From Conchocele bisecta (lineage: Eukaryota > Mollusca > Bivalvia > Lucinida > Thyasiridae), in the NCBI GenBank assembly GCA_029237695.1, contig CM055278.1:67695188-67759187 (forward strand): a stretch of DNA of 64,000 nt. Direction: 5' to 3'. The notes below the pieces were generated by a model, which saw only the letters and a list, made by a program, of their open reading frames with translations, did no database searches and was not told the origin of the DNA. Within the stretch, counting starts at the first letter, position 1. Each line of letters opens with the position of its first letter. This document shows, piece after piece, positions 1-64,000 of this stretch. A program made the translations under genes and the position numbers.

Positions 1-400
1 GGGAAACAAACATATTTTTAAGGTCGGCCCTATTCTACCATGTCTGTCAAATTGGACTCGACCAATCAGCTTGGCATAGGTGTGGCCTCGCGGATTCAAT
101 ATACACCTGCCGCATTATTGTTGACATCCGTTTGAACGTAGCTTCACACGTCTGTCACTGACTACTAGTGACTAGGACAGATAAACAAAATGGATTCAAC
201 CAATCAGCATAGAATAGGTGTGGCTTCATTGAATTCAGAATACACCTTTCCCAAGATCCACTTCCCTGTTTGCCTGCGGTCAAATCATCGGATAAGTTGT
301 TTGCTATTAATGACCTCCGGCGGCATCCATTTGAACATAGCTACACACGCGTGTCACTGATTATTTCAACTCGAAATTGTCAAAGCACACATATGCTGAA
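1..400. repeat. Two-unit direct repeat of about 180 bp
   Basis: The block around 48-170 (gactcgaccaatcagc, ataggtgtggc, catccgtttgaac, gtgtcactga) recurs diverged at 196-360. No coding signal. From about 400 to 1392 I see only AT-rich non-coding sequence, possibly the 3' flank of the transposon-like gene. Confidence 0.6.
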
Positions 401-1392
401 GTAACATTCTGCAAAGCAGAATCAATTTATGAAAATAATCCAAGTATAACTAGGCGAAGGACAAATATAACGAATAACGTAGGGGGGCTTAGCATGCTAT
501 AGGGGTCGAATCGTTCACTTTCATCTAACTCTTTGAAATTTTGGTCATAGATTGACATCAACATGGCATTTCATAATCTGCCGACAGACAAGCTCAATTT
601 TCCCCGTCGCGGCCATATTGGACAAATCCAAGATGGCCACCATCAGAATTTGGGCACATCATAACTTTTAAACTAAGCATCGTAGAATCATGAACGATAC
701 CTCTATTTTCGGGTTTTCAGGGACAAGGAACACACTCGCCATATTATTATTGCAATTTAATGTGAAGGTCAAATCACAATTTCAAGGTTAAAATTGGCAA
801 AATCTGGTTAAAATTATTGAAAATATGTTATTTATTCTAGGTTACACATTTGTAAAACAAATCTGTCCCTTCAATATCACACGCTATTAGGTTGCTGTTT
901 TCAAACAGTGTAGATCTAGATCATAAGATGGCTTGTAATCATTATGATCTACATTTTTTGCCTCCATTTTCTGATTTTTCAAGATATACCACTTTTTTAT
1001 GAATCGATTGGCATGAATAATTGTGATCATGTCAGATATTTAGGAATGAATTTGAAAGGTCTAAGAGCTATGGACCATCTTTTAAGATAATGATTCAGTT
1101 GTCTAAGGTGATTGATAACCATGCAATATACTAGTAAGCAAATTCAATATGACCACCACTTCAACATGGGTATGTTTTAAACATTCACAAAATCACAACA
1201 ACAAAAATTCTCCAGATTTTCACATGATATAGTACTTAACTAACATATCATGATACTCATTATTCAAAGCCAACTTCTTTTTATGCAATTTAAGATTGTT
1301 GGCAAGAACACTCACAGATTCAGTCTATGTTTGTCCTGTGTCACCTGTCTTGGGACTTTCTGGTAACTCAAATAACATTAGTATATACTATC

Positions 1393-2440
1393 TCACTGAT
1401 CATCTGCTACATTATTGACACAGCCTCCTTCACACCTGCAAACGGACGTACATCGCACCCCAGCTTTGTTGCACTTGCAGTGACCTCGACATGTTTTTTG
1501 ACACCCACAATGGAGAAGAAGGGAACACGCCTTACTGGCATCATCCAGTGTTGTCCAGAACAGCAACCACTGGTTTGTTTTCACATGAAGCTCCCAGCCC
1601 CACCTGCTGAAGTCAGGGATCTCCTGATGAAACGTGACAACCTGTCGCCAAATAAAACATGCCTGAAGGTTTGACCTCTTTGAATGTTCAAACAGTGCAG
1701 CCTGTGTGGGAGGTATGGCCTCAAGTGAGCGTGATCCGTGTGAGAACAAATTTTGCCTCGCCTGGTTCACCGTCGCAGCACTGCAACTCTTGCTGTACAT
1801 GATCACATGAAAGCGCCCAAGCTGTTGCATGTGTACTGAGTCTATTGTGAATGTGTCAGGGTTGTCAGTAAGTTCTAGCAATGTCTCCGTCATTTCTGGC
1901 ATGCTCTCCCATGCAGCCCATGCTGTCTTCTTTCCACATCCGAGGAGCTGAGACGTCGTGTCACATCCACTAATGGCATGGAAGAGAGGAATGGTCTGTG
2001 ATCTCGATGGACCTAACCTTGAGAATAAATCATGGACTGGAATATCTCTGTACATGTAGTTCTTGCCACTTCCAAAAGCAATGGCGAGAACGACAATATC
2101 ACTATCTACGGTGCGGACATATGCTCTCTTATGCCCTTGACGTGATGCGTGTGCTAGATAGTTGATGATACGCGAGTCTGCCTCACTGTGGTTGCAGGGT
2201 TGCAGTTCTGATGTGTCGCATGGCTTGTTGGACAAAACAGTTTCATCCTTTGTTGTAAGAATGAGGATGTTATTCAGAGTGATTTCAGAGAGTTTCTTGC
2301 TGCAGAAAGAGAACAGTTCTTTCTTGTTCTTGGTGTTCATAAGATATTTCTGCCAGTCTCTCTTTGTGATGGGTGTGCTGCCTCCTGTACCTATCTGTGT
2401 TCGTGGACCAAAACTGTAGTTGGGTCTGTATCTTCAAGCT
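1393..2440 (-). pseudogene. Transposon-like protein, C-terminal part: FEN1-like nuclease core plus CXC domain
   Basis: The open frame reads 315 residues downstream of its first Met (2340-1393) and stays open further upstream. It shows SEADSRI (residues 52-58), VDSDIVVLA (78-86) and SGCDTTSQLLGCGKKTAW (124-141), in the order, spacing and chemistry of the E-x-E, D-x-D and G-S-D/helix-hairpin region of flap endonuclease-type PIN-like nucleases. The C-terminus is a Cys-rich HCGCQKTCRGHCKCN..CTSVCRCEGGC block resembling a Tesmin/TSO1 CXC DNA-binding domain. It belongs with the upstream frame at 2285-3406, apparently separated by a frameshift near 2400-2440. I recognise the type as a multi-copy invertebrate uncharacterised protein family but cannot name it. 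Confidence 0.75.
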
Positions 2441-3406
2441 CGTCTCTGGGTATACATCCCACACTGCATCGATTCGCTGAACAGATGGAGCCGGATGACT
2501 CTTCAAGAAGGGAACTACATGCATGGGAACATAGTCGCTGAATGTAGCTGCACGAGTTGGCCGCACCATGTGAACCACCGCTGGCATGTCCAGGGCCTGG
2601 ACTGTGACATCACGAGCATCAGCGTTCGCTGTTGTCAGGGCACCGAGACACTTAAGAATATCGGATTTTGTCACTGATCTCAGACCTCCACGATCAGCAA
2701 GAGAGGGTGGCCCACGTTGATTCTCGAATCTGAAGAAATCTGGTCGGAACTGCAGAGATAGGAACAACTGAGTAACAAGAGCTGTGTTCTTTTTAAGAAC
2801 ACCCACTGTCTCGGAACGCTTTGAACGAACATCTGGGCGATTGGCAAATGTATATATGCCGTTGCGCTTAATGGTGTCTGAGATGGTGACTGAAGCAGTG
2901 TGCACCCTGGTTTGAACATACTTGTCATGTAGAGATTGGCCAAGCTCATCTACCTGATTAAGTGATGCTGCCACCTCGGGTACCATGACATCGTGAGTGT
3001 CGATAGTAGCAACAAGCTCATGACCGGTTTCCAGGAATGGGTTGCTGCGGTCTCTAAGCACACCCATAAACTTCTTTACATCAGTGATGAAGCGTACTTG
3101 GAGAGCATGCGACTCTTCATGATGAGCGAGAGATGTGTCACCCACAGAGAGTAGACTCTCAAATTGGTCAATTAGCCTCACAGAATCTGGACCAGCCAGC
3201 ATGTAGAGGGCAATCGCATCAGTATCATCATACATGTCTGACAAGCCACCAGCACCTGCCTGCAGTTTTCTGTTGCTGTGTTCATGGGACTGGTCTTTGG
3301 CCATAAGCGAGAACTTGTGACGAGAACGCTGGACAACAACATGTCCCTTCTTGAACTCTGCATACACGTCTGGGTGGTTCACAGGCAACACGACCAAATC
3401 TTTCAC
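2285..3406 (-). pseudogene. Transposon-like protein, middle part (possible transposase core and nuclease N-terminus)
   Basis: An open frame of 373 residues in a different phase from 1393-2440. The N-terminal third has NHPDVYAEFKKGHVVVQRS, KDQSHEHSN and GAGGLSD, comparable with [16 protein letters not shown] and DQGLEQ of the second element in this window (33668-34324). Near the C-terminus, VQALDM and later RIDAVWDVYPETSLK resemble the first two acidic strands of FEN-type nucleases. Everything upstream of residue 1 (after 3406) is missing or unrecognisable, so the copy is truncated. No terminal repeats found. Confidence 0.7.
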
Positions 3407-3529
3407 ATGGATGCAGGGTTCAATCTAGGCCAAAAATTAGGGAGAAGTGACTTCTCCCTCCAGGCAAAATAGGGAGAAGTGAGGGGAAATTAGGGAGAAG
3501 TGATCAAAATCATATTTTCGCGGATTTTT

Positions 3530-3680
3530 ATGCCACCGGGTTTCGAAGAAACGGGTGGCATATAGTGTTTGGACCGTCCGTCTGTCCGTCCGTCACACTT
3601 TTTGGTTAACCAATTTGTCACAGTTTCTCAAAAAGCTGCATGTGGCATCCGCGTTCGACAGACGCATTTCTTGTTTCTCT
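3530..3680 (+). repeat. Mollusc-type dispersed repeat head with (GTCC)n
   Basis: tgccaccgggtttcga..gggtggcatata is followed by ccgtccgtctgtccgtccgtc and closes with atttcttgtttct, the same head-and-tail style as repeats at 38112-39245 and 52107-52735. Non-coding; probably a short dispersed element fragment. Confidence 0.45.
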
Positions 3681-3708
3681 TATAGTTATCGCGTAACTGT
3701 ATACTGTA

Positions 3709-5052
3709 CAGGCCCGTAGCCATGGGGGGTCGGAGCGGTCGGACGACCCCCCGCCCCACAGGTGGAAGACTCGGACCTATGACACCAAAAAAATGCCTAT
3801 TAAAAAAAATCCCATTACCCCACCCACTTGGTCTCGTACATTACCATCTTCTATTTATAGAAAGGTGGGTATGAATATGGCTATTACAGAAAGAGCCCTC
3901 TCTTTTCTGATTCGCACAAACACAATAAACATCGATTAAATGTATGAAATATGTCTCTGGCCATCGATAAAGGTATTAGGTGTGTGAATATACTCACTTC
4001 AAATCGCTGTTTCAAGTATTTATTGAGTTATTCGCGTTTTGATTACCCCATCCAAAGCGAAAGTTGCGTGTACGAAAGAATCTCACACAGAATCGGAGGC
4101 CGCCCGGCGTGGATTATCGGTCATATTTGGCCGATAGCTGATCGCCAGCTCAAACTAATGACATGCACCATGACCATATATATTAGAAACTCCAACCATA
4201 CAAAGTTCGTCCAATTGTGATCGTTCACCGATCTAAAAAACACTTTTTTGTCTAATTTCGTTCTTATCTGGAACCGGGTCAATGCACCATCTTCCATAAT
4301 ACAACCGGAAGCGTCTATGTAAAGAACATCTCTGATTGGCTAAATCTAAACTGTAATGACGTCATTTACCTATTTCGGGATTCCGGAAGACATAATCTGA
4401 TAGTACGCGAATCATGAATGAAAGTAGAAAAAAGGTGTTTTTTAGATCGGTGAACGATCAAAATTGGACGAACTTTGTATGGTTGGAGTTGCTAATGTAT
4501 ATGGTCATGGTGCACGACTTTAGTTTGAGCTGGCGATTAGTTATTGGTCAAATATGACCGATAATCCACGCCGGACGGCCTCCGATTCTGTTTGAGATTC
4601 TTTCGTACACGCAAATTTCGCTTTGGATGGGGTATACAAAATGCGAATAACTGAATAAATGCTGGAAAGAGCGATTTCAAGTGAATATATTCACACACCT
4701 AATACCTTTATCGATTTCCAACGACAGAAATCATACATTTAATCGATGTGTATTGTGTTTGTGCGAGTTCGGAAACGAGAGGGCTCTTTCTATAATGGCC
4801 ACAATGTTATCCACCTTTCTTTATAGAAGATGGTAATGTACGAGACCAAGTGGGTGGGGTAATGGGATTTTTTTTAATAGGCATTTTTTTGGTGTCATAG
4901 GTCCGAGTCTTCCGCCTGTGCCCCGCCCAGCCTCGAGGTCCACTTTTTTAACAAAAAAGCATGCCCCTGGACACCCCTAGACCCCCTAGATACCTCAGGC
5001 CCCTTGGGCCTTCGAAACGAACCCCCCTTCAAACAGGTCTGGCTACGGGCCT
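3709..5052. mobile_element. Foldback DNA transposon with ~500-bp arms
   Basis: Ends are caggcccgtagcc (3709) and ggctacgggcctg (to 5052). Long imperfect inverted arms of about 3751-4252 and 4429-4925 pair nearly throughout, for example gacaccaaaaaaatgcctatt against aataggcatttttttggtgtc. Flanking octamers atactgta and atacatta match at 6 of 8, compatible with a worn 8-bp hAT-type target duplication. No transposase frame; non-autonomous. Confidence 0.8.
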
Positions 5053-5059
5053 GATACAT

Positions 5060-7057
5060 TAACTTTATGTTTTCAAAAGCATATATATTACAGGGGGGGA
5101 TGCTGGGAAGCAAATGTAGTAGTATGTAGAATTTGAAAAAAAAATATTTTGTTTTTATTTCATCTCGAAAGTATATGTTGTTACCACCCATTTGGACCTC
5201 TATAACTGTGTACATGTAATGAAACAGCATTTATGTAAATAGCAAATTAATCCGTTTAAATTCACTTGGATGTGCATAAATTCCGTATATTTAGTTAATA
5301 CTAAACTGAATTATCATAAAAATCGGGTTACGTTAACATCGATTGGAAAAAGTTTCAAAAGGAGAAAACTACGTAGGTACGAAATCGCCGAAATTATCCG
5401 TGATATTTACAGACTTTTTCATGTTTTCTGACAATAGAGTTATCCATATTTGGTTGAAATAAACAGTTAGTAATGTAATAAACAGTTAGTAATGTAATAA
5501 ACAGTTCATTAGAATATATTGATTTCGTATTTAATTCTTTCACCCTTTTCGGCGAAAAAGAAAGTTGCAATCATGGGCATCCGCTGTGTTGGCCATGACT
5601 CGGTTCGTCAGGTGGCGCCTCGAGTGGGTATACCCACAATCTTAGCTAACGATTGGATGCTATTTTTATTTCGGAAATGGTATCCCACAAAGCGTCATAA
5701 GCTGACAAAAATGTGTGTAATCGCCACCGGGCGACCCAGCTTATTATTTTTACTAGCCCCGACCCAGAAACGACTCGCATCTGGCGCCCGTTAAAACGTG
5801 TGTTTGCATGTGTTTGTTTGTCTCGTTGAGAGTATTCGGAGGGAGTTAACTATACTGGGTTCTGATAGATCAATTGCTGACGTCTTTCGCCACAGTAACC
5901 TGTCAATCATGCCACTAAGGGCTGCCTTTACTTACCAGCGATTGGCTATACTGTATAAATAACTTCGCCACGAGAATAACACGTGTTTTGAACTGACTAT
6001 TATAGTAGCCAGAAGCGATGTTTGGCTAGGGGATTATTGAAACTATCGACCCGTGACTTTTATTGTCACAGCGGGTAGGCATGATTTTAGTGAATCGCGT
6101 AATGATATGATGAAAATTTGGTCAAACACTCGGGTGTCATAAAACAAATGGTATTGTAAACAGTTTGTCAGGCCTGCAATTAGCGAGATTTAGGTCACTG
6201 GGTGGGAAATAGGGATTACCTGAACGAATTTGGTTCCAGCTTTTTTTAGAATTTCAGATATTTTGCGAGATTTTTTAAGGCGAAGTGAACTTCGCCTTGC
6301 CGGACACATAGGGCGACTTGGGCGGAAAAAAAGCGACGACTTCACCCAAGTCACCCCCAAAATTGAACCCTGAGATAAGCGATGACCAATTCATTGCATG
6401 GCTCTGTATAGGTGTCAGATAAGGTGCGATATGAGAAATCTCAATATCACGAAAAATACAAACAAATCGGTTATTAGGGTCGCCCTTGTTGTTTTTAGAA
6501 AATAAGTGATAGTTTGTAATGTGACCTTTAAAGCTGTGCACGGTTTGGTTGATATGAAATGGCAGGATATGTTCACTTTATCAACAAGTAACACAAGAGG
6601 ACACTCGTTCAATGAAATTATACAAAAAACAATGTCGTACAACCGAGAGACTAAATAAATACATTCACACTAAGAGTAGTGGACTCATGGAACAGCCTAT
6701 CTGAAGGAACAGTTAATGCTGAAAGCCTGAACGAGTTTAAGTCGCTCCTGAATGTAGAAAACTGGAATGAAAACAAGTTTTCTCTGTGTTAAAACCATAT
6801 CACAACAATAGTGACATTATACAATATTATTATATACGTTATTCTACACGTCGAAGCCGTAGACCCCCACATACGTTTATATATAGTTAAAAATTAGTGT
6901 TTGTAACGAAGATACGTCAAACCTAACAGAGTTACCATATAAGCATTTGTGCTTAAATTAAGGTCCAACAGATCCAGGTAACAATCCAGGTAGTTCGGCA
7001 GAAAACATGCAGCAGACCGTAGTTTACAGGAATATCCAGAGTGGTCATGTAATCATC
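5060..7057. other. Non-coding flank upstream of the first detected GCP3 exon
   Basis: AT-rich. It contains a short direct repeat (aacagttagtaatgtaataa, 5462-5500) and a degraded inverted segment near 6280-6375 (ggcgaagtgaacttcgcc). A frame at 5519-5794 lacks recognisable domains. The initiator exon of GCP3 could lie here but I could not identify it. Confidence 0.4.
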
Positions 7058-7863
7058 GCTCCAGATAAGGAATTAGTAATTGAGTATTGTCACTCCATCA
7101 TTTCTGGAGCAATTGGGTATTTCAAAATTTGAATTGGGTAAAATAAAACGAAACTACTGTTTACACATGAACAGACGGCAATTATTGAATATTTTGCTTC
7201 AAAATGAAAACATGTCTTGGCATTTCATTAGAATTGTCTCCTTGGAGACAATTCTAATGAAATACCAAGATGTGTTTTCATGGCAAATAAGAAAAATATG
7301 CTATATGTGTGGTCTGTTTATTGTTTTCTGCAGCATGGTAAAGGTGCTACAAATCTTTTATTGGTTTTTGATACTCGCTACTTCTGATTTCAATTGGGGT
7401 TTTGTGGTTGGAAGGTGGGTGCAAGCGATGGGTAATTTAACGATCGGGGTTCGTCCTTACCGGAATTCCGACTGGAGACCTGGTTTGGCCCTCACATACG
7501 TCTTTGGCATTTTGTATGTGACCGTTGAATCTGGTTATACCCCTTATGTGAGTATTATGATTATTCGTAATCCTATTTCGGGGGAAGGGGCCAAGTGACT
7601 TTGGTGTGGTATGGACCTGCCACCAGGTCTGGTTATTCTAATTTCAGGGCTGAATATATTGTTTCTCGATGTAAATATTCAGTTCTGATTTTGGCATTTT
7701 CCCCCCAATGCAGCAGGTTAAAATGGGATCGAACCCGTTTGCCCGGCCTTACATGACCTTAGCTGTTGATAGGCCGTTAAACACCAATAAACAAACAAAC
7801 AATTGGGGTTTTGGTCATTTTAATTGGGTATTTAAGCAAATACGCAGCTTATCTGGAGCTCTG
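7058..7863. mobile_element. hAT-like palindromic MITE (family A), interrupted by a SINE
   Basis: The ends carry gctccagataagg and cttatctggagctctg, and the core has the hairpin attagaattgtctcc / ggagacaattctaat. A SINE-like unit (7405-7799) splits the right half. Other members: 9576-9979, 42782-43173, 47814-48212 and 54026-54425. Confidence 0.85.
7405..7799 (+). mobile_element. SINE-like retroposon, full-length, with target duplication
   Basis: A ~395-bp unit starts tggttggaagg and ends aggccgttaaacacc plus an (AAAC)n-type tail. It is bracketed by the 14-bp direct repeat caattggggttttg (7391-7404 and 7800-7813), a retroposition signature. The block ggggttcgtcctt near the head resembles a Pol III B box. 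Relatives: 28255-28642, 39960-41145 (split) and 41650-42592 (split). Confidence 0.85.
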
Positions 7864-7904
7864 ATGTAATTCATCCCACGAGTGATTTGAATGTACCAGG
7901 TCAA

Positions 7905-8100
7905 TGTACCAGGGTCGAGCCTGTAATATTTCCTTTCCCTGTTTAGTGTTGGTATATTGTAATATGTTATTTGTGGCTCTGACTGTAGAAATGGGGCATA
8001 CCTGTTGGGCAACCAGCGTAGACTCAGACCAGCCTGTGAATCTGCAGTCTGATCAGGATCTGCACTGTTCGTTATTCCATCCATGAAACACCCGTCGTGC
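7905..8100. repeat. MITE-like repeat family M fragment
   Basis: Contains gtagactcagaccagcctgtgaatctgcag..gatcaggatctgcactg, the palindromic core of a family whose complete copies read tgtggctgtgactggagaa at one end and ttctccagtcacagccaca at the other. Confidence 0.55.
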
Positions 8101-8222
8101 AGATAACAAGAAATATAGATCGATATCAGGTGACCGGACGGAGTGTGCTATTTGATTAGGAGCTACACTTATGGCTGCCATCAGCCCCATTTCTCCTGTC
8201 ACAGCCACATTTATGTTTTCAG

Positions 8223-8268
8223 ATGAAATCCAGCCATACGTTCAGAGGGCCTACACATTACTGGGCAG
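8223..8268 (+). CDS. TUBGCP3: GCP3 observed exon 1
   Basis: Reads [14 protein letters not shown] between a cag-type acceptor and GTAGGT donor, aligning with the AQQFQYAVRVIG segment near residue 30 of vertebrate GCP3. It starts with two bases of a split codon (phase 1 before it), so a preceding exon with the initiator ATG must exist. Short, so less secure alone, but the junction codon with the next exon is correct. Confidence 0.85.
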
Positions 8269-11200
8269 GTAGGTACATGTGGTGCATTGTGGTTGAAATG
8301 GGGCTGATGGGACAACAGAGCTCCAGTTAAGGTGCGTAATTGGACCAAATTCTTTCTTCACGAAAAATGGAAAGTTGGGATTGCTTTAGAATCATCTCTT
8401 CGAGACGATTCTAAAGCACTCCCAACTTGCCAATTTCGGCGAAGAAATAACGAAAGTCTCCCCAAAGTTGATAAAATTACGCACCTTAACTGGAGCTGGG
8501 ACAAGTGTAGAATCAGATAACAACATATATTGCTTGTTAGCAGCATGACGGATGTTTCATTGATGGATTCGCGAACAGTGCAGATCATGATCAGATTGCA
8601 GATCTACACTGGTCGCACAACCCATAAATCACATTTCTCCAGTCAACAGCCACATTTATGTTAGTGTGTCTGATATGGACATATTCTACTTTTAGTTTAA
8701 ACATATTTTATTTGCATATTCTTTACAAGTTCATTGTCTACTTTTAAGTGTTTTGTATCAGACACTGAGTTGTTTATTGATCAAAGGCTGACAGCAAAAT
8801 GTAACAATATATTGTGGTCAATCCAAAATAACAAACTACAAGTAGTGTGCTTTAACCCTTAAATATTTTTATTTTTTTGCCGTCTGCTGTTTATTTTCTA
8901 TTTTCCATTTTTATCATCAAAAACATGCTTTACAAAACAAACTTTAGAATAATTTACAACATGCTTTGACATCACTTCAGAATCATTTCCATTGAAAAAT
9001 TATTCATACTTGTATTCCGCATTTCTGATACACTGGATTTAAAATAAACGACACTAACCGGCCACAGGTGGAAGACTCGGACCTATGACACCAAAAATAA
9101 AATGCCTATTAAAAAAATCCCATTACCCCACCCACATGGTCTCGTACAGTACCATCTTCTATAATAGAAGATGGTACTGTACGAGACCAAGTGGGTGGGG
9201 TAATGGGATTTTTTTAATAGGCATTTTTTTTGGTGTCAGATCCGTGTCTTCCACCTGTGTAACCGGCTACATTTATCAAGCTCGGCTTGGAAGCGGTAGG
9301 AATTTCTCTGCAAACCTTATATGTGGCTGTGACTGGAGAAATGAGGCTTATTGTATGTTTTACCAGTGTAGATCCTGATCAAATAGCACACTCCTGTAGC
9401 CTTATAGCGATCAGTATTGCTTGTTAGAAGCATGCCATGTGTTTTATTGATGGAATGGCGAACAGTGCATATCCTGATCGGACTGCGGATCTTGATCTAA
9501 ACTGGTCGCAAAAACCCATAAGCCCCATTTCTCCAGTCACATCCACATATGTGTTTGCTAGCATTGGCTAGTATGAGAGCTCCAGATAAGCTGCGTATTT
9601 GCTTAAATACCCAATTAAAATTGCTTACAACCCAATTGAAATCGGAAGTAGCGAGTATCAAATACAAATTTTGTGGTGGTACCTTTCTTCAATGCGCAGA
9701 ACACAATAAACAGACCACAAATATAGCATATTTTTTTTATTTTCCATGAAAACGCATCTTGGTATTTCATTAGAATTGTCTCCTTAGGAGACAATTCTAA
9801 TGAAATGCCAAAACATGTTTTCATTTCGAAGCAAACTATTCAATAATTTCTGTCTGTTGATGTGTAAACAGTAGTGTGATTTTATTTTACCCAATTAAAA
9901 TTTTGAAATACATGTACCCAATTGCTTCAGAAATGATGGAGTGACAATACTCAATTACTAATTCCTTATCTGGAGCCCTGTAGTATACATGTAGCTGTAG
10001 TGTACAAGTATCTCCTTCTTCTGTAGCCGATTTCACCAACATTGCAAAGTATACTTTTCTAGTAAAGTATACTTTTCTAGTAAAGTATACTTTGAGGGAG
10101 TAATCATTTATTATTCCCGAAATGCATTATTTCATATAGAACTAACAACTGCATATATTTGAAGATTAAACATATGCAGAATTATTATACTGCATATACA
10201 AAATGGCTGTGATAATGTAATAAATTCAGTATAATAAAAATTAATAAATTTATCATAAAATTGAAAAATTTTCCCTCGAAGTATACTTTGCTAGAAATAA
10301 GTTTTGTATCTAAAGATTATTATACCCCCATATTTCAAATTCAATGTGTATTTTACTTTTACAATGTGTTTCTTCCTTATTAAATTGGGAACACATGATA
10401 AAAAATAAACAAATTAAAAAATTACTTCAATGCGTATTCAGCTAAAATAAGTGTAAAATACGCCAATATGCACCTTATCTGGAGCTCTGCCTACATGGAT
10501 GTGTACATCCCATATCTGTATTGTTTCAGTAATATCAGCACACCAGTGGAGAATGATGAGTTTCAAGTATCAGACAAAATCCGTCGCAGATGTAAGTGTT
10601 GATTCGTATGACTGTAATAACTACTGTCTGTTTCACGAAAGCTGCCCAAATTTTGCGGCTATATAAACAATTAAACAATTAAAAAAAAAATTATTATTTT
10701 TTTATATTAAATTAAAGGAAAATTTAAGAATGAGCCTTCTTTTTATTTCGTGAAATTTGGTCAAATATTGATTTTATTACAAAAAATTGATTTCTCTATG
10801 GGAATTTAACTTACATGGGGGAAAAAGAGGTAAGGAAGTGTGGGAGGAGTAAAAAAAACGAACTAAACTCCGAAACCTGACTACATAGCTTGGATATGAT
10901 CTAACTAAGAAAACAAAAGTTAAATTTTAAAAATCGGTCCAGTATTTCTGAAATTTAAAAAAATTTCCCCTTGTTAAATCCCCATAGACATCTTCACTCC
11001 GTGAATATGTATATGGGGATTTAACATGGGGAACATTTTTTTTGCAATAAAATCAATATTTGACCAAATTTCACGAAATAAAAAGAAGGCTCATTCTTAA
11101 ATTTTGATAACATTTAATATTATCGAAAAAAATATTGTTTTCAAATTGTTTATATGGGCGTAAAATTTGGGCAGCTTTCGTGAAACAGACAGTATGAGCA

Positions 11201-14200
11201 GTGTTTTATCTATGATATTGAGTCGGTGAGTCAAATTGGTCTCTTCTGAAAAAATGGTGTGTCGTCCTACGGAAAAGTAATAAAATTTTGAATTGTTGGT
11301 TTGTCAAATCCAAAAGATGTGAGTACCGGTATTTGACTGGTAAATAAATCACTGTTCGGATTTCTGTTGCACAGAACAGATTTTGTTTTTTTCAGTTGCA
11401 CAGTAACATTCTTACCTGTTTGAATCGCATTTTCGGGATTGTCAAAGATTAGTGACAGCTGTGAGGACTTCCGTTTTTACAGATTGAAATCTCGCTCGCG
11501 ACGAGAGTTACATGTATGACGTAACTGATTTCACAATGGTCACGAACTTCGGAGCCCCGAACATGGAGGGATTGCCTAGAGTACGGGAACTTCGTGGCTG
11601 TAAGAAGTTAAACTAAACAAACAAGTTAACATAAATTCTAACATGGGCCCTTACTGTGTCTGTAACAATAAAATTCCATCAACAGCAACCAATTTATCCA
11701 CAGTAAGACGCATTGAAACACTCCACACGTCTGCTAGAACAAACACTTTCAACATCATCCACCATCTTGGAAGCTACCCGCAAGTTCGTGATGTCATCGG
11801 GCACCCGCTTCAGTCAGGAATTTAGGCCAACAAAGGAAGTTGAATGAATGTGATTGTGACCTGTGTTTCAGTGGTACGAAGAGGCAGAGAAAAAGATGCG
11901 ACCACTTTTGCTGAGCTGCATAGGAAACTTCAATCACAGGTACTGTGATACATGTTGGTGACTGGAGATACATGGATTACGGTCTTTGCGACCAGCTTTT
12001 ATGTCTTTGTAGTCGGTTTAGGGTTTGCTCTGTTCAACATTCAGTCAGTAAACACCTGTCATTCTTGTAACCAGTTTACATTGTGACTGGCACGACTCTT
12101 GTTCTGTATGTTATGTGACTTGAATCAATGACAAGCCTTTAAAACGCCATTAAATAAATAAATTAATTACTGTAATAATAACCGTAAATATTCGGACACC
12201 ATTTGTATTTGGAAACCCCTAGGGGTTTCCCAAAACAAATGGTATCCAAATATATTATTGCGATAAACCAATACAACAATACTAACCCTAATTATTGAGA
12301 CATTCTTTTTTCGTGGGAAACCAGATATTTTTATGCATTTCCTGGAATAAATTGTGTCGAAATATTTATGTTTATTATGGTATCATACATCGCCACTCGG
12401 CCTGTGTTTCAGGGTTTGGTCAAGAACCGCTGGGCAGTGCTGCATCTACTCATGTCTCTCAGCGAGAGTGAATCCAAACTCGCCAAAGAAAAGGTGCGTC
12501 TCCACCCTCCATCTTGTGACTTATTTTATACCATCAACAACACTACATATCGCTCATAATGTTGGCAAACCGTGTAGATCCAGATCAGGATCAGCACCAT
12601 TTGTGGATGTTTTATTATTTGTTCTCAATAATCCATTCCAGTTATTCGGGCTCCATCATCCAGCGCAGTAATGATTTTATACGTCATTGTACGACATGTT
12701 CTATATATGTATGTTTTATACGTCTTTGTGCTCTACATGTTCTCCCTTTCAACACTACAGACCTCTCATAAAGGTTGCAAATAGTGTAGATCCAGGTGAG
12801 CCGGCTCGTAACGAGCTGTCTCATCAGGATCTGCACCATTTGTCGATATGTTCTAACTTCTAAAAACAGTACCCCTTTCTGAAAAATAACATTGGAGTGT
12901 CCATTACAGTTATTGCGAAGGGTTAAAATTATTTGCATCATGATGTTTATTTGTTAGTCATAGTCACGTTTTCTTGATGTAATGAATAGTAGCGCATTAT
13001 TGCATAGTAACGTCTCTGTTCCATAAATATGGAGAACTGCATATAGAAAAAATGGTTTAATTATAATAATGGATGTGCTTATAAACTTGTGCTGGCATAT
13101 GTACGAGTGATTTAATGGAAAACGTTGTTTTTTTATGCGATACCAAGGGGGTGGGGGGGGGGGTGGGTGGGGCATATTGCGTTGCTCTTGAGGTTCCGTC
13201 CGTCCGGGTACATTAACTTCGAAAAGTCGAAAAATTTGTAAGATTAAAAAATTTCTCTATCATGTAATATTAATATCTGAAGGATTGCTTTTATATTTGG
13301 ACACTTCATTCACCTGAACATGTGTGATGAACTCGCACTACCAATGGCATGACCTTGACCTTTGTGACCTTCGAAATGGTGCTGAAACACTTAGCCATTG
13401 TGTTACTTTCTCAAATGACTAGTTTGTATAGTTTAATTCAATTTTGGTGAAATTCTGTGATGTGATGATGTTTGAAATCTTCTGGGGGCCGTTTCACTAA
13501 ACTTCTTATGACTAAAATGTTTGTAAGTGCAAAATTATGATAGTCTGTAAATTTCACATGAACAATGTTTCTTGTAAACAATTATTGGATTTACATTTAT
13601 TGAGCATAGGCTGCATATACACAATTTGCACTTACAAACATTTTAGTCGGACAAAGTTTAGTGAAACGGTCCACATCAACCTGTTTACAACATTACCGTA
13701 CACTAATACATGCATGTGGCTGTGATTGGAGAAGTGGGGCTTATGGGTTTTGCGACCAATGTGATCAGGAGCTATGTGATCAGGAGCTACACTGGTCATA
13801 AATCCCATAAACCCATTACCCCAGTCACATATAAACCCTTTCACATTTTTCACCTTCAGGGTTTTCAATTGTGACCCTTGAATAGGATTTTGACTCCTAG
13901 AATTTGCAGCACAGATTTATTCAATATTGTGTAAAACATGCTAAATTTGTACTTTACACTTAAATATAGTCTTTATTGGACATTTTGAATTCTGGATGGC
14001 TAATGAAAACCGTGAGCTATTATGGAGCCATATCAATCTCACCTCTGTATTTCTCACAGTCGAGCAGTTCTATATTCGGTCGCGGCCTGCCTGGCTACAC
14101 GACGTCGACACCCTTTAACCCCGCGATGCGGCGCCCCCTGGTGACGCCCTCGGACCAGACGCGGAGTCCGTCAGTGCTGTCCAGTAACACGACGGCCAGC

Positions 14201-17200
14201 AGTGGCATCAGCAGTATCCACAGTGGTCGCAGTAACGAGCCGACACCCGTACCCCAGTCATTCCTGCCAAGGTGGGTCCATAGTTATAGTCCAGTCAATA
14301 TATAGATATACCCACCACTAATTGCAATATTTTATTTTTCTTCACTGTGCATTGCATAAATATCCCTAGATAAACATATCAAAAGTGTAGAAAAATCTAG
14401 CCAGGCGAAATTTGCTTCATTTGTATATTTTTAAAATGGCTCGCTATCAATATTTTCGAAACTTGAATTTGATACGTCATCGGATTGATTTCTCTATGAA
14501 GAGTTACATTCAAAATTGTATAGTCCTATATACAAAATTAAGCATCCATTTATTGTTGCAAGACATTATCTTGACTATCCAATATAAGGTTTGATCATGT
14601 CCAGAACCTCCCCGAACGGCCACCTCTCTACAACAACACCCTCTCTGTAACAGCCGCTATTTTATATCCCAAATGGATGATTTCCTCTATATCTAACCCT
14701 TAGACTGCTGAGCATGAAAATTGTCGTCTGATGTTGATTTTGCATTCTTGCATTCAGCATTAACCTCCCTTCAACAGCCACCTCTCTATAACAGCCACTT
14801 TTGCGTTTTCCTATGGGTGGCTGTTGTAGAGAGGTTGCACTGTATGACAATTTTATATTGTGTTTCATATTGGGAAAAGAAAGGAACATAACCGTGCTGA
14901 AGAGGATCTGCTTAATTGTTTTATGAAAAAATAAATCGAGATGTATACCGAAACACTCAATTTATTTTCTGAGGCCATTATGATACCTTATTGTTCAATC
15001 ACAGCTCACAGAAGGTAGTCCACAATATGAGTCGGTAACATACCAGTAATTGACCTCGCTAGTGACTAGCTATGGCGTGCATTTATAAATCATTTTCCAA
15101 ATCACTTCATCCATGTGTGCTATTCTTGGTTGAAATCAGCAGCATACAAAACAACCACAGATTCCAAGAGTTTGGTAAAAGAAATTAAAACAGATACGTT
15201 GGGAGTGGCATGGGCACCTGACACCAAATCGGGATCTTGTACACTCTGTGTTGAATATGCATCGCCCTATCAGACACATCAACAAACACGGTGTTCTTAC
15301 TGGCTCTTAATATGCCATTTCTGTTAAACACACAATGTACATTAAACATCAAGATATGCATAAATATAGAAATTTAGCGGCCATTTTCAAAATATGTGAA
15401 TTAGACAACCTCCGTCTGGCTAGATTTTTCTAGACTGTTGAACAGCTTTGTGCAGAAAAACAAAATGTTGCAATTAGTGGTGGGTATACTCCCAATACCT
15501 TGTACTTCACTAATAAGGATAAGTCTGTTATGTGATAGACCAGTAACAATAATTCATACAATTTTTCTCTAGATTTTGTATTTCCAAGTAAATCTTTATT
15601 GTGAACACAGATTTAACCTTCCTATGCTGACGTCAAATTGAGTACAAGCATTTTCTGAGTGTCCGATTATTAGAATTTCAACTGTAATTCAGGTACATAA
15701 GCACTCATATCTGTGTGCTTTGCAATCCTGAACAGACATGATGAACAGGAATATTTGACGAGGAAACATCAGATTTAACCAATCGCGTTTTATAGTTTTC
15801 GAGAGGTTCCAATTTATTACAGGATGATGGGGGAGGGGAGTACGCGTATCTCGCGATGAATCCGTTCTAATGATCCCTATCTTTACACCGTGCCTGGCAC
15901 CAGATTAGGACAATGTCTTTCAGTGTAATTTTCGTGCTGAATATAGATACAGTTGCATTCCAATCTGTTTATGTGGCTGTGACTGGAGCAATGGTGCTTT
16001 TGGGTTATGTGATCAGTGTAGATCCAGATCAGCCTGTGCATCCGCACAGTCTGATCAGGATCTACACTGGTCACCATTCTATCGATGAAACACCTGTCAT
16101 GCTTCTTACAAGCAGGCTACAGCAGTGTGCTATGTGATCAGCAGCTACACGGGTCATAACAGGGCGTCGGAACAGGTCCAGCAGCTGCCGGACCAATAAT
16201 TGTGACAAAACTATGTGTTTATTGAAATATTCAGAATTCATATATACCAAATAGTAATGTCAGGTATGTTAATATTTTGTCTGCAATGTTTCTCATTTTT
16301 TCTCATAAAAATGTATGTTGTTACCACTCAGATGAACCGTCTCGGCGAGACGGTTCAACTGAGTGGTAACAAACAACATACACTTTGTGTGGGTAGCGGG
16401 GGCACCCAGTAGATTCGCCGGACCAATCTTATGATGCTTCCGGCACCCCTGCACCCAGAAGCCCCATGTGTCCAGCCACAGCCACATATATAAGCTTTCT
16501 TGATGAATGGACATTAAAACTCCAATCAACCGATCCACTGTATTAGTACATGTGTGTTACAGCACGACATTCGCGTCTATAGATGGGGACCGGACAGTCG
16601 CACGACCCCTGGGTTCCCGACTGGTGGGTGTCGTGTCCAGGCTCGATCCAGGTAACTTGCAGCGTAGTTCCGAGTACATAGCTCTAATTACATTTCATTA
16701 TATTATATAAGCGCTATGACTGAATAGTCTGTCCAAATTTGCGTTTAAAGCGTTCTTTGTTTACTTTCTAATTAGTGGAGAGTGACCTAAGAATTTGCCA
16801 ATGCATGCTATAGTAGGTGTGTTTATGATAATATTTTTGTCTCCTATTGCAGAATTGTCTCCACTATAGCGAAGCATGAACGTCAACGCCTTGTATTTTA
16901 ATGCGTGAACTGTAAATGCTATTACGCAAATTTATACCATTATGATATAGTGGAAAACATGCAGTTACTCGCAGCAATTACCCTTACATCAGCTCGGATG
17001 ATAAAGCCAGCATTCTTGCAAACTCCACTTCATTACGCACACCCCCACATCCAAATTCTCAAGGTCAAGGTCATTTATTTACTTTTAATGTTCACCGGTT
17101 TTGTAACAGAAATGCGTTAAAGTTATTGTTTTTTCACAATATCTCTTTAACCCCTTGCCAGACTTTGATAATATTTCACATCAATGTTTGTCTACGGATG

Positions 17201-20200
17201 ATGCTTCATTACGCACACCCCCACATCCAAATTCTCAAGGTCAAGGTCATTTATTTACTTTCAATGTTCACTGGTTTTGTAACACAATTGCGTTAAAGTT
17301 ATTGTTTTTTCACAATATCTCTTTAACCCCTTGCCACACTTTGATAATATTTCACATTAATGTTTGTCTAGGGATGATGTGTAATGAACATCCAAATTCT
17401 GAAGTTCAAGGTCATTTATTGACTTGTACCGTAATGTTCACCAGTTTTATAACAGAAATGCGTTAAAGTTATTGTTTTTTCACAATATCTCTTTAACCCC
17501 GTGCCAGACTTTGATAATATTTCACATCAATGTTTGTCTATGGATGATGCTTTATTACGCACACCCCCACATCCAAATTCTCAAGGTCAAGGTAATTTAT
17601 TTACTTGTAATGTTCACAGTCAAATGCCTCGGCAGGCGCGACACCGTTTCCGTGGCGGAATTCTTGTTTAGTGGGGCATCCATCAGTGTTATTTCTTGTT
17701 TTATAAAATTCATTCCTTCGTCTCTGAATAATAAAATAGTCTGAAAAATAAAACTGAATATTCCATTCCAGTTACTTAGGGGTGAAAGGGGTAATTTTCT
17801 GCTTGCAGCCTCAGACACGGCCATGGTCCCGCGAATTCGAGCCCAGTCTACCGGAGCCATCAGAGTCCACAACGATAACAGTACGTGCTGCTAGCGTTAA
17901 ACAGGGGAGCTGGGAGGGTACACGTCATCCTGTGCTTTCTTTAACAGCAACTTAACCCATTCCGCACTATAACTGTGTTTACAAATAGTCCGTGGCGGAA
18001 TTCTTGTGATAACATTTGGCCACAATGTGTCTCTAGGGATGGTGCTTTGTTTTGCAGTTTGTAAGGCAAATATGTTAAAAGATTATTATTTTATTATTTT
18101 ATCACCGAGGCTTCCAGCGAGGGGATAATGATGCCCTTGTTGATTTCTTGTAATTCATTGTGATGTTACAGTGCAAAAGACCATTTATGCAATAAATAAA
18201 TTTATTACGTAGTAAAATTGGCTTTTGCAGTGTATTAAAAATTATAATACACAAGTGTAAAAATATGCAAATTAGGCCGCTACAGAAAACATAATCGATG
18301 GCCAGTACAGCTTCAATGTATAATATTGTGCTTATACAATAAATAGAATCTATCATTTGTGTTGATTTACTATGATATTTATTAAACTAGCATACCCTCG
18401 TTTCTTATGAAATCAGTAAACTTGTTTAATAAATATCACATTAAATCATCACTCGTGCAAGATCATCTATATCTCCATTGACAGCGAGTTTTGAGATCCC
18501 GGAGTCAGAGCTGGTGAAGGACCTAGTCTACGCCTTCCAGGGGATCCAGGGGAAGTGGGTCCACTTCGACGCCACACGGGATGGATACAAGATTGACCCA
18601 CAGGTGCGAGTTCACACAGATCATGGTTCTCCAATCGTCACATGAGACACATGTGATTTTGTACCCAAGAACAAGTGCGATTTTTCATGAAATGTATTTA
18701 CAGAAACTGTGATATTTTCTGTAAATGACTTTGAAAGATGACAAATTCCGCATTTGCTATGAACATTTCATCTACTTTTGACTTTATTTACGTAAAATAT
18801 CGTAAATTTTGTAACTATTTATCATGAGATAGTGAACATGTTCTTACTGTCTTTTCCACGTTTTGCTGCCGACAAACTTTTGGCTATTACACACATTAAA
18901 GCTAAACAAGATATTTAAGGTAAGTACTTTTTCATCAATAACAAAAAAGTGTTTAATAGCCAAAAGTTTGTCAGCAGCAAAACATGGAACATACAGTAGG
19001 TACAAAATCATCTGGCGCGTCTCGTGTGTGCATGACTATATATATATATATATAGTCATATATAGATATAGAGAATAGTAGGTTAGTGCCGTGAATGGGA
19101 AAAAATATCCGGCAAGGCTCAAGAATTATATGTCGCCGAGACGGTTCAAATGAGTGGTCACAACATATACTTTGGTTTAGAAATAAGGAAAATAGATAGA
19201 GAATAGTAGGTTAGTGCCGTGAATGGGAAAACATATCTGGCAAGGCTCAGGAAACGGGATGGGCGAGGCTCTGCCGAGTATTCACTTCAATCCCTATTTA
19301 TCCCGTCAACACCTACAAATGGCTGTAAAATGCAAAAATAGTATTGACTGGATATCAAAAATGTTTCACGGCACCGTGTTTCACGGCACATACGCACTGT
19401 GTTGACGGGATAAATATATATCTCTTTAATTAATGGTCAACAATGTCAATAATGACATTTACAATCGGGTATAAATTTTTGTCAAGTAAACAACATATAA
19501 ATTATTCTTACCTATCAAGTTGTACAATAATTATAATATTAAAAAGCACCAAAGAATATGTTTTAATTCACTTCAATCCCTAATTAATAATGATAATTCC
19601 TATAAATAATCGTCTGTGTAGTTAAAGGGTCAGTAAACTAACGGAGTGTGGTCAACAAGATATGTATATTCTATATTTACTTATTTTCCCCATTCAACCA
19701 ATCACAGGCCAGTATCCCCAAAGCTGTGAGACAATTGGTCAGTAAGCTAGCGAAGTGTGGTTGGCTGTTCAACAAGATCTGTATGTTCTATATTTAGTTA
19801 TTTTCTCCCAATCACAGGCCGGTATCCCCAAAGCTGTGAGACAATTGGTCAGTAAACTAGCGGAGTGTGGTTGGCTGTTCAACAAGATCAAGAACTACGT
19901 GGAATCTCGCAGTGCTGACAAAACTTTCGGGCTTGTTGGACAGGTATGTGTTGCCTATAGTCTGTTTCACGAAAGCTGCCCAAATTTTACGGCCATATAA
20001 ACAATTCAAAAACATTTTTCGATAGTATTAAATTAAAGGAAAATTTAAGAATGAGCCTTCTTTTTATTTCGTGAAATTTGGTCAAATATTGATTTTATTG
20101 CGAAAACAAAATTTCCCCATGTTAAATCCCCATAGACATCTTCACTCCGTGAAGATGTCTATGGGGATTTAACATGGGGAAATTTTTTAGAATTTCAGAA

Positions 20201-23200
20201 ATACTGGACCGATTTTTAAAATTTAACTTTTGTTTTCTTAGTTGGATCATTTCCAAGCTATCTAGCTATGTTTCGTAGTCAATTTCCAAAAATAATTGTT
20301 TTTTGACTCCTCCCACAAGTCCTCTACCTCTTTTCCCCCCATGTTAAATTCCCATAGAGAAATCAATTTTTCGTAATAAAACCAATATTTGAAAAAAATT
20401 CAAGAAATAAAAAGAAGGCTCATTCTTAAATTTTGCTTTAATTTAATATTATCGAAAAAAATATTGTTTTTGCATTGTTTATATAGCCGTAAAATTTGGG
20501 CAGCTTTCGTGGAACAGACAGTAGTAGTGTATGTTATACAGTGGAACCTCTCTAAACCAGACACCCTAGGGAACTGTTTGAACTTGCGGTCTTCGACCTT
20601 GGGGTTCAAACAGTTCCCTCGTGCCACGGCAAACATTTACCCACGGCTAGCCATGGTCGAACCTTATACTTCCCATGAGAAGAAAACAGGTGGAAGTATT
20701 AAACCTTACATGAGTAATACCAGGGGTCAACACTCACAGTGTCCTGGGATCCCTGAGATGAATCTCTGACCTTTCAAGAAGATCCCATTCAATGTAATGT
20801 AAAAATTGGGATATCCATGCTGCGGAATCCCTGGTCCAAAAATTAGTGTCAAACCCTGAACTGTAGTAGTTAATTTGTGAGAAAACAAAGCTTGTCATTT
20901 AACCGATTCATTCCAGAGTTTCTGTGCGGCTCTACAACAGGAATTGACAGAATACTACAGACTGATAGCCGTCCTTGAGTCCCAGGTAAGTCCTTCATCC
21001 ATCCACCAATCTGCCCGATACCTATACCATTCCATACTAGACAGTAGCTAGTAGACAGTAGCCACAAATGCCATCGGCCCAATGTCTCACACAGCAGGAA
21101 CTAGACAGACAACAAATACCATAATTTCAAAATTTGTACTATTTGGCAGTTTGATTGGCTGACACTGAGCACAGCTCATCCTCAACCTATTAAACTTTCT
21201 GATTTTGAGTATGTGCTCAGAAATATCGGGAGTCTGAGTCTGATGATATAAACCCAAATTCTCCGATCATATTTTGTACGACCAAGAACTTTGACAACAA
21301 AATTCACATTAGCTGCCAGACAAACATTGTTATCGTACAAAGATTAGTGCAATGGGCCCCATGACAAATGCCATAAGCCCCATTCAGCGATTCCGCTGGG
21401 GGAAAAAAAAATCGCCTCTTTGAAAAAGAAAAAAAAAAGAGTAATAACCAATAGGATAAAAATAAACAATTGGCGATAAAAAATTACAATTTTCGAGAGA
21501 AAAAAAGGGATTTTTTTTTTTTTTTCGAAAATTATAATTTTTTATCGCCAATTGTTTATTTTTATCGCCAATTGCGAAAGTGGCGATCGCCAGCGGAATC
21601 CCTGCCCATTTCTCCTGTCTTGTCCCATTGTGACAACAGACTGACATAGTTTCGATGTAATCCTGCAGCTCCAAGAAGAGGTTGACCAGGGGATTGGGAT
21701 CAGTCACGGCGGGATGACCCTGCGCCGTCTCGTCGTCTGGACGTTTGACCCGCTCATCAGGCTCCGTACACTAGCCGCGCTTGTCGACGTCTGTAAAGGT
21801 ATGTCTGCAATCTCCATCGATGTGCTTCTGATGCTACCTCGCAAGGTACGATGGTGAAGTTGTGACGAATAGTATTTTGACATCAGGCATGGGTCCTTGT
21901 GTACATGAAAACAGAAAGCATAATTTGCAACAAGCATAATATAAATTACAGGTTAGTCCTAAGTTGAGCACGGTTCTGAGTTGAGTGCAATTTATAACTT
22001 TGTGCCTGAAGTTATAAATTGCATTCAACTCAGAACCATGCTCAACGTGGACTAACCTGGGGCCCGTTTCACGAAACTTTGTATGACTAAAATTTTCATA
22101 AGTGCAAAATTATGATAAGTCTGTAAATTTCACATTAACACTGTTTTCCTGTAAACAATTTAATACTGGATTTACATTTATTGAGCATAGGCTGCATATG
22201 CATAAATAAGTGTAAATCCATCAATTGAAATTTCCAGACGATCCTAAATTTGCACTTACAACATTTTAGTCGTACAAAGTTTGCCCCCAGTAACATATTG
22301 TGTTTGTTACAAATTATGCTTTCTGTGTTCTCGTACATATAGACCAGGCCTCGGGTTATGAAACTATTTAGAGTACATTTTCATACTGTATTCATCCGAC
22401 TCAAGAATGTTGTTACCTCAGGCCCTGATTTCTGATGATTGCTCTCTAAGGACCCTGTGAAAACATGCTCAGTTTGTGATTTAAACATAATTGCTTTCTA
22501 AATGTGATGTCCGTGTATCAGTGTATTTTTGCCAACTTTCTAAATAGTATATCAGCAATGACCAGCATGTACACATTGTTTCCTAAATATTGCTAGATGT
22601 AAATAGATATGGGTCATATTTACTCTCCCCATATAAAGCTTAACTACACTGTTATGTATATTGTAATGGTACCTACTGTCTGTTTCACGAAAGCTGCCCA
22701 AATTGTATGGCCATATAGACAATTCAAAAACAATATTATTTTCGATAATATTAAATTAAAGGAAAATTTAAGAATGAGCCTTCTTTTTATTTCGTGAAAT
22801 TCGGTCAAATATTGATTTTATTACGAAAAATTGATTTCTCTATGGGAATTTAACATGGTCATGGGGGAAAAAGAGGTAAGGCAGTGTGGGAGGAGTCAAA
22901 AAACGAAAAATTTCGGAAATTGACTCTGAAACCTGACTAGATAGCTTGGATATGATCGAACTAAGAAAACAAAAGTTAAATTTTAAAAATCGGTCCAGTA
23001 TTTCTGAAATTCCAAAAAAAAATCCCATGTTAAATCCCCATAGACATCTTCACTCCGTGAAGATGTCTATGGGGATTTAACATGGGGAAATTGTTTTTTC
23101 GCAATAAAATCAATATTTGACAAAATTTCACGAATTGAAAAGAAGGCTCATTCTTAATTTTTCCTTTAATTTAATATTATCAAAAGAAATCTTGTTTTTG

Positions 23201-26200
23201 AATTGTTTATATAGCCGTAAAATTTGGGCAGCTTTCGTACAATTGTGGGTATACATGGTATGTGTTGTGCGGTCAGCTAGGTAAAAAAAAAGGTGACACA
23301 CTATGCCATTTTCTGTGCACAAGGTTATTTACATATGGCTTTTCTATATATGATTAGCTACATTATCATATGTTCTACTTTGCATTTTGTGTTCAGTGTC
23401 AAATGCCACAGGTGAAACTGGCTGATGGCTGGAATGCACAAAGATGTCCGACCTGGCCACTCCATGAGCCATATACTAGGACACAGTAATGAGGCAATGT
23501 TCACACATGTTATGCATCACGTTTAGGAAGTAAAATCGCATGATGATCATGTGTTCAACGGGTCCTTAATGATGGATATGTTCTTTATAGTGAATGTAAG
23601 TTTTATGTAAATGGCAGAGTTTATGTTCTGTAGCCGATTTCATCAAAATTGCAAAGTATACTTATCTGGCGAAGTATACTTTGATGGAGTAATCATTTAA
23701 TTTTCCCGTAATGCATTATTTCATAGAACTAACGACTGCATACATTTGATGATTGCAGAATTATTATACTGAATTTAGTTTGGCTGTGATAATGTAATAA
23801 ATTCAGTATAATAAAAAATAATAAATTTATCCTTAAATTGAACATTTCTCCCTCAACGTATACTTTGCTAGATAAGTATACTTTGCAATGTTGCTGAAAT
23901 AGGCTACTGATCTATGCCAACAGATATTAATTAGAAACCTGTACAGTAAAACCTCGCTAAACCTGATACAAAGGCAGTCTATGTATCTTTATGTAATTTT
24001 ATGGGTTTTTATTTGTCATCTTGTCATCTATCTCTGATGATAATGCCTGTTGAAGTTCACAAAGAACATCTGCATGCCTTGGCATAGTCATATGTCTGAT
24101 TTACTGTGGGCTGTCCGGTTTAGAGAGGTTTAGAGAGGTTCCACAGTATTATTTTTACTCTAGTTAATCGTTTATGTTCCTATCTTGTAGGAAAGAAAGG
24201 CGGGGCACTGGCATCTTGCATTTTCTCCTACATGCTGCATGGAGATCCCTTCGTGAAGTCTCTCATTAAACACATTCTCACTATGGTAAGTGGCTTACTT
24301 TCTGTTTCATTGGCTTACATGTGTCATATATTGGCTACTGTGTGTCATATATTGGCTGACGTGTGTCATATATTGGCTACTGTGTGTGTATTTATATATT
24401 TTATGTTAAAAGTTTTGGCTGGTTCGGCATCTGGCTCCAGGGTAATGAATAAAAGGTATAATGTGCATTTTTTTTGTCGGTGTCAAAATGCTCTTTATCC
24501 TGGAACGTCACGTTTGTACGACCTTATTCAGATCTCCAGGTTAACCCTTTCAATGCTGATTAAAATTTGTTGTCTGCTGTTGTTTTTTTTTTATTTCCCA
24601 TTTTTCTCATCAAAAACATGGTTTGACGGCACTTTAGAATCATTTCCAATGAAAATGATTCTAAAATGCTGACAAACCATGTTTTTACTGAGAGAAGAGA
24701 CAAAATATGACACAGCAGCAGACAACTATTTTCGGTTCCCGCATTCTAAAGGTTAATGCTTTCACCCCTAAATATCTAGCATTGGCTGTTCCATGCTAAT
24801 TGTTGGACTATTCCATTAATTAGGAAATTCAGTGTTTTATGTACCCTGAAAATATTTCTGGCTACTTACATTATTGTTGCCACCCTGTTTGTCGGTCTGT
24901 CCGAGATTTGCGTTGAAGTGTTTGAATACCTACTATCTCTGTTACCATAACTCAGATTGGCTTAAAACTTCACATACATATACTTATTTATCATCATCTA
25001 CACGCTCAAGATGAAGTTGAAATTTGTGTAAAGATTTTGAGGGTACGTCCATCAACTTTACTGATTTCTTGTTCTTAGTATTGAACAATACTGACAAAAG
25101 CTTGAAATCTTGATGTGATGGTTCACTAAACTTTGTACGATTAAAATGTTTGTAAGTGCAACATTATGATAGTCTGGAAATTTCACATTAACAATGTTTT
25201 CTTGTAAACAATTATTGGATTTACATTTATTGAGCATAGGCTGTATGTAGCCTATGCTCAATAAATGTAAGTCCATGAATTGAAATTTCCAGACGATCCT
25301 AAATTTGCACTTGCGAACATTTTCATCATACAAAGTTTAGTGAAACGGGCCCCAGCTCATTACGAGCTGCCTCATCTGGATCTGCAGTATTTGTGCAATG
25401 TTAGCTTTATAGAGTCTCTAGTGTTGAAAGGGTTAATATAATAAAACTTTCCTCTATATGCATTAAAATATTTTATTCATCAAATATCAATATGTTCATT
25501 GTAGGTAGCCCAGCCAAACTATGCGATGTTACTGCGTTGGATCTACGATGGCGAATTGTCAGATACACATGATGAGGTAGGCAACTTGCTTTAAGATTTT
25601 ATACACACAATTGGTTACGCTCTATGAACTACATTTTGGGCTTCCACACCTCAATGGTATCATCAGTGCATCTGACACCATATCTGTATATTGCAATTAC
25701 AGTGCTGGACCCATTTTTTCAGCGCAGTCGACTTAGCCATTTTCAATGTTACAATGTTAAGTTTTCGTGTTTAAGTCCATTTCTTTGGTACTGTACCACC
25801 TAGGACCACCAAACTTTCACAGCTAAATAACCAAGGGGTGCCCACCACATACAACTATCCAACATGTGACCATTTTATTTACCTTGACCTATTATTTTTA
25901 CCTAATTGACTTTTTGGTTAAAGTTTTTCGTTATACTATATCTCTGCAACTGCTTCGCCCATTACCTTGTAACTTCACATGGGTGTTTATCATCATCCAT
26001 ATTTTCATTCTACCCTCCAACCGTGCGGCCCCTGTGCCCAATGTCAAGGTCAAATTACTTTGAATTTTTTTCCACAAAAAGTGGGTATAATTATGTTATC
26101 CAAGTGTCTATGCTTGGAAAAAATCTGGCCTTCGTGGCTTTGCCTCGTTTCTTGTTATTATACTGAATTTATTACATTATCATAATAAATTCAGTATCAT

Positions 26201-29200
26201 AATGCTGCATAATTTTAATCATCAGATATGCAGTGGTTAGTTCTATATGAAATAATGCATTTCGGGAAAAATAAATGATTACTCCCTCAAAGTATACTCT
26301 GCTAGATAAGGGCTATTCCAGGAAATATTATCAGGGGGGGGGGTCGGACCGCACTTTTATTTTTGACCTGTGGGTGGGGGGTGTCCGACAAAGTTAATTC
26401 CGGTTGGTTGTGGGGTCGGAAGCTATATTGTTCTTGTTGGTAGGGGGTATTAAATGATTTGATTCTGTTAGTGGGGCGTGCACTCATATAATTAATTCAA
26501 TGCTGTGGGTGTTCGCGTCGATTAGAAAAGTAGATTTTCGCGGCCTCACAGCTTCTATTTCGTGTTATTCACAAAGCATCATGCATTGTAAAACGCTCAT
26601 GTCGATTGGCCAACAAAATGACACTTCCAAAGTAGCGTCAAGTGAAAATTGCCGATAGAAAATGACGTCCGGAAGCTGCAATTCGTACCAAGCGTTGTTC
26701 GTTCGCTTCGATTTCGCCTCCGACGAATAAGACAAACACTTTCTGATGGAAATACTATGAAGGTATGTTTGATACCCAAGGCGATGTTTGACCCTACAAC
26801 CTCCAGATTGGAAATCGGGTGTTCTAAACCCATCCCTTATAAACGAAGGAAAGATGTGCCCCTAACGAGCGACCATACGTACTTAGAATAACAGCTGACG
26901 TAACGGCGGTAAACTGAAATGGCCTACGTGACAATTGACATTTACGTTCCAACTAGATTTTCACGGTGTTTAATCGCTAGCGCGTCGCCATTAAACAAAT
27001 TTTCCGACCTATCATTTTCTGATATACGCCGCAAATTTCAAAATTACAATACAATTAACCCTATAGTGTATGTTCGTCCGTCAGATTTGCGTTAAAGTTT
27101 TTATTTGTTGGTCAATGCGGTGACCGAGGGTATCTAGAGCCTCTCTGCGCACTTTCTCTAGTTGGCAATGCTTTGTGGATGGAGTGTTACTGATTTCGGA
27201 GAATTTTAATAATATGAAAATACTTTCCTAAGCTTCAAATTATACATCACGTACAATAATAATTTTGAAATATTAACCATCAACTAATTTTTATGGCTTC
27301 TGTGTAATTTCTCTTCACATAATAAAATATTGCGGCCAATTGGAATAATAATTCTATACCATTTGTAAATATTTCCGGCCATTATGGCCATTCACTATTT
27401 AGTTTTGGGGCGCCATTAATGACCAGTAGGAGCGAAGGGCCTCGTGGGTTGAACGCTGTGGTTGTGTTTGCAGTTTTTTGTGGCCGCGGACCCAACAGTG
27501 AAGAATGACCGATTGTGGCACGACAAGTACAGCCTGAGGAAGTCCATGATACCGACGTTTATCTCCACCGACCAGGCTCGCAAGGTAGGCTTACACAGTA
27601 TCTCCCAACAAACTTTTGTAGCAATTTTTTTAAAATTTTCTTTATTTTTCCACAAAAGTTTATGTTGTGACAACTCATTTTAACCGTCTCACCGAGACGG
27701 TTCAAATGAGTGGTCACAATATATACTTCTTTGTAGAAATAAGTAAAAGTATATATAATTTTCTAACCGACGTTTATCTCCACAGACCATGCGCGAAAGG
27801 TAGGCAAACCTTTGTTCATTGGCCTCCAATGTGATTATTTCTATAACTTAATAATTCCAGCACAAAAATATTTACACAATTCCCTCACATTTGATTGGCC
27901 CGTAGCAAGTCTCTGTCCAAAATTCATATCCCAGTAAACTCCCACGCCAAACTACTTTTTTGCAACCGTGAGGCGCAGTTAAAATAATTCTCAAGAAAAC
28001 AGAAAATAAACACATTTTCTTGATGAATTTATTTCAAATGCTGGAATTATATGGAATGAATGGCCTTTTTGTGGAATTTAACGGGGATATAAACTTGGAA
28101 AAGTCGCGGTAATACTGGACGAGGCCTTCCGGCCTTCGTCCAGTATTCCCGCGACTTTTCCAAGTTTATACCCCGATAAATTCCACAAAAATGCCATTCA
28201 TTCCTATAACCAATCACCCCATGACTGATTATGGCTCGACAAATACAGCCTTCGAGTGCGTGGCACGTGGGAGCATGCGATGGATAATTTAGCGATCGGG
28301 ATTCATCTTTGCCGGAATCCCCACCAGAGACCTGGTTTGGCCTTCATGTACTTCTTTGGCTTTCTTGTATGTGAGAGTTGAATCCAGTTATAACCCTTAT
28401 ATGAGTAATATGATTATTCGTATTACTTTTAGGGGAAGGGTCCAAGTAACTTTGGTGTGGTATGGACCTGGCATTCTAATTTCAGGGCGGAATAAATATT
28501 ATTTTTTTATTTAAATATTCTGTTATGATTTTGGCATTTTCCCCCAAATGCAGCAGGTTGAATATGGGATTGAACCTGTTGGCCCGGCCTTAAGTGACCG
28601 TAGCTGTTGATAGGCTGTTAAACACCAACAAACAAAAACAACAATGTACGATTGAAACACTTTTGTTAATTGGCCTTTACTAGGGTTTATAGCTTGACCA
28701 TTTACCTTCAACTTCGCCGGTCTCTGCTAGTTTCCTTATTCATATGGATGTGGGACCTATCTTTCCGTAATATACGTAGCCCAGGAGTTACCCTAGCTAC
28801 AAATGCCACGTCAGGTCTCTATGCTAGTCACAGCCACACATTCATCAGTGGACCGCTTCCGTTACAGATCCTGCTGACGGGCAAGTCCATCAACTACCTC
28901 CGACAGGTGTGCCAGGACCGGACGCCCACCAAGGGTCGTGAGGCCGCCATGTCTCTCGACATGAGTCAAGGTATGATTAGTTTTACACCAGCTCTCACCA
29001 GATTGTATAAAAGTGATGGTGACCATTTTTTTCTTGCTCGTATGTCATGATCACCAAGAAAGCCATGTCGAAATGAGTCAAAGTTAGATTTGTTTCAGAT
29101 TTGCTCAACTCCACTAAGCTGTAAACTCAAAGCTCAAATGATTGAATTTGCTCATCTTTTTAGATGCGTTTAGCGCAAATATTCACAGGAAATAATGTTG

Positions 29201-32200
29201 AGGTAATGTACAGAAGTGTAATTTTGCCGTGATACATGGATCAGAATGTAGAATATCTATCTGAGGCAGAAATAGCTCACATCTGTAAAACGTGGGATAG
29301 CTGTGCTACATGGTGTCTGTTTCAGCGGAGTGGATGTTCACCCAGGACACGAGTAACGAGTTCCAGGACATGATAGACACCGTGTACAAGGAGACGAGCC
29401 AGCATCTGCTGGAGGTTCTGCACTCCAAATACAAGTTCATGGATCACCTAAAGGTATGTTTAACCTTTTCATGTGAAAGATACACGATTTTGACAGAAAA
29501 TTTTAAAATAATTTTTGGTTCTGCACCAAAGTATATGTTGTTACCACTCATTGTATCCCCCAGACTACCGTCGGGGGATACTATGGATTTGACAGCGCGC
29601 CGCGTCCGCGTCCGCCGCAGACACTTCTTGTCCGGAGCATAACTCGAACACCCTTTGGAATATTTTCATGAAACTTCACACATGCATAGACCACGACCCG
29701 AAGGTGTGTCGCGCACAAGAATGACAACTCTTGCATAGCTAATTTTTTAGTTATCTCCCTTTTTTGTTTCTCGCACTGATTTCGTGTCCGGAGCATAACT
29801 CCACCACCCTTTCGAATATTTTCATGAAACTTCACACATGCATAGACCACGACCCGAAGGTGTGTCGCGCACAAGAATGACAACTCTTGCATAGCTAATT
29901 TTTGAGTTATCTCCCTTTTTTGTTTCGCACACCGATTGACCATAACTCGACCACCCTTTGGAATATTTTTATGAAACTTAACACATTCAATTAGACCACG
30001 ACCCGGAGGTGTGTCGCGCACAAGAATGACAACTCTTGCGTAGCTAATTTTTCAGTTATCTCCCTTTTTTGTTTTGCGCACTCTACAAACTGGACAATAA
30101 TGCATGAAGACCTGTTTTCTCGTCTGCTCTGTATACCTTTTCTCGTGTGCTCTGTACACCTTACCTGTAGAGAGAACAATAGAAACTGGGAGAACCATGT
30201 GCTAAGCATGGGCTAGCATGTGCAGATGTCCACTGCTTGACCACTGCTTGACCACTGCTGACCAGGTAATTTATACAGGTAAATCACTATTGGGTACTGT
30301 GTTGAAATGAAAATATTGTGGCATTATGTGGACCTCTGCAGATATATGTAAAATAAATATAGGAACAAATATTAAAAAAAAACAAATCTGGTCTCCAATA
30401 GCAAGCATTATTATTTTTAGACTTTTTTTTTCATTTTTTTTTTTTTTTTTTTTTTTCATTTTTTTTTTTATTTTTTCATTTTTTTTTTTCAAATTATTTT
30501 TTCAATTTGACTGGAAAAAAAATCTGGGCTCCAGTAGCAAGCATTATTATTTTTAAACTTTTTTTTTTTTTTTTTTTTCCATTTTTTTTTTTTTTCATTT
30601 TTTTTCATTTTTTTCAAATTATTTTTTCAATTTTTGTCCAGTAGCAGAAGGTCGTAAGTGCTATATACAGACTATTCACCTGTACATGTGCTAGCATGTG
30701 CAACTGACCACTGACCACTTACAGGTAATTTATACAGGTAAATGATTATATTACATTTCCGTAAACTGTGTTGAAAATATTGTGGCATTATGTGGACCTG
30801 TGCAGATATATGTAGATAAATATAGGACTATTAAAAAAAATTCTGGGCTCCAGTAGCAAGCATTATTATTTTTAATTTTTAAACTTTTTTTCCATTTTTT
30901 TTTTCCATTTTTTTTTTTCAAATTCTTTTTCAATTTTTGTCTAGTAGCATAAGGTCGTAAGTGCTATATACAGACTATTATCATATAATAAAACAATTAT
31001 TGACTAGTGAGCCATATAGTGCATTATGGAATGTAATGACGCTCGATTTTTGTGCCAAAATTGATTTTTTTGCAGTTTTGTTAACGATAGGGATTGAATT
31101 TACAGAAAAAATAGGGGTTGAATTTTTTTGACAATTTTTTGGTGTATTTTAGGGCTTTTTAAGGGCGACAACCCCCATAAAATGACCAAATTAATATGGT
31201 AAGCGATGACGTTCGAGCTCTGTACCCAAATTACATTTCTTTGCAGTTTTGTCAACCACGCTGGGTAAATAAGAACAAAAAAAAAACACAGGCAACTCAT
31301 TTTTTTTTACATGTTTTCGTGTACTTTTAGGGCTTTTAATGGGCGAAAACCCGCAAAAATGGCAAAAATCATATATGGTATGTGTATGACGATCGATTTT
31401 TGTACAACTCTTGATTTTTCTTTGCAGTTTTAGCAATCATAACAGGTAAATTGACAGAAAAAATAGCTGTGACGTTCTTTTGGCATTTTTGGGTGTATTT
31501 TGAGGGCTTTTTTGGGGGGTTGACAAATGGCAAAATCTATATCTCAGCTCATATACACGCTATCTCCGTGATCTAGGTGTCTATAATGGGGTTTCTGCAG
31601 GCGCTGATATCGATTTTGATGGTTAGGACAAGATTTGAGGTTAAGGTCATGGACTAACGGTCAACGCGAGGTCATTATTGGTCACAAAGCGTGGAATATT
31701 ACCGATTTATATAGTTTTTTGTTTCATGTGAGAAATTACCAATGATAACGTTATTCACATGCGAGGTGACATTCAGGTTCAGGTTATAAAGGGCAGTGTT
31801 TAATAGCAATCACATACATAGTTTCTACATTTGTCTGAAACTCATACGGACGGGAGAATGAATTCCAATAAAATCCAAGAAAGCCCCACAATACACTGCG
31901 TCCTTGTACATGTGTCAACTTTACGCCGAACAGGCAGCATTCGGCATATTTGGAAGGTCAATTAATGATTAACTGAATATTATCATGCCTGTTTATACTT
32001 CTTCATCGTCAACATCAACTGTGTCACGATTGCTGTTTTGACATCCTTGGGCATGACACTTACAAAGGGGTGTGCATGGGAGGTTGTTATTGGCACATGA
32101 ACAGTTGCGTGCACAGGCAGACGATCGACAGCCGCATTTGATCAGCTCCAGAACAGCTTTTGGAGCAGGTAGCTCAAGACACCGCACTGGGAATATTGCA

Positions 32201-35200
32201 CCATCGTCGAGAAACCCAGCCACAGTCTTCCAATCTGGGCAGTACAGGATGTGTGGTGATATAGGCTTTGTTAACTGTACAAACAAAGTTCGTTCGTTGT
32301 ATATGAGGCAACAGTGTAGCCCTCGTGGGTGGCAACATCTCAGACTCCATGTTTTTCGACCTAAAGAGCTCCCAGCGAAGTTTGGGAAGTGTTTGCGGGC
32401 CATTGGCAGAGTAGACGCGGCACACAAAGTGTTCCAGAGGTTGCATGTCCTTCGGAAGTTCTCCGTTGATCAGTTCCGTCGATGAGAGAGGATCATCTCC
32501 CAATCTTTGGAAGGCGTCGACGATCTGATCAGTTGGGCTCAGCTTGAAGTATTGCTCTGTGATGCACCTCTTCTTTGTCACACCCAGGAACTTACCGCCC
32601 CAGTCAGCACCGGAGAAGTTGTGTATCCCAATTAGACCTTGACAGTGAGGACGGCCAATGCTTCTTACTCTCTCCATGACATCTATCTTTCTGAACTTGT
32701 TGCCTTTTCCTGTGTGAAATTCTAGGGTGGTCAAACTCCCTAAACGTCCATGTGCTCCAAGGTCAAGGAGAGGACCAAGACATCAGTATCCGGAGACGCA
32801 ACTACAACATGTCTGAATGCACAGTCCTTGATGCAGTGAAGAACGTGAAGGGGGATCTGTGAGTCGGCCTCCTCGTGTCCATGTGTTTGGAAGTCCTCTT
32901 CAAGTGTGTGGGGTGAGTTTATCTTGATATTAGTGTCATATGCGACGATAATCCGCAGATCGTGCCCCGCAAACTCCTGTAGAAGTCCATGTGCAAGAAG
33001 TGCTTGAAGCTGTCCCTTGGTCTTTGAGCAGGATTAAAAGTCCCGCAGGGGAACAGTTGTGATGGTTCATCTCGTCATGGACCTCATACCCAGCACGTGA
33101 AGCTTCATCCGATGTAGCTCTCTTTGCCCTTGTCTTTTCCTTCAGACTAGTGGAAGATATTGATCAAATAATATCCTAGCTTCAGTGTAGCCACCCTTAT
33201 GTACACGCCTTTTGATGGTCTTGATAAAGGCGTGCTTCAAGTGCGTGATTTTCTTCATCCCAGGTGTTTTCTTCATCGCCTGCAGGAGCGCCATTGCATC
33301 GAGAATGTAAGTTGATGCGGTGGGATGGGAAACCGATTGTTCCGGTTCAGGGCTATGCGATGCAGAGGGTTGAGCCTCGACTGCATGCATGACGCTAGCC
33401 TTGTCCGTTGCTAAGAGGAGTGTCCCATCAGGTGCAAACATAGAACGGGCATCACTGACATTTCGTGAGTGCCAATTGTCTCCTCGAGCTTTGGTAGGAG
33501 CATCGGCCTTGATTGACTGATAATTAGGCATCTCCCAATGAGCTCCCTATCCTCTCGCAGTTTGATCACCTTGTCACCAACCTTCAGTTTACTCTTTAGT
33601 TTCCAGTTGCTGAAGGTCTTGAACTTTGGCCTGGTCATTGGATCCCAAATTGATAGTTTGGATGTTATTAACAGGCGTTCGTCCACGAACTTCTGGTAGA
33701 GCTCTTGCCCCAGATTCGGATAGTCTTGTCTGGGATAACAGCAGATGAGCAAATGTTCTTCACAGTGTACCTCATGTAAGGGTTTCCCTCACAGTGGAGA
33801 ATGATGCTGTTCCTCAGTTTAAGAGCATTCTGACTCGATCTAACACATATATCTCCTGCCAGCTGGTAGTGCTCCTTCTTCTCTCCGGTCAAAGTCTTCG
33901 GAAAAGGCAGAAGATATTTCTGCACCAGTCGTGCAAGGTGAGGTGCTGTAGTGACAAACCTGTCGAGGGCAGCTTCATCCTGTGTGATGCCAGGGAGCGC
34001 ACCGTGCTTTTTGAGAACTTTGATCTCCTGCTCCAACCCTTGGTCTGTGAAGAGGTTACAGAATGCTTGCATAGACTTCGTGACAACGAAGTCACCATTC
34101 TTGAGGGCTTCCCATGTTGTGGGATCATCCTCTTCCAATTGATACATCTGTGCCAAATGTAGAGGCATTAGTCTTGCATAGTTGATTAAGCCATGGAAGT
34201 GGAAGTACTTTATGTTTTTCTCAATCGCAGCAAGGGAGCCTTTCCAATCTCTCGATCTCGCTGCTGCAATGATCTCGAGGAGAGCATCAACCTGATCGAG
34301 ATAATTGTCAAAGAAGCGGCTCATTTCGTCACCATCTCCAATTGCAGCCTATTCCATTTGGACATTATCTGAGTAGTAGCTTCCTATGTCTTCGTATATG
34401 GCTACCATTTCAGGGTCACGGTCATGGAGGGCTCTACGCAGCGCTACACATCGTCCCTTTATCGCTAGTGGAGGGGTTTCTCCGACGACTGCGTCCAGTT
34501 TGACCAGGAGAATGGCAAGACCATTCATTATATGGTATTCCACGGCTCTGTGTAGCTCTTTACCACTGTATATCCCTCTCAGTGCTGCAGAAGAATATAT
34601 ACCTGTGTCCACTGCTATTGTGTCTTGGCCACTCCCCTCTGATGTTTTGCCAAGTCCATGGAGTACCGCAAATACGATGTGGAGAAGTCCAGCCCTCAGT
34701 ACCCAATTCTCGTTTTTGACAGATTCCTTCAACTGAATTGCTCTTTGATAGAGGTCGAGGTCAAGAGTGATCAGAGTCCGTCTTTCAGGACCAATAACAA
34801 CTGCCGATATGTCTTGTGCCAAGCATAGAACCGTGTATAGAGTAGCATAATCAGTGGGAGACGTTCGAATGTAGCGGTGCCCAACTTCCACATTTGTCTT
34901 TGTTGGTGATGGTAGCCATCCTGGTTTTTCAATAGAAGATGCTGCGTTGCAGCCCAAGTCGGCATAACGTCACATTTCTTCAATCTCGTTTTCTTTTCCT
35001 TTCTTTCTGTTACTTCCAGTAACAGTATCTCAGTATTTTCGTCATCGCTGGCATGTTTAGATTCCGCATTGGCTGTGGCACCTCCGCTGTCTTTATTTTC
35101 AGATTCATCAGACAGAGGGGGACTTGTGAATAGGTTGGCTAATGCCCACGTGTGGGTGAACTTTGAGTATTGTGTGAGTAGGTCAGCTCCACGTCCGACA

Positions 35201-38200
35201 GAGTAACTGGGGAACCTAATTGGAGTCAGTTGATCTCAGGCTCATCTCGGTAATTGATTTCCACCTGGTGTGGCTTCTCGGGGGGCTTGGACGGGATTTG
35301 CAATGGTGTATTTATGAGTTTCCCATCCTCATCCCGCTGGAAGAGTACCAACAGCGTCCCGTGAAATGTGTTTTGCCCATACGCTGTGTTTTCAAGAAAG
35401 TCAATGTTGTCCGCAGCAAAACCAGATTGGTACGTTTCGTTTGACAAAGTCAGGGAGGCAGTACCCTTCGGTTGACAACATCCGCTGCTGAACTGCGAAC
35501 TCCACCCTCCTCTGAAGATTGAGTATGCGTTGGTAGTCACTTCCAATGTACACTGTGGACAGCATAGAAATTAGATTGTGATCTCGTACTCGAAAGTGGA
35601 TTGCGAGTGGGACGCCAATAGAAAGGGGAGTTTCCACTGTCTTCTTGAACCCACAGACGTCTTTAGTTTGACTTGTCTCTGACTTCTTGAGCTCTGTACA
35701 ATCAGCTGGCAGACAACATCAACATTCTTCTTCACTTCTGCTTCTCGTTGTCCTGAGATTTGTCTAGCTTCACAGCCATACATGATGCGAGCTATAAGAA
35801 ACTCTAACATCGGGGGGTTTTCGAAATCGTTAAACTCACCGTGAATTTCCAATCTCTTGCACCGAGAACCTCCTGTCTCAAGGCACGAGCTAAATCTATG
35901 AGAGCACGGGGATCTGTATCTGTAGTGGCAAAACTCAACGGCTTGTCCTACTGATTGCTTCCTCATAAACCCTGTGGCTGTGAATAGGATTTGGAGGCTG
36001 AACAAATTCAACATCTGGTACATGCTGTTCAATCAACTCTTTCAGGTATTTCTTGTGGTTGTCACTTTCATTGTTATTAATGTGCCTCTCCTTCAAAAGG
36101 TCGATGTAATATGAATTTAACTCATTCATGCTGAGGACGCAGCCTTCTACACTAAGAGAATCTCTCACATGTACAATAAGCTCAGCATCACACACACTTC
36201 TTACATGTCTATATGCATCACTATCACCCGGTTCCTTGCAGTGTCTGTCTGCAACCCTGAGACAGTCTCTATGGTAGTATTTTTCTAATGCTGCTGCATC
36301 TCCAGGTTCCAATATTTCAGCTATACTCAATCTGACTAAGTCGTCATTAGTAGACCCTTTGATAGCTAGAAGATGCTGACCCATAGAATCCGATAACAAC
36401 TCTTGTGACAATTTGGACAAAAGGGAGCATGTGTGGAACATACATTTCTTTTCCTTCGGAAGAAACATTACCACCTTTCTTTCTAAGTAGAGGGGTCGCT
36501 GTCTTAGATGTCTCTATCTGTGTGGACGCCACGTTTCGGCGCCGACGACGGCACTTCAGAAGTAGGTGGTGCATCAGAAAACATTGGCGTTAGGGAACGA
36601 GCACGTTTTCTACACATCTCTAAGTTTTCCTTGTTTACAAGAGGCTTGCGACATCGCTGTGATAACAGACATCACGCAAATCTGACTCGGACAAACTACT
36701 GAAATGACCAGCCAGCGATTTTAGGTGCACATCCCCTAGACTAGCCCGCTCGAGAACCCTTTCTTTCAGGTCTTTCAGAAGAGATATGTCAGTTGTATCA
36801 ACAAGTTTATTATTGATAGAGTCACCCTCTTTACAAATGATGCAAGACCTCGAATCTGTCGATTTTCGTTTCGACATTGCCGAAACTCCTCAAATCTTTA
36901 CGGATTATTTTGTGTTTGTGTTGTTTCTTGTACAGAATAGCAAAGTCGATGCACACTGTAACGACATTCAAAAAGAATGTGCATGTATTAACAAAACCAC
37001 AGCGTTGGTAATATAGGGCCAATCATGCTTTACAACCAGATGTAGTGACACTATTTAACAACGCTGCGATTTATTCACAACTGATCAGACAAATTGTTGT
37101 TGTTGTTGTTATATCTTGGAGACCAGCCGCTGTATTTTCGGCGCAACGTCTTTCGACATATTTCAACGTAGAACGTAGATAAAACATGTGTATGACATTC
37201 AAACGCATACGCAGGATTATATGGAATATGCAACTGTCTGGCGCAACAGACGTTATGGCTTATGTGACCAGCCTAGTATCCGGTCTACTGCAAACTCGCG
37301 CAACTTGATCATTTGGGCGACTCATCTGATCGAACTTAGCAGGTACATATGTAGAACTTGCCGAAATGGATTTTACCATTGAATTCTCCGGCTCCAAATT
37401 GCACATGCCCTACATGTACATAAATTCCCATACAAACTGGCCCGTATACGAGTTCAGCTACTTTGACCGAGTTCATCCTCTGTGTCCATTGGTGACCTCG
37501 TGGTGACCTCGTGGTGACCTTTACTTTATGACATTGACCTCAAATCATGTCGTGACCATCATAATCGAGCTGAGCGCCCCGCAAAACCATATCTTAGACA
37601 CCAAGATCATGAAAATAGAGTGTATGTGAGTCGAGATACAGATTTTGTCATTTTTTGGGGGATTGTTGCCCCTGAAAAGCCCTCAAATACAGAAAAAAAG
37701 GTCAAAAAAATGTTTAATTACCTATTTTCGAATTCATCACCCGCTATGGTTCATAAAACTGCAGAAAAAACAAGTTTGGCACAAAAATCGAGCGTCATCA
37801 CATACCATAATAATTTTTGCCATTTTCTGGGGAATGGTCACCCCTAAAAAGTCCCAAATACACAAAAAAAATGGTCGAGAAAATTCAACCCCTATTTTTT
37901 TCATTAACGTACTTCCTATTGTTGACAAAACTGCAAAAAAATCAATTTTGGCACGAAAATCGAGCGTCATCCCATTATCTTACTCTTCCATAATGTACTA
38001 ATAGAATATAATCTGATATTCTATGGTTCACTAGTCAATAATTGTATAATATGTTCGGGCCAGTGAAAATTGCTTTCGGGCCCAGGCTCGAGGTCAAGGC
38101 GGGACAAGGCGAGGCATCTGATTCCGCGGAATTCTTGTTTACTTATCTCCCTTTGTTGTTTCGTGCTCTGATTTTGTATCCAAAGCATAACTCGAACACG

Positions 38201-41200
38201 CATATACGCATTGCTCTAATGGTCCTCTACCGCCCTGTGCCAAAACTACGTTCGTTCTGCCCCCGTCAAGCCCAGGGTCAAGGTCACATACTTAGTGCTT
38301 CAAAAACCATAACGCTTGGGTAAATATCTTATACTCTTGTTTTCTTTCATGGATCATGGATCATCTTCATATTTCATATACGCATTGCTCTAATGGTCCT
38401 CTACCGCCCTGTGCCAAATCCACGTTCGTCCTGCCCCACCAATCCCAGGGTCAAGGTCACATACTTGGTGCTTCAAAAACTTTAACGCTCAGGTAAATAT
38501 CTTATAATTTTTATTTCCATTCACGGATCAACTTCATATTTCATATACGCGTTGCTCTAATGGTCGTCTACCGCCCTGTGCCAAATCCACGTTCGTCCTG
38601 CCCCCGCCAAGCCCAGGGTCAAGGTCACATACTTAGTGCTACAAAAACTTTAACGCTCGGGTAAATATCTTATAATTTCTGTTTTCTTTCATGGATCTCT
38701 TTCATATTTCATATACGCATTGCTCTAATGGCCCTCTCTACCGCCCTGTGCCAAATCCACGTTCGTCCTGCCCCCGCCAATCCCAGGGTCAAGGTCACAT
38801 ACTGGTGCTTCAAAAACTTTAATGCTCAGGTAAATATCTTATAATTTTTCTTTCCATTCACGGATCAACTTCATATTTCATATATGCGTTTGCTCTAATG
38901 GTCCTCTACCGCCCTGTGCCAAATCCACGTTCGTCCCGCCCCCGCCAAGCCCAGGGTTAACATCATATACTTAGTGCTTCAAAAACTTTAACGCTCAGGT
39001 AAATATCTTATAATTTCTGTTTTCTTTCACGGATCAGCTTCATATTTCATATATGCATTGCTCTAATGGTCCTCTACCGCCCTGTGCCAAATCCACGTTT
39101 GTCCTGCCCCCGCCAAGCCCATGTGAAGGTCACATACTTGGTGCTTCAAAAACTTTAACGCTCAGGTAAAAGAAAATTTTGACTTGCAATTTGGCCTCAT
39201 TTATTATCAAAGCGATATGTGGGACATCCGTGTTCTATGAACACATTTTCTAGTTTATTAAACTTCACACATGCATAGAAGACGACCCAAAGGTGTGTCG
39301 CACGTAAGAATGACAACTCTTGCGTCGTTAATTTCTTAGTTATCTCCCTTTGTTGTTTCTTGCACTGATTTCGTGTCTGGAGCATAACTCGAACACCCTT
39401 TGGAATATTTTCATGAAACTTCACACATGCATAGACCACGACCCTAAAGGTGTGTCCCGCAAGAATGACAACTCTTGCATCACTAATTCTTTAGTTATCT
39501 CCCTTTGTTTTTCCGTCACTGATTTTGTCTCCGGAGCATAACTCGAACACCCTTTTTTCAAACTACTTGTTTATCTGGGGAGGGGGATACACATGCGCTT
39601 GTCGACAAGCGTCCATTTCTAGTTTAAACTGTCTCGCCGAGACGGTTCAAATGAGTGGTAACAACATATGCATTCATTGAGAAATGAAGAAAATGAAAAA
39701 AATAATTGTAAATTGAGATACCCTTGAATTGATATCCGACATTAAATGAGCTAACCAGTAGTCATGTACCACCAGTTATCAATGACACACCGTGTATACG
39801 GAGACAAGTCTATATCTACTGGAGGTCCTCCGCTCCAAATACAAGTTCATGTACGTTTAACCTTTTCATGACAAACGTTTTTGACCGAAAATATTAAAAC
39901 AATTTTTGTTTTTCTGCACCGAAGTATGTGTTGTTGTCATTCATTTGAACCGTCTACTGGAGGTCTGGGAGTTGAATTTGGTTATTGCCCATTATGAAAG
40001 TAGTAAGATTATTACTGATACTACTGCTTTTGGGAGGGGGCCAAGTGATTCTGGTGTGACGAGGACCTGGCATCAGATCAGGATTATTCTTATTTCTGGG
40101 CTGACTTTATAATTTTTTGTCGAGCCCACTTGCGGAAAGCGAGACATAGTGATCACAATGACGTCCGGGTGTCCGTCCGTCCGTCCGAAATCTGCGTTAA
40201 AGTTTTTAAGTACCTTATATCTCTGCAGTCCTAAGTGCCATTGACTTTAAACTTCATATGCTTATTAGTCATCATCCATATATTCATGCTGTGTCCCACT
40301 CATGCGGCCCAAGGTCAAGGTCAAATGACTTAAGTTTGCGTTAAAGTTTCTGTCAAAATTTGCGTTAAAGTTTTCACATACCTACTATCTCTGTAACCGT
40401 AAGTCAGATTTGCTTGAAACTTTGTATGCTTATTGGGCATCATCTATATAATCATTCTGTGTCCCACTCATGCGGCCCCTGTGCCCCAAGGTCAAGGCCT
40501 TATGACTTAGAAGTTTGCGTTATTATAAAATCTGCGTTAACGTTTTTACATATCTTATATCTCCACAATTGTGACTCCAATTTACTTAATATAACTTCCA
40601 ATACTTTTCCTCATCCATATTTTCATTCCATAGCCTGCCCATGTGGTCCACATGCCCAAGGTCAAGGTCAAATGACTTTGAAATTTGTCTTAAAGTTTTT
40701 ACATACCTTATATCTCCACAACACTTAATCTGATTTACTTCAAACTTCAAATAATTATTTATTATCATCCATATTTTCATTGTGTAGCCGACCCATGCGG
40801 CCCACATGCCTAAGATCAAGGTCAAATGACTTTAAAATTTGCGTTAAAGCTTTTACATACCTTTATCTCCACAACCTTAATTAAAACTTCAAATAAATAC
40901 ATTCTGAGACCATCAAATGCTTCGGTGGGATCGACATGCGGCCCGCGGCCATCTGGTTTATTTTCTGGGCTGACTATATAGTTTTTTTATTGTAAATATT
41001 CAGTTTTGATTTTGGGATTTTCCCCCCATTTGTATATGTACTTGAACATGTACATGTACTTGTACAGGTAATATATGGGATTTAGTACTTAACCATTGAC
41101 CCAGCCTTAAATGACCTTAGCTGTTGATAGGCCGTTAAACCCCAACCAACACACCTCCACTCCAAATATAAGTTTATGGGCCACCTAAAGGTTCAGTTAG

Positions 41201-44200
41201 CCATTGATTATATGACAGCAAGTGGGAGGTGGACATATTGCGTTTCCCTTGTTTTCTCATTGGTACAAAGGGAATGGATTGATAAAGCACCTGGACAAAT
41301 TTGAAAATAATCTACTTCAATAATTTCATTGAAATTACGAAATTACTCTTCTATCATTTGATTTGAAAGCAGCAAGTTAACTACTGGATCAAACCCATTG
41401 GTCAGGCCTTTTAGTTATTGATAGGCCGTGAAACACCAATAAATCAAGCTCAAATTGATTAGAAAACCTACCCTGGTGTATTTAAATTGGGAATTACGTA
41501 TGTATCATTTTGTTCCAATTCCATGTGAGGTGTTGATGCATTTATGTTGCAGGCTATGCGGCGATATTTATTGCTGGGTCAGGGCGACTTCATCCGACAC
41601 TTGATGGATCTGCTCGAGTAAGTTGAATGTTGTCATCACTACCTTGTCTTATTTGTGAGAGGGTGGTTGGTCGGGTGAACGCGATGGCGTAAATTAATGG
41701 TTGGGGTTCCTCCTTATAGGAATCACGATTTGCCTGGTTTGGCCCTCGGGTACGTTTTTTATCTTTGGCACTTTTGTTATTTGGGATTTGAATTGTGTTA
41801 TTGCCCATTACAAAAGTAGTAAGATTATTACTGATCCTAATGTTTTTGGGAGGGGGCCAAGTGATTCTGGTGTGTCGAGGACCTGGCATCAGATCAGGAT
41901 TATTCTGATTTTAGGGCTGAATATATAGTGGGTTTTTTTCGTGCCTGCTTTAGCAGAAGGCTCGACTATAGTTGCCACTTTTTCCGTCGTCGTCCGAAAT
42001 GTCAAAAACTTTGTACAAGCTTCGTCATCATGCTAAAAATTTAAAATTACTTTACGGATTGCTTAAATATTTGGACACTTGATACATGTAAGCATTAGGA
42101 ACACACTCATTCCGCCAATTCACATGGCCTTGGCCTTTTTTACCTTCAAATGTTTGCATAAATACATGGCCATTTTTTTGCGTCAAAAACTTTGTACAAG
42201 CTTTCTCATCTTGCTATAACTTTCATATTACTAGGCGCATTCCTTCAATGTTTGGACACTTGATACAAACAATCATAATGACCTTGACATTTTGTACCTT
42301 CACCTTTTTGCGGAAACACTTAGCCATTTTTTTGCGTCAAAAAGTTTGTTCAAGTTTCTTCATCATGATATAACTGTAATATTACTTGACGGATTGCTTC
42401 AATATTTCGACACCGCTTCCGTGGCGGAAATCTTGTTTATTGTAAATATTCAGTTCTGATTTTGGGATTTTCCCCCATTTTGTACATGTGCACAGGTAAT
42501 ATATGTGATTTAGTACTAAACCCATTGACCGGGCCTTAAATGACCTTAGCTGTTGATAGGCCATTAAACCCCAACAAACAAACTAACAAACATTGTCTTA
42601 TTTGTGGTTTTGACTGAGAAGTGAGACTGACTGGTTTTGTGACCAGTGTAAATCCTGCACTGTTCACCCTTTCATCAATGGGACACCTCTCGTGCTTCTA
42701 ACCAGCAATGTAGATTGTTATCAGGCTACTAGAGTGTGCTATTGGATCAGGTGTGTAACTTAGCACAAATCCCTTAAAACATGCTCCAGATAAGCTGCGT
42801 ATTTGCGTAAATACCCAAGTTGCCAAAAACCCAATTGAAATCAGAAATAGCGAGTATCAAAAAGGAATAAAAAATTTGTGGTACATTTATCATGCTATGG
42901 AAAACAATAAACAGACCACAAATATAGCATATTTTTCTTATTTTCCATGAAAACACATCTTGATATTTCATTATAATTGTCTCCAAGGAGACAATTCTAA
43001 TGAAATGCCAAGACGTGTTTTCATTTTGAAGCAAACTATTCAATAATTGCTGTTTGTTAATGTGTAAACAGTAGTGTGATTTTATTTTACCCAATTAAAA
43101 TATTGAAATACCCAATTGCTTCAGATATGATGGAGTGAAAATACTCAATTACTAATTCCTTATCTGGAGCCCTGCATAAAAGGTCATTTCTCCAGTCACA
43201 GCCACATATATTGCTTTTTTTTAAATAGATGATAATTACCAGACATGGTCAATAACTGCCTAACACGACTGCCAGAAAAAATATACATTGCATGTGTGTT
43301 TTAGCTCGCTTGCACAAAGCGCAGGAAGAGCTAATCATAATGGCTTACCCCCTCCTTTGATAGAATTTATTGATAGTTTACACATGCATTCCTCTGATGG
43401 TCCTCTATCATGCTGTGACAAATCTGTGACCGTCCGATCACCAGTAACCCCAAGGTCAAGGTCTCGAACTCGGCGCTTTCAGAAACTTAACATTGCGGTG
43501 AATTTCTTATACCGTCTTTGATAGAGCTTATTGATTTTTATATGACCGTTTTAAAAAAAGTGTATGTATTATGTTTTACTGCGGGTCAGGCGGGCGGCGG
43601 ACAGACAAACTGCATAGTTTGTGTACACAACTCCTCTGAAACCGTTCAGTCGATCGATCTTAAACTATATATACAGTCGAACTTCGATGGGTCGAACCCT
43701 GGTAAACTCGTCAGCCATGCTTGCCTCGAACTAGCCTTTAGGTCCCGGCAGAATTCCTATATAAATACGTTAAAACTACCCGGTATAGGTCGAACTTGTG
43801 AAAGTCGAACAACCCTCAATGCCTCGAATCGCTGTCACGCCCGGTCGTGTGTATAAATCCACTATAAACACCACAAAAACTCGAACATGTCAGCCGATTG
43901 TCTCCAGACTAGTTGATTGACTTTCACACCTATTGTTAACCGGTTGTCAAACAAATCTCAAGTGGTCATTTGAGCGTATACAATAACGGCAGTCGTGGCT
44001 AGCATACGTGGTAATTATGCATTGACCAATGTCGGCGAAGTTGTTAGTTAATTAAAGTGGTAATTTATGGGACTGGGTTCCATGTGATAGTAAATTATGA
44101 TATGCAGTGAATGTGATTCCGGGTCCGAAGTAAGTGATGGGGCGACTGGGCATGCATCTATTGATTTATCAGTGTATGACGAGCGATGTAATTTTATACC

Positions 44201-47200
44201 TACAAGCATGCGCATCATTTTATGGCAAATACATATTCACTCACAAAGATTTATATTTGATTAGATAAATATTTGTCATGAAATTACGCAAATGCCAATA
44301 GGTACAAAATCTGAGATGTTTTCACATGATCGTATCGGACGGGGCAATCAAGTCCGCCAATTGTATTTCGTAATCATTTTCTGTTGTTCTCATGTTCTAT
44401 TGCTGTATAATGGCTATGTAAATAAAAACACACATGAGTTTGCCGCTTTCTTTGTTTTATTAAAGCCTGTTTCTGTTAATAAACGACTGTGACAATCAAC
44501 CATAAATGCAAATGTAAGCGCATTTATATGAAACAACGTGTGGTAATGACGACTTGTTTCACTTAGTACACTGACCAACTCGTAGATCTGAAATGGTTAC
44601 AGTAGAAAATCCCGATGGGTCGAACAACGGATGGGTCGAACTAAAACTTAACCCCGCAGGCTGTTCGACCCATCGAAGTTCGACTGTACGTCTTCTACAC
44701 ATATTGAAGATGTGCACCTTGGTGTTTTTATGCCGAAAAACCTTTTTAACTTGTATTCAATTCTTTAGAGGGTACAGAGTTTGTGTATACAACTCCTGAA
44801 ACCGTTCCGTCAATCGATCTGAGACTATACACATGTCTTCTACACATATTGAAGATGTGCACCTTGGTGTTTTTATGCCGAAATTATATTTTTTTAACAA
44901 AAATATCACCTTTTAAACTTAACCATTTTTTCTAAATTTTTGCATTCAATTCTATGTAGGGTACAGAGTTTGTGTACACATCTCCTCTGAAACCGTTCAG
45001 TCAATCAATATGAAACTATACACACATCTTCTACACTTATTGAAGGTGTGCACCTTGGTGTTTTTATGCCTTTTTATATTAGCCATTTTTATACGACCGA
45101 ATTATGTTTTACCGCACGGCGGGCGGGTGGGTGGGTGGCCGGGCGATCGGCTGAAGAAAAAGCGCATAGTTCGTGTACACAACTCCTCCGAAACCGTTCA
45201 GTCGATCGATCTGAAACTATACACACGTCTTCTACACATATTGAAGATGTGCACCTTGGTGTTTTTATGGCGAAAAAATATTTTTTAACAAAAATATCGC
45301 CTTTTTAACTTAGCCATTTTTTCTTCATTTTTCTATACATTTCTATATACGGTACAGAGTTTGTGCTCTGAAACCTTTCAGTCGATCGATCTGAAACTAT
45401 GCACACGTCTTCTACACATATTGAAGATGTGCACCTTGGTGATTTTATTGCGAAAAAATATTTTTTAACAAAAATATCACCTTTTTAACTTAGCCATTTT
45501 TTCTACATTTTTCTATACAATTCTATATACGGTACAGAGTTTGTGTACACAACTCCTCCGAAACCGTTCAGTCGATCGTTCTGAAACTATACACACGTCT
45601 TCTACACATATTGAAGATGTGCACCTTGGTGTTTTTATGCCGAAAAAATATTTTGTAACAAAAATATCGCCTTTTAACTTAGCCATTATTTCTACATTTT
45701 TCTATGCAATTCTATATACGGTACAGAGTTTGTGTACACAACTCCTCCGAAACCGTTCAGTCGATCGTTCTGAAACTATACACACGTCTTCTACACATAT
45801 TGAAGATGTGCACCTTGGTGTTTTTATGCCGAAAAAATGTTTTTGTAACAAAAATATCGCCTTTTTAACTTAGCAATTTTTTCTTCATTTTTCTATGCAA
45901 TTCTATATACGGTACAGAGTTTGTGTACACAACTCCTCCGAAACCGTTCAGTCGATCGTTCTGAAACTATACACACGTCTTCTACACATATTGAAGATGT
46001 GCACCTTGGTGTTTTTATGCCGAAAAAATGTTTTTGTAACAAAAATATCGCCTTTTTAACTTAGCAATTTTTTCTTCATTTTTCTATACATTTCTATATA
46101 CGGTACAGAGTTTGTGTACACAACTCCTCCGAAACTGTTCAGTCGATCATTCTGAAACTATACACACGTCTTCTACACATATTGAAAATGTGCACCTTGG
46201 TGTTTTTATGCCGAAAAAATATTTTTTAACAAAAATATCACCTTTTTAACTTAGCCATTTTTTCTACATTATTGTATCCAATTCCCTATCATTTCTACTT
46301 TACACTCTACTTTTCCATCTCTGCCTAAATTAGTATACATGTTTAGCACAACGAGGTGAAGAAATAATGCTATAGACTTTCAAATTCTCATTAATGTTTC
46401 TTGCCTTGGTGACAGCTTCACATTTCTACATCTTCACTGTCTAGCCCATATTCGACGGGCGTATTTTGTGACTTGCGGCACTCTTGTTTTCTGTATTTTT
46501 GTATCCAATTCTATATAATTTCTACTTTACACATCTCTACCTAAATTAGTATACCTGTTTATTACAACAATAATCTTGGTGACAGCTTCACATTTCTGCA
46601 TCTTCGCTGTCTGGCCCATCTTCGACAGGCGTATTTTGTGACTATTTTGTTGTATTAATACATACCTTACTTATGTTCAAAGTTTCAAAGCAATCTATCA
46701 AGTAATTGCTGAAATAATAGCATACATACAACACCATACCCATTCCGCAGAATTCCTGCAAATATACCTGGCACTGAGATATTGGTTTCTTGAGGGAAGT
46801 GGCAGCGAAAGTGTTAATGAGGTCTATTCATTAACCAATAATTCCAGCACAAAAATATTTACACAATTCCCTAACATTTGATTGGCCCATAGCAAGTCTC
46901 TGTCCAAAATTTATATCCCAGTAAACTCCCACGCCGAACTACTTTCCGTAACCATGAGGCGCAGTTAAAATAATTCTTAAGAAAACGGAAAATAAACACA
47001 TTTTCTTGATGAATTTATTTCAAATGCTGGAATTATAAGGAATGAATGGCCTTTTTGTGGAATTTATCGGGGATATAAACTTGGAAAAGTCGCGGGAATA
47101 CTGGACGAGGCCTTCCGGCCTTCGTCCAGTATTCCCGCGACTTTTCCAAGTTTATACCCCGATAAATTCCACAAAAAGGCCATTCATTCCTATAATGAAT

Positions 47201-50200
47201 CAATCGACCACAGAGAGGACCTCGCGAAGCCGGCGTCCAACCTCTACCTGCACAACCTGACGGGGATCCTGGAGACGGCTATCCGTGCCACCAATGCCCA
47301 GTTTGACGACTCCGACATCCTGAAACGCCTCGATGTGCGGCTACTGGAGGTCTCGCCCGGGGATACAGGCTGGGACGTGTTTAGTCTCGACTACCACGTC
47401 GATGGGCCCATCAGGACGGTAGGTACATGTACGACATACCAGGATGGTTTCCGTGAGCGAATAGTGTAGATCCTGATAATACTGCGCAGTCTTATCAGGG
47501 TCTACACTAGTTGCAGTTTTCCTGAGGGGTACAGTCGGGGACAAGTTTAGTCTTGACTACCATGTGGACAGACCCATCAGGACGGTAGGTGTCTGACAGT
47601 GATGAACGAACAGTGTAGATCCAGTTCAGTCTGCGTGAATATGTTTTCCCAAATTTGGTGATTAAAAATGCACAAATTGGCATTCAATTTTGCAAACAAC
47701 AAACTTTTTGTTTTGACAATTGGAATTTATTTTACAGATTGGGGAAAAAAAGAGGCCCCTGCGGTTGAGGAAGGGGCCTATATTCGGGCCCTAGAGGCAT
47801 GGTAGTTTAGTCCAGGGCTCCCGATAAGGAATTAGTAATTGAGTATTTTCACTCCATCATATCTGAAGCAATTGGGTATTTCAATATTTTGATTGGGTAA
47901 AATAAAATCAGACTACTGTTTACACATCAGCAGACAGCAATTGTTGAATAGTTTGCTTCGAAATGAAAACATGTCTTGGCCTTTCTTTAGAATTGTCTCC
48001 TTGGAGACAATTCTAATGAAATACCAAGATAGGTTTTCATGCAAAAAAAATAAAAAATGCTATATTTGTGGTCTGGTTATTGTTTTCTTTAGCATGATAA
48101 AGGTACCACAAATTTGTTATTGCTTTTTGATACTCGCTACTTCTGATTTCAATTGGGTTTTTGGCAATTTTAATTGGGTATTTACGCAAATACGCAGCTT
48201 ATCTGGAGCTCTGTTAGTCCTTGTCACCGATTGGTTGTAGGTATTCACCCCGGAGTGTATGATCATGTACCTGCGGGTGTTCAACTTCCTGTGGCGCGCC
48301 AAGAGGATGGAGTATATCCTCACCCTCATCTGGAGGAACCAGATCTTCAACGCCAAGCTGCTCCGCGCCATTCCAGGTACGGCTGACTGGAACCTCCGTA
48401 AACCGGACACCCGGTGCACCTCCCAGGGTGTCCGGTTTACGGAGGTTCTACTGTAGTTCATGCGTGTCTCCAACGCCAAGCGACTCCGTTCCATTCCATG
48501 TACTACTGTATGTTCCGCGCTTTCCAATCTACTTTGGCCATTTATAATCCTTTCAACACCGCAGGCCTGTATAGTGGTATTGGCAAACCGTGTAAATCCA
48601 GATGAGACGGCTTATGACGAATATATTTTTTTTATTTGATATGTTCAATGGACAAAACTAGGTCGGCAGAAAAATGTGGAATAGTTGACTATTTTTTGTT
48701 TGGGCAATTGTAGGAATTACATAAAATAAAAATAGTTGAGAGCGTCACATTTTTGTTATTGACGAAAAAGTACTTCTATTTAAATATGTTTTTATTTGAT
48801 ATGTTTAATGGACAAAAGTAAGTTGGTAGAAAAATGCGGAACTGTTGACTATTTTTGTTGGGGCATTTCAAGTCTCATCTCGAGGTTCCAACACTGCCCT
48901 AGTCATCCCTGAATGATGTTTCCATCCCACCGAGGCTTGCAACTGAGGCTCTGTCTCCATATTACCTTAACTGTTGTTGGGACACGCACATTTCTTGTTA
49001 ATAGATAAATAATGGTGGATGATATTAATAGACGTGTAAATGTGATACACGACCGCTGGCTGCGGTTTGTGAACATACATTGGCAATCTCCATTTGCAAT
49101 CAAGCATTCAATCAATTAATGCATTTAATGCAATCAAGTATTTTAGCTCATGTGAGCTATTACCGCAATGTGTTCGTCGTCCGTCGTCGTCGTCCGTGAA
49201 CATTTTCAAACGTCTTCTCCTCGGTAACCATTGGGCCTATAGTCACCAAACTTCATGGTCCTTAGGTAGGGGGATTACAAAATTGTTAAAATGACGTCAT
49301 TACATAATCAAAGATGGTTGCCGTCTAAAAATAGCACAAATTCTTCAAAAATCTTCTTCTCAAGAACCGCTAACCGGATTTCGACAAAACTTGGTAGGAA
49401 TGATTGATGGACAATGCTCTTTCAAAGTTGTTAAAATGGTGACCCCGGGGTCAAAAATGGGCGTGGCCCGTGGGGTCAAATTGGGTCAAATTTTATTTTT
49501 TACCGAATATTGTCATGTCATATATCAAATCGAAGGTATCAACGAGGCGACCACTCTGGTGCATTTTTTGTCGAAATCGGATGTTATGTCATCCAAGATG
49601 GCCGCCGAAAGGTCAAAAGGTCGTTCTTTTATTAGAGATTTCAAAATTCTTCTTCACATGAACCACTTGGCCCATGGTAGCCAAACTTAAAAGTTATGGT
49701 CCATGGGTGAAGCCTTTTCAGATTTGTTAAAATGGAGGTCATCGCTAATCCAAGATGGCCGCCATCTAAAAATAGCATAAATTCTTAAAAAATCTTCTTC
49801 TCATGAACCACTAGCCGGATTTCGACGAAACTTGGTAGGAATGATCGATGTACAATGCTCTTTCAAAGTTGTTAAAATGGTGACCCCAGGGTCAAAAATG
49901 GGTGTGGCCCGTGGGGTCAAATTTTATTTTTGACCGAATATGGTCATGTCTATATCAAATCAAAGGTATCAAAGAGGCGATCGCTCTGGTACATTTTTTG
50001 TCGAAATTGGATGGTCATGTCATCCAAGATGGCCGCCAAAAGGTCAAAAGGTCGTTCTTTTATTAGAGATTTCAAAATTCTTCTTCACACGAACCGCTTG
50101 GCCCATGGTGGCCAAACTTCACAGTTATGGTCCATGGGTGAAGTCTTTTCAGATTTGTTAAAACGGAGGTCGTCGCTAATCCAAGATAGCCGCCATCTAA

Positions 50201-53200
50201 AAATAGCACAAATTCTTAAAAAATCTTCTTCTCCTGAACCGCCAACTGGATTTCGATGAAACTTTGTTAGGAATGATCGATGTACAATGCTCTTTCAAAG
50301 TTGTTAGAATGGTGACCCCGGGGTCAAAAATGGGCGTGGCCCGTGGGGTCAAATTGGGGTCAAATTTTATTTTTGACCGAATATGGTCATGTCTATATCA
50401 AATCGAAGGTATCAAAGAGGCGATCGCTCTGGTACATTTTTGTTGAAATTGGATGGTCTTGTCATCCAAGATGGCCGCTGAAAGGTCAAAAGGTCATTCT
50501 TTTATAAGAGATTTCAAAATTCTTCTTAACACGAACCGCTTGACCCATGTTGGCCAAACTTCACAGTTATGGTCCATGGGAGAATATGCTCATGTCAAAT
50601 TGAAGGGATCGATGAAGTGGTTGATCTGGTGCAATATTTGTCGGAATCGGATGATTATGTCATCCATGATGGCCGCCAAAAGGTCCATTTATTCGAGATT
50701 TTGAACGTCTTTTTCTCAGGAACAACATGGCCGATGCTTGCCAAACTTCATAGTAAGTTAAGATCCTTTGGTAAAATGAGTCATCACTTAATCCAATATG
50801 ACCGCCATCTAAAAATAGCACAATTTTTTTAAAACACATATGAACTCAATGTCACATTCTCCTGTGGTGTTCATGGAGTCAGGTGAGCGAATTAGGGCCA
50901 TCATGGCCCTCTTGTTTAAATGAAGATACAGTCGAACCTGTGTTAACGACCACCTGGGAATAGCGACCACCTGTCCACAACGGCCAGTTAAAAATCCCCC
51001 CTGTCTGATTTTGTTCTTTATAAGACCTTGGAATAACGACCACCCCCGAACTGCGACCAGCGACCAGCTATTTTCATTCCCACACGGCATTTTTGTATGT
51101 GAACAGCGGCCATGTCAAGTTTTTGTCGGCAAAAAAAATAGCACCACAATCGCTATTTTCCTTTCATCACAATGTGGCCGCTGTCGTTTGAATTGTAACC
51201 GGTCGTATCCAATTAGTTATCGATTACATTCGCATACATTGGCACAACGCTCTTTTTAAAACATTTACCTTGCCCAATATGGTCGGTGTCATTTTGGCGT
51301 TATTAAACATTTTCCATGAAAAATATTCCATTAACGGTAATTCCCGATATGTATTCCGTATCATGTATTCAAATAGGCATAATGCAATTCAGCGTAAGTC
51401 ATAAAACTCCATCATTAGCTGGCAAACTGTGTTTACACGATGCTGATTCGTCTACGGTGACAAGACTAAGACTTCAAACACACCGCGCTTGTCAAGTGTA
51501 AATTTCACACCGCGGGGCAAAAGGCCATATACTTATCATGAAGATAATTACTCCCCTTTGTATATAATTTCCAAAGCGAGGCTGGGTTCAGAACAATAAC
51601 AACAAGATGACATAACACAATAAATGGACTATTTTTGCCATTTTCATGCAATCATTAATTGATAAAAAGCAGATACACTCCACGATCGTGCAATAGTGAA
51701 AATGTATTGATGGAAGTGTATACAGCCAAGACGTTTTCTATGCATGCATATAGATTACAATAGAATGCTAAATAATACATGGCCGACTTTGTTGTGAAAC
51801 CGGGAAAATGTTTGACCCTTGGAACAACGACCACCTGTCAACAACGGGCACTTTGGCCACTTCCCTTTGCCGGTCGTTGTTCACAGGTTCGACTGTAAAT
51901 TCAATATGGCTTGATTAGCGCAGTCCGTGTCTATTCTCTCCAGAATTGTCGCGGATCCTACATCAGTGCCACATCCTGGGCTCGGAGATGGTCCACTTCA
52001 TACAGGCCACGCAGTACTTCATCAGCTTCGAGGTATGGACAGTGTCCCGGTGAAGACATGCGCGACTTTGTTTAAAAATTATTCTGGGCTGTGTATTTAT
52101 CCCCCCAAATCGTAAGGGGGCATATAGCGTTGCAGACATCCGTACGTCCATCACAAACTTAACGCTCGGGTAAATTTCTGATCATTTCTGCGTCATATTT
52201 CACACATACATTCCTCTGATGGTCCTTCTCGTGCTGTGACAAATCGACGATTCTCCGGCCTATTGTGTTTCAAGTGTGCTCTTTCTTTGGCTGTCACATT
52301 TCTGGTTGTCGCGCCTGCTTTAGCAGAAGGTGCGATTATAGTCGCCACTTTTTCCATCGTCGTCGTCCGAAATGTCAAAAAGTTTGTACACGCTTCGTCA
52401 TCATGGTATAACTTTCATATTGCATAACGGATTGCTTCAATATTTGGACACTTGAGACATGTGAGCATTTGGAACACACTCATGCCGCCATTAACATGAC
52501 TGACCTTTTTTACCTTCACATTGTTGTGGAAATACTTAGCCATTTCTTTTTGCGTCAAAAAGTTTCTTCATGATCAATTTAATATGACTTGATACATTGA
52601 GCATTTGGAATACACATATGCTGCCATTGACATGACCTTGACCTTTTTCGTGCCCATGATCATTTTACGGTTAAATGCCTCGTCAGGTGTGACACCACTT
52701 CCGTAAATTCTTGTTTTAATGATAATACCCTAGACGGGAAATGGGGCTGGAGACTGTGACTGGAGAAATGTGACTGGAGACTGGAGAAATGGAGAAATTT
52801 ATGTGACTGGAGAAATGGGGCTTATGACATCTGGCAAGTGTAGCTCCTGGTCTGTACTAATTCAGCAGTGTACACCTTGATCAGACTGAGATTTACATAT
52901 GGATCTGGTCTGCAACTCGTACATACTGTGGGTACATTGATGTACAGAATGACGGATCTATCTCTAGGTGCTCGAGTGTTCGTGGCATGAGCTGCTGACC
53001 AAGGTGAAGGACGCAGAGGACCTCGACTGTATCATCGCCGCTCACGAGACGTTCCTCGACACCATCATAACTCGCTGTCTCCTAGACGAACAGTCGCGGG
53101 TGGGTACCTCATGTTGGGCAGTAAATGTGGCTGTGACCGGAGACATGGGGCTTTAACATGTGATTTGTGACCAGTGTGTAGATGCACAGGTTGGTCTGGC

Positions 53201-56200
53201 TCTATACTCGTCGAAAAACCCATAAGCCCAATTTCTCGGATCCCAGCCACAAATACTGATGTATTGTAACATGTTATCTCGAATATTTTCTTTCTAATGT
53301 AAATGTTATTATATTAACCCTTAGAATGCGGGAACCGAAAATAGTCGTCTGCTGATAATTCATATTTTGTCTTTTCTCTCAGTAAAACATGGTTTGGCAG
53401 CATTTTAGAATCATTTCCATTGGAAATCATTCTAAACTACTGCCAAACCAAGTTTTTGATGAGCAAAAATGGAAAAATAAAAAATATTCAGCAGACGACA
53501 CAAATTAATTCAGCATTGTAAGGGTTAAAACCACTCTGTAGGAACGACCTGTAACATGTGCACTGGTGTAGGACAAGAATATTCGACCCGAGTGTCGGAA
53601 CGTCATCAGAAACCAGTGCAAAGGATGGATACGTTTTCTCGCCCCTAAATTGAACATATTTGCGAATCTCAAAATATTTATGCGACCCAGAATAGAACTC
53701 GACTTTTTATTTGCTGAATTTTGCGACTTGTGATTTGTCCAAAGTATTTTTCATGTCAACAAATTGGTGAAAACAAGGTCGCACGAATTGGGTGCTAATG
53801 CTATTTCAGTGGATAAGCTGCATATTTGCTTTTATACCCAATTAAAATTGCAAAAAACTCAATTGAAATCAGAAGTAGCGAGTATCAAAAAGCAATAAAA
53901 CATTTGGGGTACCTTTATCATGCTGCAGAAAACAATAAACAGACCACAAATATAGCATACCCCATCGATAGGGCTGTATAGTGACGGCATTACACATGAA
54001 TTTGATACTAATTTGTAGCTTATCCAGGGCTCCAGATAAGGAATTAATAATTGAGTATTGTCACCCCAATCATTTCTTAAGCAATTGGGTATTTCAACAT
54101 TTTAATTGGGTAACATAAAATCACACTACTGTTTGCACATCAACAGACAGTACTTATTGAATAGTTTGCTTCGAAATGAAAACATATCTTGGCATTTTAT
54201 TAGAATTATCTTCTTGGAGACAATTCTAATGAAATACCAAGATGTGTTTTCATGGAAAATAAGAAAAGTATGCTATATTTGTGGTCGGTTTATTGTTTTC
54301 TGCAGCATGATAAAGGTACCCCAAATGTTTTATTGCTTTTTGTTACTCGCTACATCTGATTTCAATTGGGTTTTTGGCAATTTTAATTGGGTATTTAAGC
54401 AAATACGCAGCTTATCTGGAGCTCTGAAATCTCCGCCCTGTCCATCGGTCCGATTTTGCTTTCAAGTTTGTGCTACCATTATCTCTTGTTACCGTAAGTC
54501 AGATTGGCTTGAATCTTCTTATACTTATTTTTCATCATCCCTATTTTCTTTCTATAGCCCACCTATGCGGCCCCTGTGCTCAATGTCACGGTCAAATGAC
54601 TTAGAAATTTGTGTTAATGTTGTTTTTTTGCGTTAAAGCTTTTGAGTGGGGCATCCATCAGTGTTATTTCTTGTTTTATAAAATTCCTTCCTCTCTGAAA
54701 AATAAAACTGAATATTCCATTCCAGTTACTTAATAGGGGTGAAAGGGGTAATTTTCTGTTTGCAGCCTCGGACACGGCCATGGTGCCGCGATTTCGAGCC
54801 CAGTCTACCGGAACTTCAAGAGCTTAACTGATATTGTAATTTCATGTTTAATCGACGTTGCTTCATGCCCCCCAAATAGAGGTGTTATCTCGTCTTTCTC
54901 TCAGCTGTTGCTGGGACGTTAAACCCATTCACTTTTCACTTTTTCTCTCGGTGTTTCTGAATGGACGTAAAACTCCAACCAATCAATCCATGTGGCTTGT
55001 TTCCTAGGTACTGCCACGTCCAGAAGAGAATCCTGCACCGTTTAACTACAAGGTTCAAACTGTTACAATGTTCACTTAACCCTTTCAACACCAAGTAACT
55101 TAATAGGATGTTCCATGCCAATGTTTCACGCTATTTCATTAATTATCCCATTCTTCTAAAAGGGTAATCTGTACGACGTTTAAAATTATTAACAAACAGT
55201 GGAGATCCTGATGAGACGGCTCGTTACGAGCCGGCTCATCTGGATCTGCACTGTTTGCAAACATTGTCTCTATAGAGGTCTGTGGTGTTGAAAGGGTTAA
55301 ATAAGTGTATTATTGTGTCACTATTCAACCAGTTCAACACCAAGTAACTTAATAGGTTGTTCCATGCCAATGTTTCACGCTATTTCATTAATTTTGTTCA
55401 TTCAAATTATCCCATTCTTCTAAAAGGGTAATCTGTACGACGTTTAAAATTATTAACAAACAGTGGAGATCCTGATGAGACGGCTCGTTACGAGCCGGCT
55501 CATCTGGATCTGCACTGTTTGCAAACATTGTCTCTATAGAGGTCTGTGGTGTTGAAAGGGTTAATAGTTGACATCATGTTCATGTCCGTTCATGTTGGGT
55601 GATGGTGTCTGTTTAGGGATCTGGACAAAGTGATCATTAACCCCTTCAAGCCTAAATAACTGGAATGGACTGTGGTATGCTAATTAGGCCGACCAAGCCA
55701 CTTGTTACAAAATGATTTTCAGACCAGTCCATTTATAGAAAGGTGGTGGGGTTTTTTTTTTGCCTTGAAAATATGAAAATGAATTGCAGATCCTGAGATG
55801 GCTCGCAACCATCTGGATCTATGACTGTTTGCAAACATTGCTAGAGGTCTGTAGTGTTGAAAGGGTTAAAACATTCATGCTGTTTGGGCAGGCAGGCACA
55901 GTTTTCCTCTCGATAACTCGAGTTCTACTTAACAGATCTTAACCTAATTTGGTTTGTAAGTTTACCAAGGCAAAAGATGCCTATTGATTTTCAAAATTTT
56001 CTGAGATATGGCGACCATTAATTTTCGCACATTGTGCCTTCTTTACTAATCTTAATTGTAACCTTCAGCACTGTTGGTTACATTTCTAAGTGCAAAGTTT
56101 GTGCATATGTAAGTGTGTTTCTAAAACAGACTTTCAAGGAAATTATCATTAACAACTTCCAATTACGAGGTCCCTCAATCAAAAGACACCATCACCTTCA

Positions 56201-59200
56201 TGTTGTACCCTACTGTCGGTTTCAACAACACCTGACCATATAAACCGAGCAAATATGTGTGTGAGAAATGGAGCAAATGGACATTGAGACCCAGGCCAGA
56301 CTGATAGTCAATTAACATCTTATCTGTTGTGTGTCTGACTAACAGTATAGATTCTTATCGGGTGCCAGATAGACTGGCCACAAATGCCGTAAGCCCCCAT
56401 GTCTCCAGTCACAGCTATATATGAGACACGCCATGTGATTTTGTACATAGGAACATGTACGATATTTCATGAAACATATGTACAAAATTTACAATAGTTT
56501 CTGTAAATGACGTCGAAAGTTGACAAATGTCAACTTCTGACGTCATTTACAGAAAATATCACAGTTTCTGTAAATTTATTTCATTAAAAATCGCACTTGT
56601 TCTTTGGCACAAATCTCACATTTGGCACAAGTCTCATATGTGACTGTTACTGGAGTAATCAGGCTTATGACACGCTAGCACAGATCTTCAGTCTGATACA
56701 GATCTTTACCATTAGTTAGAGGCATGATGGGTGCTTCAATGATGGAACGATGATCAGTGTAGACCCTGATCAGACTGTGCGGATGCACAGGCTGATCTGG
56801 ATTTACACAGGTCACAAAACCCATAAGCCCCTTTTCTCCAGTCACAACCATAGATTATAATCAAACTTTGACGAAATGGACAGTAGTTGTTACTTTCGCA
56901 CAGGACTCCAGATAATCGGGTTACTTTTCTGATTTAACACATTTTTTCGTAAAAAAAAAATGAAGAAACTTTATGATTATTGAACTATAAATGTATTTCC
57001 TCCATGCATATTGAGTATTTCTAAAGATTCCATTGTAATTCAAATAGATGAACTCTGTAAAACATGTCTGTGTGCTTTTTAATCAAGAACATACGTTATC
57101 AGTGGAGACAAAGTATGGTACAATGAAACACGTTGAGATTAACCCTTTTCATGGTGAGGATACGCCATTATGCTTGCAGAAAATCCTAAATATTTTCCTT
57201 CTATGCACTCAGAAGTATATGTCTCGACGACCATTTGAACCGTCTCGTCGAGATGGTTCAAATGAGTGGTCATAACATACTTTCATTTCACACCCGTAAA
57301 GGTGTATTCCAAAAGGAATGGGTTAAGTAAACTGAGATTCTCAGCATGTCCAGGTGACAGACTTGGTGTTTATTAAATAATTCTGTATGCTCATTTACCC
57401 TTTCAAAAGCAAACAAAAATAAATAAAACAATAAAAAAGAATAGCTAAGTAAAAAATGATCTTACCTGGAGTTCTGATTTAATTTATTCATTATTTGGGT
57501 GCCCCCCTCTTAGAAATGGTGCCTTATGACATGTGCGACTAGCGTAGCCACAGATCAGACTGCGCATCCGCTGTTCACCATAGCATTGTTCATGTACATG
57601 AATAACAGTTCTATGTTGACTATATATGGGTACATATATCACACATCCAGTAAGGACCATTTTATCCACAGGGGTCCGAAGTTGTGCTGGGAAAAGTGTA
57701 CTGGGTCCGAATCGGTGGGCGTCTTAGTCGGTGGGCATCTTATAAAAAGATGCCCACCGACTAAGACGCCCACCGATTCGGACCCAGTACACTTTTCCCA
57801 GCACAACTTCGGACCCCTGTGATTTTATCAGTCGGCGGCCCATTTGGTTGTGCGATGAAAACTGGGCTTATTGTTTTATGACCGCTTGTCGTATATTCAA
57901 TAAGCCAGTTTTGTCAGCACACAACTACCATAGCGTTTTGTTGAGCTTACATGTGTCACTCCATGACGCAAGTGGGCTTATTGAGTTTCTGGTCAGTGTG
58001 GCTCCTGATTGGCTGCTACATTATACATCAGTGCCAGGCGAATCGTGTGACCAAAATATGGCGGAGATCTCAAAAACATTTGCTAAGATCTGCCAATGAA
58101 ACTGAGTAAACCATCCTATAGTGTATTTGCTATGTCATATTAAATGACCTTAGCTGTTGATAGGCTGTCAAACCCCAACAAACAAACATATATCTGATAT
58201 GGCACACAGAATGTGCACTGGTGTATTTACTTTTATGGAGAATTTACAGTGTAAATACTTCATTGCATTTTGTTACACATTGATAAAATATCCTAAATGT
58301 CTCTCTTTGCATTGGAGAGATGTACGGGTTGTTTGAGAAAGCTTCACAGATCTTGGTAAAATTAAATAAGTTCAGCATTAACCCATTTCATGCTGAGGAT
58401 ATGTCATTTTGTTTTAGATTTTCTGTATATGTGCTTAGAAGTATATGTCATGACCACCATTTGAGCCGTCTCGTTGAGACGGTTCAAATGAGTGGTCACA
58501 ACATATACTTTCATTGAGAAATAAGAAAAATAAAACCTGTAAAGGTGTGTTCCGAATGTAATGGGTTGAAGTGCACATTCTGTCGGCAATATCTGTAGCC
58601 TATTTCATCAACATTGCAAAGTATACTTTACTAGCAAAGTATACTTTGAGGGAGTAATCATTTATTTTTCCTGAAATGCATTATTTCATATAGAACTAAC
58701 ACATGCATATATTTCATGATTAAAAGTATGCAGAATTATTATACTGAATTTATTACATTATCACAGCCAAATTGGCTGTGATAATGTAATAAATTCAGTA
58801 TAATAAAAATTAATAAATTTATCATAAAATGAAAATTTCTCCCTCAAAGTATACTTTGCTACTAAAGTATACTTTGCAATGTTGATGAAATAGGCTACTG
58901 ATGAAATATGGCAAAAAAGAAATGATTTGTTTTGTGTTAGTTGTGTTTGAAATGTTTCCCCAACTCACTAAGCAAACAGTGTAGGTCCTGATCAGACTGC
59001 GCAGATGTGCAGGCTGATCTTAGGCTACACTGGTTGCAAATTCAATAAGCCCCATTTTTTCATGGTATGTCACATATTAGCCGGTATTGGTTGGTGGCTG
59101 GGTTAGTGGTATATTCTGGTAATGTCGTCAATGCTGTTATTCCGACAAAGAATATTTGAGTACATGTACCTTGGTTTCAGTTGGCTCTATGTCAGTTAGA

Positions 59201-62200
59201 GAGACGTGGGTCTGAGCTGTTTGTTGGTAGCATTACTGCACTTGTGTAATAGATACCCCAAGATGTTCTAAATCACATTATATATACAGTCGAGCACCAG
59301 TATCTCAAAGTGAAGGGAGATCATCCATATAGTCGAGATAGGACTAGGTTCGAGATAGTGATGAAGAGACATGGTCGAATATTTTCGAAAAAATATGAAA
59401 TCATTTTACCCATTACACCACGTGTAAACTATCACCAATTAACTAATGAACAAATGTAGTAAGCTCCATTACACATTACAAGGTGACGTAACGACTCTCA
59501 GTGACTTGTGTAAATGACCAGTGTGATATGCTTAATGAATCATTACAAACTCACAAATATATCCAGGTAGACTAATTAAGCAAACAAGCCGAGGTAGGTG
59601 TGAATTTATTTTGTTTTGTTTGATAATATGTTTGGAAAATTAGCGTCGACCAAATCGATCTTGGCAGCCAGGTACTTGGGCGATTTATCCAAGCGTTTAT
59701 GTGATCGAGATAGTGAAGAGATTTTTAACGTATTTTTATACAGAGGGGACAGAATGAACAGTCGAGATAAAGAACATATACGAGATAGGGCATGGTCGAG
59801 ATAGCCGAGGAAATTTATATCAAACAAATAAGGATATAATTCGGGACTTTAGTGAATCATCGAGATAGGGGATATCATTGAGATACTGATATTCGAGATA
59901 CTGGTGCTCAACTGTATGTAAAAGCACTTGAAGTTCCCGTGCTACCGTGTCTAATACTCTTATCATAACTTCATCCAGCAACACGTAGGCGTGTGCAGCA
60001 GATGTGAACAAACAGCACACGAACATGATACCACCAGTCTATCACCTCAGTTTTGAATGGATATAAAACCCCATTCAGTCAAAACAGATTAAATGGTCAT
60101 ACACTATGAACAAGATACACAAGACACTGCATACACAATTACAACCGGTCGGATACAATGGTTCACTTCTACACAATACGACCTTGCTGTTGAACAAACG
60201 AACAGCCCTGATTACTCAATCAATCCGTTCTACATCACTACTGTATATTTGCTGTTCCGTACCTTATTATCATCTGGGGGCCGTTTCACTAAACTTCGTA
60301 CGACTAAAATGTTCGTAAGTGCAAAAGTATGATTGTTTACAAGAACACAATGTTAATGTGAAATTTATAGACTATCATAATTTTGCACTTACGAACATTA
60401 GCAATGTGTTCTTGTAAACAATCATTGGATTTACATTTATTGAACATAGGCTGCAGCCTATGTTCAATAAATGTAAGTCCATCAATTGAAATTTAAACAC
60501 TATTCTAAATCTGCACTTACGAACATTTTAGTCGTACAAAGTTTAGTGAAACGGGACCCTGGTGGATAAATAATTGACGTTGATGTAAAAAATCTCCAGT
60601 TTTTCTATTTCCTTTAACACCATCATTATAGTACATGTACATCATTGCAATAGGCAAGATATTTCCCTGGTCTGTTTTCCAGTAGACATGCCCTTGTTTT
60701 TAGCTTTTCTTTAGCTTTTTACTGTCCAGTAATTTGTCAAATAATGACTTTGGGGCTAATAAAATTATATTCACAAGTTCAGGTACTGACTCTTTCCAGT
60801 TGCTGTGTATAACCAGAATCAAAATCCGTTCAGCACAGCGTACTACATAAATTATCAATAGTAATAACTTTTATATAAATATTTATCCCACAGGGTATAC
60901 TGACACAGCTGCGGACAATATTTGACCTGATAATCGACTTCCAGCAGGCCCAGGACACGTTCTATAATATTGCCCAGTCTGAGCTGACTGCCAGACAGCA
61001 CTTCGATACGCTCCAACAGCGTCGTACACAGGAGGTAATGTATGGCCGTTTTATGATGGTGAAGCAGTAAAAAGGGGGTGGATGATTTTTGTCTAGCCCG
61101 CTTGCGGAAAGCGAGACATAGTGATCACAATGGTGTTTGCGTCCGTGCGTCCGTGCGTCCGTGCGTCCGAAATCTGCGTTAAAGTTTTTAAAAATACCAT
61201 CAAATGCCTCGGCGGGCTCGACATGCAAGCCGCGGCCATCTGGTCTATATATTTCAGTACCGACCCTGCAAGTTACACAACTGTGTCTAGATAAATAGGT
61301 TTATGAATATTTCTTGACTTAATGGGGATCGACTAGGTGTATTTCTTAGAGTATTTCATAATTCTACGAAACTCAATGTTAGCTCCGGTTGATTTTGACA
61401 TCTTGAAAAATGGCGCATGCTATGCTGTCTCGCCAGTACGGTTTCGCGTCAGAATTTAAGGTATTTTTCGGGCATTTGTAGCTAAAATTTGAGGTGGTCA
61501 TGACCATTTGGAACCATTTTCAGGCAATGGTGTGGTGTTACAAGTGATAGAATAGGTCATAAGAAAGTCTCTGTGCCTCATATTTTCATGAAAACAATTC
61601 CAACAAATTCAGTCATGTTTGAATTTCTGACCTACATTAGGTGAGTGGGATAACCGTCAGAAAAGCGGTCAATTTTGGCTATTTTCAATCGTCCCGTGGT
61701 GGCTTCGTGGTTTTGTATGGGGAGTTTTGTGGTAGACTTGTAAGCTCTCAGTCTTTTTATATGCCTGTCTTAAAAAACGGGACGTATTATGTATTACTTT
61801 GGAGCGGGCAGATAAAGCTTGTCGCGTAATAACCAAGTTCTTCTTGACAAATCTTAACCACATTTGACCAAATATGGTCATGTCATATTTCAAATCGAAG
61901 GTATCGAGAAGACTCACTCTGGAGCATTTTGTTGTCGGAATCGAAAGATTACGTCATCGAAGATGGCCGCCAAAAGGTTGAAAGGTAAAAAAAAAATCAC
62001 TATAGTAAGATGCTTAATTTCAAAATATTGGGTCAGTCTCGTTCAGCGGTGGTAGATCTTATGATTTATGGTATTATATGGTTTATAAATTGCTTATCTT
62101 TTTTCAGGGCTTGAAATGAAAAAACAGACCCGTTTTCCCCTGTGCTCCGTTTCCTCCCAATGGACTGTACATATTTTGAGACGACCTGATCAATTATTCA

Positions 62201-62595
62201 AATTACTTTTTATGAACTTGCAGACGATTTTAATGGAACTTGCTATATATAATCAACAGTCTGTGCCATTTCTGATTCTGATGGGGATAGTAATTTCAGC
62301 TGAGCGATACAGGCCATTTGGGCCTCTTGTTTAGAAAAACACACCGGACTGGTCCGAAAATCATTTTGTTATGATTGATAGGAAAATTTACATCATAGTC
62401 CAATCCAGTTACTTAGGGTTGAAAGGATTAATATTTATAAAGAAATGGTATCCAGAGAAATTTGTCTATCCACAGGGTGACTGGGGCCGGACAGAAGAAA
62501 TGGAAGACGAGGAGAGGAAACGTCGCCTAGACTTCCTGAAGACTGTGATCCCGTCTACCCGGGCCAAACTGGCCGTGCTGGCCCAGTCCTACCAG
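8223..62595 (+). CDS. TUBGCP3: Gamma-tubulin complex component 3, 23 internal exons, partial at both ends
   Basis: GCP3 is a core subunit of the gamma-tubulin small complex and ring complex at centrosomes and other microtubule-organising centres; it binds gamma-tubulin and templates microtubule nucleation. The spliced reading frame (exons 8223-8268 to 62476-62595, about 823 codons) collinearly matches vertebrate GCP3, which is about 900 residues. Landmarks are the N-terminal helical region that in the family binds MZT1 (exons 1-4), a Ser/Thr/Pro-rich linker (exon 5), the GRIP1 (Spc97/98) domain from about exon 8, and the GRIP2 gamma-tubulin-binding domain from exon 18 on. Near-identical blocks include [86 protein letters not shown] and LHQCHIL. 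All introns are GT-AG and phases match throughout. The first coding exon and final exon(s) are not found. GCP2 is excluded by the GCP3-specific N-terminus and the [13 protein letters not shown] motif. Family identity is near certain. Confidence 0.97.
8317..8497. mobile_element. Short hAT-like MITE with 8-bp target duplication
   Basis: Imperfect palindrome beginning agagctccagttaaggtgcg and ending cgcaccttaactggagct, with a core hairpin around cttcgagacgattctaaag. Flanks gggacaac (8309-8316) and gggacaag (8498-8505) match at 7 of 8. It lies 48 bp downstream of exon 1. Confidence 0.85.
8540..8660. repeat. Family M MITE fragment
   Basis: Contains gatggattcgcgaacagtgcagatcatgatc..ctacactggtcgc and tttctccagtcaacagccacat, the right half of family M. 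Confidence 0.5.
9062..9263. mobile_element. 200-bp deletion derivative of the 3709-5052 foldback element
   Basis: Near-perfect palindrome made only of the outer ~95 bp of each foldback arm: caggtggaagactcgg..atggtctcgtacagtaccatc and its inverse. The ~900-bp interior present at 3709-5052 is lost. Confidence 0.85.
9318..9551. mobile_element. Family M MITE, near full length
   Basis: Starts atatgtggctgtgactgg and ends ccagtcacatccacatat. The interior holds cagtgtagatcctgatc and its diverged inverse gatcttgatctaaactgg. Confidence 0.7.
9576..9979. mobile_element. Family A hAT-like MITE, complete
   Basis: agagctccagataagctgcg to ccttatctggagccct, with the central hairpin attagaattgtctcc. Flanks ctagtatg and gtagtata match at 6 of 8, consistent with an aged 8-bp duplication. 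Confidence 0.85.
10021..10307. mobile_element. Family C MITE (GTATACTTTGC termini)
   Basis: Begins ctgtagccgatttcacc, then repeats agtatacttttctagtaa. The middle has tgtgataatgtaataaattc and the right end gaagtatactttgctag. The right end is truncated. Relatives: 23628-23907, 26156-26308 and 58593-58899. Confidence 0.75.
10530..10591 (+). CDS. TUBGCP3: GCP3 observed exon 2
   Basis: Acceptor ttgtttcag, donor GTAAGT. Reads [20 protein letters not shown], matching the vertebrate APTVERDEFLVAEKIKKE helix of the MZT1-binding region. A foldback element begins 30 bp after the donor. Confidence 0.93.
10622..11194. mobile_element. Family B foldback MITE, copy 1
   Basis: Long inverted repeat from tactgtctgtttcacgaaag to ctttcgtgaaacagacagta, with a subterminal aagctgcccaaattt and a central palindrome around cttcactccgtga. 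Starts 30 bp after the exon 2 donor. Relatives: 19957-20522 and 22674-23239. Confidence 0.85.
11195..11871. other. Intron 2 remainder, no feature recognised
   Basis: Ordinary AT-rich intron sequence; I see no coding exon, RNA gene or inverted repeat in it. Confidence 0.5.
11872..11939 (+). CDS. TUBGCP3: GCP3 observed exon 3
   Basis: Acceptor tgtgtttcag, donor GTACTG. Reads [15 protein letters not shown], matching vertebrate DAALFSELHRKLHSQ. The junction codon with exon 2 gives Leu, as expected. Confidence 0.95.
12186..12256. repeat. Short palindrome
   Basis: atttggaaacccctaggggtttccc is centred near 12222 with flanking accatttgt / acaaatggt. About 65 bp; probably a minimal MITE. Confidence 0.6.
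12413..12493 (+). CDS. TUBGCP3: GCP3 observed exon 4
   Basis: Phase-0 exon of 27 codons with donor GTGCGT. Reads [18 protein letters not shown], matching vertebrate GVLKNKWSILYLLLSLSE; last helix of the N-terminal domain. Confidence 0.95.
12530..12860. repeat. Family L MITE remnants
   Basis: Two diverged pieces carry ggcaaaccgtgtagatcc and gagccggctcgtaacgagctg, as in the better preserved copies at 55078-55869. Confidence 0.5.
13141..13173 (+). repeat. G-rich simple sequence
   Basis: A run of ggggg/t tracts beginning after taccaag. Simple sequence only. Confidence 0.7.
13484..13672. mobile_element. Family D MITE, copy 1
   Basis: gggggccgtttcactaaac to gtttagtgaaacggtcc, with an inner gactaaaatgtttgtaagtg repeat inverted at the other side. 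Relatives: 22058-22287, 25118-25354 and 60276-60560. Confidence 0.8.
13713..13832. mobile_element. Family M MITE, short copy
   Basis: gtggctgtgattggagaagt and cattaccccagtcacat bracket duplicated gtgatcaggagcta motifs. Confidence 0.65.
14060..14271 (+). CDS. TUBGCP3: GCP3 observed exon 5, Ser/Thr/Pro-rich linker
   Basis: Acceptor ttctcacag, donor GTGGGT. About 70 codons of low-complexity Ser/Thr/Pro/Arg sequence with SSGISSI, the only strongly conserved block, and PVPQSFLP matching vertebrate PAPQSLLP. Higher GC than the surrounding introns. Family knowledge: this linker is poorly conserved and probably disordered. Confidence 0.92.
14600..14844. mobile_element. Pogo-like MITE, worn
   Basis: Ends read cagaacctccccgaacggcc and ttgtagagaggttgcactg followed by TA. 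Inner copies of cacctctctacaac occur in both orientations. Related to the cagt..aacct family elsewhere in the window. Confidence 0.6.
14850..15965. other. Intron 5 remainder, no feature recognised
   Basis: I see no exon, RNA gene or clear inverted repeat; a frame at 15115-15327 has no recognisable content. Confidence 0.5.
15966..16165. mobile_element. Family M MITE, left two thirds
   Basis: tgtggctgtgactggagcaa, then the palindrome gtgtagatccagatcag..ctgatcaggatctacac. Confidence 0.7.
16304..16384. mobile_element. Family E MITE core
   Basis: gtatgttgttaccactcag, the hairpin gaaccgtctcggcgagacggttc, then the inverse. Relatives: 19131-19185, 27640-27750, 39620-39690, 57139-57336 and 58378-58567. 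Confidence 0.75.
16563..16651 (+). CDS. TUBGCP3: GCP3 observed exon 6
   Basis: Acceptor tgtgttacag, donor GTAACT. Frame-consistent between exons 5 and 7, reading [20 protein letters not shown]. Weakly conserved linker, so it rests on splice sites, phase and base composition. Confidence 0.8.
17031..17620 (+). repeat. ~175-bp tandem array, about 3.5 units
   Basis: Units carry attacgcacacccccacatcc, ctcaaggtcaaggtcattt and gcgttaaagttattg; starts near 17031, 17209, 17375 and 17550. The array ends in cgacaccgtttccgtggcgg and ttcttgttta (17638-17672), the tail of a common dispersed repeat, so it is probably internal to that element. Confidence 0.8.
17809..17880 (+). CDS. TUBGCP3: GCP3 observed exon 7
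   Basis: Acceptor tgcttgcag, donor GTACGT. Reads [20 protein letters not shown], the weakly conserved segment before GRIP1. A decayed copy with its upstream intron lies at 54643-54820. Confidence 0.85.
18485..18603 (+). CDS. TUBGCP3: GCP3 observed exon 8, start of GRIP1
   Basis: Reads [20 protein letters not shown], matching vertebrate [20 protein letters not shown], and ends ..KIDPQ before GTGCGA. Opens the conserved GRIP1 region. With the split codon from exon 7 it totals 120 bases, restoring phase 0. Confidence 0.96.
18640..18995. repeat. Palindromic MITE remnants
   Basis: 18640-18760 has gagacacatgtgattttgta and tttacagaaactgtgat, shared with 56440-56640. 18855-18992 is an inverted pair, gacaaacttttggctatta / taatagccaaaagtttgtc. 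Confidence 0.6.
19036..19075 (+). repeat. (TA)n microsatellite
   Basis: Alternating ta run inside a palindromic catgactata..tatagtcat context. Confidence 0.8.
19620..19790 (+). pseudogene. Tandem partial copies of GCP3 exon 9
   Basis: 19708-19780 repeats the first ~73 bases of exon 9 at about 96% identity, including its acceptor aatcacag, and then runs into a donor-like GTATGT. A worse copy (gtcagtaaactaacggagtg) lies at 19630-19662. Period about 110 bp. Inclusion of the 73-base unit would shift the reading frame. Confidence 0.85.
19818..19943 (+). CDS. TUBGCP3: GCP3 observed exon 9
   Basis: 42 codons in phase 0, acceptor aatcacag, donor GTATGT. Reads [20 protein letters not shown] and ends KTFGLVGQ, matching vertebrate RSFGLVGQ. 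Preceded by one clear and one degraded partial copy of itself (19620-19790); a foldback MITE starts about 13 bp after the donor. Confidence 0.97.
19957..20522. mobile_element. Family B foldback MITE, copy 2
   Basis: tagtctgtttcacgaaagc to ctttcgtggaacagacagta, with the central hairpin catcttcactccgtgaagatg. Begins about 13 bp after the exon 9 donor. Confidence 0.85.
20534..20625. mobile_element. Pogo-like MITE fragment
   Basis: tacagtggaacctctctaaa followed by an inverted gggaactgtttgaac / gttcaaacagttccc. The right terminus is not evident. Confidence 0.5.
20917..20985 (+). CDS. TUBGCP3: GCP3 observed exon 10
   Basis: Reads [20 protein letters not shown], matching vertebrate SFCAALHQELREYYRLLSVL. 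Donor GTAAGT. 23 codons, phase 0. Confidence 0.97.
21385..21606. mobile_element. A/T-rich foldback MITE
   Basis: gcgattccgctgggg and ccagcggaatccctg bound an inverted aacaattggcgataaaaa / tttttatcgccaattgttt with poly-A and poly-T loops. It ends about 60 bp before exon 11. Confidence 0.75.
21669..21798 (+). CDS. TUBGCP3: GCP3 observed exon 11
   Basis: Reads [20 protein letters not shown] then AALVDVCKG, matching vertebrate [20 protein letters not shown]. Donor GTATGT. The Gly codon is split with exon 12. Confidence 0.97.
21952..22057. mobile_element. Hairpin MITE, ~106 bp
   Basis: The arm starting aggttagtcctaagttgagc is mirrored by gctcaacgtggactaacct, and the inner arms by ttgcaatttataact-type pairs. 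Almost perfect palindrome, likely young. Confidence 0.8.
22058..22287. mobile_element. Family D MITE, copy 2
   Basis: ggggcccgtttcacgaaac.., gactaaaattttcataagtg; the right end acaacattttagtcgtac is damaged. Directly abuts the preceding hairpin. Confidence 0.75.
22674..23239. mobile_element. Family B foldback MITE, copy 3
   Basis: tactgtctgtttcacgaaag at left and gggcagctttcgt at right (right tip truncated); same central cttcactccgtgaag hairpin. Confidence 0.85.
23628..23907. mobile_element. Family C MITE, complete
   Basis: ctgtagccgatttcatc..gcaaagtatac to gtatactttgcaatgttgc..gaaataggctac. Confidence 0.8.
23944..24146. mobile_element. Pogo-like MITE with TA target
   Basis: cagtaaaacctcgctaaacc to ggtttagagaggttccacag, flanked by TA on both sides. 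About 200 bp. Ends 44 bp before exon 12. Confidence 0.65.
24191..24285 (+). CDS. TUBGCP3: GCP3 observed exon 12
   Basis: Reads [20 protein letters not shown] then VKSLIKHIL, matching vertebrate [20 protein letters not shown]. Acceptor cttgtag, donor GTAAGT. Confidence 0.97.
24541..24756. mobile_element. Family F MITE
   Basis: ttaaccctttcaatgctgat at left and a diverged ggttaa at right; central aacatggtttgacggc..gaatcatttccaatg hairpin; arms share gtctgctgttg. Relatives: 8850-9010 (partial) and 53315-53527. Confidence 0.75.
24888..25070 (+). repeat. Dispersed repeat fragment (mollusc-type)
   Basis: gtcggtctgtccgagatttgcg, ctatctctgttaccataa and a tail ttcttgttctta resemble the repeat copied at 40118-40966. 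Confidence 0.5.
25118..25354. mobile_element. Family D MITE, copy 3
   Basis: gttcactaaactttgtacg to caaagtttagtgaaacgggc; centre tgagcataggctgtatgtag with its inverse cctatgctcaataaatg. Confidence 0.8.
25505..25576 (+). CDS. TUBGCP3: GCP3 observed exon 13
   Basis: Reads [20 protein letters not shown], matching the vertebrate [16 protein letters not shown] block. 24 codons, donor GTAGGC. Confidence 0.97.
25860..26155 (+). repeat. Dispersed repeat fragment
   Basis: tatatctctgcaactgc, catccatattttcattctac, cggcccctgtgcccaatgtc and a cgtttcttgttatta tail; the same family as 40118-40966. Confidence 0.5.
26156..26308. mobile_element. Family C MITE, half copy
   Basis: Only the half from ttatactgaatttattacat to ctccctcaaagtatactctgctag is present. 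Confidence 0.7.
26766..26838 (-). pseudogene. tRNA-like relic (tRNA-derived SINE head or tRNA pseudogene)
   Basis: Read on the - strand: ggtttagaacacccgattt, ccaatctggaggttgtag, ggtcaaac. This resembles the D-arm to B-box stretch of a tRNA with a TCC-like anticodon region, but the B box is degenerate and the acceptor stem does not pair. Not a functional tRNA. Confidence 0.4.
26840..27473. other. Intron 13 remainder, no feature recognised
   Basis: AT-rich sequence with no recognisable exon, RNA gene or clear repeat family. Confidence 0.45.
27474..27584 (+). CDS. TUBGCP3: GCP3 observed exon 14
   Basis: Reads [20 protein letters not shown] then [17 protein letters not shown], almost identical to vertebrate GCP3. 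37 codons, donor GTAGGC. Fragments of this exon recur at 27766-27802 and 28221-28254. Confidence 0.98.
27640..27750. mobile_element. Family E MITE
   Basis: aaagtttatgttgtgacaac, hairpin ttaaccgtctcaccgagacggtt, then gtggtcacaatatatac. Sits 56 bp after the exon 14 donor. Confidence 0.75.
27766..27802 (+). pseudogene. Fragment copy of GCP3 exon 14, 3' end and donor
   Basis: ccgacgtttatctccacag..gaaaggtaggc repeats the exon 14 end (ccgacgtttatctccaccg..caaggtaggc) with a few substitutions. Confidence 0.85.
27848..28212. mobile_element. Family G palindromic MITE, copy 1
   Basis: ataattccagcacaaaaata at left; the right two thirds is a hairpin, acttggaaaagtcgcgg..ccgcgacttttccaagt, closing with cattcattcctata. 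The second copy is at 46837-47196. Inserted between two exon 14 fragments. Confidence 0.8.
28221..28254 (+). pseudogene. Fragment copy of GCP3 exon 14, middle
   Basis: tgactgattatggctcgac..aatacagcc corresponds to exon 14 tgaccgattgtggcacgac..agtacagcc. Cut off by the SINE that begins immediately after. Confidence 0.75.
28255..28642 (+). mobile_element. SINE-like retroposon, copy 2
   Basis: gcgatggataatttagcgatc..aggctgttaaacaccaacaaac; the same ~390-bp unit as 7405-7799. Inserted into the exon 14 copy. Confidence 0.8.
28868..28970 (+). CDS. TUBGCP3: GCP3 observed exon 15
   Basis: Reads [20 protein letters not shown], matching vertebrate [20 protein letters not shown]. Acceptor cgttacag, donor GTATGA. 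Confidence 0.97.
29326..29453 (+). CDS. TUBGCP3: GCP3 observed exon 16
   Basis: Reads [20 protein letters not shown] then [12 protein letters not shown], matching vertebrate FQGKIDAAYFETSKYLLDV. Donor GTATGT. Followed by a 12.1-kb intron that hosts the large transposon; its 3' half recurs at 39783-39950 and around 41155. Confidence 0.97.
29625..30080 (+). repeat. ~150-bp tandem array, about 3 units
   Basis: Each unit contains gcataactc..accctttggaatatttt, catgcatagaccacgaccc, gtgtgtcgcgcacaagaatg and agttatctccctttttt. Two further units lie at 39255-39545. Confidence 0.85.
30260..30985 (+). repeat. Large direct repeat with poly-T tracts
   Basis: caggtaatttatacaggtaa, atattgtggcattatgtgg, ctccagtagcaagcattatt, long T tracts and aggtcgtaagtgctatatac recur in order at 30266-30680 and 30724-30985. 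Low-complexity T runs occupy 30421-30620. Confidence 0.8.
31993..32599 (-). pseudogene. Transposon protein C-terminus with CXC-type cysteine cluster
   Basis: Frames 32734-32174 and 32427-31993 overlap; the second ends with [35 protein letters not shown] and an acidic tail. The C-x-C spacing resembles a Tesmin/TSO1 CXC DNA-binding domain, as in the protein at 1393-2340. The upstream part holds [10 protein letters not shown] and [14 protein letters not shown], matching the sister's PPTQAALFEHSKR. Confidence 0.7.
32600..33752 (-). pseudogene. Transposon protein FEN1-like nuclease domain, frameshifted
   Basis: Order on the - strand: [10 protein letters not shown] (Asp near 33300), ILFDQYLP followed by [10 protein letters not shown] (Asp near 33165), GHEEADSQI (near 32870), SPDTDVLVL (near 32785), and [17 protein letters not shown] (Asp near 32604). 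These parallel the seven metal-binding acids of flap endonuclease 1 and its GxD helix-hairpin, including the basic residues after FDG. At least two frame changes fall between them. The same set is partly seen in 1393-3406. Confidence 0.7.
33668..34957 (-). pseudogene. Transposon protein core, possible DDE-type transposase
   Basis: Frame 34957-34349 has [16 protein letters not shown] and [19 protein letters not shown]; frame 34324-33668 has [41 protein letters not shown] and [15 protein letters not shown]. An Asp on a hydrophobic strand, a conserved His/Gly helix and a late DQ..E helix would fit an RNase H-like DDE fold. That is my inference from motif order; no superfamily is assigned. A break near 34325-34348 separates the frames. 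Confidence 0.6.
34983..35934 (-). pseudogene. Transposon protein, degraded linker between N-terminal modules and core
   Basis: Overlapping short frames (36032-35571, 35637-35401, 35546-35226) carry no motif I recognise, but continue the coding strand and composition of the element. Several frame changes. Confidence 0.5.
35935..36877 (-). pseudogene. Transposon protein N-terminal region: two Cys/His modules
   Basis: Frames at 36877-36635 and 36474-35935 each show a Cys-x2/3-Cys-like start followed by a YH-containing Cys motif: [16 protein letters not shown], then [16 protein letters not shown]. These look like paired zinc-binding modules, a usual N-terminal DNA-binding arrangement for transposases. 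The two frames are not continuous, so at least one frameshift or stop lies between. Function is inferred. Confidence 0.6.
38112..39250 (+). repeat. ~170-bp tandem array, six units, in a dispersed repeat
   Basis: Units contain catatacgcattgctctaat, ccgccctgtgccaaatccac, gcccagggtcaaggtcacat and aactttaacgctcaggtaaa; starts near 38208, 38377, 38546, 38713, 38882 and 39051. Identity between units is about 90-95%. It closes with gacatccgtgttctatgaac, the tail of the repeat family seen near 52107. Confidence 0.9.
39255..39620 (+). repeat. Second array of the 150-bp unit
   Basis: Two units of cacacatgcatagaccacga-type sequence as at 29625-30080, ending ggggagggggatacacatgc and a tcgacaagc tail. 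Confidence 0.75.
39620..39690. mobile_element. Family E MITE core
   Basis: aaactgtctcgccgagacggtt followed by caaatgagtggtaacaac. Confidence 0.7.
39783..39966 (+). pseudogene. Copy of GCP3 exon 16 3' half and following intron
   Basis: caccgtgtatacggagaca and ctccaaatacaagttcatg repeat exon 16; the match continues into the intron (gtttaaccttttcatg, ttctgcaccgaagtat). A second tandem copy begins at ctactggaggtct (39954) and is cut by a SINE. Confidence 0.85.
39960..41145 (+). mobile_element. SINE-like retroposon, copy 3, split by another repeat
   Basis: Left part 39960-40112 (attgcccattatgaaagtag..ggcatcagatcagg) and right part 40968-41145 (ttattgtaaatattcag..gataggccgttaaacc). The dispersed repeat 40118-40966 is inserted in the T-rich stretch between them. 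Confidence 0.75.
40118..40966 (+). mobile_element. Dispersed repeat with (GTCC)n head and internal units (family I)
   Basis: Head gtcgagcccacttgcggaaa, then gtccgtccgtccgtccg; internal ~175-bp units with caaggtcaaggtcaaatgac and ttaaagtttttacatacc; tail cgacatgcggcccgcggcc and atctggttta. No coding capacity. Short derivatives lie at 61091-61248 and 62974-63131. Confidence 0.75.
41150..41195 (+). pseudogene. Second fragment of exon 16 copy
   Basis: cctccactccaaatataagt and ttatgggccacctaaagg match the end of exon 16, continuing the copy interrupted at 39966. Confidence 0.75.
41553..41617 (+). CDS. TUBGCP3: GCP3 observed exon 17
   Basis: Reads [20 protein letters not shown] then L, identical in its core to vertebrate GCP3. 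Acceptor atgttgcag, donor GTAAGT within a split Glu codon. Confidence 0.98.
41650..42592 (+). mobile_element. SINE-like retroposon, copy 4, split by another repeat
   Basis: Left part 41650-41934 (gaacgcgatggcgtaaatta..gcatcagatcaggattattc), right part 42438-42592 (ttgtaaatattcagttctg..gataggccattaaacccc). Split at the same T-rich position as copy 3. Confidence 0.8.
41935..42437 (+). mobile_element. Dispersed repeat (CGCCTGCTTTAGCAG head) inserted in a SINE
   Basis: tcgtgcctgctttagcagaa..gccactttttccgtcgtcg; internal repeats of gtcaaaaactttgtacaagc; tail cgacaccgcttccgtggcgg and atcttgttta. A relative lies at 52306-52722. Confidence 0.75.
42600..43200. mobile_element. Family M MITE split by a family A MITE (42782-43173)
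   Basis: The left M half (tttgactgagaagtgagactg) and right tail (tttctccagtcacagccacata) enclose a complete family A element, gctccagataagctgcgta to ccttatctggagccct. Nested insertion. Confidence 0.75.
43540..46260 (+). repeat. ~188-bp tandem array, about nine units
   Basis: Units carry cgtcttctacacatattgaa, tgtgcaccttggtgttttta, ttagccattttttctacat and cctccgaaaccgttcagtcg. Repeats of gaagatgtgcaccttgg start near 44706, 44851, 45044, 45242, 45422, 45614, 45800, 45989 and 46175. Frames in it are repetitive translations, not genes. Confidence 0.9.
43674..44691. mobile_element. Pogo-like (Tc1/mariner type) non-autonomous element
   Basis: cagtcgaacttcgatgggtc to gacccatcgaagttcgactg, flanked by TA. 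About 1 kb, no transposase frame. It interrupts the 188-bp tandem array, whose unit resumes with cgtcttctacacatattg. Confidence 0.8.
46837..47196. mobile_element. Family G palindromic MITE, copy 2, abutting exon 18
   Basis: ccaataattccagcacaaa..; hairpin acttggaaaagtcgcggg / cccgcgacttttccaagt; right end cattcattcctata. Ends 17-18 bp before exon 18, so its terminus occupies the branch/pyrimidine region. Confidence 0.85.
47214..47418 (+). CDS. TUBGCP3: GCP3 observed exon 18, start of GRIP2
   Basis: Longest conserved exon after the linker: [20 protein letters not shown], then [20 protein letters not shown], then [10 protein letters not shown]. Acceptor accacag with the exon starting on the base that completes a Glu codon; donor GTAGGT. 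A palindromic MITE ends only about 17 bp upstream. A tandem fragment of its 3' end follows at 47523-47588. Confidence 0.98.
47523..47588 (+). pseudogene. Tandem fragment copy of GCP3 exon 18 3' end with donor
   Basis: acaagtttagtcttgactac..gacccatcaggacggtaggt repeats the exon 18 end (gacgtgtttagtctcgac..cccatcaggacggtaggt). It lacks an acceptor and starts with disrupted codons. Confidence 0.85.
47814..48212. mobile_element. Family A hAT-like MITE, complete, abutting exon 19
   Basis: agggctcccgataaggaatt to cagcttatctggagctct. Flanks tttagtcc (47806-47813) and gttagtcc (48213-48220) match at 7 of 8. Ends 28 bp before exon 19. Confidence 0.88.
48241..48376 (+). CDS. TUBGCP3: GCP3 observed exon 19
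   Basis: Reads [20 protein letters not shown] then [20 protein letters not shown], matching vertebrate GRIP2. Acceptor ttggttgtag lies 28 bp after a hAT-like MITE. Donor GTACGG. Confidence 0.98.
48383..48456. mobile_element. Mini hairpin element
   Basis: ggaacctccgtaaaccggac is mirrored by gtccggtttacggaggttc, ending ctactgta; resembles the tip of a pogo-like element. Lies between exon 19 and its fragment copy. Confidence 0.7.
48463..48507 (+). pseudogene. Tandem fragment copy of GCP3 exon 19 3' end
   Basis: ctccaacgccaagcgactcc..gttccattccatgta resembles exon 19 cttcaacgccaagctgctcc..gcgccattccaggta; the donor GT is lost (ATGTA). Confidence 0.7.
49142..50914 (+). mobile_element. Dispersed repeat with three ~390-bp internal units (family K)
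   Basis: Head ttttagctcatgtgagctat and cgtcgtccgtcgtcgtcgtc; internal units share gctctttcaaagttgttaaa, aaatgggcgtggcccgtggg and atccaagatggccgcc; tail ggccatcatggccctcttgt. A partial relative lies at 61860-62333. Apparent open frames run across the units only. Confidence 0.8.
50929..51895. mobile_element. Pogo-like non-autonomous element with TA target
   Basis: cagtcgaacctgtgttaacg to caggttcgactg, flanked by TA (50927-28, 51896-97). Subterminal gaccacctg repeats at both ends. Ends 48 bp before exon 20. Confidence 0.85.
51944..52032 (+). CDS. TUBGCP3: GCP3 observed exon 20
   Basis: Reads [20 protein letters not shown], matching vertebrate [20 protein letters not shown]. Acceptor ctctccag lies 46 bp beyond the end of a pogo-like element and its TA; donor GTATGG. 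Confidence 0.98.
52107..52735 (+). mobile_element. Composite dispersed repeat
   Basis: gggggcatatagcgttgcag and aacttaacgctcgggtaaat, then an inner tcgcgcctgctttagcagaa unit ending acaccacttccgtaaattc and ttgtttta. Two families appear nested. Confidence 0.6.
52968..53099 (+). CDS. TUBGCP3: GCP3 observed exon 21
   Basis: Reads [20 protein letters not shown] then [20 protein letters not shown], matching vertebrate DHIIAAHEVFLDTIISRCLLD. 44 codons, donor GTGGGT; followed by a 7.8-kb repeat-filled intron. Confidence 0.98.
53124..53255. mobile_element. Family M MITE
   Basis: atgtggctgtgaccggaga..ggatcccagccacaaata, with inverted cttatgggtt-type inner arms. Begins 25 bp after the exon 21 donor. 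Confidence 0.65.
53315..53527. mobile_element. Family F MITE, complete
   Basis: taacccttagaatgcgggaa to gcattgtaagggtta; arms gtcgtctgctg / cagcagacgac; core hairpin gaatcatttccattggaaa. Confidence 0.8.
53815..54425. mobile_element. Family A MITEs: one partial, one complete (54026-54425)
   Basis: A truncated copy (gataagctgcatatttgc.. to 53965) precedes a complete copy from agggctccagataaggaatt to cagcttatctggagctct. Confidence 0.8.
54643..54820 (+). pseudogene. Displaced copy of GCP3 exon 7 and upstream intron
   Basis: Repeats about 170 bp of 17670-17860: gtggggcatccatcagtgtt, attccattccagttactta, tttgcag and cctcggacacggccatggtg..gagcccagtctaccgga. The acceptor survives; the exon 7 end and donor are lost. 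It lies about 37 kb downstream of the parent, in intron 21. Confidence 0.88.
55078..55869. mobile_element. Three family L MITEs, two in tandem and nearly identical
   Basis: Copies at 55078-55301 and 55331-55562 share the palindrome gatgagacggctcgttac / gagccggctcatctgg and the ends caccaagtaacttaatagg..gtggtgttgaaagggtta; the second has ~16 extra bases. A diverged third copy is at 55638-55869. Confidence 0.8.
56440..56640. mobile_element. Palindromic MITE (gagacacgccatgtgatttt family)
   Basis: Inverted halves centred on gttgacaaatgtcaac near 56525, with atttctgtaaatgacgtc / gacgtcatttacagaaaat. Partial relative at 18640-18760. Confidence 0.75.
56634..56853. mobile_element. Family M MITE, complete
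   Basis: tatgtgactgttactgga..tctccagtcacaaccata with the inner gtgtagaccctgatcagac / gatctggatttacac pair. Confidence 0.7.
57139..57336. mobile_element. Family E MITE, complete
   Basis: attaacccttttcatggtga to ggaatgggttaa; core gaaccgtctcgtcgagatggttc. Confidence 0.8.
57667..57821. mobile_element. Perfect palindromic hAT-like MITE with exact 8-bp target duplication
   Basis: 75-bp arms (57667-57741 and 57747-57821) are exact reverse complements around a 5-base ataaa loop. Tips are cacaggggtccgaag. ATTTTATC flanks both sides (57659-57666 and 57822-57829). The lack of any mismatch implies very recent insertion or gene-conversion-like homogenisation. Confidence 0.95.
58378..58567. mobile_element. 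Family E MITE, complete
   Basis: attaacccatttcatgctga to gtaatgggttg; core gagccgtctcgttgagacggttc. Confidence 0.8.
58593..58899. mobile_element. Family C MITE, complete
   Basis: ctgtagcctatttcatcaac to gttgatgaaataggctac; centre atcacagccaaattggctgtgat. Best preserved member. Confidence 0.88.
58965..59065. repeat. Family M MITE core
   Basis: cagtgtaggtcctgatcag..ctgatcttaggctacactgg followed by aataagccccattt. Confidence 0.6.
59287..59914. mobile_element. Pogo-like non-autonomous element with TA target
   Basis: cagtcgagcaccagtatctc to gagatactggtgctcaactg between TA dinucleotides. Several cgagatag motifs occur at both ends. Confidence 0.85.
60276..60560. mobile_element. Family D MITE, copy 4
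   Basis: gggggccgtttcactaaac to gtttagtgaaacgggaccc; inner hairpin tattgaacataggctgcagc. Confidence 0.85.
60894..61034 (+). CDS. TUBGCP3: GCP3 observed exon 22
   Basis: Reads [20 protein letters not shown] then Q-rich helical sequence ending RRTQE, matching the [20 protein letters not shown] helix of vertebrate GRIP2. 47 codons, donor GTAATG. Confidence 0.96.
61091..61248 (+). mobile_element. Short family I repeat
   Basis: gtctagcccgcttgcggaaa, (gtgcgtcc)n, gcctcggcgggctcgacatg, gccatctggt. A ~158-bp internal deletion derivative of the 40118-40966 type. Confidence 0.75.
61640..62333 (+). mobile_element. Partial family K repeat
   Basis: atatggtcatgtcatatttc, atcgaagatggccgcc, tail aggccatttgggcctcttgt. 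Confidence 0.6.
62476..62595 (+). CDS. TUBGCP3: GCP3 observed exon 23, last seen
   Basis: Reads [20 protein letters not shown] then an amphipathic stretch ending LAVLAQSYQ before GTATGG, matching vertebrate GQWGVTAAEEEEENKRIGEF..THFYQ. The exon for the C-terminal RLDFNEHY segment is not visible and probably lies beyond 64000. Confidence 0.95.
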
Positions 62596-62973
62596 GTATG
62601 GATGCAGGATCTGGTCGGTTCACTGCTGAATTTGTCTCGAAGTACCGTACTTAAAACCGGTTTTATCCAGGCATCTAACCATACCCAATTTATATCAATA
62701 GCATGCAGATAGAGAATACCGGGCACTGGTTGCTCAAATCCTCTGTTAGCTTAACGGACTGTTGGACTGTCCATTAGGCTACCAGAGGGTTTGAGCGACT
62801 GAGCCAGGTGGTGTCTTCTGATGTCTAGTTTAAGCCAAGGGACACCTGCCTGGTGTTCTATTTATCAGGTAAGCTTCTTGCTCAAAACGAAATGAGCATG
62901 TATACTCGGAAATTTGGTCGGACGAGTCTCGAAATTCCTACATGTTCCAGACCTCATATGATACTGGTCTGGT

Positions 62974-63131
62974 TTTTGTCGCGCCCGCTTGTGGACAGCG
63001 CGATATAGTCGGCACATTGTGGGGACGTACGTACGTACTTGCGTCCGAGTTTGCGTTATTGGTTAAAGTTTTTCGGTATACTATCAAAGCCTCGGTGGGC
63101 GCAACATGCGGGCCGCGTCCATCTAGTCTCT
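62974..63131 (+). mobile_element. Short family I repeat
   Basis: gtcgcgcccgcttgtggaca..gcctcggtgggcgcaacatg..gtccatctagtc. Confidence 0.7.
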
Positions 63132-63216
63132 ATGTATTCTCAAATATATCAGAAACGGCGAGCCTTAGAATTCCAGCTGCATTTCCTAGTCTCTCCAGAT
63201 AATCTGTATATTATAC

Positions 63217-64000
63217 TGTGTACATTAATGATCTGGCTTTACAAGCAGAAAATTCACTTATCGATATGTTTGCCGATGACAATACTCTTACCCCGATGGT
63301 CAGATCAGTCGTTTCAATTGCAAATGATCTCAATAAGGATTTAGATTCTATTGTTAAGTGGTGTAAGGACAACCATATGTGCATAAACATTGATAAAACA
63401 AGAGCCATGCTAATTTCTTCAAATCAAAAACAAGCGTCTATTAATTGTAACAAGCCTGATCTAAAAATTAATGATTTATTAATCCAATATAGCAATGAAG
63501 AACGACTTTTGGTTATTACTATTGATAGCACACTGTCATGGTCTGAACAAATAACAAGAACTCTGAAGAAATGCAATTCCATGCTTTACTTACTAAGTCG
63601 TGTAAAACAATACTTAGACATACCATCAAGAAAGCTATTCTTTAATGCATATATATTACCTCACCTTGATTACTGTTGTACGATCTGGGGAAACAGTAAT
63701 TATGAATTATTGAATAAAGTAATAAAATTTCAGAAATGATCGGCAAGGCTAATTCTGAATGAACATATTTATACTCCTTCAGCCACACTATTCAAAGAGC
63801 TTTACTGGATGCAGTTTGATGCAAGGGTTGATTATAAAAAGGCTATTTTAATGTATCTCCAAAATAAATTCACTTATACACATGAAATTCATAACCTAAA
63901 TCTGCGTTCTTCTGTAAATAGCTTACTTTATGTACCAAAGCCACATAGAGAAATATTCCGAAAATCCCTAGCCTACTCTGGATCTCGAATCTGGAACAAT
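63217..64000 (+). pseudogene. Non-LTR retrotransposon reverse-transcriptase fragment, 5'-truncated
   Basis: Begins inside the RT at VYINDLALQAENSLIDMFAD with the FADDNTL catalytic motif (YADD type), then the thumb-like ILPHLDYCCTIWGNSNYELL and VIKFQK. A TGA at about 63737 interrupts the frame where the family has Arg (RSARLIL-like), so CGA to TGA decay is likely. The frame continues after it (RLILNEHIYT, RSSVNSLLYVPKP, AYSGSRIWNN) to the window end. Typical Jockey/CR1-group C-terminus. Downstream of the last visible GCP3 exon, same strand. Confidence 0.85.

Follow-up and report, generated by a model that had tools for sequence, protein, structure and literature searches.

As far as the available parts of the sources go, Academ is a superfamily with a DDD/E transposase (PMC9587614) that has expanded in bivalves, its mean curated length being 5.6 kb (PMC10294476). 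The available part of a third paper, which cites Kojima 2020, gives target site duplications (TSDs) of 9 to 10 bp for AcademH and of 3 to 4 bp for AcademX, and ties this difference to the encoded enzyme, a helicase in AcademH and a nuclease in AcademX (PMC10045372). Here, we analyzed a window of 64,000 nucleotides (the whole stretch of DNA under study) from the bivalve Conchocele bisecta, in which an earlier note, made from the letters alone, had recognized a FEN1-like nuclease fused to a transposase in an element bearing terminal inverted repeats (TIRs). Conserved residues, the predicted fold, and relatives of about 1,600 amino acids (aa) with an uninterrupted frame uphold this reading. Since the nuclease, the DDE core, and a 3-bp TSD are all present, the element was filed as a probable AcademX transposon and, compared by printed description, it most likely belongs to that lineage of the Academ superfamily.

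As shown in Table 1, the window contains the whole transposon on the − strand. Its limits and the accompanying TAT duplication were placed as listed because other copies end at the same two sequences, and the termini of the other genomic copies read TAGTRCATTATGGAA. Twenty of the 26 tabulated duplications consist of A/T only, and a 4-bp match was found in none of the 31 two-ended copies; L024 was left out of this count, since its ends could not be paired. A 29-bp inverted repeat flanking the window copy (30988-31016 and 38022-38050) was tried as the transposon TIR and rejected because it is absent from the ends of the other copies examined. Adjoining the element, tandem repeat units of about 165 to 180 bp (GACCTTGACCCTGGG..TTGGCACAGGGCGGTAGA) were seen at 38200-39000 by reading the sequence.

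Table 1. Features of the window copy and its insertion site (positions of the window; loci are genomic copies, relatives are database proteins)
Feature	Position	Strand	Evidence or remark
Left half of palindromic target site, outside element	30988..31016	+	not found at ends of other copies
TSD, left copy, ATA on + / TAT on −	31014..31016	.	3-bp duplications in 26/31 two-ended copies
DNA transposon, whole, 6,984 bp	31017..38000	−	ends TAGTACATTATGGAA (38000 side) and TAGTGCATTATGGAA (31017 side), common to other copies
Left subterminal inverted repeat, diverged tandem units, about 0.65 kb	31023..31674	.	blastn of element against itself
Transposase-nuclease coding region, about 1,630 codons	31993..36877	−	16 pieces with frame changes in window copy
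C-terminal CXC (tesmin/TSO1-like) cysteine pattern	32028..32139	−	Pfam TCR, window piece E 0.055
FEN1/EXO1-fold nuclease domain (predicted)	32220..33405	−	residues 221-608 of P0001 model, mapped by tblastn
FEN1 D233-like acid (SGAD), then VTKK helix-hairpin	32603..32605	−	30/30 loci
FEN1 D179/D181-like acids, DTD	32782..32790	−	30 and 29 of 30 loci
FEN1 E158/E160-like acids, EEAD	32863..32874	−	acidic in 30, 29, and 30 of 30 loci
Stretch with K at FEN1 K93 place and last R at R100 place	33119..33148	−	K 30/30, R 29/30 loci
FEN1 D86-like acid (LFDQY)	33163..33165	−	30/30 loci
FEN1 D34-like acid (LDAM)	33298..33300	−	30/30 loci
DDE glutamate (DQGLEQ), after long helical insertion	34031..34033	−	26/30 loci, 4 gaps; 40/41 relatives
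Second DDE aspartate (TLDLDLY)	34760..34762	−	27/30 loci, 3 gaps; 42/43 relatives
First DDE aspartate (AADNID)	35409..35411	−	codon intact in 25/30 loci, 5 full or partial gaps; 32/32 relatives with residue
N-terminal Cys/His (zinc-binding type) modules, CxxC..YHSxC and CxF..C..YHRxCLR	36200..36877	−	alignment A2 and window reading
Right subterminal inverted repeat, diverged tandem units	37504..37976	.	blastn of element against itself
TSD, right copy	38001..38003	.	flanks 38000 end of element
Right half of palindromic target site, with short loop	38001..38050	+	inverted repeat arm 38022-38050

The element is a DNA transposon of the cut-and-paste type, young and present in few copies. When the 1.89-Gb genome was searched with the coding strand, at least 45 matches were obtained (102 candidates, 40 scored), 30 of which were taken as loci. 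A search with the 5′ terminus returned at least 31 places (40 of 64 candidates scored), each at least 89% identical along almost the full length of the query, and it is from these places that we regard the family as low-copy. Twenty of the 22 near-full copies differ from the majority sequence by only 0.14 to 0.52% in substitutions; L006 and L009, which differ by 5.73% and 7.54% over the fetched stretch, did not enter the substitution and indel count, and L027 (2.37%) and L031 (9.66%) are either older copies or more strongly altered ones. The majority of the 22 copies is a single open frame across the 1,475 codons covered. In the 20 copies, we counted 274 substitutions and 249 indel events relative to this majority, 162 of the latter being of a single base. 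Such near-equal numbers are unusual for natural decay; evolutionary decay was therefore dropped as the chief cause of the frameshifts, and the ratio among near-identical copies suggests that they come from uncorrected assembly indels, that is, long-read errors. The ratio of short indels to substitutions is very high among the near-identical copies at loci L004 to L025 of this genome (G000). Frameshifts in other genes of the same assembly should be read with care.

The Cys/His modules, the DDE core, and the C-terminal CXC pattern named in the earlier note were found both in the window and in relatives. In the window copy, the first Cys/His module has D after YHS where EC is usual, and some long relatives are devoid of this module. 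The DDE triad corresponds to D161, D386, and E627 of relative P0115, all conserved. VIA structure matches of the transposase half were to Hermes and RAG1, with modest Z and an rmsd of 5.4 to 8.5 in the best 20 rows, and Foldseek gave no significant match for this half. The CXC tail of the window piece scored 14.2 bits against the Pfam TCR model, versus a curated cut-off of 23.5; 8 of 41 relatives matched at E ≤ 0.1 (best 1.6e-4), and P0156, with 23.9 bits, lies above the cut-off.

The FEN-like motifs quoted for the − strand are all there and in the order given, spread over four pieces in two alternating reading frames, with HEEADS at 32877-32860 and SPDTD at 32796-32782. The span first assigned to the nuclease was 32600 to 33752; the predicted fold covers about 33405-32220 and so reaches beyond its end. 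FEN1 binds its metals through D34, D86, E158/E160, D179/D181, and D233, and K93 and R100 complete the set considered here; the stretch carrying the K93- and R100-like residues forms helix 307-314 in the P0001 model. Ten nuclease residues are kept in 29 to 30 of the 30 genomic loci, the window copy included, the exceptions being a single Gly and two alignment gaps, each in a single copy. Copies lacking the acids, which had been named as grounds for refutation, were looked for across the 30 loci and the acids proved to be kept; a fold unrelated to these nucleases, the other such ground, was checked as well, and the predicted fold is that of FEN/EXO1. Conservation extends to database relatives, in which, counting for each position the rows that have a residue there, it is kept in 62 of 64 rows at the D34-like position, 78 of 82 (D86), 82 of 82 (K93), 78 of 83 (R100), 99 of 103, 100 of 102, and 101 of 102 (the HEEAD acids), 101 of 102 and 100 of 103 (D179/D181), and 99 of 101 (D233). 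One acid is Glu in 15 and Asp in 1 of the 16 long relatives. At the sequence level, none of 41 family members matched the Pfam XPG models at E ≤ 0.1, and a profile search against PDB sequences returned no FEN1 at E ≤ 10. A FEN1 relationship by sequence, tried as a candidate, was not detected by profile, and hhalign with T5 FEN gave a weak alignment, in which six of the nuclease acids line up with six acids of T5 FEN.

Relatives were retrieved with both parts of the protein. A 575-aa read-through of the last part of the coding region matched 106 database proteins at E ≤ 0.001 among 7,998 scored candidates, which puts the quoted motifs far beyond chance; the top match has 54% identity (E 1.1e-199), and Paramuricea and the crab Chionoecetes are among the hosts. 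Residues 1-420 of P0002 matched 64 proteins, with Nematostella and Acropora among the hosts, and 11 of these are 1,592 to 1,636 aa long and carry transposase and nuclease in one uninterrupted frame, from which we conclude that the two form a single chain in relatives. A pattern search of viral_contigs gave 53 matches, none of which held up as a viral relative. Two relatives, P0035 and P0045, are listed for Sedimenticola, a bacterial metagenome bin, and are likely DNA of its animal host. The window itself contains a second, strongly diverged relative at 1396-3424 on the − strand (23 to 26% identity to P0100, two overlapping frames), with the nuclease-like motifs ALDMPAVV, AVWDVYPETSLK, HSEAD, TVDSD, and SGCD and a CXC-like tail.

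Handling of the non-transferred strand, its cutting or clean-up, varies between transposon superfamilies, and we know of no study of this step for Academ. In Tn7, the TnsA nuclease and the TnsB DDE transposase serve the two strands. We consider it likely that the window element is an Academ/AcademX transposon encoding one protein whose DDE and FEN/EXO1-fold active sites act on complementary strands. The protein is predicted to have an RNase H-fold DDE transposase with a hAT/RAG1-like helical insertion and a FEN/EXO1-fold 5′ nuclease, which would unite nuclease and transposase, a pair comparable to TnsA and TnsB, in a single chain. The DDE site would make the 3′-OH ends and join them to the target, and the FEN-like nuclease would act on the 5′, non-transferred strand, a role we favor for two reasons: this is the strand on which a 5′ nuclease works, and a nuclease accompanies the transposase in other DDE elements, such as Tn7. 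It could cut the 5′ strand at the donor and free the element, as TnsA complements TnsB, or, once strand transfer has taken place, it could take away the remaining 5′ flap ahead of the filling of the 3-nt gap. Binding to DNA or to the transposon ends may be the task of the Cys/His modules and the CXC tail. Judged from sequence, processing of flaps or excision intermediates, as first proposed, would be a plausible task for the nuclease. Alternatively, a domain of this fold could be a 5′ exonuclease or RNase (EXO1/XRN-like) that resects donor breaks, for example, and favors repair from the sister copy, and does not cut ends, which we hold to be possible but rather unlikely. With both active sites conserved and near-full copies mostly differing by 0.14 to 0.52%, the strand question is testable. 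A FEN-type nuclease would also fit the remark, in the available part of the printed account, that Academ TSD length goes with the accessory enzyme (PMC10045372).

The insertion site of the window copy, when reconstituted without the element, is a long palindrome with 29-nt arms and a 6-nt loop. L016, L020, and L021 also lie inside strong palindromes, and two of these four sites lie at the center of the same near-perfect palindromic repeat and so share one repeat family. Palindromic sites thus number 4 of 31, versus 1.46% of background windows drawn from the single 64-kb window (binomial p 0.001). For 23 sites, comparison with their own flanks gave a Wilcoxon p of 0.31 and a Fisher p of 0.02, and comparison with shuffles gave a Fisher p of 6e-5, with 6 of the 23 at z < −2, including L022, in which no pair spans the point of insertion. 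A general rule of hairpin targeting was dropped, since 26 of the 31 sites are not palindromic even at a looser threshold and the Wilcoxon test did not set the sites apart from their flanks. We take the palindrome preference as a lead rather than a finding. It would be explained if the nuclease, besides serving the 5′ strand at the ends, recognized extruded palindromes (cruciforms or hairpins) and helped the transposase insert there; we find this doubtful, and if true, it would mean that the FEN-like nuclease gives the transposon a structure-guided step. On the + strand at 29310-29460, there is a short exon-like stretch, which may belong to gamma-tubulin complex protein 2, and a Pfam search of this stretch gave no match. 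If that identity is right, the transposon may lie inside this gene in antisense orientation.

In Repbase usage, the X of AcademX denotes an XPG (FEN-type) nuclease; a statement that the AcademX nuclease is of XPG/FEN type was not found in the literature searched. TSDs of 3 bp are also made by other superfamilies, such as Harbinger and Zator, and the AcademX match rests on a description rather than on an Academ reference sequence, so that a separate, unnamed superfamily could have converged on a nuclease fusion and a 3-bp TSD. We judge such convergence improbable, because a nuclease with a 3-bp TSD fits AcademX as described in the available part of PMC10045372, and because Academ, with its mean curated length of 5.6 kb, is said to have expanded in bivalves in that of PMC10294476. 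The suggestion of the earlier note, which knew of no named transposon superfamily combining these parts, is not supported, as AcademX, nuclease-coding and with a TSD of 3 to 4 bp, is in print, again as far as the available part of the source shows (PMC10045372).

A catalytically dead PIN/FEN fold that serves only to bind branched DNA would agree with the failure to detect sequence similarity to known FENs and with an active site known from sequence and prediction; however, the K/R pair and the acids that bind metal are kept in all 16 long relatives and in 94 to 100% of the 64 to 103 rows that have a residue there, as is typical of a functional active site, and this makes a dead fold very improbable. 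Conservation alone could also mean a host gene with incidental transposon features, a reading already refuted by some 30 scattered copies that share their ends and mostly have TSDs, and left with practically no probability.

Compared with AcademX, the window element shares an encoded nuclease, here with a FEN/EXO1 fold and a conserved active site, a TSD within the range of 3 or 4 bp, here 3 bp, and a conserved DDE transposase core, and no difference emerged in a comparison made by description and not by the sequence of a named family. It resembles FEN1, EXO1, and XPG (Rad2) in the predicted fold, the acid set, the K93/R100-like pair, and the helix-hairpin, but its nuclease sits inside a transposase protein with a CXC tail and shows no profile-level sequence similarity to them. 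With hAT (Hermes) and RAG1 it has in common an RNase H-type core and a helical insertion ahead of the last glutamate; it differs in its 3-bp TSD (8 bp or 5 bp in hAT and RAG1), its extra nuclease domain, and its low structural similarity. Tn7, by analogy only, likewise pairs a nuclease with a DDE transposase, but in this bacterial element the nuclease, TnsA, is of restriction type and a protein of its own. KolobokE, KolobokD, and KolobokP are, according to the available part of PMC9587614, DDE transposons that have also acquired a nuclease, but theirs are of the PD-(D/E)xK, DEDDh, and His-Me finger types, in contrast to the FEN-like nuclease of the window element.
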